A stretch of 64,000 bases of DNA from the NCBI RefSeq assembly GCF_014636865.1, contig NZ_BMER01000003.1, forward strand, positions 434,215 through 498,214, read 5' to 3'. A program made the translations under genes and the position numbers. Of the stretch, positions 1-64,000 are shown one piece after another. The notes under the pieces are model-generated. The model ran no database searches, was not told the origin of the DNA, and saw only the letters and a program-made list of their open reading frames with translations. Position 1 is the first letter of the stretch, and every line of letters starts with the position of its first letter. The DNA comes from Parapedobacter pyrenivorans. GTDB taxonomy: Bacteria; Bacteroidota; Bacteroidia; Sphingobacteriales; Sphingobacteriaceae.

Positions 1-110
1 CCGGCATTCTACAAATGTAATACAGCTATTTCAATCCGACAATAAAAAACAATACCCGATAGGGTTATCTGCTATGAGTTTAAGCTTTTTTACTATATTC
101 GCCTATCCAA
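1..110. other. Window edge, upstream of dprA
   Basis: This stretch is AT-rich and non-coding. An ATG at 74 opens a 78-codon frame that is only a shifted reading of dprA. A TATATTCG at 94-101 resembles the phylum -7 element but no -33 partner is visible. The gene to the left is outside the window. Confidence 0.4.
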
Positions 111-1205
111 ATGAGCCTACTTTACCAAATAGCACTGACCAAGGTCAATGGTGTAGGGCCAGTAGCGGCACGTCACCTCATTTCCCATTTTGGGAATGCG
201 GAGCCTATATTCTCGGCTTCCAAGAAACAATTGGTTACCATTCCGGGAATAGGCATGCGTTTGGCAGACAACATATTGGCGGCCCAGCCACTACGGGAAG
301 CCGAAATTGAGCTCCGTTTTGTTGAAAAACACAACATCGAGGCGATTTTTTGTGAAAACAAAAAATATCCGAAGCGGCTAGCCGAGTGTCCCGATGCGCC
401 GATCCTACTGTATTACAAAGGAAATACAGACCTCAATCCTTCACGAACGATCAGCATCGTGGGTACACGCAATGCTACCGCTTATGGTAAATCCATTTGT
501 GCCGAGTTTATAAAAGCCCTTGTCCCCTACGAGGTCACCATTATCAGCGGCTTAGCTTACGGTATAGACAGCTACGCGCACCGAAACGCGCTGGCACAGG
601 GGATACCTACTGTTGGTGTACTTGGGCATGGACTCGATCGTATATACCCGGCAGCAAACCGGGAGATGGCTGCGAAGATGATTGGCAGTGGTGGGCTCCT
701 TACGGAATTTTCTTCCGGCACGAATCCGGACAAGCAAAACTTCCCTATGCGCAATCGCATCATCGCTGGTCTGGCCGATGTGACCGTCGTGGTGGAAGCC
801 GCTGCCAAAGGCGGTGCGTTGATTACTGCCGAAATTGCGAATACTTATAATCGCGACGTATGTGCATTCCCCGGGAAATTGGACCAAGAATTTTCAGCCG
901 GATGCAATTACCTCATTAAAACCAACCGGGCCCACCTGATCACCGGTGCCAAAGATTTGCAATACCTGATGAATTGGGAGCTTGCGCAGACGCCCGTGCA
1001 ACCGAAGCAACTGGCGCTTCCCGTATCGCTTGATACTTCTGAACAACAGGCATATGCCACCATACAGACCGCTAAGCAGGTCACAATTGACGAACTATCA
1101 CGGCAGCTGCAATGGCCGCAAAGCAAGCTGGCCATCATCCTGCTTCAACTGGAGATGAAAGGCATCATCGTTGCGCTTCCCGGCAAAGTATACCGGATAA
1201 AATAG
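111..1205 (+). CDS. dprA: DNA-processing protein DprA
   Basis: DprA (Smf) loads RecA onto incoming single-stranded DNA during natural transformation and acts in the cytoplasm. The 364-residue product has the usual three parts. An N-terminal helix-hairpin-helix region (about 1-60) carries the two hairpins VNGVGPVAARHL and IPGIGMRLADNI. The central Rossmann-like domain contains SIVGTRNATAYG, SGLAYGIDSYAH, GLDRIYPAANREMA and FPMRNRIIAGL. A C-terminal winged-helix segment covers about 305-364. Length is typical. The gene stands alone, followed by the SRP RNA. The presence of dprA alone does not prove competence. Confidence 0.96.
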   Translation: MSLLYQIALTKVNGVGPVAARHLISHFGNAEPIFSASKKQLVTIPGIGMRLADNILAAQPLREAEIELRFVEKHNIEAIFCENKKYPKRLAECPDAPILLYYKGNTDLNPSRTISIVGTRNATAYGKSICAEFIKALVPYEVTIISGLAYGIDSYAHRNALAQGIPTVGVLGHGLDRIYPAANREMAAKMIGSGGLLTEFSSGTNPDKQNFPMRNRIIAGLADVTVVVEAAAKGGALITAEIANTYNRDVCAFPGKLDQEFSAGCNYLIKTNRAHLITGAKDLQYLMNWELAQTPVQPKQLALPVSLDTSEQQAYATIQTAKQVTIDELSRQLQWPQSKLAIILLQLEMKGIIVALPGKVYRIK

Positions 1206-1247
1206 ACTTGCTCTAAACCAACCAGTTGAGAACGGAACGTGATTTTT

Positions 1248-1279
1248 ATTGGTTGTTATCGCAATTTTCGCTACTTTTG
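1248..1279 (+). promoter_or_regulatory. Promoter of the SRP RNA gene
   Basis: ATTG at 1248-1251 and TACTTTTG at 1272-1279 are separated by 20 bp and fit the Bacteroidota -33/-7 layout. The predicted transcript start, a few bases after 1279, coincides with the 5' strand of the SRP RNA closing stem. Confidence 0.75.
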
Positions 1280-1282
1280 CCG

Positions 1283-1386
1283 TGGGTAAGTCTTTTACGA
1301 CCAGCTCCTCGAGAATCCCCCAGGGTGGGAACGCAGCAAGGGTATCGAGTTGTAGCGGTGCGATAAAAGTAGCTTACCCATTTTTT
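1283..1386 (+). ncRNA. ffs: Signal recognition particle RNA, small bacterial type
   Basis: The 4.5S-type RNA is the scaffold of the signal recognition particle and binds Ffh. The sequence shows the conserved apical domain around 1315-1346, with CCCCAGGG, GGAA and GCAGCA motifs and the partner strand AAGGGTA. The ends pair: TGGGTAAG at 1283-1290 with CTTACCCA at 1373-1380. A run of T (1381-1386) follows directly and can act as the terminator. The RNA is about 100 nt, the usual size in this phylum. No convincing protein is encoded on either strand. Confidence 0.9.
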
Positions 1387-1464
1387 ATTTATGCCTGTGG
1401 ATCTTCCCATAGCCCTTTCGCTGCCTCCTAACGTTACCACATAACACCGATCCGCTCAACAACA

Positions 1465-1496
1465 CTTGCATATCCACACAAGTTTATCTAAGTTTG
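1465..1496 (+). promoter_or_regulatory. Promoter of accD
   Basis: CTTG at 1465-1468 and TAAGTTTG at 1489-1496 are 20 bp apart. This places the transcript start near 1500-1503 and excludes an upstream in-frame ATG at 1466, which would lie in the promoter, so translation should begin at 1517. Confidence 0.72.
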
Positions 1497-1516
1497 CATC
1501 CCATAACACGATTTGC

Positions 1517-2359
1517 ATGAGTTGGTTTAGACGTGAAAAGGCCGGGATCAGTACGGCTACCGAACACAAAAAGGAAGCACCTGACGGCCTATGGAACAAG
1601 TGCCCTTCCTGCAAAAAACCTTTACTGAATATCGAACAGATTGAAAACAAGTATGTATGCCATTATTGTAGCTACCATCTACGCATTGGCTCCGCCGCTT
1701 ATTTTTCCATTTTGTTTGACGATAATCAGTTTACGGAGCTATTCGCCAATTTGCGGTCCGGCGACCCGCTCCACTTCGAAGACACGAAAAAATATACGGA
1801 GCGCCTGGAAGAAAGCTATACTAAAACAGGCTTGAATGATGCCATCCGCTGTGCGCATGGAAAAATAGAAGGACAGGACCTCGTATTAGCGTGCATGGAT
1901 TTCACCTTTATCGGCGGATCCATGGGTTCGGTGGTAGGCGAAAAAATAGCTCGCTCCATTGACTATTGTTTGCAACATAAGACACCCTTTATGCTGATAT
2001 CCAAATCAGGAGGTGCGCGCATGATGGAGGCCGCTTTTTCATTGATGCAAATGGCCAAAACTTCGGCGAAGCTTGCGCTCCTGAATGAGGCCAAATTGCC
2101 TTATATCTGCTTACTGACAGATCCGACGACCGGTGGCGTGACAGCGTCATACGCGATGCTGGGCGACATTAATATTGCCGAACCGGGTGCACTCATTGGC
2201 TTTGCCGGTCCGCGCGTTATTAAGGAGACCATCAAAAAAGACCTACCAAAAGGTTTCCAAACTTCAGAATTTTTGCTCGAACACGGATTCCTTGATTTTA
2301 TCGTAGATCGCCGTCAACTCAAGCAGAAAATAGCGTTGTTTCTCGGAATGACCAAATAA
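1517..2359 (+). CDS. accD: Acetyl-CoA carboxylase carboxyltransferase subunit beta
   Basis: AccD pairs with AccA to transfer the carboxyl group from biotin to acetyl-CoA, making malonyl-CoA for fatty acid synthesis. The 280-residue product begins [10 protein letters not shown] and carries the N-terminal zinc ribbon (CPSCKK, then CHYC about 20 residues later). The crotonase-like carboxyltransferase domain shows [50 protein letters not shown] and [11 protein letters not shown]. The start at 1517 fits the promoter position and the family N terminus. No accA is adjacent. Confidence 0.96.
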
Positions 2360-2470
2360 CATATCGGGCTTTTAATTTTTAACATTTTTTCACATAATAG
2401 CTTACCATATATTAGCTATTTTTTGCGCCAGTCTCCGCTAACCCATTAGTTGACCATCAAAAAAAAACGA

Positions 2471-3439
2471 ATGGCGAAAACGAAGTACCACTACAATTCA
2501 CATACGCTGAAGTATGAGAAAGTAAAAACAAGCTCCAAAATCTGGGCACTGCGCGCAGTTGGATTTCTGACAAGCTCCTTTGCATGTGCGATTCTTCTCT
2601 TGTACATTGGCTTCACCTTTATCGATTCCCCGAGGGAGAAACAACTTCAGCGCGAGGCTGATCAGATGGCGTTGCAATATCATATCATGCAAGAACGCAT
2701 GAAGCAGGTCGACGCCGCACTCGAAAACATGCAACACCGTGATGACAATATTTACCGTGTTATCTTTGAGGCAGACCCGATTTCTTCCGATGTTCGGAAA
2801 GCGGGTTTCGGTGGTGTAAACCGTTACAAAAACCTAGAGCATTTCAGCAATTCGGACTTGATGATCGAAACTGCCAAAAAACTCGATTACATATCCAAAG
2901 CCTTGTATGTCCAATCGAAATCCTACGACGATTTGACCGAGATGGCCAAATCCAAAGCGGAGATGATGGCTAGTATCCCCGCTATCCAGCCCGTGGATAG
3001 TAGAAAAGCACGCGCCGGGATTTCGGGCTTCGGAATTCGGATACATCCGGTATATAAAATCCGGAAAATGCACGCTGGCATTGATTTCACTGCCCCTGCA
3101 GGCACACCTATCTACGCTACGGGCAATGGCAAGGTGGAAGCGGCGGGTATCGATGGCGGGTACGGCCGCCGGGTGGTCGTCAACCATGGGTACAGCTATA
3201 AAACACTTTACGGCCACATGAGCCGCTTTGCCGTAAAAACAGGCCAGCAGGTAAAGCGCGGCGATCTTATCGGCTACGTTGGCAATACAGGCACTTCAAC
3301 AGGCCCACACCTGCACTACGAAGTACACAAAAACGGCCGGCCGATAAACCCAATTAACTTCATCTACAACGACCTCACGCCAACAGAATATGCAGCCATC
3401 CTGGAAGCCGCGTCACAGGAAAACCAATCCTTTGACTAA
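2471..3439 (+). CDS. M23 family metallopeptidase, membrane anchored
   Basis: This is a predicted cell-envelope peptidase of the LytM/M23 family, which cut peptidoglycan cross-links or activate amidases. The 322-residue product has one N-terminal membrane segment (about 27-50), then a helical region likely to form a coiled coil, then the M23 domain. The zinc-binding pattern is present: HAGIDFTAPAGTPIYA followed later by GPHLHYEVHKNG. MAKTKYHYNS is the preferred start; an in-frame ATG seven codons upstream (2450) is possible. It lies between accD and a MerR gene with no clear operon partner. Whether it acts as an endopeptidase or a degenerate activator cannot be decided, but the H/D and HLH residues are kept. 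Confidence 0.88.
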   Translation: MAKTKYHYNSHTLKYEKVKTSSKIWALRAVGFLTSSFACAILLLYIGFTFIDSPREKQLQREADQMALQYHIMQERMKQVDAALENMQHRDDNIYRVIFEADPISSDVRKAGFGGVNRYKNLEHFSNSDLMIETAKKLDYISKALYVQSKSYDDLTEMAKSKAEMMASIPAIQPVDSRKARAGISGFGIRIHPVYKIRKMHAGIDFTAPAGTPIYATGNGKVEAAGIDGGYGRRVVVNHGYSYKTLYGHMSRFAVKTGQQVKRGDLIGYVGNTGTSTGPHLHYEVHKNGRPINPINFIYNDLTPTEYAAILEAASQENQSFD

Positions 3440-3490
3440 TTGATTTGGTAAAAATTGGCGCAGATTCGCATAATAGTCAGAATGTAATTG

Positions 3491-3498
3491 TATCTTTG
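3491..3498 (+). promoter_or_regulatory. Probable -7 element of the MerR gene
   Basis: TATCTTTG matches the Bacteroidota -7 consensus TAnnTTTG and lies 32 bp before the ATG at 3531. No good -33 box is visible. Confidence 0.5.
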
Positions 3499-3530
3499 CG
3501 ATAGCGAATCGCAGCTTTTCATGTCGTAAT

Positions 3531-3866
3531 ATGCCATACAAAGAGCGTGAAATAAACAAACTCTATTACACCATGGGCGAAGTGACGACCATGTTTGGCG
3601 TTAATGCGTCTCAAATACGATTTTACGAACGCGAATTCGATATCATCCAACCAAAAAAGAATAAGAAAGGAAACCGATTATTCACCCCGGAGGATATTGC
3701 GAACCTGAAAATCATCTTCAACCTCGTCAAAGACAAGGGATACACGCTGCAAGGCGCGCGGGATTACCTGCGAAACAATAAGAGCGAAGCGCGTGAAAAT
3801 CAACGAGTCATCGATTCGCTCCAGCGCTTGAAGACGTTTCTGCTTGAAGTACGCGACAGCCTCTAA
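3531..3866 (+). CDS. MerR family transcriptional regulator, short form
   Basis: The 111-residue protein contains the MerR winged helix-turn-helix: [25 protein letters not shown] followed by the wing with [16 protein letters not shown] short C-terminal helix follows, and there is no sensory domain. Small MerR proteins of this kind are widespread and conserved in Bacteroidota; the inducer and targets are unknown. The stop overlaps the end of the convergent fbp gene by 4 bp (3863-3866). Confidence 0.9.
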
Positions 3867-4891
3867 AAACTCCCGGGAATAGCCTCCACTTCGGACAACT
3901 GAACGAATTCCTCCACTTTCTCAACCATTTCAATGTTGCCAATAAAGATGGGTGTACGTTGGTGCAGGTCCTCTGGCTGGATTTCCAATATCCTACGGAA
4001 ACCATCCGTAGCCTTGCCTCCAGCCTGCTCAATAATAAGTGCCAACGGGTTGCATTCATACATCAACCGTAACTTGCCTTGAGTGTGGGAAGACGTGGTT
4101 GGGTAGAGGAAAACACCGCCTTTAATCAAATTGCGATGCACGTCGGCCACCATCGATCCGATGTAACGTGAGGTAAACGGCCGAAGTGTAGCCCCATCCT
4201 CCACTTGACAATACTTGATGTAATCTTTTACACCTTGGGGGAATTTGATGTAATTACCTTCATTTATTGAATAAATCGTACCGATTCGAGGTATCTGCAT
4301 ATTGGGATGTGACAAACAGAACTCACCGATAGACGGATCGAGCGTAAAGCCATTGACACCCTTACCGGTGGTGTACACCAGCATGGTAGAAGATCCATAG
4401 ATAACATAGCCGGCAGCCACTTGCTGCGTTCCCTTCTGGAGGATTTCGGAGGGCTGTACCGGCCCATTGACGGCAGTACGTCTGTAAATGGAAAAAATCG
4501 TACCGACAGACACATTCACATCGATATTTGATGATCCATCCAACGGATCGATACAAACGATATATTTGGCATTCTGCGATATTTCGGAATTGATAAAAAT
4601 ACAATCGTCATGTTCTTCGGAGGCCACCACGCAACATTCTCCGCCGCTCCGCAACGCGGAAATAAATTGTTCATCGGCATATACATCGAGTTTCTTCTGC
4701 CCCTCCCCTTGGACATTCGTAGTCCCGTTGTCGCCAAGGATGCCAACAAGCCCTGCTTTATTGACCTCCCTGTTAACAATTTTGGCAGCAATGCCAATGT
4801 CACGCAGAAGTCTTGACAATTCACCTTTTGCATATGGAAAATCTGCTTGCTTTTCGATGATGAATTGACCCAATGTAATCGTTTTTGTCAT
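3863..4891 (-). CDS. fbp: Fructose-1,6-bisphosphatase class I
   Basis: This enzyme hydrolyses fructose-1,6-bisphosphate to fructose-6-phosphate in gluconeogenesis. The 342-residue product shows the class I metal and substrate motifs: [29 protein letters not shown] and the late [22 protein letters not shown]. The start [10 protein letters not shown] at 4891 is preferred because a -7 element lies 45 bp upstream; the longer frame to 4936 would begin at the promoter itself. It stands alone, convergent with the MerR gene. Confidence 0.95.
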
Positions 4892-4935
4892 AATTTGAAT
4901 GCAGTTAGTGTATTTTAAATAATTACTAAACCGCA

Positions 4936-4943
4936 CAAAAATA
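4936..4943 (-). promoter_or_regulatory. Probable -7 element of fbp
   Basis: On the minus strand the sequence reads TATTTTTG, matching TAnnTTTG, 44 bp before the chosen fbp start. No clear -33 element was found. Confidence 0.5.
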
Positions 4944-4997
4944 ACGAAAAAAGCAACTTAAGGAATATAAAATAAAAAACTTAGTGTAAAATAATGT

Positions 4998-5492
4998 TTA
5001 TCTTACTGCCAATTCAATGACTTCTAAGTTCTCAATACGATTATTGTCAATGCTAAAACGCAAAAGCGTTCGCACCTTATGCCATCCTTGTTTTCCAGCT
5101 GCTCCGGGATTGAGATGAAGGCATTGTAACTTTTGATCATACATCACCTTCAGGATGTGAGAATGCCCGGAGATGAAAAGTTGAGGGGGGTGTCGCTGGA
5201 TTTCCTGTTTTACCTGCAGACTGTAGCGGCCCGGATAACCGCCAATGTGGGTCATCCAGACATTTACGGCTTCACATCTGAACCGCAGGTTTTCGGGATA
5301 GCTATTGCGGATAACCGATCCGTCAATATTGCCAAAGACTCCTTTCAGTGGTTTGAATGCCGACAGGGTATCAGCTACCGCCATATCGCCGAAATCGCCA
5401 GCATGCCATATTTCGTCACATCGGTCGAAATGCGTAAATATGGCTTCATCGAGGTAGCCATGTGTATCTGAAAGTAATCCGATCCTGGTCAT
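4998..5492 (-). CDS. YfcE/MJ0936-type metallophosphoesterase
   Basis: This is a small calcineurin-like phosphodiesterase of 164 residues. Metal-binding motifs are in order: LLSDTHGYLD, HAGDFGD, FGNID, THIGGYPG and SGHSHILK. In-frame starts are a TTG at 5498 and an ATG at 5492; the ATG is chosen. It lies 24 bp downstream of trmN6 on the same strand and is probably co-transcribed. Substrate is unknown; family members cleave model phosphodiesters. Confidence 0.9.
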   Translation of the reverse strand: MTRIGLLSDTHGYLDEAIFTHFDRCDEIWHAGDFGDMAVADTLSAFKPLKGVFGNIDGSVIRNSYPENLRFRCEAVNVWMTHIGGYPGRYSLQVKQEIQRHPPQLFISGHSHILKVMYDQKLQCLHLNPGAAGKQGWHKVRTLLRFSIDNNRIENLEVIELAVR

Positions 5493-5516
5493 AACCAATC
5501 GCGAAGATAGGGATTA

Positions 5517-6227
5517 TCAAAATGCCAGGAAAAAATCCTTCAGCAATTTTCGATATGCCGGGCTGTAGACACCTTTACCTTCATAGATTAAAAACTCGCG
5601 TTCTCCGAATTCAGGGTTACCAGTCGCTTTACCGATTGCCAATACGCACCTTATCGGCGGATGCGTCGAAAAGGAACGGATAGTTGCCGCCCCCTGCACG
5701 ACCATTCCATATCCATCCTCGGCTTGCCGACCAACGTCGTTTGCCAGCGAAATAGGGAGTATCAGTTGCACCCCTCCTTTCGGAGTCAGCCATCGTGCTG
5801 AACGCTCCAGCAATTGATCAAAAAAAGATATGTCCGCGTGCCGCGCAATACGTTTACGCACGTCTTGATTTTTCAGCGAATGCAGGAAATACGGTGGATT
5901 GGACACCATGAGGTCATAATGGTATTTTGGCTCGAAGTCGCCCAACGCCACTGCATGGCAAGAAATACGGTCCGCAAAAGGCGAATTTTGGAAATTCCTG
6001 CCTGCAGTGCGAGCGGCCTCAGCATCGATTTCGATGGCATCGATGGTGGCCAATGGAAAACGCTGTGCAAGCATAAGCGCGATAACGCCGGTACCTGTAC
6101 CGATGTCCAGGATACGCTTCGGGGCCTCAGCCTGAGCCATCGCGCCCAACAACACGCCATCCGTGTTGATCTTCATGGCGCAACCCGCCTGATCTACCGC
6201 AAATTGTTTGAAGCGAAATATCGACAT
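5517..6227 (-). CDS. trmN6: tRNA1(Val) (adenine(37)-N6)-methyltransferase family (TrmN6/YfiC)
   Basis: The enzyme uses S-adenosylmethionine to methylate adenine 37 of valine tRNA. The 236-residue product starts MSIFRFKQFAVDQAGCAMKI, has the SAM-binding loop LDIGTGTGVIALMLAQR and the N6-adenine catalytic motif NPPYF. The ATG at 6227 is chosen because a -7 element ends only six bases before it; the longer frame to 6275 would run through the promoter. It leads an apparent two-gene unit with the phosphoesterase. RNA substrate is inferred from family. Confidence 0.9.
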   Translation of the reverse strand: MSIFRFKQFAVDQAGCAMKINTDGVLLGAMAQAEAPKRILDIGTGTGVIALMLAQRFPLATIDAIEIDAEAARTAGRNFQNSPFADRISCHAVALGDFEPKYHYDLMVSNPPYFLHSLKNQDVRKRIARHADISFFDQLLERSARWLTPKGGVQLILPISLANDVGRQAEDGYGMVVQGAATIRSFSTHPPIRCVLAIGKATGNPEFGEREFLIYEGKGVYSPAYRKLLKDFFLAF

Positions 6228-6233
6228 GCACGC

Positions 6234-6241
6234 CAAAGTTA
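6234..6241 (-). promoter_or_regulatory. -7 element of trmN6
   Basis: The minus strand reads TAACTTTG (TAnnTTTG). Its end is six bases from the ATG, so the mRNA probably has almost no leader. Confidence 0.6.
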
Positions 6242-6296
6242 GCTTAATATTTGAATGTGCGGGAACCCCTGCCATTAATCTTCACTTAAGTTTGTA

Positions 6297-6304
6297 AAAC
6301 TCGC
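6297..6304 (+). promoter_or_regulatory. Possible -7 element of hutH
   Basis: TAAGTTTG matches the -7 consensus 140 bp before the hutH ATG. The implied leader of about 135 nt (6310-6444) shows no riboswitch or terminator that I recognise. A -33 box is not convincing. Confidence 0.4.
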
Positions 6305-6444
6305 CGATAGTTCCGAACATTGCGTAAGCACTTACGTAATCTACACACCAATGGATCTATACCAGGCACAAGGCCCCTTGATTTTGCTCCAATGGATGAG
6401 GCGCTTTCCGCTCGTATTAACGAGTCATTAACATATGATGCACC

Positions 6445-8010
6445 ATGAAAAATTTTCGATACGGTACCGACAAGCTCACAGTGGGCACCACTATGGCACT
6501 AACCAATGGAAAACTCCATGGCACGTTATCTCCAAAAGCCAGGCATAAAATCGATCAGTCTGCCGCTTATGTAAAGAACATTGCAGCGCACAGCGAGGTG
6601 GTCTACGGGATCAACACAGGGTTTGGGCCGCTCTGCGACACCATTATTTCTGCCGAAGACACGATCAACCTGCAGCACAATCTACTTAAAAGCCATGCGG
6701 TAGGGGTTGGTCGTCCTATTCCGGAAGCCGTGGCCAAAACCATGATGATCATTAAGGCACAGGCACTGGCGCAGGGATATTCGGGTGTCCAGCTACGTAC
6801 CCTCGAACGCATCATCTGGATGGCCGAGCAAAATATCATCCCCGTTGTCCCAGAACAGGGTTCGGTGGGCGCTTCTGGCGACCTTGCTCCCCTTTCTCAC
6901 CTTTTCCTACCACTTATCGGAATCGGCGAAGTTTATTACAAAGGGAATATCGTATCAGCAGCGGAAGCGTTGCGGGCGCAGGGGATGTCTCCTTTGCAAC
7001 TCGGGCCTAAGGAAGGTCTGGCACTGATCAATGGTACACAATTCATTGCGGCCCATGCGGTTCATGCATTGTACCGCATGCATAATGCCTTGGAAGCTGC
7101 CGATTTCATCAGTGCCATGTCACTCGAAGGCCTGATGGGTTCCTATAAACCCTTTGATGCTCGCTTACATCAAATCCGGCCATACCCGGGTAATCAGCTT
7201 GTAGCACATCGCCTATGGCAACTGCTGCACAAATCCGAAATCGCCAACTCCCATCCCGATTGCGGACGTGTACAAGACCCCTACTCGTTGCGCTGCATAC
7301 CACAGGTACACGGAGCTTCCCGCACGGCCTGGCTCCACCTCAAGGAGCTTACGGAAATAGAAATCAATGCCGTCACCGACAATCCCATCGTATTGGGTCC
7401 GCATGATACCATCAGTGGGGGAAATTTCCACGGCCAGCCGTTGGCGATTGCGCTTGATTATGCCACTGTGGGCGCAGCCGAACTGGGCAATATTTCCGAC
7501 CGCCGGAGCTATCTCATCATCGAAGGGCGTTATGGTCTTCCAAAACTGCTTATCCGCGATGCGGGATTGAATTCAGGATTCATGATACCGCAATATACGG
7601 CAGCTGCGCTGGTCTCCGAAAACAAAACCCTGTGCTTCCCGGCGAGCGCCGATAGCATCCCTACGTCATTGGGGCAGGAAGACCACGTCTCCATGGGCTC
7701 CATCAGCGGACGCAAGCTAAACAGGGTTATCGATAACCTCGAATATGTCCTTGCTATCGAACTCTTGTATGCTGCCCAAGCAATGGACTTCCGAAAACCA
7801 CTCCGGTCATCCGAGGTGCTGCAAGCCTGTCACAAGCTGGTGAGAACCAATGTACCCTTTACTGATCGGGATCGTGTTTTTGCCTATGACATCAAAAATC
7901 TGCAGTTACTCATCAGTAGTGGCAAATTCGTACAAGAGGCCAACCGTGTCGCCGAAGCACACGACTATCACCTCAAAAAGACTGTTTATGACGACTTCAG
8001 CATTTCTTAA
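6445..8010 (+). CDS. hutH: Histidine ammonia-lyase
   Basis: HutH removes ammonia from L-histidine to give urocanate. The 521-residue product carries the ASG triad that cyclises to the MIO cofactor (SVGASGDLAPLSH, residues 143-145), the conserved YGINTGFG (54-60) and the late QEDHVSMG segment, which is the form usual in histidine rather than tyrosine lyases. The other hut genes (hutU, hutI, hutG) are not adjacent, so the pathway must be completed elsewhere, or this copy serves another purpose. The convergent response regulator ends 5 bp away. Confidence 0.92.
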   Translation: MKNFRYGTDKLTVGTTMALTNGKLHGTLSPKARHKIDQSAAYVKNIAAHSEVVYGINTGFGPLCDTIISAEDTINLQHNLLKSHAVGVGRPIPEAVAKTMMIIKAQALAQGYSGVQLRTLERIIWMAEQNIIPVVPEQGSVGASGDLAPLSHLFLPLIGIGEVYYKGNIVSAAEALRAQGMSPLQLGPKEGLALINGTQFIAAHAVHALYRMHNALEAADFISAMSLEGLMGSYKPFDARLHQIRPYPGNQLVAHRLWQLLHKSEIANSHPDCGRVQDPYSLRCIPQVHGASRTAWLHLKELTEIEINAVTDNPIVLGPHDTISGGNFHGQPLAIALDYATVGAAELGNISDRRSYLIIEGRYGLPKLLIRDAGLNSGFMIPQYTAAALVSENKTLCFPASADSIPTSLGQEDHVSMGSISGRKLNRVIDNLEYVLAIELLYAAQAMDFRKPLRSSEVLQACHKLVRTNVPFTDRDRVFAYDIKNLQLLISSGKFVQEANRVAEAHDYHLKKTVYDDFSIS

Positions 8011-8015
8011 CCAAG

Positions 8016-8702
8016 TTAAGCTTCGAATTTATATCCCACGCCTTTTACGGTAGAAACGTAGTTTTCGCCAATTTTTTCGCGCAACTTGCGGATATGCACA
8101 TCGATGGTACGATTGGTCACTACCACCGAATCCTCCCAGATGTTTTTGAGAATAACCTCACGGGTATAGACTTTACCCGGCCGGGATGCCAATAAATAAA
8201 GCAATTCAAACTCTTTTTTGGCCAGCACAATCTTTTCACCGTTCTTGAAAACCAAAAACGCCTCCCGATCAATAACAAGGTCCAGAACTTCCAGCTTTTC
8301 ATCGACGGGATCTTCACTTTGAGCATTCCGGCGGAGGATCGCATTGATACGGCTTAGCAATGCACGCGGCTTGATGGGCTTAGCGATATAATCATCTGCG
8401 CCGACATTGAATCCCGCAATCTCGGAATATTCTTCGCTACGCGCCGTAAGGAACACCATAAATGTACTTTTGAATTCCGGCATGGCCCGCATAATACGGC
8501 AGGCCTCAATTCCATCCATCTTGGGCATCATTACATCAAGAATAATCAAATCCGGCATGATCTTCTTGGCCGTGGTTACGGCCTCCTGCCCATTGGATGC
8601 AGTATGCACTTGATAACCTTCGCGTTTGAGGTTATAGGCAATCAACTCTACAATGTCCGGTTCATCGTCTACGACCAGTATCTTTTGTTTTGCGGTGCTC
8701 AT
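8016..8702 (-). CDS. OmpR/PhoB family response regulator
   Basis: A 228-residue two-component regulator. The receiver domain (1-120) has acidic residues D12/D13, phospho-acceptor D56 (LIILDVMMPKMDG), T86 and K108. The C-terminal winged helix (about 130-226) has the PhoB-like ending NRTIDVHIRKLREKIGENYVSTVKGVGYKF. No histidine kinase gene is adjacent, so the partner is encoded elsewhere. The domain pattern resembles PhoB, but phosphate control is not shown by context. Confidence 0.93.
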   Translation of the reverse strand: MSTAKQKILVVDDEPDIVELIAYNLKREGYQVHTASNGQEAVTTAKKIMPDLIILDVMMPKMDGIEACRIMRAMPEFKSTFMVFLTARSEEYSEIAGFNVGADDYIAKPIKPRALLSRINAILRRNAQSEDPVDEKLEVLDLVIDREAFLVFKNGEKIVLAKKEFELLYLLASRPGKVYTREVILKNIWEDSVVVTNRTIDVHIRKLREKIGENYVSTVKGVGYKFEA

Positions 8703-8802
8703 GGCGTTATTTTTTGCTAAAATATGTACTTAATGACAACAAAAGGTTAAACCAAAATTAACAAATCATTAAACCGCATCATTCATTAACACAAAGAAAG
8801 TA

Positions 8803-9903
8803 CTAATCCAACGTTTCCTTCAAAAAAGCCTCTAAGTCAGCTCCCCTTAAATTTTTGGCGATGATTATGCCTTGGGGATCCAACAGGTATGACATCGGGA
8901 TAGCTTGTATGCGATACAATCCGACCACTTCACTCCCCCATTGCTGCAAATCAGAAACGTGAGTCCATTCCAACTGGTCATCCTTGATGGCCCGCATCCA
9001 CGAGCCTGGATTACCATCCAGTGATACACCCAATACGGTAAACCCCTTGTCCTTATACGTATGATACTGTTTTACAATATTGGGATTCTCCTCGCGGCAA
9101 GGCACACACCAAGAAGCCCAGAAATCCACCAAGGTGTATTTGCCCCTGAAATCGGAAAGTTTGACCTGTTGATTGTTTGGCGTAAGGGATTCAAAGTCGG
9201 GCGCCGGCTGACCTATAGCCAACCTTTTCAAGCGCCCCATCTCTTCCAAAAATTCCCGCACACGCGCATTATCATCCCACCGTCCGGCAATACGATCAGC
9301 ATACGCTACCAGCTCCGCTTCCGCAAGTTCGGTGTCCAACGTACTCATCGCATAGAATCCGGCTAAGTCATCATGCTGATCGGCGAAGCGCACCACCGCT
9401 TCCGTATACTCCTGCATCCGTTGGCGATACTGTTGTAAAAATTGCTGCCGCAGGGTAATCAACGCGGTATCGCCCAGCCCGGACGACTGGCGCGCAAACG
9501 ATTCTTGCAGTTCCAACTGAAATCGATCCTTCTCAGCAATGTCGTTGGCGAAGCTTTTTATTTTATCTGACAGCGGTGAACCAGCTACTTCGTAAGAACT
9601 ACTCGGTTGCACAAGGTCAGCATGGAACGAAATTCGATCACCTGCCTGTAGGATAACGTGATATTTGTTATTCCCCGCTTCCAAGGTGAGTAATCGGGGA
9701 TGCGTAGCGGCCCGCACAAACTTGAACTTGCCTTGCTCATTGAGGTAAACGGAATCCAACTTCCGGTCACCTTCATAGAGTGCCACGGTACGTATGCTTC
9801 CTTTGTTGGCAATCTGCCCGTCAATCGTAAATTCCTGATTGCTTGCGCAAGACGAGAACAACAGGATAGTCCACCCTACAATGATTATTAATCTATTCGA
9901 CAT
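8803..9903 (-). CDS. TlpA-like thioredoxin-fold lipoprotein with DUF4369-like N terminus
   Basis: A predicted periplasmic thiol-disulfide oxidoreductase. The 366-residue product begins [21 protein letters not shown], a lipoprotein signal with lipid-carrying C19. An N-terminal beta-rich region (about 24-105) resembles DUF4369, a helical segment follows, and the C-terminal thioredoxin domain has the active site WCVPC (265-269) and the cis-proline region [11 protein letters not shown]. The start lies inside the end of alaS (11-bp overlap), so the two are probably co-transcribed. Frames reading further upstream lie within alaS and are not credible. Confidence 0.9.
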
Positions 9904-12538
9904 TTTCAGTAAGCTTTGTATGGCTTTGCACATATTCCTTTGCCTTAACCAGCGCCTTCTCCAGACCACCTGCGTCTTTGCCGCCTGCCGTAGCATAGAA
10001 AGGCTGTCCGCCACCACCGCCCTGTATTTCTTTCGCCAACTCCCGCACAATTGCCCCCGCATCCCATCCTCGTTGCTTCACCAGGTTGTCCGAAATGACT
10101 ACAGTGAGCCCCGGCTTTCCATTAATTTCTGCAGCCAATACGAGGAAAAGGTTTTCGATGGACCCTTTCAACGCATACGCCAGTGTTTTTACTGCATCAG
10201 CTGTCGGCAACTCCACCTGTGCGAATATGGCTTTGATGCCATTGACGTCCATAGCCTTGTCTACCAATTGGCCTTTTAACTGAAGCGCTTTACCGGCCAT
10301 AGTCCGCTCTACCTCCTTCTTCAAGGAAGTATTCTCTTCCAACAGCCTGTTGAGTGCCGACACAAAATCTTTGGGATTATTCAGCAATTCCCTTATATTG
10401 TTGACAATCCCCACTTGTTCCTGGATAAACTGTTCGGCCTTCTTTCCGGTAATTGCCTCTACGCGCCTTACCCCGGCAGCCACCGCGCTCTCGGAGGTGA
10501 TTTTAAAAAATCCGATTTGCCCGGTTGCATGTACATGCGTACCTCCGCACAGTTCCTTAGAGAAGCCGTCGTCAAAAGTGATGACACGCACCTGATCTCC
10601 ATATTTTTCACCAAATAGTGCCGTTACCCCGGCATCGATAGCCTGCTGGAACGGTACCTCGCGCGCTTCTTCCAATGGAATGTTCTCACGGACCTTGGCG
10701 TTGACGATGCGCTCGATCTGAGCCAGTTCTTCATCGCTAACTTTCGCAAAATGTGCAAAATCGAACCGCAAGTGATCCGCATTCACCAATGAACCTTTTT
10801 GGCTCACGTGGTCACCGAGCACTTGCCTGAGCGCTGCGTGCAGCAAATGGGTTGCTGAATGGTTGCCTTCGGTATCACGCCGTTTAGCCGCATCGACTTT
10901 TGCTACAAAAGTCCCTCCGATTTCCTTGGGCAGCGTTTGTGTATAATGCACAATCAATCCGTTCTCCCTTTTGGTGTCTATGATGGCTACCTGTTCGCCG
11001 TGGTGTTTTGAAATCAATACCCCGGTATCACCTACTTGCCCACCGCCTTCCGCGTAGAATGGTGTCACAGCCAACACCAGTTGATATGCGTTTTTGCCTT
11101 TCGCGCTGACTTTCCGATATTTGATGATCTCGGTTTCGCTTTCTAATCCATCATACCCCACGAAATCCACCGTTTCCGTACCCTGCAAAACGACCCAGTC
11201 ATCCGTATCGACGGCTGTTGCTGCACGTGAGCGGCTTTTCTGCGTTTCCAAGGCCTGTTGAAATCCCACCATGTCTACGTTAAGGGTCTTTTCCTTTGCC
11301 AGCAACTCCGTCAGATCAATCGGAAAACCAAAGGTATCGTAGAGTTCAAATGCGAATTCTCCGGCTATCGTTTGATGTTCGGCCGCATAGGCCTCAAAGC
11401 GCTGAACTCCGGTTACGAGCGTGCGCAGGAAGGACTGCTCTTCTTCCAACACAACCTTCTGGACAAAATCCTGTTGAGCTATCAATTCATTGAAAACTCC
11501 CTTAAATTGCTCGGCCAGCAATGGCACCAGCTTATGCAAAAAAGGTTCTTTGAGCTGGAGGAATGTATAGGCATAGCGAACAGCGCGCCGCAAGATACGG
11601 CGAATTACATATCCTGCTTTATTGTTGGATGGCAGTTGGCCATCAGCGATAGCAAAGCTGATTGCCCGGATATGGTCGGCCATCACCCGCATGGCAATAT
11701 CGGTTTGTTCGTCATGTCCGTACCGCACTCCAGCTTTTTCGGCGATAAAGCCAATGATGGGCTGGAACACATCCGTATCGTAATTGGAAGCCTTGCCTTG
11801 GATAACGCGTACTAACCGCTCGAAACCCATGCCAGTGTCTACGTGTTTGGCAGGCAGCGGCTTCAGCGAACCATCCTTCTGCCGGTTGAACTGCATAAAG
11901 ACAAGATTCCATATTTCGATAACCTGCGGATGATCTGCATTAACCAACATGCTACCATCCACCGCATTGCGTTCGGCATCGGGGCGACAATCCACATGGA
12001 TTTCCGAGCACGGGCCACACGGCCCTGTATCACCCATTTCCCAAAAATTATCCTTTTTATTGCCAAGCAGGATACGCTCTTCTGCAATGAGTCCCTTCCA
12101 AAAACCGTAGGCTTCTTCATCCTTAGGCAAACCATCCACATCATCCCCTTCGAAAACAGTCACATAAAGCCGGTCTTTATCCAATTTATAGACTTCGGTA
12201 AGCAGCTCCCAGCCCCATGCGATCGCCTCCTTTTTGAAATAGTCACCAAAACTCCAGTTGCCCAGCATCTCGAATAGCGTATGGTGATAAGTATCGATGC
12301 CCACTTCCTCCAGGTCGTTGTGCTTTCCAGACACCCGAAGACAACGTTGGGTATCTGCCACGCGCGGATATGTTGCTCGCGCATCCCCCAAAAAGATGTC
12401 TTTGAACTGATTCATACCCGCATTGGTAAACATTAATGTGGGATCATTCTTAACCACCACCGGTGCTGATGGTACAATTTGGTGGCCTTTATCTTCGAAG
12501 AAAGCCAGAAAGGCTTCGCGGATTTCCCTGCTTGTCAT
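9893..12538 (-). CDS. alaS: Alanine-tRNA ligase
   Basis: AlaRS charges tRNA-Ala and edits mischarged serine or glycine. The 881-residue product has the class II aminoacylation core ([42 protein letters not shown]), the editing domain with zinc-type motif [12 protein letters not shown] and later [13 protein letters not shown], and the C-terminal glycine-rich segment [17 protein letters not shown]. The start [10 protein letters not shown] at 12538 fits a promoter at 12568-12599. Its 3' end overlaps the lipoprotein gene. Confidence 0.97.
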
Positions 12539-12567
12539 TGAAACAAAAATGCGTTTGATATCTCGCG

Positions 12568-12599
12568 CAAACTTAGTCAAATTTGCCTGCATTTGCAAT
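12568..12599 (-). promoter_or_regulatory. Promoter of alaS
   Basis: On the minus strand ATTG and TAAGTTTG are separated by 20 bp. The predicted transcript start gives a leader of about 25 nt before the ATG at 12538 and rules out the longer in-frame start at 12598. Confidence 0.7.
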
Positions 12600-12648
12600 T
12601 AACCCCTATGTTTACATCGTCGCAACAGCTTTACGATTATCGACTTAA

Positions 12649-12739
12649 TATCTGTTTATAGGCAGATAAATACAAATATCTGCTCTAGGGCAGATATTTT
12701 AAAATATCTGTTTGTAGGCAGATAAATTTGCTTTATCTG
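12649..12739. promoter_or_regulatory. Array of three and a half TATCTG-N8-CAGATA palindromes
   Basis: Three inverted repeats TATCTG-N8-CAGATA start at 12649, 12677 and 12705, an exact 28-bp pitch. The middle copy is best, with 9-bp arms AAATATCTG (12674-12682) and CAGATATTT (12691-12699). Spacers are also alike (TTTATAGG, CTCTAGGG, TTTGTAGG). A lone half-site TATCTG lies at 12734-12739, between the -33 and -7 boxes of the satD promoter, and the third palindrome abuts the -33 box. This looks like a multi-copy operator, probably for the HTH-bearing SatD itself. The alaS promoter is about 50 bp to the left. Confidence 0.8.
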
Positions 12740-12758
12740 ATTCGGTTTAGTATTTTTG
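12727..12758 (+). promoter_or_regulatory. Promoter of the satD-DUF3307 pair
   Basis: TTTG at 12727-12730 and TATTTTTG at 12751-12758 are separated by 20 bp, a full match to the -33/-7 layout. The ATG follows at 12778. A TATCTG half-site sits between the two boxes. Confidence 0.75.
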
Positions 12759-12777
12759 CAAGACTAATAGCTCTACC

Positions 12778-13392
12778 ATGATAGGCGTCATAACCGGTGA
12801 CATCGTAAATTCCCGAAAGGTTGCCAATCCTAATGAATGGTTGTCAAAATTAAAGATCGCCTTTGATGGAATCGGTGCTACACCCAAAACATGGGAGGTC
12901 ATCCGCGGTGATAGTTTTCAGGTGGAAATCACACCGGCCGACGACACGCTTTGGAAAGCACTGTATATCAAAGCGCTTATCAAAAGCATAGCCGGATTGG
13001 ATGTGCGTATGGCCATCGGAATTGGCACAAAGACCCACGATGCCCCAAAAATCAGCGAAGCGAATGGCGAGGCCTTCGTCCGATCCGGAAGACTATTTGA
13101 CCAATTGAAAAAAAACACACTGGCCATAAAGTCACCTTGGCAAAACCTCGATAGGGCCATCAATATGTGCTTGGAGCTCGCATTACTGACGATGGATCGC
13201 TGGACTCCCAACTCAGCCGAGATCATGGTGCTTTCGATGGAAAACCCAGGAAAAACCCAATTTGAACTGGGTAACATCTTAAAAATCAGTCAAGGTCGCG
13301 TCAGCGAGCGACAGCAACGCGCAGGATACGAAGAAATCGTTAAAATGGAGGCCTATTTCAGGGAATTGGTGCAACAAAAAGCAAACGGATGA
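12778..13392 (+). CDS. SatD family protein with C-terminal helix-turn-helix
   Basis: SatD is a family named after the Streptococcus mutans acid-tolerance (sat) locus; its function is not established. The 204-residue product opens MIGVITGDIVNSRK. Motifs recall class III nucleotidyl cyclases in the right order: GDIVNS (D8), RGDSFQ (44-45), VRMAIGIG (76-83) and GEAFVRSGRL (97-106). A C-terminal segment (about 155-187, with ILKISQGRVSERQQRAGYEE) reads as a helix-turn-helix. It overlaps the next gene by ATGA, and is preceded by a palindrome array likely bound by this protein. The cyclase-like reading is inference; catalytic activity may be lost. Confidence 0.8.
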   Translation: MIGVITGDIVNSRKVANPNEWLSKLKIAFDGIGATPKTWEVIRGDSFQVEITPADDTLWKALYIKALIKSIAGLDVRMAIGIGTKTHDAPKISEANGEAFVRSGRLFDQLKKNTLAIKSPWQNLDRAINMCLELALLTMDRWTPNSAEIMVLSMENPGKTQFELGNILKISQGRVSERQQRAGYEEIVKMEAYFRELVQQKANG

Positions 13393-14129
13393 CATTGTTT
13401 TTAACACTCCTACTCGCGCATATCATTGGGGATTTCTGGTTCCAGCCAGATAGCTGGGTAGTGGACAAGCAGCGCCATAAGCACAAATCAAGAAGGCTCT
13501 ATATCCACATCCTTATCCATGCAGCGTTATTAGCCGTATTCCTGGGTTTCAATGTCGCCTATTGGGTAGGCTTTGCTGTTATCGTCGTATCCCATTACCT
13601 GATCGATTTGGCTAAGCTCTACGCAGAAGACAGCAAACACGCGCTCTATTATTTTTTAGTCGACCAAGCACTTCACGTAGCAATACTGGGTGCCGTTGCC
13701 CATCAATATGAGCCATTCAGTTTTTTATGGGCCGATGTCGTTTCAACCTCCAATTTACTTTTCGCCACTGCATTGGCGTTCGTCATCTTCGTTCCTGCTG
13801 TACTAATCAGGATGTTAATTGCCCAATGGCGGCCGGAGACCAAAGACAAACAATCCGGCGCACTATTCAAGGATGAGGAATCGCTGATCAGAGCAGGTCG
13901 GTTCATCGGGATACTGGAACGCCTATTTGTATTCCTATTCATCGTTATCGGCCACTGGGAGGCAGTTGGCTTCCTACTGGCTGCAAAATCCATCTTCAGA
14001 TTTGGCGATTTGCGGCAGGGAAAAGATCGCAAACTGACCGAATATGTGTTGATTGGCACCTTGCTAAGCTTTGGTATTGCTATACTCATCGCACTAGCAT
14101 ATTTACAGTTGGCAACGACATTAAAGTAA
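13389..14129 (+). CDS. DUF3307 family membrane protein
   Basis: A 246-residue integral membrane protein with about six hydrophobic segments. Family-like features are LLLAHIIGDFWFQPDSWV at the N terminus, SHYLIDLAKLY, a DQALH motif, and GRFIGILERLF with AAKSIFRFGD in the C-terminal half. Conserved His and Asp residues inside or next to membrane segments suggest a polar site in the bilayer. The start codon overlaps the satD stop by 4 bp (ATGA), so the two are translationally coupled. Function is unknown. Confidence 0.85.
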   Translation: MTLFLTLLLAHIIGDFWFQPDSWVVDKQRHKHKSRRLYIHILIHAALLAVFLGFNVAYWVGFAVIVVSHYLIDLAKLYAEDSKHALYYFLVDQALHVAILGAVAHQYEPFSFLWADVVSTSNLLFATALAFVIFVPAVLIRMLIAQWRPETKDKQSGALFKDEESLIRAGRFIGILERLFVFLFIVIGHWEAVGFLLAAKSIFRFGDLRQGKDRKLTEYVLIGTLLSFGIAILIALAYLQLATTLK

Positions 14130-14193
14130 AACTGGCTCGTTAATTGCATGAACGCTTTCCAAATCAAACATATTGCACAAACAAATACGAATA

Positions 14194-15516
14194 ATGAAAA
14201 TGAACCTGAGAAAAACAGGATTGCTTGCAGCAGCAGGGATCCTATCCGCCACCCAATTGGTTGCGCAGACACCCACCGTCAACGAGGTAAAACCCTTTGC
14301 ACCCGAAACCGAATACCGGACATGGTCCGTGGGAGCACACATCGGTTTGTTGAATCAATCCAATCTGATCGGTTTACGTCGCAGATTTGACAAAGTAGAG
14401 CACAATTTTGGGTACGGTCTATACGTGAAAAGACAAATCCTGCCCGGTTTTGGCGTCCAAGCCGAGTATCTAGGCGGAAAAGTGGCCGGCGCTTACGAGG
14501 ATAACAACAATACATTCGAAACCAAGATGCCTTGGTCCTTAGCTTTATCGGCCAACGTCACCTTAGCCAACATCAACTGGCGGCACCACCAGGGCATCAT
14601 CAAGCCGTATCTGAACGTCGGGATCGGCGCACTTGGTTTTGAACCGACAGCGGAGATTAATGGATCATCGACAACCTATGAACAAACCACGGAGCTCTTC
14701 GTTCCTGGCGGGGTTGGGCTGAAGTTTGCCGTTACCAATGATATTGCCATCGATTTGGGCTACCGGCTTAATCTCGTACAATCGGCAAATTTTGACGGCG
14801 TAAGCACGGGTGGTTCCAAAGATATTTTTTCATATACCCACCTCGGCGTCGAATTTGCATTGGGAGACAAGCGCAAACCATTCTTAGGCAATAGCAATCC
14901 GGTATCCGGCATGCAAAAGGAATATCAAGCGCATTACGATGAAATACTTGCACAAAAGGCAGCTTTAGAAGCTCAAAAGGCTGAGAACGAAAAGCTGCAA
15001 GCACAAGTCGAACGGCTCTTCGCGGACCTTGCGGATGACGACGGGGACGGCGTAGCCAATCGATATGACAAATGCCCCGATACACCCGAGAAAACGAAAG
15101 TGGACGGAACCGGCTGCCCATTACCTGAACCCAAGGCCCCCGTTGTTCAAAAAATTGTCGTTACCGATGAAGATCGCCGGGTAGTAGACGAGGCCATCCA
15201 AAACCTAGAGTTCGATCTAGGAAAAGCCACCATCCGTCCAACCTCGCACGTCAGCCTCAATAAGGTTGCAGCATTGCTCATCGAGAAAAATTTCAGTCTC
15301 AAATTGGCCGGACATACCGACAATACCGGATCCATGCAAACCAACATGCGGCTTTCAAAAGAACGGGCAGAAGCGGTAAAAGCTTACTTGGTAAGCAAAG
15401 GTGCAAACCAGTCACGCATCGAAGCCACAGGTTATGGACCTACCCAGCCGATAGCAACCAATAATACGGCAGCAGGCCGTCAAGAAAACCGCAGGGTGGA
15501 ATTTACGCTGTATTAA
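14194..15516 (+). CDS. OmpA family outer membrane protein
   Basis: A 440-residue envelope protein with signal peptide (MKMNLRKTGLLAAAGILSAT, cleavage near VAQTP), an N-terminal beta-barrel of about 220 residues, a short helical linker, a thrombospondin type 3-like calcium repeat (DDDGDGVANRYDKCPDTPE) and a C-terminal OmpA domain with LAGHTDNTGSMQTNMRLSKERAEAV and RRVEFTLY that should bind peptidoglycan. It tethers the outer membrane to the wall. Starts at 14194 and 14200 are both possible. A strong terminator follows. Confidence 0.92.
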   Translation: MKMNLRKTGLLAAAGILSATQLVAQTPTVNEVKPFAPETEYRTWSVGAHIGLLNQSNLIGLRRRFDKVEHNFGYGLYVKRQILPGFGVQAEYLGGKVAGAYEDNNNTFETKMPWSLALSANVTLANINWRHHQGIIKPYLNVGIGALGFEPTAEINGSSTTYEQTTELFVPGGVGLKFAVTNDIAIDLGYRLNLVQSANFDGVSTGGSKDIFSYTHLGVEFALGDKRKPFLGNSNPVSGMQKEYQAHYDEILAQKAALEAQKAENEKLQAQVERLFADLADDDGDGVANRYDKCPDTPEKTKVDGTGCPLPEPKAPVVQKIVVTDEDRRVVDEAIQNLEFDLGKATIRPTSHVSLNKVAALLIEKNFSLKLAGHTDNTGSMQTNMRLSKERAEAVKAYLVSKGANQSRIEATGYGPTQPIATNNTAAGRQENRRVEFTLY

Positions 15517-15541
15517 GCCAAAAATAAAGCAAAGACCAAAA

Positions 15542-15581
15542 AATAAAAGGCCGCGCAGCTTGTGCGCGGCCTTTTATTTTT
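15542..15581 (+). terminator. Rho-independent terminator after the OmpA gene
   Basis: A perfect 16-bp stem (15542-15557 with 15563-15578) encloses a GCTTG loop. The stem core is GGCCGCGCA/TGCGCGGCC, flanked by AAAA and TTTT-rich ends, so it could work in both directions. Confidence 0.9.
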
Positions 15582-15592
15582 TTCTATTTGGT

Positions 15593-15623
15593 TTTGAATT
15601 TCAATTAATTAACCATACCTTTG
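15593..15623 (+). promoter_or_regulatory. Promoter of the DEAD-box helicase gene
   Basis: TTTG at 15593-15596 and TACCTTTG at 15616-15623 are separated by 19 bp. The leader to the ATG at 15665 is about 37 nt and contains the partial inverted repeat TAGGCAATAGTGCCTA. Confidence 0.7.
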
Positions 15624-15664
15624 CACCGCCTTAGGCAATAGTGCCTATTGTATATAAAATATTC

Positions 15665-17437
15665 ATGAACCCATTTATTGAATTGGGAATCCGTCATGAT
15701 ATTGTTAATGCCATCACAGAGTTAGGGTTTGAAAGCCCCACTCCTATCCAGGAACAAGCCGTTCCCGTATTACTTGCAGGCAGCAACGATTTTGTCGGAT
15801 TAGCCCAAACTGGTACCGGCAAAACCGCAGCTTTTGGTCTGCCATTGTTAGAATTATTGGACTTTTCGCAAAAACACCCACAGGCATTGATTCTTTGCCC
15901 TACGCGTGAGCTGTGCTTGCAAATATCCAAAGACATCGAGAAGTACGCAAAAAATCTCCCTGATGCACATGTTGTGGCCGTTTACGGTGGTGCAAACATC
16001 AGTGATCAATTGCGTCAGATTCGCCGTGGCGTGCAAATTGTCGTTGCTACCCCCGGCCGTATGCTCGATATCATTGGACGTAAGGCCATCGACTTTTCTA
16101 ATGTACGTTACGTGGTATTGGATGAAGCTGACGAAATGCTCAATATGGGCTTTCAGGAAGACATCAACAATATTCTGTCTACCACTCCCGAAGAGAAAAA
16201 GACCTGGTTGTTCTCAGCCACCATGCCCGCTGAAGTTCGCCGGATTGCGAAAAAATACATGACCGATCCGTTCGAACTGACCATGGGCACCAAAAACACG
16301 GGCAATGCCAACATCGAGCATCACTATTATGTGATCCGTGCCCGCGACAAGTATGCCGCGTTCAAACGGATCGTCGATTCCAATCCCGAGATTTTCGGTA
16401 TCGTATTCTGCCGCACCAAAATCGAGACCCAGGAAATTGCCGAGTCGCTAATCAAAGACGGCTACAATGCAGATTCATTGCACGGCGACCTTTCACAACA
16501 ACAACGTGATAAGGTAATGAAACGCTACCGCGAACGAAGCTTGCAGTTACTCATTGCTACGGACGTAGCCGCACGTGGTATCGACGTGAATGACGTGACA
16601 CACGTCATCAACTATTCATTGCCCGATGAGCTCGAAAATTATACCCACCGTAGCGGCCGTACGGCTCGGGCCGGAAAAACGGGTATTTCCATTTCGCTGA
16701 TCAACCTGAAAGAGCTGGGCAAGATTCGCCAGATCGAAAAGGTAATCGGCAAATCATTTGTAAAAATGGAAGTACCAAACGGTGAGGCAGTCGTTGAAAA
16801 GCAGCTCTTCGCACTCATCAACAAGGTGCATGATGTAGCTGTCAACGATAGTCACATTGATCCCTACTTGCCTAAAATCATGGAAAGTTTCGGTGATTTG
16901 AGTAAAGAAGAGATCATCAAGCGATTTGCATCATTGGAGTTCAACCGCTTTCTGGAGTATTACCAAAATGCACCTGACCTCAATGTAGACCCCAGCGAAG
17001 CACGCGGCGGTATGGATCGCAAAGGGAAATCAGACCGCTTCGGTCGCGACAGCTACAAATCGGATTATACCCGCCTGTTTATCAACCTCGGTTCAGTGGA
17101 TGATTTCACCCGCGGGGATATCTTGGGCTATATTTGCAATACCACGCGGATTAGTGGCAAAGCTATCGGCAAAATCGATCTAAAGGGCGTATATACATTC
17201 TTTGAGGTTGAAAACACGTCTGTGGATAAAGTGTTCAGCGGATTCCAGAATATCGATTTTAACGGTCGTACGGTGCGTGTGGAAAATGCAGGCGAAGGAC
17301 ATAGTGAGGGCCGTGGAGAAAAGCGCGGTCGGTCATTCCGTAACGGCGGAGGTGAAAGCGGTGGTCGGCGTAGACGTGACGGCGGTGGCGGCTTCCGCGA
17401 ATTCTCAGGAAGGCGCCGGGAAAAGAGCGGTTGGTAA
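15665..17437 (+). CDS. DEAD-box ATP-dependent RNA helicase, DeaD/CsdA-like
   Basis: An RNA helicase for ribosome assembly or RNA remodelling. The 590-residue product has the Q motif (SPTPIQEQAVP), Walker A AQTGTGKTAAF, PTRELCLQ, VLDEADEMLNMGF, SATMP and HRSGRTARAGKTG. A DbpA/CsdA-type RNA-binding domain follows (RLFINLGSVDDFTRGDILGY, about 470-540), then a Gly/Arg-rich tail to the end. The start MNPFIELGI at 15665 is preferred to one eight codons earlier. DeaD proteins often rise in the cold; the 40-nt leader does not show this. Confidence 0.95.
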   Translation: MNPFIELGIRHDIVNAITELGFESPTPIQEQAVPVLLAGSNDFVGLAQTGTGKTAAFGLPLLELLDFSQKHPQALILCPTRELCLQISKDIEKYAKNLPDAHVVAVYGGANISDQLRQIRRGVQIVVATPGRMLDIIGRKAIDFSNVRYVVLDEADEMLNMGFQEDINNILSTTPEEKKTWLFSATMPAEVRRIAKKYMTDPFELTMGTKNTGNANIEHHYYVIRARDKYAAFKRIVDSNPEIFGIVFCRTKIETQEIAESLIKDGYNADSLHGDLSQQQRDKVMKRYRERSLQLLIATDVAARGIDVNDVTHVINYSLPDELENYTHRSGRTARAGKTGISISLINLKELGKIRQIEKVIGKSFVKMEVPNGEAVVEKQLFALINKVHDVAVNDSHIDPYLPKIMESFGDLSKEEIIKRFASLEFNRFLEYYQNAPDLNVDPSEARGGMDRKGKSDRFGRDSYKSDYTRLFINLGSVDDFTRGDILGYICNTTRISGKAIGKIDLKGVYTFFEVENTSVDKVFSGFQNIDFNGRTVRVENAGEGHSEGRGEKRGRSFRNGGGESGGRRRRDGGGGFREFSGRRREKSGW

Positions 17438-17463
17438 ATCAACAGTGCTCCCCATAAAAATAG

Positions 17464-17500
17464 AAAATCCTTTAGCAAAGCAATGCTAAAGGATTTTTTT
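17464..17500 (+). terminator. Terminator after the helicase gene
   Basis: AAAATCCTTTAGCA (17464-17477) pairs with TGCTAAAGGATTTT (17484-17497) around the loop AAGCAA, followed by more T. The A-run on the left side means it may also stop exuT transcription from the other strand. Confidence 0.88.
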
Positions 17501-17510
17501 ATGCCTCTTC

Positions 17511-17538
17511 GGCTATCATCGATCGTCAATCGATATCC
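17511..17538. repeat. Degenerate 7-bp tandem repeat
   Basis: Four imperfect heptamers, GGCTATC-ATCGATC-GTCAATC-GATATCC, most ending in ATC. The repeat runs into the last codons and stop of exuT. Similar heptad-period stretches are at 20535-20562 and 46315-46342. Confidence 0.45.
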
Positions 17539-18974
17539 GTGATTGGAGAATAGTGAGGCACCAATGACTTCATAATAAACCATCCAATTAAATAAGAAAC
17601 TGCACAGATGGAAAAAATAATGAAGTATCCGGATTCAATTCCTGTGAATCCCATGAATTTCATGTTGGTATCTACAGAATAATCGAACAGCATCCCCGAA
17701 CCTTTGTTAATCAAGAACGCTCCAACTCCTCCCGCCATGCCGCCGATTCCTGTAATGGTGGCAATACTCGATCTCGGAAACATATCACCGATCGTCGAAA
17801 AAATATTGGCTGACCAAGCTTGGTGCGCAGCCCCAGCAATACCGATAATGATCACGGGAATCCACACCGAAATGTGTCCTAAAGGCTGCGCAAGCAATGT
17901 CAATAACGGAAAAAATGCAAAGATAAGCATCGACTTCATGCGGCCTGCGTAGGGATTCATCCCCTGCTTGTCTACAAAATAGGTAGGCAACCAGCCCCCG
18001 ATGATCGATAAGAGGGTGAGCGCATACAGTACAAATATATGCCACGCACTTTCCGTCGAATCCAGGCTATATACCGAACTTAAATAGGCTGGTGTCCAAA
18101 ACAGGAAAAACCACCAAACGCCATCGGTCATGAACTTACCGGCTGCGAAGGCCCATGTTTGCCTATACTTGAACGCCTGTGCAAACGACATTTTCCTTCG
18201 CACGGCGACTGATCCATCAGCTGGAATCTGGCTCCTATCGTTCTCGTCATCCTGTTGGATATATGCCAATTCAGCAGCATTTACTTTTGGATGCGCGTGC
18301 GGTTTGTTATACATAAATATCCAAAAGCCCATCCACACGAATCCCAATGCACCGATGATAATAAAAGATGCTTCCCAACCGTAAGCTGCCGCAATGAACG
18401 GAATAGTCAGCGGTGCCGCCAACGCGCCTACCGTAGCGCCTGCATTGAAGATGCTCGTAGCAAACCCACGGTCTTTTTTTGGGAAAAATTCCGCAGTTGC
18501 CTTGATCGCGGCCGGGAAGTTACCTGATTCACCGATGGCCAGCACAATCCGTGCAAAAATAAACAGGGTTACGCTTACCGACACCACGCGACTTACATCG
18601 CCTACCGTTCCGATGATTTCCTTTGCTTCTTCAAAACCAACGAACCAACGGCCCGTCAAGATCCCAGATGTAGCGATTCCGCAATACGCATGTATACATG
18701 CACCGACCGACCAAACACCAATTGACCACAAAAACCCTCGCTTGGTGTCCATCCAGTCAACTAATCTGCCCGCAAACAGCATGGAACCGGCGTAGACAAT
18801 CGAAAAAACAGCAGTGATATTTCCGTAATCGTTGTTTCGCCAATGAAATTCGGGAACGATGAAATCCTTCCAGGTCAGGGATAGAACTTGCCGATCGAGA
18901 TAATTAATGGTCGTTGCAAAAAATAACAAGGCACAAATACTCCATCGATAGTTACTTAACGGTTGAGATTTCAT
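17526..18974 (-). CDS. exuT: MFS hexuronate transporter, ExuT type
   Basis: An inner-membrane importer of the anion:cation symporter group of the major facilitator superfamily, likely taking up glucuronate or galacturonate. The 482-residue product has about 12 membrane segments and the family signatures ATTINYLDRQVLSL near the N terminus and IGESGNFPAAIKATAEFFPKKDRG before the fifth segment. A substrate link to uronates is supported by uxaC immediately upstream (135 bp gap). It is preceded by a perfect LacI-type palindrome. Confidence 0.9.
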   Translation of the reverse strand: MKSQPLSNYRWSICALLFFATTINYLDRQVLSLTWKDFIVPEFHWRNNDYGNITAVFSIVYAGSMLFAGRLVDWMDTKRGFLWSIGVWSVGACIHAYCGIATSGILTGRWFVGFEEAKEIIGTVGDVSRVVSVSVTLFIFARIVLAIGESGNFPAAIKATAEFFPKKDRGFATSIFNAGATVGALAAPLTIPFIAAAYGWEASFIIIGALGFVWMGFWIFMYNKPHAHPKVNAAELAYIQQDDENDRSQIPADGSVAVRRKMSFAQAFKYRQTWAFAAGKFMTDGVWWFFLFWTPAYLSSVYSLDSTESAWHIFVLYALTLLSIIGGWLPTYFVDKQGMNPYAGRMKSMLIFAFFPLLTLLAQPLGHISVWIPVIIIGIAGAAHQAWSANIFSTIGDMFPRSSIATITGIGGMAGGVGAFLINKGSGMLFDYSVDTNMKFMGFTGIESGYFIIFSICAVSYLIGWFIMKSLVPHYSPITDID

Positions 18975-19007
18975 AATATAAGTATCAAAAGTGATTAGAT
19001 TTATATC

Positions 19008-19023
19008 GCGTAAACGTTTACGC
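19008..19023. promoter_or_regulatory. LacI-type operator upstream of exuT
   Basis: A perfect 16-bp palindrome GCGTAAACGTTTACGC with the central AACGTT typical of LacI/GalR-family sites. It lies just downstream of a -7 element (19028-19035 on the minus strand), over the expected transcript start, where a bound repressor would block transcription. Confidence 0.78.
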
Positions 19024-19027
19024 CATC

Positions 19028-19035
19028 CAAATATA
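19028..19035 (-). promoter_or_regulatory. -7 element of exuT
   Basis: The minus strand reads TATATTTG, a full TAnnTTTG match, immediately upstream of the 19008-19023 palindrome. No clear -33 element. Confidence 0.6.
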
Positions 19036-19081
19036 GAAAGACTCGTCGAATTGCCGGCTTTTATCGCTAGAAATTCTGCGA

Positions 19082-19100
19082 AATCGTTTTCGTTACGATT
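19082..19100. promoter_or_regulatory. Second candidate regulator site between uxaC and exuT
   Basis: Inverted repeat AATCGT-N7-ACGATT. Its form AATCGTTnnCGnnACGwTT is shared with the site before the Gfo/Idh gene (23179-23201) and nearly with that between susC and the LacI gene (28367-28392). Confidence 0.5.
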
Positions 19101-19109
19101 GGAGGTCGG

Positions 19110-20516
19110 TTACGTCTTCCAACCGAAATAGGCATTGGCATTGTTATAGCAGATGTCTTGGATAACCTGACCTACCCATTCCGTATCATTCGGTAATTCG
19201 CCGTTTTCCATCTCCGTACCGAAAAGATCGCATAGCAATCTCCTGAAATACTCATGCCTGGGAAAGGATAGAAAGCTCCTGGAATCGGTGATCATCCCCA
19301 AGAACCGGCTTAGCAACCCCATGTTGGACAGCGCATTGATCTGTCTGGTCATTCCGTCTTTCTGGTCAAGAAACCACCATGCCGTTCCAAACTGGATCTT
19401 CCCGGCCACCGATCCGTCATTGAAATTCCCGACCATCGTGGCCATCAGCTCATTGTCCGCTGGGTTGAGGTTGTATAGAATGGTTTTTGCCAATTGATCC
19501 TTGCTGTCTAACTTATCCAAAAACTTGGAAAGCGCGCTGCCTTGGCGGAAATCGCCGATGGAATCCCAGCCTGTATCCGGCCCGAGCTTATGCATCATCC
19601 GCGAATTATTGTTCCTTAAGGCACCTAGGTGATATTGCTGTACCCAGCCCTTTTCGGCGTCCCATTGCGCAAAAAGAAGCAGCATCGCCGACTTGAACTG
19701 ACGATGCTCCATATCCGACACGACGTTTCCGGCCAATGCCTTTTTAAAAATGCGCCCAATCTCTTCCTCGGTATAATCCACCACATATATTTCCTCTAGC
19801 CCGTGGTCGGACACCTTGCATCCCATAGCGGCAAAAAAATCGTGCCGCGTCTTGAGTGCAGCGACGAAATCGGCAAATGTCGTGACCGACCTGCCGGAAA
19901 CAGCCGCCAAGGTGGCTACATACGCCGCAAAGACTGCGGGTTTACCCAGGTTCATGGCCGCATCCGGCCGGAAAGCAGGGAATACAGGAATCTCATAGCC
20001 TTCATCTTGCAATTGTTGGTGGTAACCCAAGTTATCCAACGGATCGTCCGTCGTGCAGATGACACGCACATTCATACGCTGCAACAATCCCCGTACACGG
20101 TATGCTGGCGACTGCAGCTTTTCTCGAGTTTCGTCAAATATCCGGTCGGCTGTTTCCGGAGTCAGCAGATCGGTTATCCCAAAATAACGTTGTAATTCGA
20201 GGTGCGTCCAATGGTACAATGGATTCCGCAACGTATAGGGAACTGTCTCCGCCCATTTGCGGAACTTCTCGCGGTCTGGACGATCGCCGGTGATAAAGCT
20301 TTCGTCAATACCATTCGTCCGCATGGCCCGCCATTTATAATGATCTCCATTTAGCCATACTTGGGTAATATTCTCAAATCGGGTATTCTCAGCAATCTGT
20401 TGCGGAGGCAGGTGACAGTGGTAGTCGATGATGGGCATCTTTGCCGCATAATCGTGATACAATAGCTGCGCTGTCTTTGTATTTAGTAAAAAGTGTTCGT
20501 CTAAAAATTTTTTCAT
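19110..20516 (-). CDS. uxaC: Uronate isomerase
   Basis: UxaC converts glucuronate to fructuronate and galacturonate to tagaturonate, the first intracellular step of hexuronate use. The 468-residue product has the amidohydrolase-like opening MPIIDYHCHLPPQQIAEN, the CTTDDPLDNLGYH segment, and the late ITDSRSFLSFPRHEYFRR motif of the family. Length is typical. Genes for the following steps (uxaA/uxaB, uxuA/uxuB, kdgK) are not in the window. It lies between the DUF6807 lipoprotein gene and exuT on one strand. Confidence 0.96.
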   Translation of the reverse strand: MKKFLDEHFLLNTKTAQLLYHDYAAKMPIIDYHCHLPPQQIAENTRFENITQVWLNGDHYKWRAMRTNGIDESFITGDRPDREKFRKWAETVPYTLRNPLYHWTHLELQRYFGITDLLTPETADRIFDETREKLQSPAYRVRGLLQRMNVRVICTTDDPLDNLGYHQQLQDEGYEIPVFPAFRPDAAMNLGKPAVFAAYVATLAAVSGRSVTTFADFVAALKTRHDFFAAMGCKVSDHGLEEIYVVDYTEEEIGRIFKKALAGNVVSDMEHRQFKSAMLLLFAQWDAEKGWVQQYHLGALRNNNSRMMHKLGPDTGWDSIGDFRQGSALSKFLDKLDSKDQLAKTILYNLNPADNELMATMVGNFNDGSVAGKIQFGTAWWFLDQKDGMTRQINALSNMGLLSRFLGMITDSRSFLSFPRHEYFRRLLCDLFGTEMENGELPNDTEWVGQVIQDICYNNANAYFGWKT

Positions 20517-20534
20517 TTTGTATATATGCCCTTC

Positions 20535-20568
20535 GGCTATCAGCGTTCGATTATCAATTCACGATAAT
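20535..20568. repeat. Heptad-like repeat and inverted repeat in the uxaC leader
   Basis: Heptamers GGCTATC-AGCGTTC-GATTATC-AATTCAC (20535-20562) share the 7-bp period of the repeat at 17511. The inverted repeat ATTATC-N7-GATAAT (20550-20568) overlaps its end. The element is 19 bp upstream of the uxaC ATG, so it could affect the mRNA leader. Confidence 0.4.
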
Positions 20569-20570
20569 TT

Positions 20571-20606
20571 AATTGCACAGCCGCTGCTGGCAACGGCTGT
20601 GCAATT
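20571..20606 (-). terminator. Hairpin between the DUF6807 gene and uxaC
   Basis: A perfect 13-bp stem AATTGCACAGCCG/CGGCTGTGCAATT with a 10-nt loop starts 20 bp after the DUF6807 stop (read on the minus strand). A strong T-run is missing, so it may terminate weakly, or protect upstream mRNA and tune uxaC/exuT levels. Confidence 0.6.
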
Positions 20607-20626
20607 GGAAAAAATGGGTCGATCTA

Positions 20627-21700
20627 CTATTGACCGTTGAATTCCGTAAACCGATCATTGATGGCGGCAGCGTCCAATTTGCTCCCGCTATGGATTAAGA
20701 CCTTATACCTAAACCGGGTGGATGCACCGCTATCCAACTTGAAATCCAGCACATCCTTACCTCCACTGAGCTCCTTTTGTCCCAGAGGATTGGCCGCAAA
20801 CAGCCCATAGCCGCGGGCATGCCAATAGGTAGGATATCCTGGATTGCCGGAATGGTCGAGGATGACGAGCGATACGTCCTCCCCTTCGATGGTACCATTG
20901 AGGGTCACCCATTTTCCGCGGGTCCCCCAGACGTCATCACCCTCAATACCTTCGCTGCTCACGTAATGTCCGGTAACTCCCTCGTTATTAGCTTGGGCCA
21001 CCTCGGTCACAATCCCGTTGGCATCGGTAAATTTGGCCGGTTGATCGGAGGGATGCTCAAGTTCCCGGGCCAGACGTATTCCCAGTACCCCCTCTTTGTT
21101 GTCCTTTAGCGATACATCTTTCAGTGCCGTTAATTTGATATCCAGTGCGACGGATGTGCTACTATCATCCGCTACATGAAAAGTATATCGGGTGTCTTCC
21201 CTTAGCAGGCTATCGCCTTGTGGGCTCAGCCAGAACTTCGTGACATCAAGTATGCCGGTATCACCGTTGCTTTCGGTTTCATTGACAGCTGAATGATGGA
21301 TACTCCCATAACCCATCCGCTTTTCGGCCGGGATGGTCGTTGAGTTATTCCAGAAGTCAAGCCCGTTTACGTCGCCGTAATTGAACCATAATCCAATATG
21401 GTGCGGATGGTCTGTCCGCTCGTTTGCCCGGGGTTGCACAGGCCAGCCACGTGTAACAAAATGACCGCCCTTAGTACGTAAGGGGAACAAAACCGGCTTT
21501 TTCAAACTATCGGCATAGCAATACGCTGTATAAGGTTGCCCATCGAGCAGTATGTCAATGCTCTTGCTCTCAGGATGTTCTACGAATGAAAACCGGTCGG
21601 ATTGTTCCCCTTCCCGCTCCTGCCCCGATTGCGATTGCCCACAGCCCATAAAGGCCGCGGATAGCGCAAGAGCTCCCATTAAAATAGTTGTCGTTTTCAT
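20627..21700 (-). CDS. DUF6807 (PmoA-like) family lipoprotein
   Basis: A 357-residue exported protein with a lipoprotein signal MKTTTILMGALALSAAFMGC (C20). The rest is beta-rich and matches the family often labelled PmoA or DUF6807 (GLWFNYGDVNGLDFWN, FAANPLGQKELSGGKDVLDF). The PmoA label is historical and does not imply methane oxidation. Members usually lie next to Gfo/Idh/MocA oxidoreductases in sugar loci, as here (10 bp apart), so a role in handling an unusual sugar or glycoside is likely. Function is unknown. Confidence 0.75.
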   Translation of the reverse strand: MKTTTILMGALALSAAFMGCGQSQSGQEREGEQSDRFSFVEHPESKSIDILLDGQPYTAYCYADSLKKPVLFPLRTKGGHFVTRGWPVQPRANERTDHPHHIGLWFNYGDVNGLDFWNNSTTIPAEKRMGYGSIHHSAVNETESNGDTGILDVTKFWLSPQGDSLLREDTRYTFHVADDSSTSVALDIKLTALKDVSLKDNKEGVLGIRLARELEHPSDQPAKFTDANGIVTEVAQANNEGVTGHYVSSEGIEGDDVWGTRGKWVTLNGTIEGEDVSLVILDHSGNPGYPTYWHARGYGLFAANPLGQKELSGGKDVLDFKLDSGASTRFRYKVLIHSGSKLDAAAINDRFTEFNGQ

Positions 21701-21710
21701 TTTACGAATC

Positions 21711-23051
21711 TTAAGAAACCACCACTTCTTGTTTTGCGTCATCAAATGTTACCCGTTTGCCGGTTTCATAAGCGGTGCGTCCCATAATATTGGCTAAAGA
21801 GTGGTTGTATCCGGCCACGACATCTGCATTGGGCTTTTTCCGGTTCCGCACACACTCCATCCAGTTCAGCATATGCAAAGAAGTCATTGGGTCGCTACCT
21901 GTATTGGCCGATGTTTCCATTTTGGCAGCGTTCGAAAGGGTAAACGGTTCGAGCAGATTTTCTTTCATTCCCATGTCAGCTGCCGACCGCTGGCTCAGCC
22001 CGCCTTCCGCAGTCACTTCGTTCGTATCCAAGTTCAACGAACCTGCATTTGAGAAGTATAATTCCTTTACACCACCCGCCGAGTTGGTAAACCGCGACGA
22101 ATACAATACCTGAAATCCCTTTGAATCGCCTTCAGGACCGTAGTCCATCACAGCCGTCAGCGTATCCGGGTTGGTGCGCCCATCGTTCCACTGATAAATC
22201 CCTCCATTGGCGACTACGCTACGCGGGTGCGGCAGGTCGGTAAACCAGTGTACTGTATCAATCTGGTGCGCCATCCATTGGCCGAAAATGCCGGATGAAT
22301 ACGGCCAGAACAACCGGTATTCGAGGTAGAACCGTGGATTCCAGGCCACTTTGGGGCGATTCATCAGGAACCGATCCCAGTCGGTATCTTGTTGACGGAT
22401 TTCTTTGGTGAGTTCGGGCAGGCGCCAACGGCCAGGCTGGTTTACATTCCAGGTCATATCCACCATTTTGATATCCCCGAATTTACCCGACCGGATGTAT
22501 TCGTTCGCTGCAATATAATTAGGGGCGCTGCGACGCTGCGATCCAACCTGCAGGATTTTGCCGGTCTCTTCCACCGCTTTCCGCACTATTTTGGCATCTT
22601 CCAATGTCTCAGCCAATGGCTTTTCTACGTACACATCTTTTCCGTGCCGTACGGCATCGGCAGCAATTAGCGCGTGTTGAAAATCCGCCGTACTGATAAT
22701 GACCGCATCCACATCGGTCCGCGGAAAAAGTTCATCATTGTTCCGGTATTTCGCAAGTTCTATACCTGCCTTTTCCTTTGCATAAGCGTAGGCCTCGTCA
22801 CGACGCCTGTTCCACAGGTCCGAAACCGCCACAAACTCAAAATTCTGAGCCTTTGCATGGTTCATAAAGGCAGGGAACAGCGAGCTTCTGAACCGGTTTG
22901 AAAACCCGACGATGCCCACACGTACGCGGTCATTGGCTCCAATAATCCGTGCATAGCTTTTTGCGCTGAACCCCATAGCGGATAATCCGACGACGCCGGC
23001 TCCCACCGAAGCCTGCTTGATAAATTCTCGACGAGAAGTTGTTGATTTCAT
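21711..23051 (-). CDS. Gfo/Idh/MocA family oxidoreductase with Tat signal
   Basis: An NAD(P)-dependent oxidoreductase of the sugar dehydrogenase type, exported by the Tat route. The 446-residue product starts with SRREFIKQASVGAGVVGLSAMGF, cited here only by its twin-arginine core SRREFIKQ. The Rossmann fold begins RVRVGIVGFSNRF and includes the VEKPLAETLEDA motif with catalytic-type Lys, followed by the C-terminal beta-sheet domain. Some relatives oxidise and hydrolyse glycosides through a tightly bound NAD (GH109 mechanism). The gene lies between susD and the DUF6807 lipoprotein gene. Confidence 0.88.
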   Translation of the reverse strand: MKSTTSRREFIKQASVGAGVVGLSAMGFSAKSYARIIGANDRVRVGIVGFSNRFRSSLFPAFMNHAKAQNFEFVAVSDLWNRRRDEAYAYAKEKAGIELAKYRNNDELFPRTDVDAVIISTADFQHALIAADAVRHGKDVYVEKPLAETLEDAKIVRKAVEETGKILQVGSQRRSAPNYIAANEYIRSGKFGDIKMVDMTWNVNQPGRWRLPELTKEIRQQDTDWDRFLMNRPKVAWNPRFYLEYRLFWPYSSGIFGQWMAHQIDTVHWFTDLPHPRSVVANGGIYQWNDGRTNPDTLTAVMDYGPEGDSKGFQVLYSSRFTNSAGGVKELYFSNAGSLNLDTNEVTAEGGLSQRSAADMGMKENLLEPFTLSNAAKMETSANTGSDPMTSLHMLNWMECVRNRKKPNADVVAGYNHSLANIMGRTAYETGKRVTFDDAKQEVVVS

Positions 23052-23178
23052 CTTTATTTGATTTTATAATTGTGACTATTATGATATTAATGGTCAAAAT
23101 ACAGGATCGCTTAACCACACGAATACAATGATACCGCAATCTTTCAAGCCGAAGAAAGAATTCGACCGTTTTTTTTGC

Positions 23179-23201
23179 GCAATCGTTACCGAAACGTTTG
23201 C
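23179..23201. promoter_or_regulatory. LacI-type operator candidate upstream of the Gfo/Idh gene
   Basis: The near-palindrome GCAATCGTT-ACCGA-AACGTTTGC has 9-bp arms with one mismatch. It lies in the 173-bp gap between susD and the Gfo/Idh gene and shares the GCAATCG...TTGC form of the site next to the LacI gene. Confidence 0.6.
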
Positions 23202-23224
23202 AGAACCTGCTAGCGCCTAAATTT

Positions 23225-25132
23225 CTAAATATCCTCGCGATAATTCGGATTTTGCAACAGTTGAGGAGCCTTTTGCCGTTCAGTGGTTGTGATTGGCAGC
23301 CAGTAAACCGCATTTGTCATCATATTGTTTGGCATGGCCTGATTATATTTCCATGTTGTTGTAACTGTAGCGGGCGTTTTCCTGTTATCTGTTACTTCCA
23401 TAATATCGACACCATATTGTGGTAGGGTCATTGTTTCGGCCATAATTACCCACCGTCTTATGTCAAACCACCGTGATTCTTCGCCATACAGTTCAATTTT
23501 TCGTTCATGCCTTAATGCGTCTCTCAATTCCTCGTCCGTTGCCTTGGTGTTGGGGAGGAGTACGCGGTTTCTGAAAAAATTCACCCATTCTCTCGTCTCC
23601 TCATATTCACCCAACTCCCAGCACGCTTCTGCGTAACCAAGCACCACTTCGGTATACCGCATATATGGCCAAATGTTGAAATTATAATCCGTGCTACCAG
23701 TCACCCCCTGCTGTACCCATTTCATCGTCAAATAGCCAACGTAGTTGCCGTTGCCCGCTACAATCGGACCGTTACGCGTATCCAAACCATAGACAGCCGT
23801 TTCCGACCCATCCGCTTTGATCGTCACCCGCGTACGTCTATCATAAATACCTAGAGGATCCCTAAGTTTCAAACTCGATGGCCGAGGCTCTATATCATAG
23901 ATGGCACTATCATACAAAACATTCGCGTAAAACCTCGCTTCACGGTTATGATAGGGATTATCGCTATCAAAACCCGTGAGCGCTGGCTTATTTTTCATAT
24001 ACCTGCCGGTGTTTGCGCCTTCGGCCACCTCTTCAATATAATAATGATCAAAGAAATTAGTACCGTCTTCCATTTCATACTCATCCACCATCCGTTGCAG
24101 CGGTGCATTTCTTCCATAAAGCCCGTCATACCCATTTGGTCCGTCTATCTGGTTAGTACGATGCCGTGTGCCCAAAGCCTGATCAAACATTTTAGCAAAA
24201 ATAAATTCGCCGTCGGCAGGAGTAGCACTATTGCCCGTCAACGCCCTATAGTTTTGTGCTACCGTAGCCTTATCGCCGCCCGATGCCCCGAAATCGGCCA
24301 AGGTCAACGACGAACCGGAAAGTTCCATTAAAGCCTTCGCAGCATTTTTTGCAGCTGTCCATAATGCTATCCTATCGGGATTTACATAGCGAACGAGTGC
24401 ATTGTCGTTACTTATATTTATACCCGAAACATCCCCGGCTGTGAGATCACTCGCGGCAAATAATAACATTCTTGCTTTAAGTGCCAAAGCGGCTTCTTTA
24501 CACGCCCTACCTAATTCTTGTTCCGATTTGAGTGGTAAAAGAGCGGCGGCGGCATCACAATCTGCGACGATAAAATTAACGGTTTCTTCAAAAGTAGCCC
24601 GGGTAATTGCCGAAAAGTCATCGTTTAATTTGGCGGCTTTATCCAATAACGTTAGACCTCCGTAGCTGCGGGCCATGTTACAATAATTAAATGCTCGCAA
24701 AAACAACGCTTCTCCTTTTAAAACGTCTGTTTTCGCTTTTACATCGGCCTGTTGTGCTGAAGGATAGGTTTCCGCAATGCCATCAATTTTCTCAAGAAAT
24801 TGATTGATGCGTTGTACCTGTTCGAATTGCGACCATCGATAGGGCTCCATAAAATGATTGCCAAGCGACGCGTCCGGAGACATCGTACCATCCAAGGGGG
24901 CGGTCGTGCTGGCACCTCTCCCAAATATTGCTTCATCAGTGAAGTTACTTCCTTTAACACTCTGAAAACCATGGCCAAGGCCATCATAGCAATAATTCAG
25001 ATAAGAACTTGCAAGTTCAGGACTAGACCATACGATATCATCAGAATATTGATCCAAGGGGGCTTTGTCCAGAATATTTTTGTTACATGCAGTAGCAAAA
25101 AACAAGAAGGCAACTATAACATATTGTTTCAT
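23225..25132 (-). CDS. RagB/SusD family outer-membrane glycan-binding lipoprotein
   Basis: SusD-like proteins sit on the cell surface and hand glycans to their SusC partner. The 635-residue product begins MKQYVIVAFLFFATACNKN (lipid site C16), with the early helical repeats (FLRAFNYCNMARSYGG is the usual SusD motif) and the late RHERKIELYGEESRWFDIRRW signature. It follows susC by 19 bp. The glycan cannot be read from sequence; uxaC and exuT nearby suggest one containing uronic acid. Confidence 0.95.
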   Translation of the reverse strand: MKQYVIVAFLFFATACNKNILDKAPLDQYSDDIVWSSPELASSYLNYCYDGLGHGFQSVKGSNFTDEAIFGRGASTTAPLDGTMSPDASLGNHFMEPYRWSQFEQVQRINQFLEKIDGIAETYPSAQQADVKAKTDVLKGEALFLRAFNYCNMARSYGGLTLLDKAAKLNDDFSAITRATFEETVNFIVADCDAAAALLPLKSEQELGRACKEAALALKARMLLFAASDLTAGDVSGINISNDNALVRYVNPDRIALWTAAKNAAKALMELSGSSLTLADFGASGGDKATVAQNYRALTGNSATPADGEFIFAKMFDQALGTRHRTNQIDGPNGYDGLYGRNAPLQRMVDEYEMEDGTNFFDHYYIEEVAEGANTGRYMKNKPALTGFDSDNPYHNREARFYANVLYDSAIYDIEPRPSSLKLRDPLGIYDRRTRVTIKADGSETAVYGLDTRNGPIVAGNGNYVGYLTMKWVQQGVTGSTDYNFNIWPYMRYTEVVLGYAEACWELGEYEETREWVNFFRNRVLLPNTKATDEELRDALRHERKIELYGEESRWFDIRRWVIMAETMTLPQYGVDIMEVTDNRKTPATVTTTWKYNQAMPNNMMTNAVYWLPITTTERQKAPQLLQNPNYREDI

Positions 25133-25151
25133 AACTTTGCTATTTATTCAG

Positions 25152-28100
25152 TTAAAAAGACACCCTTGCACCCAATGCCAGCACCCTCGTAGTGGGGTAA
25201 GTAGAGACCGAAGATACTTCTGGATCTGTTCCTACTGCATTTTTGTTATACAAGAAAAATAAATTTTTACCCGTAACGTATACGCTTGCTCCTTTGAGCC
25301 TTACTGATTTCAATTGATTTTCGGTAAAATTGTAGGAAAGCTCCACGCTTTTGAGTCGGGCAAAGGCCATATTGTAATAATCAAAACTGGATAAATAAGC
25401 ATCCTTCCTCCAGTATTCCTCTACCCGTTCAAATGCTCTATGCATCGTTGCATCTGTGTTAGACTCCGTCCATCGATCATCTGCGTAATATTGAAAGTAA
25501 TTGCCAAAGGTCCCCATATATATAAAATCGCCCTCCGTCTCCGCAATCCGTCGCCAGTTGTTTCCGACACCTTGCACCAATGCCTGCAGTTGAATATTTC
25601 CATACCGCACAGACACATTAACTCCAAAGGTTATTTCTGGATCCCCATTAAGGTTATAAACGGTCCGGTCGGCTTCCGTAATTTCGCCGTCTCCATTATA
25701 ATCTGCCAATATCACATCCCCCGCTCGTGCCCCCGGAACATGTGGTGTGGAATTGACGTGTTCTGCATCACGGTATATCCCGATTGCCTTATACTGCAAA
25801 AATGCAGATGTGGGATGCCCGGTTAGCCGCTGCCAGTCATAAGAAACGGCTGGTTCATCATACTCTATAATTTTATTACGTGCAAATGAAAATATACCCG
25901 TTACCGCATAGTCAAACTTTGTCGATTTACTTCGATACCCCAATGTTGCGTCAAAGCCTTTGCTCGATACAATTCCAAAATTCTCGTCCGGTAAAGACAA
26001 TCCCGTAAAATCCGGCACGGAGGCATTACGGGCCACTAGAATGTCCGTACGTTTTTGATAGAAAGCATCGATGTCGAATCTGATTTTACTATCAAGCATG
26101 AAAGATTCAAACCCTACATTGAAGACATTCGCAACTTCCCAGGTTATATTGGGATTAGGCTCCCCAACTTGATACAAGCTTGTCTGATAACCCCTCGATG
26201 GCCCGAATGTTTGTCCATCACCTGTTGCATACATGGTCAGATACTGAAACGGGAGTATAGCGTCGTTCCCTAACTGCCCCCATGAAGCTTTTAACTTAAA
26301 ATAATTGATTGCCTGGATATTGTTCTGCCAGAAATCTTCGCTTGAGGCGGTCCACCCTAACAGCACACTCGGGAAATTCCCCCAGCGACCGGCATCTTTG
26401 GAAAACCGCAGCGAACCATCTCGTCGAAAAGTAAATTCAAACAGGTATTTACTGTCATAATTATAGGCAAGTCTTCCAAAATAGTTTAGCCGTGCATCTA
26501 CGCCTACAGACGAGGAATTACTCATCTCTTCAGTGGATCCAAAATTCAGATAAGGCAGGGCTACTGTTTGAAAACCTCTGCGATATGCCGTGATCCCCTT
26601 GTCTAAGTAATCCATACTTTCAACAGCAGCAAATGTGCTTATGGAGTGTTTGTCAAAAGATTTGTCGTAATTTATCTTCAAACTGTTCGTTACTCTTCGT
26701 GAATCGCTGTATGTATCCTCTACCCTCGGATCGGCTATTTCAGCTCTAATTTGTGGGGTGAGAAATGCCTGGCCATTTTGGCTACCATCATTTCCGGCAG
26801 CTAAATAGGCGTCTTTATCCAAAAAATATAACGTCGCCAGATCCTGTACATATTTCTGTACGCCGAAGAGCATATCGTACGAGTAGTTGCCAATTACAGA
26901 TAGTCCATCCACCCACGGAATTTTTACCGTGGCGGTTAGCATATTCTGACTCGTGTAACGCTTATTATCCGTATAGCCTGTTTTGCTCGCATCCGTATCG
27001 GTTACCGGTTGCTGAGCCTTTTCAATATCAGGCCCGGGTTCACCGGTTGGCCAGATAGCGGTGGATACAGGCAGATTTCGGATAATACTGGTAAACTCCG
27101 TATTGTACGGGTCCATTATATTGGATTGAGTCCCTGCTACATTCAGGTTGAGTGTGATGTACTCATTTAAGTCTGCTTGTAAATTAAGTCTATAATTATA
27201 CCGATGATGAGATGAGGACCCGGATCTATAAATCCCATCATCCTTCATCGCACCGAATCCGCCGTAATATTTAATATCTTTGGACCCGCCTGATACCCTA
27301 AAATTATATTGATCACTCTTCGAATAGTCTTTTATCACCGTACTGAACCAATCGGTGTTCGGATGCGTCCATGGATAATTACCCGATTTGAACTTTTCAA
27401 CATCTTCGGCTGAATACGCCATATTTTCTTCAGAAATACCCCTGTAGGATTGCACTTCCCGTACCATTGTGGCATACGTCGTAGCATCCGTCATCTTTGG
27501 AAGTAAAGATGCCGATGACCATCCTGAGTAGAAATCGAATTCGAACCTTGGCGGACTTTCTTTTCCTGATTTTGTAGTGACAAGTATTACCCCATTCGCA
27601 GCACGGGAGCCGTAAATTCCGGCCGAAGCGTCCTTTAAAACAGAGAGACTTTCGATATCCCCGGGCGCTATGGAATTAAGGTCCCGCCCAGGAATGCCAT
27701 CAATAACGACGAGAACGGCAGTATTGTCATAAGAATTACCGATAGTTGAAGTTCCTCTGATACTTAATGATGCATTATCGGCTCCGGGACGCCCGCTTGA
27801 CTGTGCAACGAATAGTCCGGGCACACGGCCGCTCAATGCACTGGAAACATTGGGAGACGGTGTGGCAGTAATCTCTTCAGGTGACAAGGTTGAAACGGAA
27901 CCTATCACGTTAACCTTTTTCTGAACTCCATAGCCTACAACTATTGCCTCTTCCATCTCTGTGGCCTGTCCGGTTAGCTCAACGTTAATGATTGCCCTGT
28001 TCTCAACGGCAATCTCTTGGGTCGTCATTCCGATAAATGAAAATAGCAAGACTGAATTTTCTGGAACATTGGAAAGCGAATAGTTTCCCTCGTTGTCGGT

Positions 28101-28253
28101 AACTGTTGAAATTGATGTGCCTTTTACGGTCACCGTGGCACCTGTAAGTGAAACCCCGGAGGGATCCGTTACCTTGCCTGAAATAATAGCCTGACCAGTC
28201 GCATGAAAAACAACGAACAAAAGCAAAACATTAAAAAATAATACTTTCCTCAT
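25152..28253 (-). CDS. SusC/RagA family TonB-dependent outer membrane transporter
   Basis: The 1033-residue product imports glycan fragments across the outer membrane. In order it has a signal peptide (MRKVLFFNVLLLFVVFHATG), a carboxypeptidase-regulatory-like domain (ISGKVTDPSGVSLTGATVTV), the plug with IVVGYGVQKKVNV and SIRGTSTIGNS and the SusC hallmark SVLKDASAGIYGSRAANGVI, and a 22-strand-type barrel ending TRVLALGARVSF. The start MRKV at 28253 is chosen; ATG at 28259 is also possible. No FecR/anti-sigma extension is seen, so control is probably by the divergent LacI protein. Confidence 0.96.
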   Translation of the reverse strand: MRKVLFFNVLLLFVVFHATGQAIISGKVTDPSGVSLTGATVTVKGTSISTVTDNEGNYSLSNVPENSVLLFSFIGMTTQEIAVENRAIINVELTGQATEMEEAIVVGYGVQKKVNVIGSVSTLSPEEITATPSPNVSSALSGRVPGLFVAQSSGRPGADNASLSIRGTSTIGNSYDNTAVLVVIDGIPGRDLNSIAPGDIESLSVLKDASAGIYGSRAANGVILVTTKSGKESPPRFEFDFYSGWSSASLLPKMTDATTYATMVREVQSYRGISEENMAYSAEDVEKFKSGNYPWTHPNTDWFSTVIKDYSKSDQYNFRVSGGSKDIKYYGGFGAMKDDGIYRSGSSSHHRYNYRLNLQADLNEYITLNLNVAGTQSNIMDPYNTEFTSIIRNLPVSTAIWPTGEPGPDIEKAQQPVTDTDASKTGYTDNKRYTSQNMLTATVKIPWVDGLSVIGNYSYDMLFGVQKYVQDLATLYFLDKDAYLAAGNDGSQNGQAFLTPQIRAEIADPRVEDTYSDSRRVTNSLKINYDKSFDKHSISTFAAVESMDYLDKGITAYRRGFQTVALPYLNFGSTEEMSNSSSVGVDARLNYFGRLAYNYDSKYLFEFTFRRDGSLRFSKDAGRWGNFPSVLLGWTASSEDFWQNNIQAINYFKLKASWGQLGNDAILPFQYLTMYATGDGQTFGPSRGYQTSLYQVGEPNPNITWEVANVFNVGFESFMLDSKIRFDIDAFYQKRTDILVARNASVPDFTGLSLPDENFGIVSSKGFDATLGYRSKSTKFDYAVTGIFSFARNKIIEYDEPAVSYDWQRLTGHPTSAFLQYKAIGIYRDAEHVNSTPHVPGARAGDVILADYNGDGEITEADRTVYNLNGDPEITFGVNVSVRYGNIQLQALVQGVGNNWRRIAETEGDFIYMGTFGNYFQYYADDRWTESNTDATMHRAFERVEEYWRKDAYLSSFDYYNMAFARLKSVELSYNFTENQLKSVRLKGASVYVTGKNLFFLYNKNAVGTDPEVSSVSTYPTTRVLALGARVSF

Positions 28254-28366
28254 AATCATAGATGTTAAATTGGACGCTTTTATGCTGAGGGCATATACTA
28301 GCTCATATAAGAGCAATGATAACGACAATAATTAATTGTAGAACTGACTTTACCTCAAAATATCTA

Positions 28367-28392
28367 CGCAATCGATACCGGTAACGATTGCG
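28367..28392. promoter_or_regulatory. Operator candidate between susC and the LacI gene
   Basis: Perfect 8-bp arms CGCAATCG and CGATTGCG flank ATACCGGTAA. It lies in the divergent intergenic region, 114 bp from the susC ATG and 52 bp from the LacI start, where one protein could control both directions. Confidence 0.68.
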
Positions 28393-28416
28393 AAACCTGT
28401 ATTTCACTGAAATTTC

Positions 28417-28424
28417 TATATTTG
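28417..28424 (+). promoter_or_regulatory. -7 element of the LacI gene
   Basis: TATATTTG matches TAnnTTTG, 20 bp before the GTG start at 28445. The operator candidate is just upstream. Confidence 0.55.
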
Positions 28425-28444
28425 TCTTCTAGCAAAATTAAATC

Positions 28445-29452
28445 GTGTTCAAACCCATCACTATAAAAGATATTGCACAAGCATTGGATCTTTCCCCTTC
28501 CACGGTATCACGCGCACTTAGTGACAGCTATGAAATCAACGAGGAAACCAAAAAGCGCGTCATCGAATATGCAGAGCAGCATAGTTATCGCCGCAACCCG
28601 ATGGCGTCCAGCCTACGGCATGGGCGTAGCTATTCCATCGGAGTGATTGTGTGTGAGGTTGCAAACAGCTTCTTTTCCCAAGCGATTGACGGGATTGAAT
28701 CGGTAGCATATGGAAAGGGGTATCACGTTATTATTTCGCAAAGTCATGATGCTTACGAGCGCGAAGTCGTGAATATCCAACACCTGGCCAATCGTGCGGT
28801 CGATGGCTTACTCATTTCGATGTCTGCTGAAACAAAAGATTTTTCGCACATCATAACCCTTCACGAACAAGGCTTACCCATTGTGTTTTTTGACCGTATT
28901 ATCGATGTCTTTGATACCCATACGGTCACGTCAGATAACAAAAAGGGTGCGCAGAAAGCCACGCAGTCGCTCATCGACCGTGGTTTTAAAAAAATCGCAC
29001 ACCTAGCCAATGCCCCGCACCTATCCATTACTGCCGAACGGCTGGAAGGGTTTGAATCCGCTTTGCGGGCCAATAATATACCGCTCAACGAATCGCTTAT
29101 CCGCTATTGCCATCACGGGGGGCGGATTCAACGAGAAGTTGAAGAGGCCGTGCGCTACTTTCTCGACCTCGATGAAAGGCCAGATGCTATTTTTGTGGCA
29201 AGTGATCGCCTAAGTATGGGCTGCTTGAGTGCTTATAACAAACTGGCACCAAAAGCCGAACATCCCGCAATTGCGGGCTTTTCCAATTCGGATGTGCTTG
29301 ACCTCTTGCAACCCGGATTCACATGTATCCGGCAACCTGCCATTGAAATGGGCCGGGTTGCCATGGAGATGCTCATCCAACTGATCGAAAGCAGATATCC
29401 TGTGTACGAATTCGAAAATACCGTATTGGAAACGGAATTGATTTCACGCTAG
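28445..29452 (+). CDS. LacI family transcriptional regulator
   Basis: A 335-residue regulator with an N-terminal helix-turn-helix and hinge helix (TIKDIAQALDLSPSTVSRALSD, cited as TIKDIAQALDLSPSTVSRAL) and a periplasmic-binding-protein-like ligand domain (SIGVIVCEVANSFFSQAIDGIE region; IAHLANAPHLSITAERLEGF; late AIAGFSNSDVLDLLQPGFT). It starts with GTG. Divergent placement beside susC and matching operator candidates across the locus suggest it is the local regulator; a uronate or its oligosaccharide would be the inducer (inference). Confidence 0.93.
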   Translation: MFKPITIKDIAQALDLSPSTVSRALSDSYEINEETKKRVIEYAEQHSYRRNPMASSLRHGRSYSIGVIVCEVANSFFSQAIDGIESVAYGKGYHVIISQSHDAYEREVVNIQHLANRAVDGLLISMSAETKDFSHIITLHEQGLPIVFFDRIIDVFDTHTVTSDNKKGAQKATQSLIDRGFKKIAHLANAPHLSITAERLEGFESALRANNIPLNESLIRYCHHGGRIQREVEEAVRYFLDLDERPDAIFVASDRLSMGCLSAYNKLAPKAEHPAIAGFSNSDVLDLLQPGFTCIRQPAIEMGRVAMEMLIQLIESRYPVYEFENTVLETELISR

Positions 29453-31144
<1,692 letters not shown>

Positions 31145-31151
31145 AGAGCAA

Positions 31152-31709
31152 TCAATGTACAAACAGGCCGACCGTCAGAAACACGTTGTGCTGATGGGAG
31201 CTACGGCTCGAAAACCGGGAGTCGAACTGCTGGAAGCCATACCCCGCACTGAATAGCAGGTCTGAGCCGAGCACCAACATGTGGCCATACGTGATACCGG
31301 CCTTGGCGACAAACCCCTTAAAATAGTCGTTCCCAATGCTGGGCGCATAGCCGGCATTGGCTACCACACCAAGGGTACCCAATGGAGACAATTGTGCAAA
31401 AGGTGCCCGGAAATCGGCAAATATGGGCAACGTGTTTACCCGGCGGGTGGATCGCCTACCGTCTCCAAGGGTGGTCTTGCCTCGGTAAACATCATTACTG
31501 ATTCCCAGCCCCAGATACATGCGGTCATAAAAATTGCGGCCAAATGCAAACTGGAATTGGTAGCCATGCATCGGGTTTTGATCGCTGGTGGTTGCTATAC
31601 CGAAAATACCGCCCGCCTGCAACAACGTATAGGTACCACGGCGCTGGGCTTGCCCATCAAAACAACAGCAAATTAATAAGATTGCAAATACAAAAGTAGC
31701 TTTGTTCAT
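31152..31709 (-). CDS. Small outer-membrane beta-barrel-like protein
   Basis: A 185-residue exported protein of unknown function. It has a signal peptide (MNKATFVFAILLICCCFDGQ, cleavage near AQR) and alternating hydrophobic strands ending in VFLTVGLFVH, a usual barrel C terminus. An adjacent ATG at 31712 gives one more residue. It follows holA with no gap, so it is probably co-transcribed, although no functional link is evident. Confidence 0.7.
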   Translation of the reverse strand: MNKATFVFAILLICCCFDGQAQRRGTYTLLQAGGIFGIATTSDQNPMHGYQFQFAFGRNFYDRMYLGLGISNDVYRGKTTLGDGRRSTRRVNTLPIFADFRAPFAQLSPLGTLGVVANAGYAPSIGNDYFKGFVAKAGITYGHMLVLGSDLLFSAGYGFQQFDSRFSSRSSHQHNVFLTVGLFVH

Positions 31710-31712
31710 CAT

Positions 31713-32717
31713 TCAATTAAGGATTTTATAAACCAATTCCTTGAGCAGATCGCCTTGTTCCACGTTTGCCGCGTTCAGTCCCTTGCACTTCAAATCACAA
31801 TCACGCAAATAAGCGATGATGTCAAACGTTTTCCGCCGGCTATAACTACGGGCAGCTGTATCGTATTCCCGTGTAAAAAATGGATGCACCCCCAACTCAC
31901 GAGCAACAATCTGCGGCGATTTATCCGATAAGTAGTGATATTTCAGTATCTTGGTAAAATAACCGGCCATAGCGCCTAATATGACCTGTATCGGATTGCT
32001 ACGCGGATTAGCTGCAAAATAATCTACGATTTGGAACGCTTTGACAATGTCTCGCTTTGCCAGCGCAGTATTCAATTCAAAAACATTGAAGTCTTTGCTG
32101 ATTCCGATGTTCTGTTCGATGTCCAACGCCGAAATCTCTCGGTCCTTCGGCACATTGAGCATAAGCTTCTCCAGTTCATTAACAACTTTTGATAAGTCAT
32201 TGCCCAGGTATTCGGCCATCATAGCTGCTGCCTGCGGATGGATACGCCATCCTCGGTCCTTTGTGTAAGTGGTAATCCAAGGCGCTATCTTATCGTCATA
32301 TAATTTGGCTGACTCGAGCACCACTCCCGCTTTCTCTGCCACTTTATAGATCTTCCGTCGTTTGTCGAATTTTGAATGTTTATGGGCTAACACCAAAACC
32401 GTACTTTTCATGGGATTGCTCAAATACGCCAACAACAATTCGTCGTCTTTCCATTTGAGGTTTTGCGCCTCTTTAACGATAATCACCTGATGGTCGCTCA
32501 TCATCGGATAACGCTTGGATGCATTAACAATGGTCGAAAAGTCGGTATCCTTGCCATACAGCACGGTTTGATCAAATCCTTTCTGTGCCTCTTCAAGCAC
32601 GTTCTCTTCAATGTAATCGCTTACCAAATCAATGGAGTACGATTCTTCGCCATGAAGCAGGTAAACGGGCAGAAGCTTCTTGCCTTTTATATCTGATATG
32701 AGTTGGTTGGCATCCAT
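31713..32717 (-). CDS. holA: DNA polymerase III subunit delta
   Basis: The delta subunit opens the sliding clamp in the clamp loader. The 334-residue product has the N-terminal AAA+-like domain (KLLPVYLLHGEESYSIDLV; MSDHQVIIVKEAQNLKWKD), the middle lid region (ELEKLMLNVPKDREISALDIEQNIG) and the C-terminal collar segment. As usual for delta it lacks a Walker A motif. It diverges from the HsdR-N-like gene. Confidence 0.93.
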   Translation of the reverse strand: MDANQLISDIKGKKLLPVYLLHGEESYSIDLVSDYIEENVLEEAQKGFDQTVLYGKDTDFSTIVNASKRYPMMSDHQVIIVKEAQNLKWKDDELLLAYLSNPMKSTVLVLAHKHSKFDKRRKIYKVAEKAGVVLESAKLYDDKIAPWITTYTKDRGWRIHPQAAAMMAEYLGNDLSKVVNELEKLMLNVPKDREISALDIEQNIGISKDFNVFELNTALAKRDIVKAFQIVDYFAANPRSNPIQVILGAMAGYFTKILKYHYLSDKSPQIVARELGVHPFFTREYDTAARSYSRRKTFDIIAYLRDCDLKCKGLNAANVEQGDLLKELVYKILN

Positions 32718-32786
32718 ATGATTCTAAACAACAACTGGGTAAACAGCGTTCTATCTTTCGGGTCGCCAAATTACACATTTAAACCC

Positions 32787-32794
32787 TACTTTTG
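32787..32794 (+). promoter_or_regulatory. -7 element of the HsdR-N-like gene
   Basis: TACTTTTG ends four bases before the ATG at 32799, implying a leaderless transcript and excluding in-frame starts further upstream. Confidence 0.6.
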
Positions 32795-32798
32795 CAAT

Positions 32799-33254
32799 AT
32801 GTTTATACCCATACCGCTTAATTTGCCTGCATATGCGGCCAAAATCCAACGGGATGGCAGCAGGTTATTCATATTTGACGAACTACGGAAAAAACAGCTC
32901 GTGCTGACCCCTGAAGAATGGGTACGCCAGCATTGGGTACAACACCTTATACATGTCAAAAAATATCCAAGATCACTTATCAACATAGAGGGCGGGCTTA
33001 CCCTCAACGACATGCGTCGGCGGAGCGATTTGGTGATCTATGATAATGAAGGCAACAAGATTCTGTTGGCGGAATTTAAAGCACCATCTGTGAAGATCAC
33101 GCAGGCTGCATTCGAACAGATTGCTCATTATAACACGGTGCATCGGGTCCCTTTCCTGCTGGTCAGCAACGGCCTGCAACACTATTACTGCCGCATTCAT
33201 TTTGAACAGAAACGCGTTGAGTTTCTGACCGATTTACCCAATTATTCCTATTGA
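32799..33254 (+). CDS. Type I restriction enzyme R N-terminal domain protein, stand-alone
   Basis: A 151-residue protein made of one HSDR_N-type PD-(D/E)xK nuclease fold. The opening MFIPIPLNLPAYAAKIQ is followed by TPEEWVRQHWVQHLI, then the nuclease core: RSDLVIYDNEGNKILLAEFK with D, E and K in the usual spacing, and a Gln helix (AFEQIAHYN). No helicase, methylase or specificity gene is nearby, so it is not a restriction system here. Such single-domain proteins are common in Bacteroidota; the role may be in DNA repair or is unknown. Confidence 0.82.
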   Translation: MFIPIPLNLPAYAAKIQRDGSRLFIFDELRKKQLVLTPEEWVRQHWVQHLIHVKKYPRSLINIEGGLTLNDMRRRSDLVIYDNEGNKILLAEFKAPSVKITQAAFEQIAHYNTVHRVPFLLVSNGLQHYYCRIHFEQKRVEFLTDLPNYSY

Positions 33255-33434
33255 ACAAATCATAAATTCCGCGACAAAACAGACAGGCTGGCAGTATAAT
33301 CGCACGGCATTTTGACAGTTATATTCCCAGCAAATCCAATGGCGCGATGTTTGTCCAACCATTTAATACCATTCAAGTATTAGAAAAATTGGACGAAATC
33401 ACATATATTAGCAGGATTAATCGAACAAACAACC

Positions 33435-34130
33435 ATGAGTATAGATAAAAACGAATTCAGAAAATATGCGATCAAACACCACCGTATCGGCAGCCAGCAT
33501 GTGGATGGTTTCATCGGACGTGTGGAACGCAAAATGCCTACATCGCTCACCCCATACATCATCGAAGAACGGCAATTGAATGTTGCCCAAATGGATGTGT
33601 TCTCCCGGCTAATGATGGACCGTATCATTTTTTTGGGTGATGCAGTGAGTGATCAGGTCGCCAACATTATACAAGCGCAACTCCTGTTTCTTCAATCTGC
33701 TGATGCCCAGCGCGACATCCAAATTTACATAAACTCACCAGGCGGCAGTGTTTATGCCGGATTAGGCATTTACGACACCATGCAGTACATCACGCCCGAC
33801 GTGGCCACTATCTGTACAGGAATGGCTGCTTCGATGGGAGCGGTATTGCTTTGTGCGGGGGCCAAAGGAAAACGCGCAGCGTTGACCCATTCGCGGGTGA
33901 TGATACACCAGCCTTCCGGAGGCGCCCAGGGCGTGGCCACGGATATGGAAATCAACCTCCGGGAAATGCTAAAATTGAAAAAAGAATTATACGATATTAT
34001 CGCGCACCATTCTGGGAAACCTTACGAATGGGTTGAAAAGTCGTCCGACCGCGATTATTGGATGACCTCTTCAGAAGCCAAAGAACATGGGATGGTAGAT
34101 GAGGTACTGACGTCCAAAAAGGAAAAATAG
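33435..34130 (+). CDS. clpP: ATP-dependent Clp protease proteolytic subunit
   Basis: ClpP forms the 14-subunit chamber that degrades proteins fed by ClpX or ClpA/C. The 231-residue product has catalytic S133 in GMAASMGA and H158 in [12 protein letters not shown], and the oxyanion loop [11 protein letters not shown]. About 30 extra residues precede the usual N terminus. It is followed by clpX after 2 bp, forming the classic operon. Confidence 0.96.
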
Positions 34131-34132
34131 GC

Positions 34133-35380
34133 ATGGCAAAGAATATGAAGGAAGTAACTTGCTCATTTTGTGGCATACGAAAGCAGGATGCGCTGATGCT
34201 CATCGCTGGTGATGGTGCACATATCTGCGACCGATGCATCACCCAGGCCGGTGAAATATTGACCGAAGAGATGAACCTCCGCAAAAGCAAGGCCTTACAA
34301 ACCGCGCTGAAACTCATACGGCCCATCGAGATCAAAGAACATCTTGACCGTTATGTGATCGGGCAGGACGATGCCAAGAAAGTGATGGCGGTATCAGTAT
34401 ACAACCACTACAAGCGGCTCAACCAAAAGGTGGAGAAGGATGAAATCGAGCTAGAAAAATCAAACATCATCATGGTGGGCGAAACCGGCACCGGTAAAAC
34501 ATTGCTGGCGAAGACGATTGCCAAAATCCTGAACGTCCCTTTTTGCATTTGTGACGCCACCGTTTTGACAGAAGCGGGGTATGTGGGTGAGGACGTAGAA
34601 AGTATACTCACCCGGTTGCTGCAGGCTGCGGATTATGACGTGGCGGCCGCCGAAAGGGGTATTATCTATATCGACGAGATCGACAAGATCGCCCGCAAAA
34701 GCGATAATCCTTCCATTACGCGTGACGTATCTGGTGAAGGGGTACAACAAGCGCTGTTGAAAATACTGGAGGGGACCATCGTGAACGTACCGCCGCAGGG
34801 TGGGCGCAAGCATCCCGACCAAAAGATGATTGCAGTAAACACCAACAATATCTTGTTTATGTGCGGTGGAGCGTTTGATGGCATCCAGAAAAAGATAGCC
34901 AATCGTTTGCGTACCCAAACCATCGGATACAAGGTCAACAAGGATGATGTTGATATCGACATGAACAATCTGTATAAATACATTACACCGCAGGATTTAA
35001 AGAACTACGGGCTTATCCCCGAACTTATTGGCCGGTTGCCTGTACTCACCTACCTCAATCCGCTCGATAAGGAGACGCTATTGAATATCCTTACTGAGCC
35101 AAAAAATGCACTGATTAAGCAGTATAAAAAATTATTTGATTACGAAGACGTCGAGCTGAAATTCGATAACGATGTCTTTCGGTTCATCGTGGATAAAGCT
35201 GATGAATTCAAGCTCGGTGCACGCGGTCTCCGTTCGATCTGCGAGGCCATCATGCTGGATGCCATGTTCGAAATCCCTTCCGAAAAAAATAAGGGCGAAC
35301 AACGGGAGCTCTATATATCACTCGAATACGCCAAACATAAATTCGAGAAATCTGACTTAAAGAAGCTGAAAGCAGCTTAA
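34133..35380 (+). CDS. clpX: ATP-dependent Clp protease ATP-binding subunit ClpX
   Basis: ClpX unfolds substrates and feeds them to ClpP. The 415-residue product has the N-terminal zinc domain (C10, C13, C32, C35), Walker A GETGTGKT (116-123), the Walker B region [14 protein letters not shown], and the sensor-2 segment [13 protein letters not shown]. The ClpP-docking loop reads TIGYKV in place of the IGF seen in E. coli. It lies 2 bp after clpP, and a strong terminator follows. Confidence 0.97.
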
Positions 35381-35384
35381 CGTT

Positions 35385-35413
35385 TCCCCCGCCAAAAACG
35401 GGGGATTTTTTTT
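35385..35413 (+). terminator. Terminator of the clpP-clpX operon
   Basis: TCCCCCG (35385-35391) pairs with CGGGGGA (35399-35405) around a CCAAAAA loop, followed by eight T. The last T is the first base of the next promoter's -7 element. Confidence 0.92.
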
Positions 35414-35420
35414 AAGTTTG
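35413..35420 (+). promoter_or_regulatory. -7 element of the AMP nucleosidase gene
   Basis: TAAGTTTG matches TAnnTTTG, 28 bp before the ATG at 35449. It directly abuts the clpX terminator. Confidence 0.55.
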
Positions 35421-35448
35421 TATTAACGCACGATATCACCCCACGGCT

Positions 35449-36270
35449 ATGACAAAAGAAAAGACAAAACCGGTACAAAGCCCCATCAAGCCTGGTTTGA
35501 AAAGCAAGGCGGATATCGTAAACAACTGGTTACCCAGGTACACCAGTCGCCCATTGGAAGAATTTGGAGAATATATTCTGCTTACGAATTTTTCCAATTA
35601 TGTTAAATTATTCTCGGAGATGCATGATAACGCCCCCATCATGGGGTTGGATAAGCCCATGCAAAGTGTCACCGCAGCGGGCATTACCATCATCAATTTC
35701 GGAATGGGCAGCCCCATGGCAGCCACGATTATGGACCTATTGTCGGCCATATCTCCAAAAGCGGTATTGTTTCTGGGCAAGGCGGGCGGGCTGAAAAAGA
35801 AAAATAAAATTGGCGACCTGGTACTCCCCATTGCTGCCATAAGGGGTGAGGGAACATCCACCGATTATTTCCCACCTGAGGTACCTGCACTGCCTGCCTT
35901 TGCTTTACAGAAAGCCATATCGACTACCATACGAGACCATGCCTTAGATTATTGGACAGGCACGGTTTATACGACGAATAGGCGGGTATGGGAGCACGAC
36001 AAGGATTTCAAGAAATACCTTAAAAGTATCCGCGCAATGCTGGTGGATATGGAGACGGCTACCATATTTTCCGTAGGTTTTGCCAACAAAATCCCTACAG
36101 GCGCCTTGTTGTTGGTATCAGACCAACCGATGATTCCCGAAGGTGTAAAAACAGTAGAAAGCGATTCAAGTGTCACCGCCCAATTCGTAGAAACCCACCT
36201 AACTATTGGCATCGAATCACTCCGTCAATTGATCAACAACGGCCTCACCGTAAAACACCTGAAATTCTAA
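35449..36270 (+). CDS. amn: AMP nucleosidase, Bacteroidota type
   Basis: The enzyme cleaves AMP to adenine and ribose-5-phosphate. The 273-residue product belongs to the purine nucleoside phosphorylase fold: ITIINFGMGSPMAATIMDLL, VLFLGKAGGLKKKNKIGDLVLP, VDMETATIFSVGFANKIP and LLLVSDQPMIPEGVK. It lacks the large N-terminal domain of E. coli Amn, as expected for the short type. A position-specific substrate test is not possible from sequence; another nucleotide or nucleoside is possible. Confidence 0.85.
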   Translation: MTKEKTKPVQSPIKPGLKSKADIVNNWLPRYTSRPLEEFGEYILLTNFSNYVKLFSEMHDNAPIMGLDKPMQSVTAAGITIINFGMGSPMAATIMDLLSAISPKAVLFLGKAGGLKKKNKIGDLVLPIAAIRGEGTSTDYFPPEVPALPAFALQKAISTTIRDHALDYWTGTVYTTNRRVWEHDKDFKKYLKSIRAMLVDMETATIFSVGFANKIPTGALLLVSDQPMIPEGVKTVESDSSVTAQFVETHLTIGIESLRQLINNGLTVKHLKF

Positions 36271-36286
36271 ATCGGATAATTTATCC

Positions 36287-36294
36287 TATTTTTG
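36287..36294 (+). promoter_or_regulatory. -7 element of the cystathionine beta-synthase gene
   Basis: TATTTTTG matches TAnnTTTG, 48 bp before the ATG at 36343. Confidence 0.5.
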
Positions 36295-36342
36295 TACAAA
36301 TGGCCGCGCGTCCGCTTACCATTGCGGCCAAGTATATAAATT

Positions 36343-37704
36343 ATGTGGCACAACAATATATTGGAGACGATTGGCAATACGCCGTTAGTCAAACTCAACA
36401 GCATCACCAAACAGGTGAAGGGCACGGTGTTGGTCAAGCTAGAAACTACGAACCCTGGCAATTCCATAAAGGATCGGATGGCCGTAAAGATGATAGCGGA
36501 CGCCGAGGCTTCAGGCCTGCTCAAACCGGGGGGCACCATCATAGAAGGCACATCGGGCAATACAGGCATGGGACTAGCCATTGCAGCCGTGATCAAGGGA
36601 TACCGATGCATATTCACCACTACGGATAAGCAATCCAAGGAAAAAATAGACGCCTTGCGGGCATTTGGCGCCGAAGTAATCGTATGCCCCACCAATGTCG
36701 ATCCCGAAGACCCTCGCTCCTATTATTCCGTATCCAGCCGCCTGGAACGTGAAATCCCCAATTCCTGGAAGGCAAACCAGTACGACAACCTATCCAATAC
36801 CCAAGCTCACTACGAGCAGACGGGCCCTGAAATCTGGGAACAGACCGAAGGGAAAGTCACGCATTTGGTGGTAGGTGTCGGTACGGGGGGCACCATCAGC
36901 GGCGCAGGAAAATACCTCAAGGAGAAGAACCCCCGTATTAAAGTATGGGGTATTGATTCGTACGGTTCTGTCTTTAAGAAATACAAAGAAACCGGCATTT
37001 TCGATAAGGATGAGATATACCCCTATATTACAGAGGGGATCGGTGAGGATTTTCTGCCTAAGAATGTGGATTTCGACGTTATTGATTGCTTCGAGAAAGT
37101 CACCGACAAAGATGCGGCCCTCATGACCCGCGATATTGCCCGCAAGGAGGGAATCTTTGCCGGAAATTCTGCGGGCGCCGCCGTGGCTGGTCTACTACAA
37201 CTTAAAGATAAGCTTACAGAGGACGATGTGGTGGTTGTTGTTTTCCATGATCACGGCTCGCGCTATATGGGTAAAATGTACAACGAAGATTGGCTCCGCG
37301 AACGCGGGTTCCTCGAAGACGAAAAGCTCACCGCACAGACCATCCTTAGAAAACGCGGGGATGTACCCATCGTCATGGCCGATGTGGAACAATCTGTAAT
37401 AGAGACCTTCAACAGCATGAAAACCCTTAATATCTCCCAGATCCCAGTCACACAACAGGGCATGGTCATCGGTAAAGTCACCGAATCTGATATTTTGAAT
37501 GCACTATTGGAAAACCCGGCATTGAAGTCCGCTCAAGTCATGGAAATCTGTACGCCACCGTTTCCCTTCGTGGATCTCCGTACCTCTATTGACAAAATAT
37601 CATCGCTCATCCACAAAGACAATCAAGCGGTGTTGGTGGAAGATGAATATGGAAAAATCGCCATCATTACCCAATACGACATCATCAATGCCATTTCGGG
37701 ATAA
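36343..37704 (+). CDS. Cystathionine beta-synthase
   Basis: A PLP enzyme of the cysteine synthase fold that joins serine (or a related substrate) and homocysteine. The 453-residue product has the PLP lysine K43 in NPGNSIKDRM, the substrate loop EGTSGNTGMGLA, the phosphate cup GVGTGGTISGAGKYL, and two C-terminal CBS repeats (about 335-453) that in relatives bind nucleotide regulators. The CBS pair separates it from simple cysteine synthases. An exact substrate pair cannot be read from sequence. Confidence 0.92.
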   Translation: MWHNNILETIGNTPLVKLNSITKQVKGTVLVKLETTNPGNSIKDRMAVKMIADAEASGLLKPGGTIIEGTSGNTGMGLAIAAVIKGYRCIFTTTDKQSKEKIDALRAFGAEVIVCPTNVDPEDPRSYYSVSSRLEREIPNSWKANQYDNLSNTQAHYEQTGPEIWEQTEGKVTHLVVGVGTGGTISGAGKYLKEKNPRIKVWGIDSYGSVFKKYKETGIFDKDEIYPYITEGIGEDFLPKNVDFDVIDCFEKVTDKDAALMTRDIARKEGIFAGNSAGAAVAGLLQLKDKLTEDDVVVVVFHDHGSRYMGKMYNEDWLRERGFLEDEKLTAQTILRKRGDVPIVMADVEQSVIETFNSMKTLNISQIPVTQQGMVIGKVTESDILNALLENPALKSAQVMEICTPPFPFVDLRTSIDKISSLIHKDNQAVLVEDEYGKIAIITQYDIINAISG

Positions 37705-37709
37705 ACAAA

Positions 37710-37738
37710 AGCGGGTGCCCCCGGAAAGGGCACCCGCT
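37710..37738 (-). terminator. Shared hairpin between the CBS and YceI genes
   Basis: AGCGGGTGCCC (37710-37720) pairs with GGGCACCCGCT (37728-37738) around a 7-nt loop. A CTTTTGTTT tail follows only on the minus strand, so it mainly terminates the YceI gene and possibly also the convergent gene. Confidence 0.8.
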
Positions 37739-37761
37739 GCTATTCAATTTCTTTCACCCAC

Positions 37762-38394
37762 TTATGCCCCGGCAACAAGTTTCACTTTCAGGTTGATTTC
37801 CTTGCTGATCAGGTCATCGGCTTGACCTTTATAACTCACGCCCCAATCTTCACGTGCGATATTGAAATCGGCTGTCGCTTTCACTGCTGTATCGCTCGAC
37901 TCTTCCACTTGCGCATCAAAGGTGATGTTTTTACTCACGCCGCGGATGGTCAGGTTTCCGGCAATCACTACGGCACCTGCCTCAGTGCCATCCTTTACTT
38001 CGGTGATTTCGAAAGTGGCCTCGGGATGGTTTTCCACATCAAAGAAATCCGGTGATTTCAAATGCCCTTCCAACTTGCCTTTGTATTCACCTTCTAAATC
38101 CAGATTGTTAATCGACGTCAGGTCGATAACGAAATTACCACCTACCAGTTTTCCTTCATCAACGGTCAGCTCGCCGGATTTAATTTTAACATGACCATGA
38201 TGCTGACCACTAACTTTCCTACCGGTCCACTCCACGTTTGACAACGCGGTATCAACAGTCAGTTCACTGCCCCCATCAGACAGCGCAACATTTTCGACGC
38301 TATCCGCGGTTTCCGCTTTCTTTCCTTCGGGATTGCTAACGCACGACGCCAGCACCAAAGCACCGGCAGCTAATGATAAAAATACTTTTTCCAT
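37762..38394 (-). CDS. YceI family lipoprotein
   Basis: YceI domains are lipocalin-like barrels that bind polyprenyl-type lipids. The 210-residue product starts with a lipoprotein signal ending VLASC (C18), then a short acidic linker, then the YceI fold (SNVEWTGRKVSGQHHGHVKI, GNLTIRGVSKNITFDAQV, NIAREDWGVSY). It is the stand-alone periplasmic form without a cytochrome b561 neighbour. A -7 element lies 46 bp upstream of the ATG. Confidence 0.93.
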   Translation of the reverse strand: MEKVFLSLAAGALVLASCVSNPEGKKAETADSVENVALSDGGSELTVDTALSNVEWTGRKVSGQHHGHVKIKSGELTVDEGKLVGGNFVIDLTSINNLDLEGEYKGKLEGHLKSPDFFDVENHPEATFEITEVKDGTEAGAVVIAGNLTIRGVSKNITFDAQVEESSDTAVKATADFNIAREDWGVSYKGQADDLISKEINLKVKLVAGA

Positions 38395-38439
38395 GATTTT
38401 TCTAACGATTACGTAATAGATGGTTAAACATTAATTTTA

Positions 38440-38447
38440 CAAAAGTA
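38440..38447 (-). promoter_or_regulatory. -7 element of the YceI gene
   Basis: The minus strand reads TACTTTTG (TAnnTTTG), 45 bp before the ATG. Confidence 0.5.
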
Positions 38448-38510
38448 ATAAAGTATGCAGTGACTTTTATGCTACATAGCAAAATTAACAATCAACCGAC
38501 AAAATTGTTC

Positions 38511-39836
38511 TCAATGAAGCGTTGGGTTTGCTTGAATACGCTTAATATCGGCGCCCAACGCTTGCAACCGAAGCTCGATATCCTGGTAGCCGCGTTCTAT
38601 TTGTTCAATGTTGTGGATAATGGACTTGCCTTGGGCAGAAAGCGCAGCAATCAGCAGGGAGACACCCGCCCGGATATCCGGGGATGTCATTTCAATGCCC
38701 CGCAACCTGAATGCTTTATTCAGTCCGATGACCGTTGCCCGGTGCGGATCGCAGAGGATAATCTGGGCACCCATGTCAATCAATTTGTCGACAAAAAACA
38801 ACCGGCTCTCAAACATTTTCTGATGGATCAGCACATTTCCCTTCGCCTGTGCGGCAGTCACCAGCACGATGCTCAGCAAATCCGGCGTGAAACCAGGCCA
38901 AGGCGCATCGGAAATGGTGAGGATCGACCCATCAATAAACGTATCGATTTCATAGGTATGCTGGGTGGGTATGTAAATATCATCGCCACGGAGCTCAAAT
39001 TGGATACCCAATCTGGAAAACACGGACGGGATAATGCCCAGCTCATGGAAAGCAACGTCTTTTATCGTTATTTCCGATTCGGTCATCGCAGCCAATCCGA
39101 TAAACGAGCCGACCTCAATCATATCTGGCAGCATACGGTGTGTAGTACCACCCAACTGGTCCACCCCGTCGATGGTCAGCAGGTTAGAACCGATCCCGCT
39201 GATCTTCGCCCCCATCCTATTCAACATTTTACATAGCTGCTGCAGATAAGGTTCACATGCCGCGTTATAAATAGTGGTTGTCCCTTTGGCCAATACCGCA
39301 GCCATAACGATATTGGCGGTACCGGTTACCGAAGCTTCCTCCATCAGGATATAGGTACCTGTTAGGTTAGTAGCATCGACATTAAAGAAATGCGTATCGG
39401 CATCATATTGAAAACGTGCACCCAGTTTTTCAAACCCAAGGAAATGTGTATCCAACCGTCTCCGCCCTATTTTATCCCCTCCAGGTTTTGGAATCGCAGC
39501 CTTACCAAACCGCGCCAACAACGGTCCGACAATCATGATGGATCCACGCAGGCCGCTGCCTTTCGCTCGGAACTCCATGGATTTGAAATAATCAAGGTTG
39601 ATGTCTTTAGCCTGAAAGGAATAGGTGTCTTTATTCAACCGATTCACCCGGACACCTAAATCGCCGAGCAGCTCGATCAGCTTGTTTACATCCTTGATAT
39701 CCGGGATATTACTTATGGTCATTTCTTCTTCCGTAAGCAACACCGCCGACAAAATCTGCAGGGCTTCATTCTTGGCGCCCTGGGGAATGATTTCGCCCTT
39801 TAACGGTTTTCCACCGTGTATCTCGAATGCATTCAA
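38511..39836 (-). CDS. murA: UDP-N-acetylglucosamine 1-carboxyvinyltransferase
   Basis: MurA performs the first committed step of peptidoglycan synthesis, adding enolpyruvate to UDP-GlcNAc. The 441-residue product begins with a TTG codon; the MNAFEIHGGKPLKGEIIPQG opening and a 4-bp TTGA overlap with the DUF4290 stop support this start. The active-site loop reads PKPGGDKIGRRRLDTH, with Asp121 where E. coli has Cys115. That substitution is known to make MurA insensitive to fosfomycin. The gene is downstream of uvrD and DUF4290 and is probably co-transcribed. Confidence 0.96.
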   Translation of the reverse strand: MNAFEIHGGKPLKGEIIPQGAKNEALQILSAVLLTEEEMTISNIPDIKDVNKLIELLGDLGVRVNRLNKDTYSFQAKDINLDYFKSMEFRAKGSGLRGSIMIVGPLLARFGKAAIPKPGGDKIGRRRLDTHFLGFEKLGARFQYDADTHFFNVDATNLTGTYILMEEASVTGTANIVMAAVLAKGTTTIYNAACEPYLQQLCKMLNRMGAKISGIGSNLLTIDGVDQLGGTTHRMLPDMIEVGSFIGLAAMTESEITIKDVAFHELGIIPSVFSRLGIQFELRGDDIYIPTQHTYEIDTFIDGSILTISDAPWPGFTPDLLSIVLVTAAQAKGNVLIHQKMFESRLFFVDKLIDMGAQIILCDPHRATVIGLNKAFRLRGIEMTSPDIRAGVSLLIAALSAQGKSIIHNIEQIERGYQDIELRLQALGADIKRIQANPTLH

Positions 39837-40510
39837 TGCTTTTTCTTTTTCTTTTGGTTTTGATTTTGATTCTGACCTTTCTTGTTCTTTCCGCCACCAT
39901 TTTGCTGGTTGTTGCTAGCCTTTATCCGGCTGCCTGGAGGCGGGGTTTTGAAATCAAGCTTCGTCAGGCTCACATTGGGTCCAAGTTGCAACTCGCCACT
40001 TGACAACTCGGTGAGATCGCTGATGATCGAATCATCTTCCACGGAATCCTTATTCCATGTCACATAGGCCATTTTCATGAAATTAGCGATAGCCTGGGCC
40101 ATTTGCTGCTTCTTCTCGGGGTCAGCAATCATACGGGCACGTTCGATCATTTTTTCGATCGTATGTCCATAATGCTTATACCTGATCCGATGCTGCGGAT
40201 AATTAAGCAGTTCGGGTTTCGGGTGGATGGTATCCCGGTCGGGCACCGGATACGGCGAGTCCACATCGATTTTAAAATCCGATATGATGTGCAGGTGGTC
40301 CCAAAGTTTATGCTTGAAATCCGCCACATCGCGGAGATGGGGATTGAGGAATCCCATCATGTCAATGACGACCTGCGCATAGCTGTTGCGTTCTTCCTTG
40401 GTAGGCAACGCACAGATATAATCCACCATGTTCTGTACATTCCTGCCGTATTCAGCCAAAATAAGTTTCGGCCGCGTACTATTATAATCAAATTCTATTT
40501 CCATAGTCAT
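39833..40510 (-). CDS. DUF4290 family protein
   Basis: A 225-residue protein of unknown function, conserved in Bacteroidota next to murA. The opening EIEFDYNSTRPKLILAEYGR and the helical segment RIRYKHYGHTIEKMIERAR are typical. The last 30 residues are low-complexity and basic (Gln/Asn/Gly then KKKKKH). Possible starts are 40534, 40510 and 40504; the first would overlap the uvrD stop by 11 bp. The 3' end overlaps murA by 4 bp. The basic tail could bind nucleic acid or membrane (inference). Confidence 0.82.
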   Translation of the reverse strand: MTMEIEFDYNSTRPKLILAEYGRNVQNMVDYICALPTKEERNSYAQVVIDMMGFLNPHLRDVADFKHKLWDHLHIISDFKIDVDSPYPVPDRDTIHPKPELLNYPQHRIRYKHYGHTIEKMIERARMIADPEKKQQMAQAIANFMKMAYVTWNKDSVEDDSIISDLTELSSGELQLGPNVSLTKLDFKTPPPGSRIKASNNQQNGGGKNKKGQNQNQNQKKKKKH

Positions 40511-40523
40511 ATAGTTCCTGTTT

Positions 40524-42794
40524 TCATCCCACAATTCTCAATTTTGCAAATTTAAGCAACAATTGCTTCTGCCCCAATTCTTTGAAGAAAATAGTTGCTT
40601 TTATATCATTTTTGCTTCCCTCCACATTGATGACTTTGCCAAAGCCGAAGCGTTCATGCTCCACTTCCATACCTACCTGTAAGTTGCTGGTATCCGATGG
40701 CGAAAAACCCGGCGTCGGGGTATGGGCCTTCGGCAGCATAGCTGTCGTTTTAGGCAATACCTTAGGTTTGGGCTTCGTAAAGACATCCCGTTCACCCCAC
40801 GATGACCGCTCATCGGCAAAAGACGCTGCGTTATCGGGGACCATCTTGGGCTTGAAATCCAATTCCAGATAAGCTGGGTTCAATTCATCCAAAAACCGGC
40901 TCGGTTCACAGTTATTAAGCGTACCCCAGCGGTAACGTGATGTGGCGTAACTGAGCGTCAGCTTCTTTTCCGCCCGGGTCACCGCAACGTAAAACAGCCG
41001 ACGCTCCTCTTCCAGCTCGCTGCGCGAATTAAGTGACAATTGCGAAGGGAATAGGTTTTCCTCCAACCCGACGATAAACACGTGGGGAAATTCCAGTCCT
41101 TTCGAAGAGTGGATCGTCATCAACGACACGGTATCTGCATTGGGATCTTTGTCATTGTCATCATTCGTAAGCAGTGCCACATCCTGCATGAATACGTCAA
41201 GCCCCTTTTCCTCGATATCCTCGCGCTCGCTGAATTCCTTGATACCATTGAGCAGTTCCTGGATATTTTCGTAACGGCTCAGACCTTCTACCGATTTATC
41301 TGCATAAAGATCTTTCAATATGCCCGAATGCTGCGCAATGTGCATGGCTGCGTCGAATGCGGAATGGTTCTTGGCGATCGCCTGGAAGCCCTGCACCATT
41401 GTTGCAAATGCCCCTACTGCCCCGGCACTACGACCGTCCAAATAGGCGGCTGCATTGCTGATCACCTCCCACAATGTCAGTTGGCGTTGATCTGCAGCAA
41501 CTAGGATACGGTCTACCGTGGTGTCGCCTATTCCCCTACGGGGATAATTGATCACCCGCTTGATGGCTTCCTCGTCGTTCGGATTGAACGTCAGCCGAAA
41601 ATAGGCAATCAAATCCTTGATTTCCTTGCGCTGGTAAAAAGAGGTACCGCCATAGATTTTATACGGGACGTTAAGTTTCCGAAGTGCTTCCTCCATAGCC
41701 CGCGATTGGGCATTGGTACGATAGAGGATAGCAAACCCCCGATAGTGCCCTCCAGTGAGTGCGCGTTCTTGGGTAATGGCTTCCGCAACGATCTTACCTT
41801 CTTCATTATCGCTGAATGCCCGATACACCTTGATCTTGTCGCCGGTTTCATTTTCAGAGAATACGTGCTTCTTCAGCTGATTTTTATTGTTGGCGATGAT
41901 GCTGTTGGCCGCATTCACAATATTCTGCGTAGAACGGTAGTTCTGTTCGAGCTTAAACACCTTCAGATCTGGATAATCCTTTTCGAAATTGAGAATATTC
42001 TGGATGTTGGCACCCCGGAATGCATAGATACTCTGTGCATCATCGCCCACCACACAGATATTCTCGTTGATGGCCGCGAGCTTACGGACAATCAGGTATT
42101 GCGAAAAATTGGTATCCTGATACTCATCCACCATCAAGTACTTAAACTTATGCTGGTACTTGTGAAGTACATCGGGGCATTCGCGGAACAGCACATTGGT
42201 TTTGAACAGCAAATCGTCAAAATCCATGGCTCCGGCTTTGTAGCAGCGCTGGGTATACGTGAGATAGATTTGACCGAGCTGTCCCCGTCCGTTGGAAAAA
42301 TCGTCAGCCTGTATTTGCTCGTTGCTGTTGTACTCCTGCGCCGAAATCAGGTTATTCTTGGCCGACGAAATCCGGTTGTAGACGAACGAGGCATTGTATA
42401 ATTTATCATCCAGTTGCATCTCCTTAAGGATACTGCGGATGAGGCTCTTACTATCGTCGGTATCATAGATGGTGAAATTACGCGGGTAGCCGATGTGCTC
42501 CGCTTCCACCCGCAATATCTTGGCAAACACGGAGTGAAACGTACCCATCCATATATTCTTCGCTTCATCGCCCACGACACTCATGATGCGCTGCCGCATC
42601 TCCTTGGCGGCCTTATTCGTAAAGGTAAGCACCAAAATATGGAACGGATCGACGCCACGGTGCACCAAATGGGCCACGCGGTACGTAATCACCCTCGTTT
42701 TGCCCGAACCCGCTCCCGCCACGATCATCACGGGCCCTTCGGTTTGTTCTGCAGCGGCCCGCTGTGAAGGGTTTAAACCTGCTAAATAATCCAA
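40524..42794 (-). CDS. UvrD/PcrA-type superfamily 1 DNA helicase
   Basis: A 3'-5' DNA helicase of repair and replication restart. The 756-residue product has Walker A GAGSGKT (27-33), motif II VDEYQDTN, QSIYAFRGA, EQNYRST, the late VSLMTIHSSKGLEFPHVF and VAVTRAEKKL. It begins with TTG (no better in-frame ATG upstream), and the DYLAGLNPSQRAA opening fits the family. The C-terminal tail includes a PcrA-like segment (VGMEVEHERFGFGKVI) that in relatives binds RNA polymerase. Confidence 0.94.
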   Translation of the reverse strand: MDYLAGLNPSQRAAAEQTEGPVMIVAGAGSGKTRVITYRVAHLVHRGVDPFHILVLTFTNKAAKEMRQRIMSVVGDEAKNIWMGTFHSVFAKILRVEAEHIGYPRNFTIYDTDDSKSLIRSILKEMQLDDKLYNASFVYNRISSAKNNLISAQEYNSNEQIQADDFSNGRGQLGQIYLTYTQRCYKAGAMDFDDLLFKTNVLFRECPDVLHKYQHKFKYLMVDEYQDTNFSQYLIVRKLAAINENICVVGDDAQSIYAFRGANIQNILNFEKDYPDLKVFKLEQNYRSTQNIVNAANSIIANNKNQLKKHVFSENETGDKIKVYRAFSDNEEGKIVAEAITQERALTGGHYRGFAILYRTNAQSRAMEEALRKLNVPYKIYGGTSFYQRKEIKDLIAYFRLTFNPNDEEAIKRVINYPRRGIGDTTVDRILVAADQRQLTLWEVISNAAAYLDGRSAGAVGAFATMVQGFQAIAKNHSAFDAAMHIAQHSGILKDLYADKSVEGLSRYENIQELLNGIKEFSEREDIEEKGLDVFMQDVALLTNDDNDKDPNADTVSLMTIHSSKGLEFPHVFIVGLEENLFPSQLSLNSRSELEEERRLFYVAVTRAEKKLTLSYATSRYRWGTLNNCEPSRFLDELNPAYLELDFKPKMVPDNAASFADERSSWGERDVFTKPKPKVLPKTTAMLPKAHTPTPGFSPSDTSNLQVGMEVEHERFGFGKVINVEGSKNDIKATIFFKELGQKQLLLKFAKLRIVG

Positions 42795-42850
42795 AATCCT
42801 GTTTCTCTTATATCTTTTCCGATTGAGGCGTAAAGGTACGAATTTTTGGG

Positions 42851-44431
42851 TTAGAACGGCGAATCGTCATTCATATCGTTCATGCGCGACTGACGGACAA
42901 TGCTCCCTGGCTGTTCGAACGATGCTGACGGAGCGATTCCCGAGGAAAAAGAACCCGAATCGGGGAAGCCCGAGTTGCCGGCAAAAGAAAAATCTTCTTC
43001 CAGATCGGCAAATTTCACATACTTTCCGATGAATCGCAGCTGCACCGTGCCGGTTTCCCCATTCCGGTGTTTGGCAATGATAATTTCCCCAACACCAGCG
43101 GTTGGGCGTCCGGCCTCATCTTCGGTGAGACCATAATATTCCGGCCGGTAGAGAAATAACACCATATCGGCATCCTGCTCAATAGAACCCGACTCCCGCA
43201 AATCCGACAGCATCGGTCGCTTGCTGCCCCCCGGACGGCTTTCTACGGCACGGCTAAGTTGCGAAAGCGCAATAACCGGAATATTCAATTCCTTGGCCAC
43301 CGATTTCAACGAGCGGGAGATGCTACCGATTTCCTGTTCGCGGTTCCCTCCTTTTCCATCGTTTTTGCCGTGCATCAATTGGAGGTAATCCACGATGACC
43401 ATCTGGATATCATATTGCGCTTTGAGCCTGCGGCATTTAGCCCTAAACTCAAAAATGTTGAGTGCCGGTGTATCGTCGATGAGCAAAGGTGCTTCGGTAA
43501 GCCGTCCGATGCGTGAGTGGAGCTGCGTCCACTCGTGATCCGCCAGGTTACCCTTGCGGAGCTTCTCCTGTTCAATTTCGGTTTCTCCAGCAATCAAGCG
43601 GTTTACCAATTGCACAGAGGACATCTCGAGGGAAAAAACCGCCACGGGTTTGCTATGGTCTACCGCTGCGTTGCGCGCACAACTCAATACAAATGCCGTC
43701 TTACCCATCGCTGGCCGCGCAGCCACGATCACCAGATCTGAAGGTTGCCATCCAGAAGTCATCCGATCCAATTCGGTAAAGCCAGACGGAACACCGGTCA
43801 GGCCATCCGTACGATCCCTGAGCGTCTCCAATGCTTCCACGGCCTCCCGCATGATGTCGTCCACCTTACGTGTATCCCGCCGGAGGTTATTCTGTGCGAT
43901 ATCAAACAGGCTCTTCTCAGCATGATCCATCAAGTCGAATATATCCGTGGTATCCTCGTATGCATTATTGATGATTTCGGTAGACACCTTGATCAGTTCG
44001 CGCTGGATGTATTTCTGGGAAACGATTCGGGCATGGTATTCGATATTGGCAGCAGACACCACCCGATCGGTCAACTGGGTGATGTAGTAAGCCCCCCCCA
44101 CTAATTCCAAGGCGCCCATTTTCCGCAGCTCTGCGGTAACGGTCAGTAGGTCGATGGGTGAAGTTTTCTGAAATAAATTGTATATGGCCTCAAAAATCTT
44201 CTGGTGCGCTTCTACGTAGAAAGTTTCCGGCTTCAGGATATCGATGACTTCGCTGAGCGCGTTCTTTTCCAGCATCAACGCGCCTAATACCGCCTCCTCC
44301 AGATCGACGGCCTGCGGCGGTAATTTCCCCAAACCGCTCACCAGGTTATTCAACCGTGTACGTCGCTCAGCAAACGTACCCCGAGAAGAAGCACTGGTTT
44401 GGTTGGGGGCATATTCATTTTCGCTAGTCAT
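42851..44431 (-). CDS. dnaB: Replicative DNA helicase DnaB
   Basis: DnaB is the ring helicase at the replication fork. The 526-residue product has the N-terminal helical domain (PPQAVDLEEAVLGALMLEKN), the RecA-type domain with Walker A RPAMGKTAF, VIVDYLQLM and the arginine-finger region KHRNGETG. About 35 residues precede the usual start and the C-terminal tail is Ser/Gly/Pro-rich. No intein interrupts it. A -7 element lies 42 bp upstream. Confidence 0.96.
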   Translation of the reverse strand: MTSENEYAPNQTSASSRGTFAERRTRLNNLVSGLGKLPPQAVDLEEAVLGALMLEKNALSEVIDILKPETFYVEAHQKIFEAIYNLFQKTSPIDLLTVTAELRKMGALELVGGAYYITQLTDRVVSAANIEYHARIVSQKYIQRELIKVSTEIINNAYEDTTDIFDLMDHAEKSLFDIAQNNLRRDTRKVDDIMREAVEALETLRDRTDGLTGVPSGFTELDRMTSGWQPSDLVIVAARPAMGKTAFVLSCARNAAVDHSKPVAVFSLEMSSVQLVNRLIAGETEIEQEKLRKGNLADHEWTQLHSRIGRLTEAPLLIDDTPALNIFEFRAKCRRLKAQYDIQMVIVDYLQLMHGKNDGKGGNREQEIGSISRSLKSVAKELNIPVIALSQLSRAVESRPGGSKRPMLSDLRESGSIEQDADMVLFLYRPEYYGLTEDEAGRPTAGVGEIIIAKHRNGETGTVQLRFIGKYVKFADLEEDFSFAGNSGFPDSGSFSSGIAPSASFEQPGSIVRQSRMNDMNDDSPF

Positions 44432-44472
44432 AGTTAATAGTTACATAAAATTAATGAGGGTAGTTGGCCTAA

Positions 44473-44480
44473 CAAAAGTA
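44473..44480 (-). promoter_or_regulatory. -7 element of dnaB
   Basis: The minus strand reads TACTTTTG (TAnnTTTG), 41 bp before the dnaB ATG. No clear -33 element. Confidence 0.5.
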
Positions 44481-44786
44481 TGGATTTTTGACTGCCCCGT
44501 TTCGACAAGTTGTGAACAGCCTTTTCACACACCCTTTTCCTTAAATCGTTTCCGCTTGAAACAAGTACAATTAGCAATATAGGTTATTAACACGAGCTGT
44601 GCAAAAAATGTTGAAAAAATCGAATTCCCATTGAGCTTCAAGCAGCTACACCAGTGTTAATAACTTTCCAAACTGTTAGTTATCAAAAGCAACATAATCT
44701 AAAGACCATTTTTACGGCCCTAGAAGTAAGCGCAAAATGATACCACTTGATTATCAATCCTTAGCGAAAAAAACCAATGAAATCCG
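44481..44786. other. Non-coding region between dnaB and ubiE with inverted repeats
   Basis: The gap between the dnaB and ubiE promoters is AT-rich and has no credible gene. It holds TGTGAA-N7-TTCACA (44511-44529), and a widely spaced inverted pair GTTATTAACAC (44583-44593) and GTGTTAATAAC (44654-44664). No canonical TTATCCACA DnaA box was found, and no known small RNA was recognised. It may hold control sites for dnaB or an unknown RNA. Confidence 0.45.
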
Positions 44787-44794
44787 TACCTTTG
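44787..44794 (+). promoter_or_regulatory. -7 element of ubiE-porT
   Basis: TACCTTTG ends six bases before the ATG at 44801. It excludes the in-frame ATG at 44777, which lies upstream of the promoter. Confidence 0.6.
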
Positions 44795-44800
44795 CCCATC

Positions 44801-45538
44801 ATGACAACGCCCGAAACAGTAAAACCCTATAAAGATACCGACACGGATAAAAAGCAACAGGTAGCCGATATGTTCAATAACATTTCGGGCACTTACGATT
44901 TCCTCAATCACTTCATGTCCCTCGGTATCGATATCATTTGGCGCAAAAAGGCCATCCGGGCATTGAAAACCGCCAAACCACAGTTCTTACTGGACGTTGC
45001 TACCGGTACAGGTGATTTCGCATTGGAAGCCCTCGATATCCTGCAACCCGAAAAAATCATAGGCGTCGACATTTCCCAAGGCATGTTGGACATCGCCAAG
45101 GAAAAAATCGCAAAAAGAAGACTCAGCGACCGGTTCGAGGTATCTCTCGGTGATTCCGAGAACCTGCCATTCGCCGACGCCACGTTTGATGCCGTTACGG
45201 TGGCTTTCGGCGTGCGTAATTTCGAAAACCTCGACAAAGGCCTTGCCGATATCTATCGGGTACTCAAACCTGGGGGTAAGGCCGTCATCCTTGAGTTTTC
45301 GAAACCAAAAGGCTTTCCCGTAAAACAGCTTTACCACTTTTACTTCGACCACATCACCCCACTTATCGGCAGGATATTCTCAAAAGACTACCGTGCATAT
45401 AGCTACCTTCCCGAATCCGTTGCACGGTTTCCCGATGGCAGGCAGTTTACCGCGATCATGCACCAGGTAGGATTTACCGAAGCCCTATACCGCCCGCAGA
45501 CATTTGGTATTTGCACCATCTATATCGGTACAAAATGA
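44801..45538 (+). CDS. ubiE: Demethylmenaquinone methyltransferase (UbiE/MenG)
   Basis: The enzyme methylates demethylmenaquinone with SAM in the last step of menaquinone synthesis. The 245-residue product has DMFNNISGTYDFLNHFMSLG near the N terminus, the SAM loop LLDVATGTGDFALEAL and the UbiE signature AVTVAFGVRNFENL. The start at 44801 is set by the promoter. The stop overlaps porT (ATGA), the conserved Bacteroidota arrangement. Confidence 0.95.
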   Translation: MTTPETVKPYKDTDTDKKQQVADMFNNISGTYDFLNHFMSLGIDIIWRKKAIRALKTAKPQFLLDVATGTGDFALEALDILQPEKIIGVDISQGMLDIAKEKIAKRRLSDRFEVSLGDSENLPFADATFDAVTVAFGVRNFENLDKGLADIYRVLKPGGKAVILEFSKPKGFPVKQLYHFYFDHITPLIGRIFSKDYRAYSYLPESVARFPDGRQFTAIMHQVGFTEALYRPQTFGICTIYIGTK

Positions 45539-46299
45539 AAACGTCTACCCCGATATTTATTGTGTATGCAATTTGTGTGTTCATGCTGGCGCCTGCCTAT
45601 GGTCAACAGCGGTTCCAGCGTTGGGGTGGCGGCGTGGACGACGAAACCCTTCATTTCGGTTTCAGCTTCCATTACATCAATGCAGACTATAAAATTGCGT
45701 TGAAGCCTGACTGGCAGCTGCCACACCCGGATGCCACGGAGATGGGTAACCTCATTGGCGTATCTTCTCCGTTTTACCACGGCATGGGATTGGGATTATT
45801 GGCGGATCTTAAACTTGCCGAAAACATCAACATACGGTTCACCCCTTCGTTGGTTTTTTCAAACAAAATCGTGAACTACACCTTTGCTGCGCCTACTGGC
45901 TCACCAACGATCGATTCGAACACAGTCATTGAAAAATTAGTACGAGCCTCCTACATCGATCTGCCTTTACTGTTCAAATTCAAATCGGACCGCAAAGGCA
46001 ATTACCGGGGTTACCTGATTGGTGGCGGCAAGTACTCCATCAACGTCACGTCGGGCAAGCGGTATGACGATACTGGTCTCGCTCCCGTTGAGAAATATTT
46101 GAAGACAAAACCCGGTTATTTCTCTTATGAGGCAGGTATCGGGTTTGATATCTATTTCGACTTCTTCAAGATGTCGCCCGAAGTGCGATGGGTACAAAGT
46201 GTCGGTAACCTGCTTGATAACAGGGATCCGAATATGTATAACCACCCGATCGAACGGCTTATGCTGCGGAATTTTCAGGTCAGTCTGTTTTTCGAGTGA
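45535..46299 (+). CDS. porT: PorT/SprT family outer membrane protein of the type IX secretion system
   Basis: PorT is needed for protein export by the type IX secretion system and gliding in relatives. The 254-residue product has a signal peptide (MKTSTPIFIVYAICVFMLAP, cleavage after AYG) and a barrel pattern (LHFGFSFHYINADYKIAL; LPLLFKFKSDRKGNYRGYLI; ending LRNFQVSLFFE). Its ATGA overlap with ubiE is the arrangement known for this gene in gliding Bacteroidota. No other T9SS gene is in the window. Confidence 0.87.
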   Translation: MKTSTPIFIVYAICVFMLAPAYGQQRFQRWGGGVDDETLHFGFSFHYINADYKIALKPDWQLPHPDATEMGNLIGVSSPFYHGMGLGLLADLKLAENINIRFTPSLVFSNKIVNYTFAAPTGSPTIDSNTVIEKLVRASYIDLPLLFKFKSDRKGNYRGYLIGGGKYSINVTSGKRYDDTGLAPVEKYLKTKPGYFSYEAGIGFDIYFDFFKMSPEVRWVQSVGNLLDNRDPNMYNHPIERLMLRNFQVSLFFE

Positions 46300-46314
46300 G
46301 TGTGTAATCCGGCG

Positions 46315-46342
46315 GTCTATGGTCTAATGTCGAACGTCTAAT
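46315..46342. repeat. Four 7-bp tandem repeats before the SDR gene
   Basis: GTCTATG-GTCTAAT-GTCGAAC-GTCTAAT: four heptamers with the core GTCTA, 12 bp before the SDR ATG. The period is the same as in the repeats at 17511 and 20535. Confidence 0.6.
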
Positions 46343-46354
46343 AACTCAAACGTC

Positions 46355-47125
46355 ATGTCCACTAACAAAATAGCATTCATTACAGGAGCAAGCGCTGGTA
46401 TCGGTGAGGCGTGCGCCAGGGTATTCGCCCACGAAGGGTATGATTTGTTGCTTGCGGCACGCCGCCTCAATCGCCTGGAAACACTGTCGGCAAAGTTGGC
46501 GGATGAGTATGGTGTCAAAACCCACCTCCTTACCCTCGATGTCCGAAATGCCGAAAATGTGTTTTCCGCGTTCAGCAATCTTCCAGGCGAATGGCAGCAA
46601 GTCGATGTACTGGTCAACAATGCGGGGCTGAGCCAGGGGCTCGATCCCATCCATCAAGGTGATATCGGTGATTGGGATCGGATGATCGACACCAATATCA
46701 AAGGGCTGCTTTACGTTACCCGTGCGGTAACCCCCATCATGGCGGCACGCAAAAGTGGACACATCATCAATATCGGCTCCATTGCTGCCAAAGAAGTATA
46801 CCCCAACGGCAACGTATATTGCGCAACCAAACATGCCGTGGATGCGCTCACCCAGGGTATGCGGATTGATCTGCTCGACAAACACATCAAGGTAACGGCC
46901 ATTCATCCCGGCATGGTCGAAACGGAGTTTTCGGAAGTACGTTTCAAAGGTGATAAAGACCGCGCGGCGGCAGTATATCAGAACCTCGAACCCCTGGTAG
47001 CCGATGACATTGCTGAAGCGGTGTGGTTTACTGCTTCCCGCCCCGCGCATGTCAACATCAATGACCTGATCATTATGCCTGCGGCTCAAGCCAATGCCAC
47101 CTTGGTGGTGAGGGACCCCCGGTAA
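46355..47125 (+). CDS. Short-chain dehydrogenase/reductase, YdfG-like
   Basis: A cytoplasmic NADP(H)-dependent oxidoreductase of 256 residues. Motifs are the cofactor loop ITGASAGIGEAC, NNAG, the catalytic Ser in NIGSIAAKEVYPNG and the YCATK motif, with PGMVETEFSEVRFKGD as in YdfG. YdfG enzymes reduce 3-hydroxy acids such as L-allo-threonine and malonic semialdehyde; the substrate here is unproven. Confidence 0.92.
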   Translation: MSTNKIAFITGASAGIGEACARVFAHEGYDLLLAARRLNRLETLSAKLADEYGVKTHLLTLDVRNAENVFSAFSNLPGEWQQVDVLVNNAGLSQGLDPIHQGDIGDWDRMIDTNIKGLLYVTRAVTPIMAARKSGHIINIGSIAAKEVYPNGNVYCATKHAVDALTQGMRIDLLDKHIKVTAIHPGMVETEFSEVRFKGDKDRAAAVYQNLEPLVADDIAEAVWFTASRPAHVNINDLIIMPAAQANATLVVRDPR

Positions 47126-47130
47126 TCCCA

Positions 47131-47162
47131 GTTGCATATGACCTGCAATATCATTAAGTTTG
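47131..47162 (+). promoter_or_regulatory. Promoter of the M61 peptidase gene
   Basis: GTTG at 47131-47134 and TAAGTTTG at 47155-47162 are separated by 20 bp. A TTG at 47160 lies within the box, so the ATG at 47184 is the start. Confidence 0.68.
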
Positions 47163-47183
47163 CGGCTCCTTAATTGCACCATC

Positions 47184-48983
47184 ATGAGAAGAATCCGTAC
47201 TAATCTGCTTATCCTTATGACCACCGTTGCCACATCCGCATTTGCTGCGCCACGCATCCATTTTGAAGTTTCCTTTAAGGAGCCACAGGCACATTACGCC
47301 GAAATAAAAATGGAGATTTCGGATCTACGTCAGGACTATATTGATGTAAAAATGCCGGTATGGACTCCTGGTTCTTACCTGGTACGTGAATATGCAAAGC
47401 ATGTGGAAAGCGTAGAAGCCTGCGATGCAGATGGCGCCTACCTGCCCGTGCAAAAAATCAGCAAGAATACTTGGCGCATCGCTTCAAATAAAAACAGTAG
47501 CGTCACCCTCAGCTATCGCATCTACGGCTTTGAAGTCTCTGTACGAACCAATTTTATCGATGATACCCATGCATTCCTGTCGCCGGCGGCTACGTTCATG
47601 TATGTGGATGGAATGATTGATCACCCTGCAACGGTTACGGTCATCCCCCCTGCTGCTTGGTCCACGATCTCCACGGGCTTGGAGCCCGTCAGTGACAAAC
47701 CCAACACCTTTCATGCCGCAGATTTCGATATTTTGTTTGATTCGCCGATTGAAGTCGGCAATCAGGATGTGTTCACCTTTGAAGCGGCTGGCGTACATCA
47801 CGAAATCGCGATGGTAGGCGGCGGCAATTACGATAAAGAGCGATTGAAAACCGATTGCGCGACTATCGTGGAAGAGGCGACACGCATATTCGGCGTAAAT
47901 CCCAACAAACGCTATGTATTCATCGTACATAATTACCAATCCGGAGGTGGCGGGTTGGAACACCTCAACTCAACGGTGCTGGGGGCAAGCAGAAATGGCT
48001 ACCAAAATGAGCGATCCTACGTCGGGTTCTTAGGACTTGTAGCACACGAATACTTCCATTTGTGGCACGTCAAACGGCTCCGGCCCATCGCGCTCGGCCC
48101 GTTTGACTATGACGCAGAAAACTACACCACATCCCTATGGATCATGGAAGGCTTTACGGCCTATTTTGACAATCTCCTACTCAGACGATGTGATTTCCTG
48201 AATGAAAGCAACTACTTGCAGGCCTTGTCTACCGACATCAATACGGTCGAAAATCGCGCCGGAAACAAGGTCCAACCCGTGGCACTAGCCAGTTTCGATG
48301 CTTGGATCAAGTACTACCGGCCCGATGAGAATTCCGCCAATACCAGTGTTTCTTATTACAATAAAGGAGCCTTGCTGGCCATGCTGCTCGATCTCAAAAT
48401 CCTTGCGGCGACACAGGGGCAGAAGCGTCTGGATGATGTATTGAAGATGGCGTATAACGAATTTTACGTCAAAAAGCAACGCGGTTTCGAAGAGCACGAG
48501 CTCCAGTCACTGATCGAACAAGTCGCCGGCGTACCTGTAGCTGATATCTTCAAGGCAGCGCATACCGTTGAACCCCTGGATTACAACAGCTACCTCAACG
48601 CGGTAGGCTATGAACTGGTGAACCTCAACGACGGGCGTGAGCAAGCCGACCTGGGCATTACCATGTCGACGAACGATGGCCGCACCGTGGTGACCGGTGT
48701 AAATCGGGGTACAGGCGCTTGGGACGGGGGTATCAACGTTCGGGATGAAATCATTGCCATCAATGGTGAACGACTCGATGCCAATGGCCGGGAACTGAAT
48801 CGTGTCTTGCAGACCGCGACCATCGGCGATGAACTCCGCGTGCTCGTTGCCAGGGATGGAAAAATACGTGAACTAAAAATTACCCTGGGCAAGGATACGA
48901 AAGGCGCTTTCAGTATTTTGCCCCTACAAAATGCCTCCGCAGCGCAGGAAAAGTTAGGAAAAATCTGGCTTTCGTTAGATTAA
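47184..48983 (+). CDS. M61 family metallopeptidase with PDZ domain
   Basis: A secreted or periplasmic zinc peptidase related to glycyl aminopeptidase. The 599-residue product has a signal peptide (MRRIRTNLLILMTTVATSAF), an N-terminal beta domain, the zinc site HEYFHLWHVKRLRP with third ligand E in MEGFTAYFDNLLL, and a C-terminal PDZ domain (VTGVNRGTGAWDGGINVRDE, about 500-580). The stop overlaps the convergent membrane-protein gene by 4 bp. Confidence 0.94.
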   Translation: MRRIRTNLLILMTTVATSAFAAPRIHFEVSFKEPQAHYAEIKMEISDLRQDYIDVKMPVWTPGSYLVREYAKHVESVEACDADGAYLPVQKISKNTWRIASNKNSSVTLSYRIYGFEVSVRTNFIDDTHAFLSPAATFMYVDGMIDHPATVTVIPPAAWSTISTGLEPVSDKPNTFHAADFDILFDSPIEVGNQDVFTFEAAGVHHEIAMVGGGNYDKERLKTDCATIVEEATRIFGVNPNKRYVFIVHNYQSGGGGLEHLNSTVLGASRNGYQNERSYVGFLGLVAHEYFHLWHVKRLRPIALGPFDYDAENYTTSLWIMEGFTAYFDNLLLRRCDFLNESNYLQALSTDINTVENRAGNKVQPVALASFDAWIKYYRPDENSANTSVSYYNKGALLAMLLDLKILAATQGQKRLDDVLKMAYNEFYVKKQRGFEEHELQSLIEQVAGVPVADIFKAAHTVEPLDYNSYLNAVGYELVNLNDGREQADLGITMSTNDGRTVVTGVNRGTGAWDGGINVRDEIIAINGERLDANGRELNRVLQTATIGDELRVLVARDGKIRELKITLGKDTKGAFSILPLQNASAAQEKLGKIWLSLD

Positions 48984-49483
48984 AACACAAATCGTATCGA
49001 CAACCCGATGCCATCAAACCGCACGCCGGATTCTGGTGTCAGCTCCATGGTCGGCTTCCAGTCCAGTGAAAGGTTAATAGGTGCCGTTGGAATTTTGTAA
49101 TCCAAACCGACAACGCCGTCAAAACTCCATGCCAACCCGCTCGCATCGGTATCTTTATAACGGTATCCGCCCAGTCCACCGCCAAAGCCGTAGTACCATC
49201 GCAGTCCTTCTACATCGATAAAGGTTATCGGTTGATGGATTTCATACAAGCCCAACACTTTGAAAATGGTAAAGCTTCTGTTACCCTGGAAATTCACGAT
49301 ACCATCTATTGCATGGCTATCATTAAGGAAATGTTTGTAGGTAATTCCATTTGCCACCCCAAAACGCCCCCCTATCGCTCGCGCATACGTGTCGCTCTCG
49401 TGTGAAACACTTTCCTGAGCAACAGCATGTTGCCCTCCAATAAAAATAAGCGCAATAAATAAGGTTAATCGTTTTGTATTCAT
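48980..49483 (-). CDS. Small outer-membrane beta-barrel-like protein
   Basis: A 167-residue exported protein of unknown function. It has a signal peptide (MNTKRLTLFIALIFIGGQHA, cleavage near VAQ), a Gly/aromatic strand pattern (GGRFGVANGITYKHF, WYYGFGGGLGGYRYK) and the barrel-like end GIGLSIRFVF. It overlaps the M61 gene tail by 4 bp. The frame opens seven codons earlier but MNTKR gives the better signal peptide. Confidence 0.72.
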   Translation of the reverse strand: MNTKRLTLFIALIFIGGQHAVAQESVSHESDTYARAIGGRFGVANGITYKHFLNDSHAIDGIVNFQGNRSFTIFKVLGLYEIHQPITFIDVEGLRWYYGFGGGLGGYRYKDTDASGLAWSFDGVVGLDYKIPTAPINLSLDWKPTMELTPESGVRFDGIGLSIRFVF

Positions 49484-49537
49484 GCCGCTATCCGCGCAAA
49501 ACAAATGCCAACATTACGACCAGCGGCTACAATGGCA

Positions 49538-49547
49538 GATAATTATC
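49538..49547. promoter_or_regulatory. Palindrome upstream of the acyl-CoA synthetase gene
   Basis: GATAATTATC is a perfect 10-bp palindrome in the divergent region before the acyl-CoA synthetase gene. It is short and AT-rich, so chance is possible. Confidence 0.3.
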
Positions 49548-49640
49548 AAAAACTAGGTTTTCCACCAAATAGTTATTAACTTTAGATGCGCCAAAGCTTG
49601 ATTTTCGGCGCCAGGATTGTAAACCCAACAGGTAAGCTAT

Positions 49641-51404
49641 ATGACTGCTCCAACTCGCATTTTTGATATACTGATGCATTATAAAGCCCATTATGCCAAG
49701 CCGGTAATGGTTGCCGGAAAAGCGCAGGGCCAATGGACAAACTACAGTACGGATGAGTTCCTGTCTATCGTAGACAACCTCAGCAAGGGGCTGCTAAATA
49801 AAGGTATACAAAAGGGCGATAAAATCGCATTGATGTCGCATAATCGACCCGAATGGAATTTCTGCGACTTTGCGATCAATCAGCTCGGTGCTGCCGTGGT
49901 GCCTTTGTATCCTACCTTATCCGAACAGGATCTCTCATTTATCATCAATGATGCAACGGTCAAATTCATTTTCTTGAGCAACACTGAGCTGTATGAAAAA
50001 ATAGCGGCCGCTTTACAGGAGAATAAGCTTGATATTCCTATTTACGCGTTTGACACCGTACCCGGTATACCGTCCTGGCAGACGCTGGTCGACGAAGGCA
50101 AGCAGCAGCAGGTAGATCTCGCTCCGTACCGCGATGCCGTTGATGAAGACGACTTGCTCACACTCATCTATACGTCTGGCACTACGGGCAAGCCAAAGGG
50201 CGTGTGCTTGTCGCACAAGAACGTGTTGACGAATGTACATGACTGTCACTACCTGTTGCCGGACTACTTTAAGAAAGCACTTAGCTTCCTACCCCTATGC
50301 CACATTTTCGAGCGCATGGTCGTCTACCTCTACTTTGCCAAGGGCGTGGAGGTGCATTATGCGGAAAGCCTGGATACCATCGTGGCAGACATCAACGATG
50401 TGAAACCCGATGGATTTACCACCGTACCCCGGGTGCTCGAAAAGGTTTACGACAAGATTGTTTCCAAGGGTAAGGAACTCAGTGGGTTCAAAAAACACAT
50501 CTTTTTTTGGGCGCTCAATATGGGGCTCGGCTACAAGGAACCGGGCAAAAACGGTGCGTGGTTTGATTTCAAATTAGGAATCGCCCGCAAATTGGTTTTC
50601 GGCAAATGGCAGGCAGCACTCGGCGGCAATATTAAGTTGATCGTGTCCGGTGGTGCAGCACTTCAGCCGAGGCTTGCACGGGTGTTCTGGGCAGCTGGCA
50701 TACCCGTGCTCGAAGGATACGGTCTTACAGAAACTTCGCCGGTGATTGCGGTTAACAGCTTGGAAAAAGACGGAGTTAAGTTCGGGACGGTAGGCAAAGT
50801 ACTCAAAAGTGTGGACGTGAAAATCGCCAGTGATGGCGAAATACTATGTAAAGGCCCGAGCATTTTCAGTGGGTACTACAAAAACGATACAGCTACCGCC
50901 GAGGCTATCGATAATGACGGCTACCTTCACACGGGGGATATCGGTGAATTGGATGCCGAAGGTTTCCTGCGTATCACGGACCGCAAGAAGGAGATGTTCA
51001 AAACCGCTGGCGGAAAATACGTAGCCCCCCAAGCGCTGGAAAACAAATACATGGAATCTACACTCATCGCCCAGGTGATGGTCATCGGTGAAAACCGCAA
51101 ATTTCCAAGCGCACTCCTAGTCCCGGCCTTCGATGTCTTGCAAAACTGGTGCAAAATCAAGGGTATCCCCTTCGATTCAAAGGAAGAGGTGGTCAAGAAA
51201 CCGGAAGTCATCGAGAAATACCAACGGGAAATCGATCGGCTTAACCAAGGTTTCGGCCAATGGGAAAAGGTGAAGAAATTCGCGCTGTTGCCCAAGGAAT
51301 GGACGATAGACGCCGGGGAGCTCACCCCAAAGCTGAGTTTAAAGCGGAAGGTGATCTTGCAACGCCACGAAGAGGTAATCAACGACATTTATGCGGAAAA
51401 CTAA
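49641..51404 (+). CDS. Long-chain acyl-CoA synthetase (AMP-forming)
   Basis: The enzyme activates fatty acids to acyl-CoA through an acyl-adenylate. The 587-residue product has the AMP-binding P-loop YTSGTTGKPKGVCLSH, the linker motif VLEGYGLTETSPVIAV and the late GYLHTGDIGELDAEGFLRIT with DRKKEMFKTAGGKYVAP. It is the FadD15-like form of actinobacteria and Bacteroidota. Substrate length is not certain. The following BrkB gene is 42 bp away. Confidence 0.94.
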   Translation: MTAPTRIFDILMHYKAHYAKPVMVAGKAQGQWTNYSTDEFLSIVDNLSKGLLNKGIQKGDKIALMSHNRPEWNFCDFAINQLGAAVVPLYPTLSEQDLSFIINDATVKFIFLSNTELYEKIAAALQENKLDIPIYAFDTVPGIPSWQTLVDEGKQQQVDLAPYRDAVDEDDLLTLIYTSGTTGKPKGVCLSHKNVLTNVHDCHYLLPDYFKKALSFLPLCHIFERMVVYLYFAKGVEVHYAESLDTIVADINDVKPDGFTTVPRVLEKVYDKIVSKGKELSGFKKHIFFWALNMGLGYKEPGKNGAWFDFKLGIARKLVFGKWQAALGGNIKLIVSGGAALQPRLARVFWAAGIPVLEGYGLTETSPVIAVNSLEKDGVKFGTVGKVLKSVDVKIASDGEILCKGPSIFSGYYKNDTATAEAIDNDGYLHTGDIGELDAEGFLRITDRKKEMFKTAGGKYVAPQALENKYMESTLIAQVMVIGENRKFPSALLVPAFDVLQNWCKIKGIPFDSKEEVVKKPEVIEKYQREIDRLNQGFGQWEKVKKFALLPKEWTIDAGELTPKLSLKRKVILQRHEEVINDIYAEN

Positions 51405-51446
51405 TCTGCGATTTATTGGTTTCTTTAATAAGAACTACATTAACGC

Positions 51447-52421
51447 ATGAAATTTTTCAGCATGAGGTTTTACAAAGAAACCTTCAAACTACTTAGCGAC
51501 ACCTTTTCTGAGTTTTCTAAAGATAGCGCGATGAAGATGAGTGCCTCGCTTGCTTATTACACGATATTTTCCATCGCGCCCTTGCTACTCATCGTTATCT
51601 GGTTGGTGGGTTTCTTCTACGGCGAATTGTTGGCAGGTGAACAAGATGCACAGACTGAGGTCTTCGAGGAATTTGCTCATCTCTTCGGATCGGATACGGC
51701 AGCTCAGATTCAGCAGATCATCAAGAACATCAGTGTTTCCAACAAATCGGGTATTGGCATTGCTATAGGAGTAGGTACGTTGGTTGTGGGATCGACGACT
51801 ATATTCATGGAAATACAAGACTCGCTGAATAGGATATGGGGGGTACGTCCAAAGCCAAAAAAGGGTTGGCTGAAAATGTTGCTCAACCGTGCCCTTTCCC
51901 TTTCCATGGTGCTCGGCCTTGGCTTTCTGCTCATCGTATCCTTGATCGCAAATGGTATTGTGGTAGCCCTTAGTTCGCAAATCATGAACTATTTCCCAGA
52001 CATTTCCGTTATTGTCGTCGAATGGGTCAACATCGGTCTTACTTTTATCGTTATCACCTCGTTATTCGCCATTATTTTTCGGTTTCTTCCTGATGCCCGG
52101 ATGCGGTTTCGGGATGTGGTTGGCGGTGCCATCTTTACGGCCGCGCTTTTCATGCTCGGCCGATACCTGATTGCGCTTTACATGCAATATAGCGCACCCG
52201 CATCTGCATATGGAGCTGCTGGAGCCATCATTGTTTTATTGTTATGGATATACTATTCGGCCGCTATCCTATATTTCGGCGCTGAGTTCACCAAGGTTTA
52301 TGCACTGAAATACGGCAAGGGTGTCTGGCCCTCTTCATACGCCGTAAAGGTTGTGTTAAAAGAGCAAGAAGTGGAAGGTGAGCCCATTCGCTTGCCACCA
52401 AGTCAAAACAATTTGAGCTGA
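51447..52421 (+). CDS. YihY/virulence factor BrkB family membrane protein
   Basis: A 324-residue inner-membrane protein with about six membrane segments. Family signs are MKMSASLAYYTIFSIAPLLL, the middle NRIWGVRPKPKKGWLKMLLN, and the late ASAYGAAGAIIVLLLWIYYSAAILYFGAEF. The old label ribonuclease BN is wrong for this family; function is unsettled. Starts at 51447 and 51462 are possible. The end overlaps the dinB tail by 19 bp. Confidence 0.93.
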   Translation: MKFFSMRFYKETFKLLSDTFSEFSKDSAMKMSASLAYYTIFSIAPLLLIVIWLVGFFYGELLAGEQDAQTEVFEEFAHLFGSDTAAQIQQIIKNISVSNKSGIGIAIGVGTLVVGSTTIFMEIQDSLNRIWGVRPKPKKGWLKMLLNRALSLSMVLGLGFLLIVSLIANGIVVALSSQIMNYFPDISVIVVEWVNIGLTFIVITSLFAIIFRFLPDARMRFRDVVGGAIFTAALFMLGRYLIALYMQYSAPASAYGAAGAIIVLLLWIYYSAAILYFGAEFTKVYALKYGKGVWPSSYAVKVVLKEQEVEGEPIRLPPSQNNLS

Positions 52422-53467
52422 CTAGACGCCAAATTGACCCGGTCGAAATTGCTCATGGCAATTCCCAATAACCGGATTGGCATGCGGTCTTCAGCCACCA
52501 CTACTTGCAGCGATTGGTGAACCGTGGCTATGATTTCATCGAAGGCATCGGTATAGTACGGTAAAGAATGGCTCCTCGTAACCGTCCGAAAATCTGAAAA
52601 CTTGATTTTAAGTGTCACGGTGCGCCCTTTGAGCTTACGGTTTGTCAATCTACCAGCAAGCTTAGCGGCGATTTTGTCAAGCTCATTCTCCATAGCGCTT
52701 AGTTGGTCGAGATCTTTATGGAAGGTATCTTCCACCGCTAGCGATTTGAGCTCGCGCTCGGGCTGCACCGCCCGATCATCTATCCCACGTACAATGCGAT
52801 AATAGAAGCGGCCGCTTTTACCAAACAAGCGGACCAGATCCATTTCGGCCATGCGCTTGATGTCTGCACCGGTAAATAGCTGCAATTGCCTCATCTTCGC
52901 CGCTGTCACCTTCCCAACCCCGAAAAACTTCTCAACGGGAAGCTGTTCCATAAACCGCTCCACGCGGGATGGGCCGATAAATGTAAGTCCGTCCGGCTTA
53001 TCCATATCAGATGCGATTTTAGCAACAAATTTATTGATGGATACGCCCGCAGACGCTGTCAACTGAAGCTCGGTCCGAATAGCGTCCTTAATCTGTCGAG
53101 CGATTTCAATCGCAGATCCTATCCCCTGTTTATCGGTCGTCACATCCAAGTAGGCCTCGTCGAGCGATAAGGGTTCGATCATATCCGTATAACGGCTAAA
53201 AATTTGCCTGATGCTGTTGGAAACGGCTTTGTAGGCATCAAACCGGGGAAAGACAAATAAGGCGTGGGGACAAAGCTTAACCGCTCTGCTACATGGCATT
53301 GCGGAGTGTATCCCATACTGCCTTGCTTCATAACTCGCCGTTGCCACAACACCCCGGGTATCAGGGGGCCCACCCACAACCAGTGGCTTCCCGCGGTACG
53401 CCGGAAAATCGCGTTGCTCGACCGATGCATAAAACGCATCCATATCGATATGGATGATTTTCCGCAT
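52403..53467 (-). CDS. dinB: DNA polymerase IV
   Basis: A Y-family error-prone polymerase for translesion synthesis. The 354-residue product has the catalytic motifs HIDMDAFYASVEQRD and PLSLDEAYLDVT, the palm/thumb helix-hairpin (FFGVGKVTAAKMRQL) and the little-finger domain. It lacks a recognisable beta-clamp peptide beyond its short C-terminal end. The gene is 22 bp downstream of the large exported protein gene and could be co-transcribed. No LexA-like site was recognised. Confidence 0.95.
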   Translation of the reverse strand: MRKIIHIDMDAFYASVEQRDFPAYRGKPLVVGGPPDTRGVVATASYEARQYGIHSAMPCSRAVKLCPHALFVFPRFDAYKAVSNSIRQIFSRYTDMIEPLSLDEAYLDVTTDKQGIGSAIEIARQIKDAIRTELQLTASAGVSINKFVAKIASDMDKPDGLTFIGPSRVERFMEQLPVEKFFGVGKVTAAKMRQLQLFTGADIKRMAEMDLVRLFGKSGRFYYRIVRGIDDRAVQPERELKSLAVEDTFHKDLDQLSAMENELDKIAAKLAGRLTNRKLKGRTVTLKIKFSDFRTVTRSHSLPYYTDAFDEIIATVHQSLQVVVAEDRMPIRLLGIAMSNFDRVNLASSQLKLF

Positions 53468-53489
53468 AGCTATTTACGGTTTGTGTGTA

Positions 53490-56213
53490 TTACTTAACGG
53501 TATACCGGTAAACAGAACGCCCGATGTTACCCTGTTCGTCCACCCCTTCCACCACCACACGGTAGCTGCCTACACCGTCGGCATTATAAAAATCGAGTTG
53601 GGCGAGACCGTCTTCACCCGTCTTTACATCGGGGTTCCAATAGATCGTCGTACGGATATCATTTACCGCGCGCCGCTCGGGTGTGTCATACTTGGGTGCA
53701 TAGAATTTACGGGCTTCGATATATCCCAGGGGCGTAAGGTCTACGATATTGCTTTTCGGCAATAAGCTTTCAATTTGGCTAAGTGACATCCGCGGGGCTT
53801 TCTCCACTTTTTTCGTATAGATGGATACCACACCGTTATTCTGATACATGCGGCTCACCGTGCCCAGTTCATCCCGAAGAAAAATCTCAATACCCTCCAC
53901 CTCGGAAGGCATAATCCCATTGAGTGCAGGCACATCCATGGCCATACCGTTCACAAAGAATTGCACGGGGATGCGTCCACCTGCATTGTAGTCGCGCGTG
54001 ATGAAGAAAAGTTGGCTCTGCGCATCGTAGGTGATACCAGTAAGCGCTGTTTGCAAACACATAATAAGGTTATTGCAACCCTTTAAGCGGTCGGCATTGA
54101 TTTGATGGTCCGCCATGCCCAACCCCGAAATCGACGAATAGTCCTTATGTGAAAAACTCGGTCGGGTCGAAGCAGTTACTTCCACTTCCTCCAGCAATAT
54201 CGATGTCCGGTATTCATTCCGGCTATTATCCAGGTAGCCCGCTAGTCTTTCATCGATATTCAGTACATCATCAGCCCTGTAGGCAGTCGTATCGATTTCC
54301 GGAAACCGCATTGGATCGACATTGATTACCATATTCCGATAATTGTCATTTCCCCGTGCATTGATGGTGACCCGCGCGGAATCCGTAAATAGCAGGTCCG
54401 TAAAAACGAAACGTCCATTTTCATCGGTATAAGTATCCTTACGGAAGCTCCTGTCCGGAATGGACAACAACAGCCCTCCATTGACGACCGGTTTGCCGTT
54501 GTTCAGCCGCAATACGCCCGACAGTTCAATACCCTGTTCTGGAAAGAAATGCACCTGTGGGTAGTTATCTGCGAGAATATCCGTGTACGAAAATCTGCGG
54601 TAACCCTGTGTGAGCAGCAGGGCGTCCAGTGCAGCCCGCTTCTGTTCGTCCGGTTGGATGAAATAATAATTAGGTTCTTCCACGTAACCCTTGAGATCCG
54701 ACGTCAACAACAGATTGCTAAGGATACTCGTTTCTTTGCTTTCCTCATAAGGTACTTTGGTTTCATCAACTACGGATATCGAATAGTTTCCAGTCGTAGG
54801 CGTACCATTGTTTTCAACTTTTAATCCCAGCTGTACCAATTGCTTGGCGGTATATTCCTTTTTGTCGGTGCTGATCGCGATATCCAGCGGTTTGATATTT
54901 TCCACAAAAACCAATCGCTCACTCAATGGCTTACCCGTCGAATTGAATAACGTAAGCTGGGCAATGCCTGTGGGGAAACGCGCTTTGGGTAAATTTACCA
55001 ATATGGATTCATTGCGCAAGGTGGCCTGTGCGGCATAGCAGAGTATCCCGTTGGCTTGGGCAATTAGATAAAACGCTTGGTCTTTATTCGAATTGTAATA
55101 AACATCGTTGGCTACGATAGCCAACTGCAATTGGGCCGTATCGGACTTCAATACGGTGACGCTGATCCCCTGGTCGGCCACGGTTGGCAACGGGTAGCTC
55201 CGGCTCTCGCCGTTTTTAAAGGTAAGGTTGGCCGTATAGGTATTACCGGCTTGGGGAACAATCGTAAAATAGCCCATCCCTTTGTGGGTATCCGCGATGG
55301 TGGCCACCTCCACTCCGTCCTTATCCACCACGTTACCTGTCACGGATAGGCCATGGCCATCACTACCGATGGCCTTGAATGCCACTTTCTTGGATAGCCC
55401 GGCGATGAATTCGCCGCCCTCTGGGAAAAATTGCACATCGGCATCCCACAATGCGGACCGCAATGGAAAACTGCCCACCATGGGCGACGCGCTCCCTCCT
55501 GATTCAACGGAGACATGTAGGTTTCCCTTTTTAAACAGTTCCCGGTCTTTTCCATTGATGTTAATGACCACATTGCCCACGGCATCGGTTTGTGCCTTTC
55601 CGTCATCGATGGGGTCCCATCCGGCAACCGCTGCCCATGTCACCTTCCGATTCCCCAACGGCTTTCCTTCCCGATCCTTAAACTGGATAACAGCTGCGGC
55701 ACGCGCGCCTTTGCCTTTGCTTGCATCATTGAAGGAAATGGTGTAATGGAGATTATTATTGAGCACATCGCCAACCGGAACAATTTTATTAAAGAAGTAG
55801 GCCGCATCAAAATTTACCATCCACTTGGTATAAGCCCTGAAACGGTAATTACCCTGTGTGTACCATTCCTGGTCAAGTACCAAGTGACCCTCACCCCCAT
55901 TGGCTGTCAATGGTATCCGCATGCTTTGCATCAACGAATCCTTACCGTTCATGACCTCCACATACACCACTTTGCTCAGATCGTAGTTGTACATGTTGCT
56001 GGTCAGGTAAGTCTTAAACCACAGGGTATCACCTACTGAATAGTAGGGCTTGTCGAAATGTAAATGCACTTTTTCGATGGGGTAAGCCTCCAGCAATTTC
56101 TGTGTTTTCTCAACGATGGTGTTGATGCCGACAGTATCTTGCTGGGCAGATAAACCGATGGATTGACAACAAATAAAAAGTGAGCAGCCTACTAATCTTA
56201 CAATACGGTTCAT
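53490..56213 (-). CDS. Large exported macroglobulin-like protein with TonB-plug-like domain
   Basis: A 907-residue envelope protein of a Bacteroidota-specific type. After a signal peptide (MNRIVRLVGCSLFICCQSIG) comes an alpha-2-macroglobulin MG2-like domain (EKVHLHFDKPYYSVGDTLWF), several beta-sandwich repeats, a carboxypeptidase-regulatory-like domain (LRLNNGKPVVNGGLLLSIPD) and a segment like a TonB-receptor plug (GCNNLIMCLQTALTGI; VQFFVNGMAMDVP). It has no outer-membrane barrel and no thioester motif. The end has an Fn3-like VGSYRVVVEGVDEQG. Possible starts are 56213 and 56219. Function is unknown. Confidence 0.8.
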   Translation of the reverse strand: MNRIVRLVGCSLFICCQSIGLSAQQDTVGINTIVEKTQKLLEAYPIEKVHLHFDKPYYSVGDTLWFKTYLTSNMYNYDLSKVVYVEVMNGKDSLMQSMRIPLTANGGEGHLVLDQEWYTQGNYRFRAYTKWMVNFDAAYFFNKIVPVGDVLNNNLHYTISFNDASKGKGARAAAVIQFKDREGKPLGNRKVTWAAVAGWDPIDDGKAQTDAVGNVVININGKDRELFKKGNLHVSVESGGSASPMVGSFPLRSALWDADVQFFPEGGEFIAGLSKKVAFKAIGSDGHGLSVTGNVVDKDGVEVATIADTHKGMGYFTIVPQAGNTYTANLTFKNGESRSYPLPTVADQGISVTVLKSDTAQLQLAIVANDVYYNSNKDQAFYLIAQANGILCYAAQATLRNESILVNLPKARFPTGIAQLTLFNSTGKPLSERLVFVENIKPLDIAISTDKKEYTAKQLVQLGLKVENNGTPTTGNYSISVVDETKVPYEESKETSILSNLLLTSDLKGYVEEPNYYFIQPDEQKRAALDALLLTQGYRRFSYTDILADNYPQVHFFPEQGIELSGVLRLNNGKPVVNGGLLLSIPDRSFRKDTYTDENGRFVFTDLLFTDSARVTINARGNDNYRNMVINVDPMRFPEIDTTAYRADDVLNIDERLAGYLDNSRNEYRTSILLEEVEVTASTRPSFSHKDYSSISGLGMADHQINADRLKGCNNLIMCLQTALTGITYDAQSQLFFITRDYNAGGRIPVQFFVNGMAMDVPALNGIMPSEVEGIEIFLRDELGTVSRMYQNNGVVSIYTKKVEKAPRMSLSQIESLLPKSNIVDLTPLGYIEARKFYAPKYDTPERRAVNDIRTTIYWNPDVKTGEDGLAQLDFYNADGVGSYRVVVEGVDEQGNIGRSVYRYTVK

Positions 56214-56307
56214 TCCCATCATGTTTAGAATCAATGAGCCGCTAAGATATCTTTTTTTGACCGCTTATACCAAATGGCCGTTTAATTTTAACATTTGGCG
56301 TTCCGTC

Positions 56308-57801
56308 TTACAACAGGGGTGCCAATAAGCGGCATATGGAATCCAGGCCACGCTTCCATCTCGGCCGCATCAACCAAGTATCCATCGTCATGCGGGCACT
56401 GTTCAGCTTATCCTCCTCAAATTGGGCGTTCAATTGCCTGCACAGCTCTTCATCATTGATAATGGCACTGACTTCGAAATTGATGTAAAAACTGCGAATA
56501 TCCAAATTGACAGTACCAATAAAGGCTAGCTTGCCATCTATACAAATGGTTTTGGCATGCATAAATCCTTTTTCGTACAGGTACACCGATACACCTCGGG
56601 CCAAAAGGGGTTTCAAGAACGAAAATGACGCATGCTGCACGAGAAACGAATCCGATTGCGCGGGCAGCATGAGCTCAACCGCTACACCCGAAGCCGCAGC
56701 CAACTGGAGTGCGGTCGTCAGCTCATCACTGGGAATGAAATAGGGAGTACAGAGTTGAATCGTTTTTTCTGCCTCAGCTATACCAATCAATATCGCCTCC
56801 ATGTTGAATGGCGCAGCCGAGCCCGGATCACTGAAAGCAAAACTCACCGATGCAACGCCCGCAGAAATGCGATCCGCCATATAAAAATAATCGCTTCCGA
56901 GATTAAAGGGGCTGCCGTCGGCAAGGTGCCAATTCATCCAAAACTGTGCTTGGAGTACATTCACTGCTTCACCTTCGATTTTTACTGCGGTATCTCGCCA
57001 AAACAACGACTGGTTGTCGCCATTAATATATCGATCGCTGACATTAATGCCGCCAACAAAAGCCGTATGCCCGTCGATAATGGCTATTTTTCGATGATTT
57101 CGATAATTACTATTGGCCAATGAAGTAAAGGTCACCGGCAAGAACGTGACAAACTCGATACCTGAAGCTGTAAAGCGCGCCTGTAGCCTGCTGAGTGCCG
57201 GCGATCCAAACGCGTCTCCAATAATCCGAACTACCACACCAGCCGATGCTTTTTCTTCAAGCAAATCGATCATTGAGTTCCCAATCCCGTCGAGCTCAAA
57301 AATATAATACTCCAGATGAATATGATGCTGCGCAGCTTCCATCGCGTGGATAAGCGCCGGAAACTTCTGCTCACCATTGATCAACAATGTGGTTTTATTA
57401 TGCAGTGACGGCGGAGAAACCCGTTGATTTTTGAGAAATACAAACACCCTGCTTAGTGGGCCGAGCGTCTGTCCTAACTCCTGTAGTTTATCATCCATGA
57501 TCGGACTCAGCTCATCCCAAATCCGAATCAATTGGATCCGTTTTTCACGGTCTTGAACCCTGAAAACCTTCACTTTTTTGAATTTCTGGCCAAACAGGTA
57601 GTAGATGATCACCCCCAGGATGGGCAGGAAGACAATAACCATAATCCATGCGATGGTCTTGGCAGGGTTACGGTTTTCTATTAAGATCGTTGCAATGACG
57701 GCGAGGTAGATCAGCAACAGCGGTACCCAGTACCATTGGTAAATAAACGTACCCAACTCCTGAAGCGTGTTCACGATGGCTATCGTACCCCCTATATGCA
57801 T
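56308..57801 (-). CDS. Cardiolipin synthase-like phospholipase D family protein
   Basis: A membrane-bound phosphatidyltransferase that probably makes cardiolipin from phosphatidylglycerol. The 497-residue product has two N-terminal membrane helices (WYWVPLLLIYLAVIATILIE; TIAWIMVIVFLPILGVIIYY) and two HKD motifs: H236/K238/D243 in NHRKIAIIDG and H415/K417/D422 in MHAKTICIDG. An in-frame TTG at 57807 could also start it. It is last in the four-gene operon, 8 bp after the ATP-grasp gene; a link between lipid synthesis and the peptide-type genes is unclear. Confidence 0.92.
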   Translation of the reverse strand: MHIGGTIAIVNTLQELGTFIYQWYWVPLLLIYLAVIATILIENRNPAKTIAWIMVIVFLPILGVIIYYLFGQKFKKVKVFRVQDREKRIQLIRIWDELSPIMDDKLQELGQTLGPLSRVFVFLKNQRVSPPSLHNKTTLLINGEQKFPALIHAMEAAQHHIHLEYYIFELDGIGNSMIDLLEEKASAGVVVRIIGDAFGSPALSRLQARFTASGIEFVTFLPVTFTSLANSNYRNHRKIAIIDGHTAFVGGINVSDRYINGDNQSLFWRDTAVKIEGEAVNVLQAQFWMNWHLADGSPFNLGSDYFYMADRISAGVASVSFAFSDPGSAAPFNMEAILIGIAEAEKTIQLCTPYFIPSDELTTALQLAAASGVAVELMLPAQSDSFLVQHASFSFLKPLLARGVSVYLYEKGFMHAKTICIDGKLAFIGTVNLDIRSFYINFEVSAIINDEELCRQLNAQFEEDKLNSARMTMDTWLMRPRWKRGLDSICRLLAPLL

Positions 57802-57809
57802 AACCAAAC

Positions 57810-58817
57810 TTAGTCATTCCGGGTCACATCTCCTACTTTTTTTTCTACCGCCGTAATCACGTCTTCCATAAAATCCACACCGTGAAATTCACTCGCATGT
57901 ATGAGCCCGCCCGGACTGAATACATTGATTTCCATCAACTTATCACCCACAATATCCAAGCCTACCAAAAACATCCCATCCTGCCGCAACAACGGCCCTA
58001 CCGTGTCTATGATCGCCTGCATTTCTTTATTCATGGTTGCCCGCTTGGCTTTGGCTCCCTGGTGGATGTTGCTCCGGATCTCCCCCGCCTGTTGTACACG
58101 TTGGATGGCGGCGACCTTACCGTCTTTGATGATGGGTTCCCCATCCATCAGAAAAAGGCGGATATCCCCCTTTTTCGCAGCCGGCAGGTATTCCTGCGCA
58201 ATGGCGAATCCATCCCGGCATATCGCCTCCACAATCTGTTTGCGATTCTTATCGTCTTTTTTATCGACAAGAAATACATTTTTCCCGCCCGATCCTTTCA
58301 ATGGCTTCAAAATGATCCGATGGTTTTGGGCACGATAAAATGCCTCCACATCAGCCATGTTACGGGTAATGACTGATTGGGGCCGTACAGATTCGGGGAA
58401 ATATTGCAAATACATTTTATTGGAAGCCTTTATCAGTCCGTCCGGGCTGTTTAACACCAATACCCCCTGTTGGCTGGCCAACTGTCCAAACAATACACCA
58501 GCATCCTGTGCCCAGGGGCGCTTTTCCATATCCGCAGCCGGATCATTACGCAGCCACAACACGTCCCAGTTTTTCGAGCTTGTCAGTTCTTTCTCCGTCT
58601 CAACCACCGCTTCCAGAAACGTATGCAACGAGCGAAACTCACGGTCTGGCACCTTGCGGCAATGCGCCCCAATCCTACCATCGGCTTGGTATACCAGATC
58701 CCCTACCCCGGCGTAGTAAACCGTGTGGCCGCGCTTATGCGCTTCATAGGCCAAGGCGGTAGTGGTATACCCCGCCGATTCTTTACGTACTTGATTGACA
58801 ACGAATGTGATAGTCAT
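57810..58817 (-). CDS. Glutathione synthase-like ATP-grasp ligase
   Basis: A 335-residue ATP-grasp enzyme that should join a carboxylate and an amine using ATP. Motifs are RIILKPLKGSGGKNVFLV, FAIAQEYLPAAKKGDIRLFL and the metal/substrate segment MEINVFSPGGLIHASEFHG, close to the EIN-SPxG pattern of GshB. No gamma-glutamylcysteine ligase is near, and the gene is locked to a QEGLA-peptidase and an FGase-family gene (8-14 bp gaps), so classic glutathione synthesis is doubtful. The family of paired TTL-type ligases is a tempting comparison. Confidence 0.86.
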   Translation of the reverse strand: MTITFVVNQVRKESAGYTTTALAYEAHKRGHTVYYAGVGDLVYQADGRIGAHCRKVPDREFRSLHTFLEAVVETEKELTSSKNWDVLWLRNDPAADMEKRPWAQDAGVLFGQLASQQGVLVLNSPDGLIKASNKMYLQYFPESVRPQSVITRNMADVEAFYRAQNHRIILKPLKGSGGKNVFLVDKKDDKNRKQIVEAICRDGFAIAQEYLPAAKKGDIRLFLMDGEPIIKDGKVAAIQRVQQAGEIRSNIHQGAKAKRATMNKEMQAIIDTVGPLLRQDGMFLVGLDIVGDKLMEINVFSPGGLIHASEFHGVDFMEDVITAVEKKVGDVTRND

Positions 58818-58825
58818 ATATTTTA

Positions 58826-60673
58826 CTAATTAATCATCTTAAAAACGCTACCGCTCTTTTTGATTTCATTGATTTTGGTGATGTAGGGCTCTTCCAAAAA
58901 CTTCGGCCGTATCGGCGATGGGCTCAATAGCTGCCGGTGCATCAGTTCCTCGATAATAGGGAGGTAATCCTGCCTGATCTTGCCGACCAGCAGCTGTGAA
59001 ATATCTTTACCCTGTTTGATATATTCGATTACATTCAATAGGCCCTTGAGGTACACGGCATCTTTCGTGAGTCCGCCGCCGCGGTAAACACGCATCGTGA
59101 TGTGAAAAGCGGCTTCGTGTTTAAATCCGTATTTATCGGTGAGGATATCAAATGTATCTGCAAAAGAATTCCCTGCCAGCATACTATGCACCACCACTAC
59201 GCGGGCAGCCAATATACGCATGCGTTGGTTGGTAAGTCCACCCGCCATATATTCACTAAGCACGGCCAGCCCTTCCTGCAGTTGCTCATACCCCGGCACC
59301 CCCACATAGAATAGCTTGAACGGCTGTGCCATACCATTGTAGTACGTGGCCACATGCGTGCCCACCTCATGCTGGAGCAAGGCAAATGCACGGTCCTTGG
59401 ATATGCGGTAACGGCTACTGATGTTGAGCGTACCGCGGGATACCATCACGCCCTCCACATCGTCTCGTACCCGTACCGCGGTAGACACGGCATCGTATTG
59501 CTGTTTCAGGTATTGCAACTCGACCTTAGCCAACGCCGCAAACGCATCGGCGTCGAGCATTTCGCGTTCCAAAGGAGGGTGTTGGGGCTCCGAAGCTACT
59601 AAAATGGCACGGGCAGTCTCCAGCAAGGTTTCCTCAATATTACCGAAAAGCTGCTGGCTGCTGTAGAGAAAATCCGGCTTTTCCCGATCACTCAGCATGT
59701 TGAGCATCCGATCCACTTCTTTCCTTTTGTCTCGGAAAAGGTACGCGATGGTAGGGTCGGAAATGTCCTCAATAGGAAGATTATACAACTTCCGTTTAAT
59801 GAGTTCGGGGTCTATGGGCATGGGCCGGTAGTGAAATACGGGGTTTTTACGAAATTTGCTCTTAGCGAAGCTTTTCCACGCCTCCTGCGCATTTATCGGT
59901 GTAACCAACAGCAGAAAATCAAACTGGTTGCTGTACTCCGCTAATTTCTCGTCGATTACCCCCACCCCCTCGTGCAACTCCGTAGTGCCCAGCATCTCAA
60001 AGTGTGCCGCACTGTACGACGTTTTCATCCGCACAAACTCAAAGAAGCTTTTTCGTAGCGCTTTTCCGAAACTCTCGCGCAATTCCCTCAAAAATAATGG
60101 AAAAGGGGTACCTGTTTGCTGGTTGATATAAATGGGGGTGATTTCAAGTCCAATAACGATAATTTCACTTTTCCGTGCTTCTTCTACATTGAACAGCGCA
60201 TCATAGTAAGGTGGCGAAGGCATCCGTTTATCTTTCTCCAGCTCAACCTCGATACCCGGCACCTGCGTGAGGTGTATATTCTGTAACTCCGACTGCAATT
60301 TCTCCGCAACGCTAAGCGCACTCTTTTGACTGATGTGGATCGAAAACGTGGGTGAATCCGCCCGATCCGACAACCAGACCTCCAAGAGCATAAATCCACC
60401 GAATTTATCCGCCATAGCGGCCGCAATTTCCCGGATGATCGGGGTCACCGCACATTCATCGGTATCTGAGGCGACCAGGTAAGCCGACTCGGTCTTGCCG
60501 AGGGTTGATGTAAATGCGTCTTCACCATTTGGCGGTACGCGGTACACGAGTAAATAAGGAACTGGCCTATCCATATGGAGTTGACCATCACAGGGTAACG
60601 TTACGTGCAACGGATTGCCTTTCCGTAACTTATCGAGTATGCGATTAATATGCTTCTTTGTATCAGTGGCCAT
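58826..60673 (-). CDS. QEGLA-motif metallopeptidase (DUF1704, tyrosine carboxypeptidase-like)
   Basis: A 615-residue protein of the family labelled flavohemoglobin expression-modulating QEGLA motif protein. It has the zinc motif HEVGTH (435-440) and the QEGLA motif (466-470, E467 the likely third ligand). These match the eukaryotic MATCAP family, which removes C-terminal tyrosine from tubulin. The N-terminal 300 residues are a separate domain of unknown role. It lies 14 bp after the FGase gene and 8 bp before the ATP-grasp gene. The flavohemoglobin name rests on a phenotype and not on the reaction. Confidence 0.88.
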   Translation of the reverse strand: MATDTKKHINRILDKLRKGNPLHVTLPCDGQLHMDRPVPYLLVYRVPPNGEDAFTSTLGKTESAYLVASDTDECAVTPIIREIAAAMADKFGGFMLLEVWLSDRADSPTFSIHISQKSALSVAEKLQSELQNIHLTQVPGIEVELEKDKRMPSPPYYDALFNVEEARKSEIIVIGLEITPIYINQQTGTPFPLFLRELRESFGKALRKSFFEFVRMKTSYSAAHFEMLGTTELHEGVGVIDEKLAEYSNQFDFLLLVTPINAQEAWKSFAKSKFRKNPVFHYRPMPIDPELIKRKLYNLPIEDISDPTIAYLFRDKRKEVDRMLNMLSDREKPDFLYSSQQLFGNIEETLLETARAILVASEPQHPPLEREMLDADAFAALAKVELQYLKQQYDAVSTAVRVRDDVEGVMVSRGTLNISSRYRISKDRAFALLQHEVGTHVATYYNGMAQPFKLFYVGVPGYEQLQEGLAVLSEYMAGGLTNQRMRILAARVVVVHSMLAGNSFADTFDILTDKYGFKHEAAFHITMRVYRGGGLTKDAVYLKGLLNVIEYIKQGKDISQLLVGKIRQDYLPIIEELMHRQLLSPSPIRPKFLEEPYITKINEIKKSGSVFKMIN

Positions 60674-60687
60674 GCAGATCAGCGGGT

Positions 60688-61464
60688 TTAAGCGACGTCA
60701 TCAAGTTTATCCAACAGAAAAGGGATACACCCCATTAGCATGGACCTGATCTGATCGAGGTGTTGCACATCCAACCTACCCGTCCACTCGTCCATAAATG
60801 TCTTTTTGAATTCCAACGACAATACACATCCATACTCGCCGTAATGTTGGTTTATCCATTCGGAAAATCCGCCACCTTTGAACTTCACGTTCTCCCGTGC
60901 ATCCAGTAACCGGCCATCGATGTGATGATGAGCCAAGAATCTGGTCATCGAATGACCGAATGGTTTCCACCGTTCTTGGTTGCAGCCGGTTCCCACATTG
61001 ATTTCGGGGTTTTCATTGCGGTCTGCCATTTCCATAGGATGTTCACGCCGGTGATTGTAACTGTGGATATCCAAGACCACAAACTTTCCAAACTCCGCGA
61101 TGGTCCATTCGAGCAATTTCGCCATGTCGGCATAGAAACGATCATACGCTTTCAGCAACTGCGCCACCATTTCTTCCGGCAACGCCGACCGCCAAACCGT
61201 CAATCCCCATGCATCTTCGGGCTTGCGGTAGATGGCCTGTTCCCGCCTACGGTTGAGATCCGTTTGAAACCGCGATGTATCCACCCGGATGCGGCTTACG
61301 GGCAGATCAACCAGGTAAGCGGTATAAGGATCCTCTTCGCGGAAACGCTCGTGCTCTTGCAAGTTCATGTAATCAACCAATGGGGGTGCCAGCAAATGAC
61401 CATCATGGATAGCAGTCGCAATGATGGGGCTTTTTGTACGGTGTATGTGATAGACCAATTCCAT
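60688..61464 (-). CDS. N-formylglutamate amidohydrolase family protein
   Basis: A 258-residue zinc hydrolase of the FGase family, which cleaves N-formyl-glutamate in one route of histidine breakdown. Seen motifs are IATAIHDGHLLAP, DLNRRREQAIY, VVLDIHSYNHRR and the late VLSLEFKKTFMDEWTG. The start MELVYHIHRTKSP at 61464 is preferred: upstream codons in the same frame lack the fold. hutH is 54 kb away, so the substrate here is more likely one tied to the ATP-grasp/QEGLA pair. First gene of the operon. Confidence 0.85.
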   Translation of the reverse strand: MELVYHIHRTKSPIIATAIHDGHLLAPPLVDYMNLQEHERFREEDPYTAYLVDLPVSRIRVDTSRFQTDLNRRREQAIYRKPEDAWGLTVWRSALPEEMVAQLLKAYDRFYADMAKLLEWTIAEFGKFVVLDIHSYNHRREHPMEMADRNENPEINVGTGCNQERWKPFGHSMTRFLAHHHIDGRLLDARENVKFKGGGFSEWINQHYGEYGCVLSLEFKKTFMDEWTGRLDVQHLDQIRSMLMGCIPFLLDKLDDVA

Positions 61465-61675
61465 TTTGCAATCAATAACACGGAGATGTGCCAAATGTTT
61501 GGACGCACAAAACTGAATGCCGATTCCCGATAACCGATGGCTGAATCCGACCGCCGACAAGCACGTTGGCATACAATCTGAAATTTGTTGGGTAACCGCA
61601 TGCTGTGGAGAACGCAGCATCCGCAACTAAATAAGCAGCAAACATTAAGTACTAAAGCAATAAAAACGATAAAAC
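61465..61675. other. Divergent region between the FGase operon and the RND operon
   Basis: About 210 bp without a convincing gene. CCAAATGTTTGG (61491-61502) is a 12-bp palindrome 26 bp upstream of the FGase start. No full TAnnTTTG promoter was found for either direction, so both promoters are undefined. Confidence 0.4.
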
Positions 61676-62848
61676 ATGAACACATCCATCAGATTTAACA
61701 CTAAAACACTAATATACATCATTTTATCCGCACCAATACTACTCTTTATTAGCAGTTGTTCCACAGGATCATCCAAAACAAATAACGACGAAAATAATGC
61801 GATTGCCTTGCCCGTGCAGCAAATAGACACCACCACGGCTGTTACCATAAAGGACTATCTGGGAACGATCGAAGGCAAAGTAAATGTAGAGATACGTCCA
61901 CAGGTTGAGGGCATTTTGGAAGAAATCTATGTAGATGAAGGCGCATTTGTCAAAGAAGGACAAAAACTTTTCAAAATCAATCCGCTACCTTATCAAGAGG
62001 AGTTGAATAATGCCCTCGCTAATGAAAATGTAGAGAAAGCAAAGCTTGAAAACGCCAAACTGGAAGTGGAACGGTTGAGGCCGCTAGTCGAAAACGATGT
62101 CATATCGGAGGTCCGCTTACGTACCGCCAAGTCCGATTTTGACGTTGCTAAGGCTTCGCTCGATCAAGCGTCGGCAGCCGTAGCCAGTGCCCGGATCAAC
62201 CTGGAGTTTACCACCATAAAGGCACCGGTCAGTGGTTTCATCGGTCTTATACCGAAGCGTATCGGAAACCTGGTCAGCGGAAGCGATCCACTTACCGAGC
62301 TTTCCGATATCAGTGAGGTGTATGTGTATTTTGCAATGAGCGAATCTGACTTCCTCTATTTCCGAAAAAAATACGGAAAGCAGGATTCTACCGCGCAAGT
62401 CACCGATACGATCCAGCTGATTCCCAACGTGTCACTCGTCATGGCCGATGGGACGGTATATCCCGAAACGGGCGTGGTTGACGCCATCAATGGCCAAGTA
62501 AACCGTACAACAGGAGCGATAAGCCTCCGCGCCACGTTCCCCAATAAAGATTTTGTGCTCCGCTCGGGCAATACGGGTACCATCAAGATGGAGGAACGCC
62601 AACCCGGCGTGATCACCGTTCCCCAGGTAGCAACCACGGAATTGCAGGACAAGGTTTTCGTCTATACCCTTTCAGCAGACAACAAAGTCAAGCAACAGGC
62701 CATCGAGGTAATCGGAAAAAGCGGCGATCAATACGTCGTCCAATCCGGAGTCAACGTGGGCGATCGGATCGCCCTTTCAGGGATGGACAAACTATCGGAC
62801 GGAATGGAAATCAAACCATTGAATGTTCCGGATACCTCGGCTAAATAA
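61676..62848 (+). CDS. RND efflux system periplasmic adaptor, lipoprotein
   Basis: The membrane-fusion subunit linking an RND pump to its outer-membrane channel. The 390-residue product has a lipoprotein signal (ILLFISSCST, C28), the biotinyl-like hairpin halves (VEIRPQVEGILEEIYVDEG; FTTIKAPVSGFIGLIPKRIG) around an alpha-hairpin, and the beta-barrel and membrane-proximal domains ending VGDRIALSGMDKLSDGMEI. AcrA/MexA type. The permease gene follows after 87 bp. Confidence 0.94.
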   Translation: MNTSIRFNTKTLIYIILSAPILLFISSCSTGSSKTNNDENNAIALPVQQIDTTTAVTIKDYLGTIEGKVNVEIRPQVEGILEEIYVDEGAFVKEGQKLFKINPLPYQEELNNALANENVEKAKLENAKLEVERLRPLVENDVISEVRLRTAKSDFDVAKASLDQASAAVASARINLEFTTIKAPVSGFIGLIPKRIGNLVSGSDPLTELSDISEVYVYFAMSESDFLYFRKKYGKQDSTAQVTDTIQLIPNVSLVMADGTVYPETGVVDAINGQVNRTTGAISLRATFPNKDFVLRSGNTGTIKMEERQPGVITVPQVATTELQDKVFVYTLSADNKVKQQAIEVIGKSGDQYVVQSGVNVGDRIALSGMDKLSDGMEIKPLNVPDTSAK

Positions 62849-62935
62849 AGCTGTCCAGTTTCAATTCCGTATTTAAATCATGCAGGTATGAGCCGCGCAT
62901 CTGGCTAACGCATACCAGCCATAGAACGACGTATA

Positions 62936-64000
62936 ATGCTAAAAACATTCATCAATAGACCCGTATTGGCCACCGTTATTTCGATCCTGCTTGTTATCCT
63001 CGGATTGGTATCGATGTGGCAATTGCCGATTACCCGATTTCCTGAAATCGCCCCACCCAGCGTAACCGTTTCGACCTCCTATCCGGGGGCCAACGCCGAA
63101 ACCGTAGCCGGAGCAGTACTCCTGCCCATAGAGGAAGCGATCAATGGCGTCCCCAATATGGCCTATATCCGCTCATCAGCCACCAACTCGGGCTCCGGTA
63201 ACGTCACCGTGTTCTTCAAAACAGGCACAGATCCCAATCAGGCATCGGTAAACGTGCAGACGCGTGTCTCCAAAGCAAATGCCCGTATTCCCGCTGAAGT
63301 GATCGAATCGGGCATTACCGTGGAGCCCCGTCAAAGTGGGATTATCATGACCATCAATATTTTCAGCGACCATCCGGATACCCTCTATGATGAGACATTC
63401 CTGCAAGCCTATGCACAGATCAACCTCATGCGTGAACTCTCCCGCGTAGATGGTGTTGGTGAAGTGCGGCGCGTAGGCGCGCGTGACTATTCCATCCGTA
63501 CCTGGCTCAATCCGGAAAAAATGGCGGCCTACGGATTGATTCCCCAAGATATACGGGATGCCATCCGCGATCAAAATTTTGAAATCGCACCAGGAAAATT
63601 CGGTGAAACATCCGATGAGGCCTTCGAAACCATCCTGCGGCACAAGGGTAGGTTTACCCTGCCCGAAGAATTCGAACAGATCGTGATCAAAACTAATGAG
63701 GACGGATCCGTGCTTTACCTCAAAGACATTGCCCGTACCGAACTCGGTGCCACCAACCTGGGTAGCGACAACAAGGTAAACGGGTATCCGGGCCTTACCT
63801 TGAATATTCTTCAAACCAGCGGCTCCAACGCCCGAGAAATCGACATTCAGATACGCGATGTATTGGAGCGACTGGCTGCGCACTTTCCAGATCACGTCCA
63901 GTACGAAATATCCTATAGCGTACGTGATCAAATCGACGAGTCGATCAGCCAAGTACAACATACCATCTTTGAGGCCTTTATATTGGTCTTTATTATCGTA
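62936..64000 (+). CDS. RND efflux permease (AcrB-like), truncated by the window edge
   Basis: The first 355 residues of an inner-membrane hydrophobe/amphiphile exporter. The reading frame is open from ATG 62936 to the last base. The opening MLKTFINRPVLATVISILLV is the family first membrane helix, followed by LPITRFPEIAPPSVTVST, YPGANAETV, NVQTRVSKANARIPAEV and the PN1-PC2 style ILQTSGSNAREI. The window ends at the start of the second membrane segment (ILVFIIV). It is the partner of the adaptor upstream. An outer-membrane factor may follow outside the window. Confidence 0.95.
   Translation, partial: MLKTFINRPVLATVISILLVILGLVSMWQLPITRFPEIAPPSVTVSTSYPGANAETVAGAVLLPIEEAINGVPNMAYIRSSATNSGSGNVTVFFKTGTDPNQASVNVQTRVSKANARIPAEVIESGITVEPRQSGIIMTINIFSDHPDTLYDETFLQAYAQINLMRELSRVDGVGEVRRVGARDYSIRTWLNPEKMAAYGLIPQDIRDAIRDQNFEIAPGKFGETSDEAFETILRHKGRFTLPEEFEQIVIKTNEDGSVLYLKDIARTELGATNLGSDNKVNGYPGLTLNILQTSGSNAREIDIQIRDVLERLAAHFPDHVQYEISYSVRDQIDESISQVQHTIFEAFILVFIIV

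What the first reader, a model, noticed from the sequence alone, without database searches (positions are those of the whole stretch)
56308..61464. FGase - QEGLA peptidase - ATP-grasp operon: possible bacterial amino-acid ligation and removal cycle
Seen: three genes with 14- and 8-bp gaps encode an FGase-family zinc hydrolase, a QEGLA/DUF1704 protein with HEVGTH (435-440) and QEGLA (466-470), and a GshB-like ATP-grasp, followed 8 bp later by a PLD-type synthase. Known: eukaryotic MATCAP enzymes with the same HExxxH + QEGLA pattern remove C-terminal Tyr from tubulin, and tubulin tyrosine ligase, which puts it back, is itself an ATP-grasp enzyme. Inference: the bacterial trio may attach an amino acid or peptide to a carboxylate and take it off, with the FGase-like enzyme trimming an acyl or peptide group. 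The current labels (glutathione synthase, flavohemoglobin modulation, formylglutamate hydrolysis) do not explain why the genes travel together.
Basis: partly seen in the sequence, partly recalled or inferred. Interest (0 to 1): 0.82.

Follow-up and report, generated by a model that had tools for sequence, protein, structure and literature searches.

The report
Bacterial peptide ligase and carboxypeptidase operon
Three neighbouring genes that stay together in many bacterial groups appear to encode an enzyme that joins an amino acid to something and two enzymes that take such bonds apart, one of them related to the human enzyme that trims tubulin; a published low-salt experiment hints that the set helps cells cope with dilute surroundings.

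Summary
On the minus strand lie FGase (60688-61464), QEGLA/MATCAP (58826-60673) and a GshB-like ATP-grasp (57810-58817), in a Parapedobacter-like genome. In 90 QEGLA loci, FGase is present in 79 and the ATP-grasp in 89. Five of the 11 FGase-less loci carry an AstE/aspartoacylase-type protein; none of the other 79 does. A tree separates operon-linked QEGLA proteins from a lone gammaproteobacterial kind. The first ~235 residues of QEGLA look like a decayed FGase domain; some genomes fuse an intact FGase to MATCAP. The model's best solved match is human MATCAP. 'Glutathione synthase' is not supported: neither gshA family tested occurs in this genome. The cardiolipin synthase is not part of the module. 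Best reading: a ligate-and-remove module for an acidic, probably glutamate-containing, peptide or tail. A Photobacterium pair matched by name is 27-38-fold up at low salt, and MscS channels lie nearby more often than expected (post hoc); a hypo-osmotic role is plausible, unproven. Substrate and direction are unknown. I found no description in the library searched; a 2009 amidoligase survey was not readable.

The parts
60688..61464 (-). FGase-family hydrolase, 258 aa; not of the HutG equivalog group
   Evidence: PF05013 77.6 bits; TIGR02017 25 bits against 279; H20, G22, E43, E44, D45, S64, R65, F66, D69, N71, R72, D132, H134, E218 invariant in 30 rows
58826..60673 (-). QEGLA protein, 615 aa: degenerate FGase-like N-terminal domain plus MATCAP-type metallopeptidase domain
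   Evidence: PF08014 and TIGR02421; AF2 model pLDDT 91.9; Foldseek best match human MATCAP 7z5g, E 4.6e-9; N-terminal profile against FGase profile 95.5%, four control comparisons 0.1-2.2%
59969..60673 (-). N-terminal 235 residues: decayed FGase domain; in the alignment FGase D132 falls on E98, H134 on W100, N137 on D103, R140 on D106
   Evidence: FGase 2q7s is listed among the Foldseek matches at E 2.8e-3, aligned range not shown
59354..59371 (-). HEVGTH zinc motif, residues 435-440
59264..59278 (-). QEGLA motif, residues 466-470 (E467 presumed third zinc ligand)
   Evidence: lines up with EEGLA of human MATCAP
57810..58817 (-). GshB/RimK-like ATP-grasp ligase, 335 aa, with SPGG where E. coli GshB has SPTC
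   Evidence: PF02955 166 bits; PRK12458 398 (cut-off 408); TIGR01380 208 (cut-off 299); alignment to 1gsa
56308..57801 (-). cardiolipin synthase (PLD type): adjacent, judged not part of the conserved module
   Evidence: TIGR04265 407 bits; 4 of 5 Parapedobacter loci, 0 of 85 other loci

Best explanation
The three genes are a ligase-hydrolase module. The ATP-grasp activates a carboxylate as acyl phosphate and couples it to an amino acid or peptide amine. The MATCAP domain, a zinc carboxypeptidase, removes C-terminal residues from that product or a related one. The FGase-type enzyme (or an AstE/AspA-type replacement) hydrolyses an N-acyl amide of an acidic amino acid in the same pathway. The target is most likely a glutamate-rich peptide or peptide tail, and the module most likely serves ion and osmotic acclimation, above all at low osmolarity. 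Shown here: gene identity, linkage, fusions, deacylase swap, conserved catalytic motifs. Inferred: activities, substrate, direction, physiological role.
For: Linkage: FGase in 79 of 90 and ATP-grasp in 89 of 90 loci; the trio on plasmids of Sinorhizobium meliloti, Roseateles, Aminobacter and Pararhizobium. Fusion: intact FGase joined to MATCAP in L016, Photobacterium L109 and L142-L144, and an FGase-like N-terminal profile in the long QEGLA proteins. Deacylase swap: AstE_AspA in 5 of 11 FGase-less loci, 0 of 79 others. MATCAP fold with the zinc motif. Not ordinary glutathione synthesis. Osmotic lead: adjacent P. damselae locus tags named GshB (38.4-fold) and QEGLA (27.5-fold) up at 1% versus 3% NaCl (PMC10308900, passages); MscS within 10 kb of the module in at least 6 of 47 genomes, with a seventh near an FGase-ATP-grasp set without QEGLA, 1.17-1.45 expected; sodium:dicarboxylate symporter beside the B-type ATP-grasp in 6 of 7 B-type loci. 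Precedent: RimK makes poly-alpha-glutamate and RimB cuts polyglutamate (PMC11957791, abstract and one section).
Against: No activity, substrate or product is known. Glutamate is argued only from the families' characterised members. The MscS link was seen first and tested afterwards, in a minority of genomes. The P. damselae genes were not seen as sequence; they are matched by name, adjacent tags and a related Photobacterium locus, and the paper reads them as part of a virulence programme. The Photobacterium L109 stretch shows no symporter. Three FGase-less loci with upstream sequence (L084, L101, L103) have no AstE match either, and L182 has FGase and two ATP-grasps without QEGLA, so the three are not strictly bound. 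Inducing all steps together would be futile without further control.
Confidence: 0.42

Rival explanations
1. A biosynthetic pathway: one or more ATP-grasp ligases build a small acylated oligopeptide (cofactor, solute or natural product), and QEGLA and FGase/AstE are maturation steps, not reversal.
For: Extra ATP-grasp or QEGLA copies in L062, L068, L069, L073, L080, L082 and two ATP-grasps with FGase but no QEGLA in L182 look like added chain-building steps. An ABC-transporter cluster recurs in 14 loci (2 outside the close relatives), RND-pump clusters in 10 each (2 and 1 outside) and a small GNAT acetyltransferase in 5 (1 outside).
Against: Those exporter and acetyltransferase clusters are nearly confined to close relatives of the window's genus, so they may be shared ancestry only; no conserved small ORF was found within 1.2 kb of the module.
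Confidence: 0.29
2. Reversible protein-tail modification, like RimK/RimB on ribosomal protein S6 or tyrosination of tubulin: the ATP-grasp adds residues to a protein C-terminus and the MATCAP domain removes them.
For: MATCAP relatives act on protein tails (PMC10499314, passages); RimK/RimB is a bacterial precedent; RimK is also up 52-fold at low salt in P. damselae.
Against: No conserved small target gene beside the module; an N-acyl deacylase is not needed for a tail cycle; this genome already has a RimB-RimK pair.
Confidence: 0.18
3. An ordinary accessory glutathione pathway: the ATP-grasp makes glutathione and the other two genes recycle related compounds.
For: Public annotation calls the gene glutathione synthase; the best PDB sequence match is E. 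coli GshB.
Against: No PF04262 or PF04107 match in this genome; TIGR01380 over its cut-off in only 4 of 57 module-bearing genomes; SPGG in place of SPTC.
Confidence: 0.06
4. Envelope or cell-wall peptide turnover.
For: Foldseek also lists N-acetylmuramoyl-L-alanine amidases and poly-gamma-glutamate hydrolase for the model, at E 0.011 and above; hypo-osmotic stress strains the wall (established knowledge).
Against: I recognised no wall genes among the clusters shared by three or more distant loci, judged mostly by eye; signal peptides were not tested.
Confidence: 0.05

Closest known systems
Eukaryotic MATCAP/TMCP carboxypeptidases (KIAA0895L)
   Same: PF08014 domain, HE[IV]GTH plus xEGLA, matching predicted fold
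   Different: The bacterial protein carries a decayed FGase-like domain and sits beside a ligase; substrate unknown; the tree cannot place the human protein
RimK-RimB (ATP-grasp and retropepsin)
   Same: ATP-grasp ligase paired with a peptidase (PMC11957791, abstract and one section)
   Different: Peptidase is a zinc MATCAP type, not aspartic; a deacylase is added; the window's genome has a separate RimB-RimK pair
Rlo operon of Pseudomonas aeruginosa
   Same: Peptidase gene with an ATP-grasp gene; the RloA proteases are needed for hypo-osmotic tolerance, and loss of RloB or RloC rescues the protease mutants (PMC12239564, passages)
   Different: Different, secreted peptidase and a 7TM partner; no FGase
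Anbu operon
   Same: GshB-like ATP-grasp with a presumed hydrolase, function unproven (PMC6376114, passages)
   Different: Partners are Anbu, alphaE and a transglutaminase-like protein
Glutathione synthase GshB
   Same: Pfam domains and conserved ATP-grasp core
   Different: Below the equivalog cut-off, changed SPTC loop, neither tested gshA family in this genome
HutG-type N-formylglutamate deformylase
   Same: Pfam family PF05013
   Different: 25 bits against a HutG cut-off of 279; conserved beside a ligase and a peptidase

Membership tests
MATCAP/QEGLA peptidase (PF08014, TIGR02421) | HExxxH with xEGLA and score over cut-off | tested here: met
   306 and 349 bits; motif residues invariant in 49 rows
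MATCAP/QEGLA peptidase (PF08014, TIGR02421) | MATCAP fold | tested here: met
   7z5g E 4.6e-9, TM 0.68 by target length; the three matches under E 0.001 are all MATCAP
MATCAP/QEGLA peptidase (PF08014, TIGR02421) | carboxypeptidase activity | not testable with these tools
   needs an enzyme assay
FGase (PF05013) | score over cut-off | tested here: met
   77.6 against 28.9 bits
FGase (PF05013) | identity of the metal ligands against a solved structure | tested here: inconclusive
   no credible solved relative by sequence; conserved H20 and H134 only suggest it
HutG N-formylglutamate deformylase | equivalog score TIGR02017 | tested here: not met
   25 against 278.75 bits
Glutathione synthase GshB | equivalog score TIGR01380 | tested here: not met
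   207-208 against 299 bits
Glutathione synthase GshB | a gamma-glutamylcysteine ligase in the genome | tested here: not met
   no PF04262 and no PF04107 match in G000; other families not tested
RimK-RimB system | retropepsin partner | tested here: not met
   partner is a MATCAP-type protein; RimB-RimK lies elsewhere in the genome (identified by eye)
Rlo system | RloB-type 7TM inactive transglutaminase in the operon | tested here: not met
   Pfam of the window's flanking genes gives PLD, HlyD and MG2-type domains only; rest of the genome not tested

The most novel reading that the evidence does not exclude
A widespread, undescribed glutamyl-peptide cycle for osmotic acclimation: at low osmolarity cells tie free glutamate into a peptide with the ATP-grasp, and release it with the MATCAP carboxypeptidase and the FGase/AstE deacylase; the tubulin tail-trimming enzymes of eukaryotes would then descend from the peptidase of such a bacterial module.
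Probability: 0.2. Interest if true: 0.85.

Novelty: new variant of a known kind. Interest (0 to 1): 0.6.

Why it matters
It gives a testable job to a protein family whose bacterial members bear a little-explained name (flavohemoglobin expression-modulating), questions a 'glutathione synthase' label that has been used to interpret expression data (PMC10308900, passages), and offers a bacterial comparison for the tubulin-trimming MATCAP enzymes. Sinorhizobium meliloti 1021 carries the set on pSymB, so it can be tested in a well-known laboratory strain.

Tried and rejected
Rejected: ordinary GshB; the cardiolipin synthase as a partner; linkage for all DUF1704 proteins (0 of 24 lone-kind regions have FGase or a same-strand ATP-grasp; L170 has an opposite-strand 79-bit match); a dedicated small peptide or carrier nearby (largest cluster 5 loci, overlapping other genes in one related group).

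Led nowhere: a single-sequence AF2 job on the N-terminal domain gave pLDDT 35. The FGase profile and two single FGase sequences found no credible solved relative. A tree with human MATCAP could not place it, end branch 5.2; profile scores to 7z5g were 54.5 (fused/short kind), 45 (long kind) and 28.9 bits (lone kind), which suggest but do not show that it is nearer the linked kinds. Foldseek ranks M32 carboxypeptidases (E 1.2e-3 to 1.8e-3) between MATCAP and the FGase 2q7s.

Literature: ten searches. I saw listings, which were capped (30 of 44; 15 of 62; 15 of 132; 10 of 21; 25 of 28), and abstracts' first lines. I found no description of the operon there. One Vibrio vulnificus paper lists VV2_1203 (COG3930) next to VV2_1204 'glutathione synthetase' in a table of specific genes, and VV1_0515 (COG3930) apart (PMC3091676, passages); the COG number for this family is recalled. 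Two ATP-grasp papers were searched for the terms without a find of the operon (PMC4431377, PMC8939145), and one MATCAP1 paper for bacteria without a hit (PMC13269789). Iyer et al. 2009 (PMC3268129) is not held and may mention the operon.

'Present' means within the fetched stretch. The AstE profile was built from the five finds themselves, so remoter ones could be missed. 40 regions from 39 of 54 gammaproteobacterial genomes were examined. The tree was a quick search; T_L179_4784 was labelled by locus and belongs to the B kind. The survey starts from QEGLA, so it cannot tell how often FGase and ATP-grasp occur without it; L182 is one case. In one search the tool's MscS list was cut off, so the observed number is a lower bound; the expectation of 1.17 uses a 20-kb window, and 25 kb gives 1.45; one of the seven genomes (G164) has FGase and two ATP-grasps but no QEGLA at that place, which leaves six (P 0.001 to 0.004, post hoc).
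Full report
OBSERVATION. The window holds, on the minus strand, FGase (60688-61464), QEGLA (58826-60673), an ATP-grasp (57810-58817) and a cardiolipin synthase (56308-57801), with gaps of 14, 8 and 8 bases. HEVGTH and QEGLA are at residues 435-440 and 466-470 as stated. Nearest named relatives are Parapedobacter, 80-83% identical over the whole QEGLA protein. The genome has one QEGLA, one FGase and two GSH-S_ATP matches.

LINKAGE. A survey of 148 genomes of the phylum found QEGLA in 10. Around the nine outside the window's genome, an ATP-grasp lies within the fetched 16-17 kb in nine of nine and FGase in eight of nine; in L016 FGase and QEGLA are one protein. Over these 80, the nine above and one contig of the viral collection, FGase is present in 79 of 90 and the ATP-grasp in 89 of 90; the one without (L099) ends just after QEGLA. 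L041 and L021 are the same contig. Of five annotated plasmid regions opened, four carry the three genes (Sinorhizobium, Roseateles, Aminobacter, Pararhizobium) and one, Pseudoalteromonas, has QEGLA alone. Sinorhizobium meliloti 1021 pSymB carries the trio. Against strict binding: contig C480 of genome G164 has FGase and two ATP-grasps but no QEGLA match (L182).

TWO KINDS OF QEGLA. PF08014 occurs in 54 of 369 gammaproteobacterial genomes. I examined 40 regions from 39 of them. Sixteen hold the linked kind: FGase adjacent or fused in 15, ATP-grasp adjacent in 15 (L179 begins inside QEGLA; L144 shows no ATP-grasp). Twenty-four hold a lone kind: none has FGase or a same-strand ATP-grasp (L170 has an opposite-strand 79-bit match), and no other neighbour cluster reaches more than three loci. 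A quick tree of 96 catalytic domains puts the 24 lone rows on one side of a branch with SH-aLRT 99, and splits the linked rows into a long A kind and a fused or short B kind. The lone consensus of 13 rows reads HEGWVH where the linked kinds read HE[VI]G[TV]H or similar.

DOMAINS. An AF2 model of the window QEGLA protein from 49 sequences has mean pLDDT 91.9. The only three Foldseek matches under E 0.001 are human MATCAP (best 7z5g, E 4.6e-9, TM 0.68 by target length); M32 carboxypeptidases follow, then the N-formylglutamate amidohydrolase 2q7s (E 2.8e-3). The aligned ranges are not shown, so its match to the N-terminal part is my inference. A profile comparison of the first 235 residues with the operon FGases gives 95.5% probability over 168 columns; four control comparisons give 0.1-2.2%. 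There FGase D132, H134, N137 and R140 fall on E98, W100, D103 and D106, and the HxG and SRF-D-NR parts are not covered, so the domain is judged catalytically dead. In Photobacterium sp. DA100 a B-type ATP-grasp is followed by one protein joining an FGase with DIHSYN to a MATCAP domain. Fusion and decay of FGase beside MATCAP argue that both work on one substrate or in one complex (inference).

DEACYLASE SWAP. Of 11 loci without FGase, five (L022, L087, L091, L098, L102) carry a protein with the AstE_AspA_cat domain beside QEGLA-ATP-grasp (Pfam on all five); none of the 79 FGase-bearing loci has a match to a profile of those five. L087, L091 and L102 share much gene order, so these are not five independent events. 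L070, L073 and L104 start at contig ends; L084, L101 and L103 have upstream sequence but neither deacylase. Characterised FGase and AstE/AspA enzymes hydrolyse N-acyl groups from acidic amino acids (established knowledge), hence the inferred N-acyl-Glu/Asp step.

NOT ORDINARY GLUTATHIONE SYNTHASE. The operon ATP-grasp resembles E. coli GshB most (1gsa), with RimK next; the GshB loop SPTC reads SPGG. It scores 207 bits against the GshB cut-off of 299, and only 4 of 57 module-bearing genomes have any match over that cut-off. No PF04262 or PF04107 match was found in the window's genome; among module-bearing genomes PF04262 matched 2 of 47 and PF04107 20 of 57, some of which may be other members of that family. 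A RimB-RimK-like pair lies elsewhere in the window's genome.

CONTEXT. Neighbour clusters include, by Pfam of one or two members each, MscS channels, a Castor/Pollux-type channel, CorA, MgtE, sigma-54 activators, an amino acid permease, BrkB/YihY proteins, and a sodium:dicarboxylate symporter beside the B-type ATP-grasp in six of the seven B-type loci (L016 lacks it). Close relatives also share ABC-transporter, RND-pump and small GNAT genes. As a control for MscS I counted all PF00924 matches in 47 module-bearing genomes: at least 9 genes in 7 genomes lie within 10 kb of a module-type ATP-grasp, against 1.19 genes in 1.17 genomes expected for 20 kb. Checking one place (L182) showed no QEGLA there, which leaves six genomes; with a 25-kb window 1.45 are expected, P 0.004 for six. 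The idea came from the same data, so this is post hoc. In Photobacterium damselae, adjacent locus tags A0J47_RS17020 (named GshB) and A0J47_RS17025 (named QEGLA) are up 38.4-fold and 27.5-fold at 1% against 3% NaCl (PMC10308900, passages). I did not see their sequences; I infer that they are the two-gene B version. The paper reads the response as a virulence programme.

MECHANISM. The best reading is a ligase with two hydrolases acting on an acidic, probably glutamate-containing, peptide or tail. RimK/RimB shows that bacteria pair an ATP-grasp with a peptidase and make poly-alpha-glutamate (PMC11957791, abstract and one section). In the Rlo operon the proteases are needed for hypo-osmotic tolerance and loss of the ATP-grasp RloC or of RloB rescues protease mutants (PMC12239564, passages). 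Eukaryotic TMCPs remove tyrosine and glutamates from tubulin tails (PMC10499314, passages). None of this shows what the present enzymes do.

NOVELTY. Ten library searches, several with capped listings, gave no description of this operon (Tried and rejected). A V. vulnificus gene table lists a COG3930 gene next to a 'glutathione synthetase' without comment in the passages seen (PMC3091676). A 2009 survey of amidoligases (PMC3268129) is not held and may mention it. I file it as a new variant of a known kind: ligase-peptidase modules are known, this enzyme set is not described in what I could search.

Noticed in passing
L062, L068, L069, L073, L080, L082: Extra copies of QEGLA and/or ATP-grasp genes in Planctomycetota, Verrucomicrobia, Deltaproteobacteria and Gemmatimonadota records.
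   Followed up: partly
L182 13716-16674: FGase followed by two ATP-grasps with no QEGLA match in the 19.8-kb contig, with two MscS matches 5-9 kb away.
   Followed up: partly
L020 6612-6938 and L093 6787-7119: A small 108-110 aa protein without a Pfam match and a rhodanese-type gene sit between the B-type ATP-grasp and FGase.
   Followed up: partly
L157-L178, L180, L181: Lone QEGLA proteins of Gammaproteobacteria with HEGWVH in place of HEVGTH and no widely shared partner.
   Followed up: partly
L085 8001-10615: Niabella locus in which QEGLA and the ATP-grasp fall into several reading frames, by decay or sequencing error.
   Followed up: no
window 61676-64000: RND efflux adaptor and pump genes divergent from the FGase gene.
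   Followed up: no
L023 2910-4362 (own genome): RimB-RimK-like pair elsewhere in the window's genome.
   Followed up: partly
window 51447-52421; L041 10862-11851; L108 4312-5328: BrkB/YihY membrane proteins (PF03631 in window and L041) lie some kilobases from the module in the window, downstream of it in Sphingobacterium, and directly beside FGase on an Aminobacter plasmid.
   Followed up: partly
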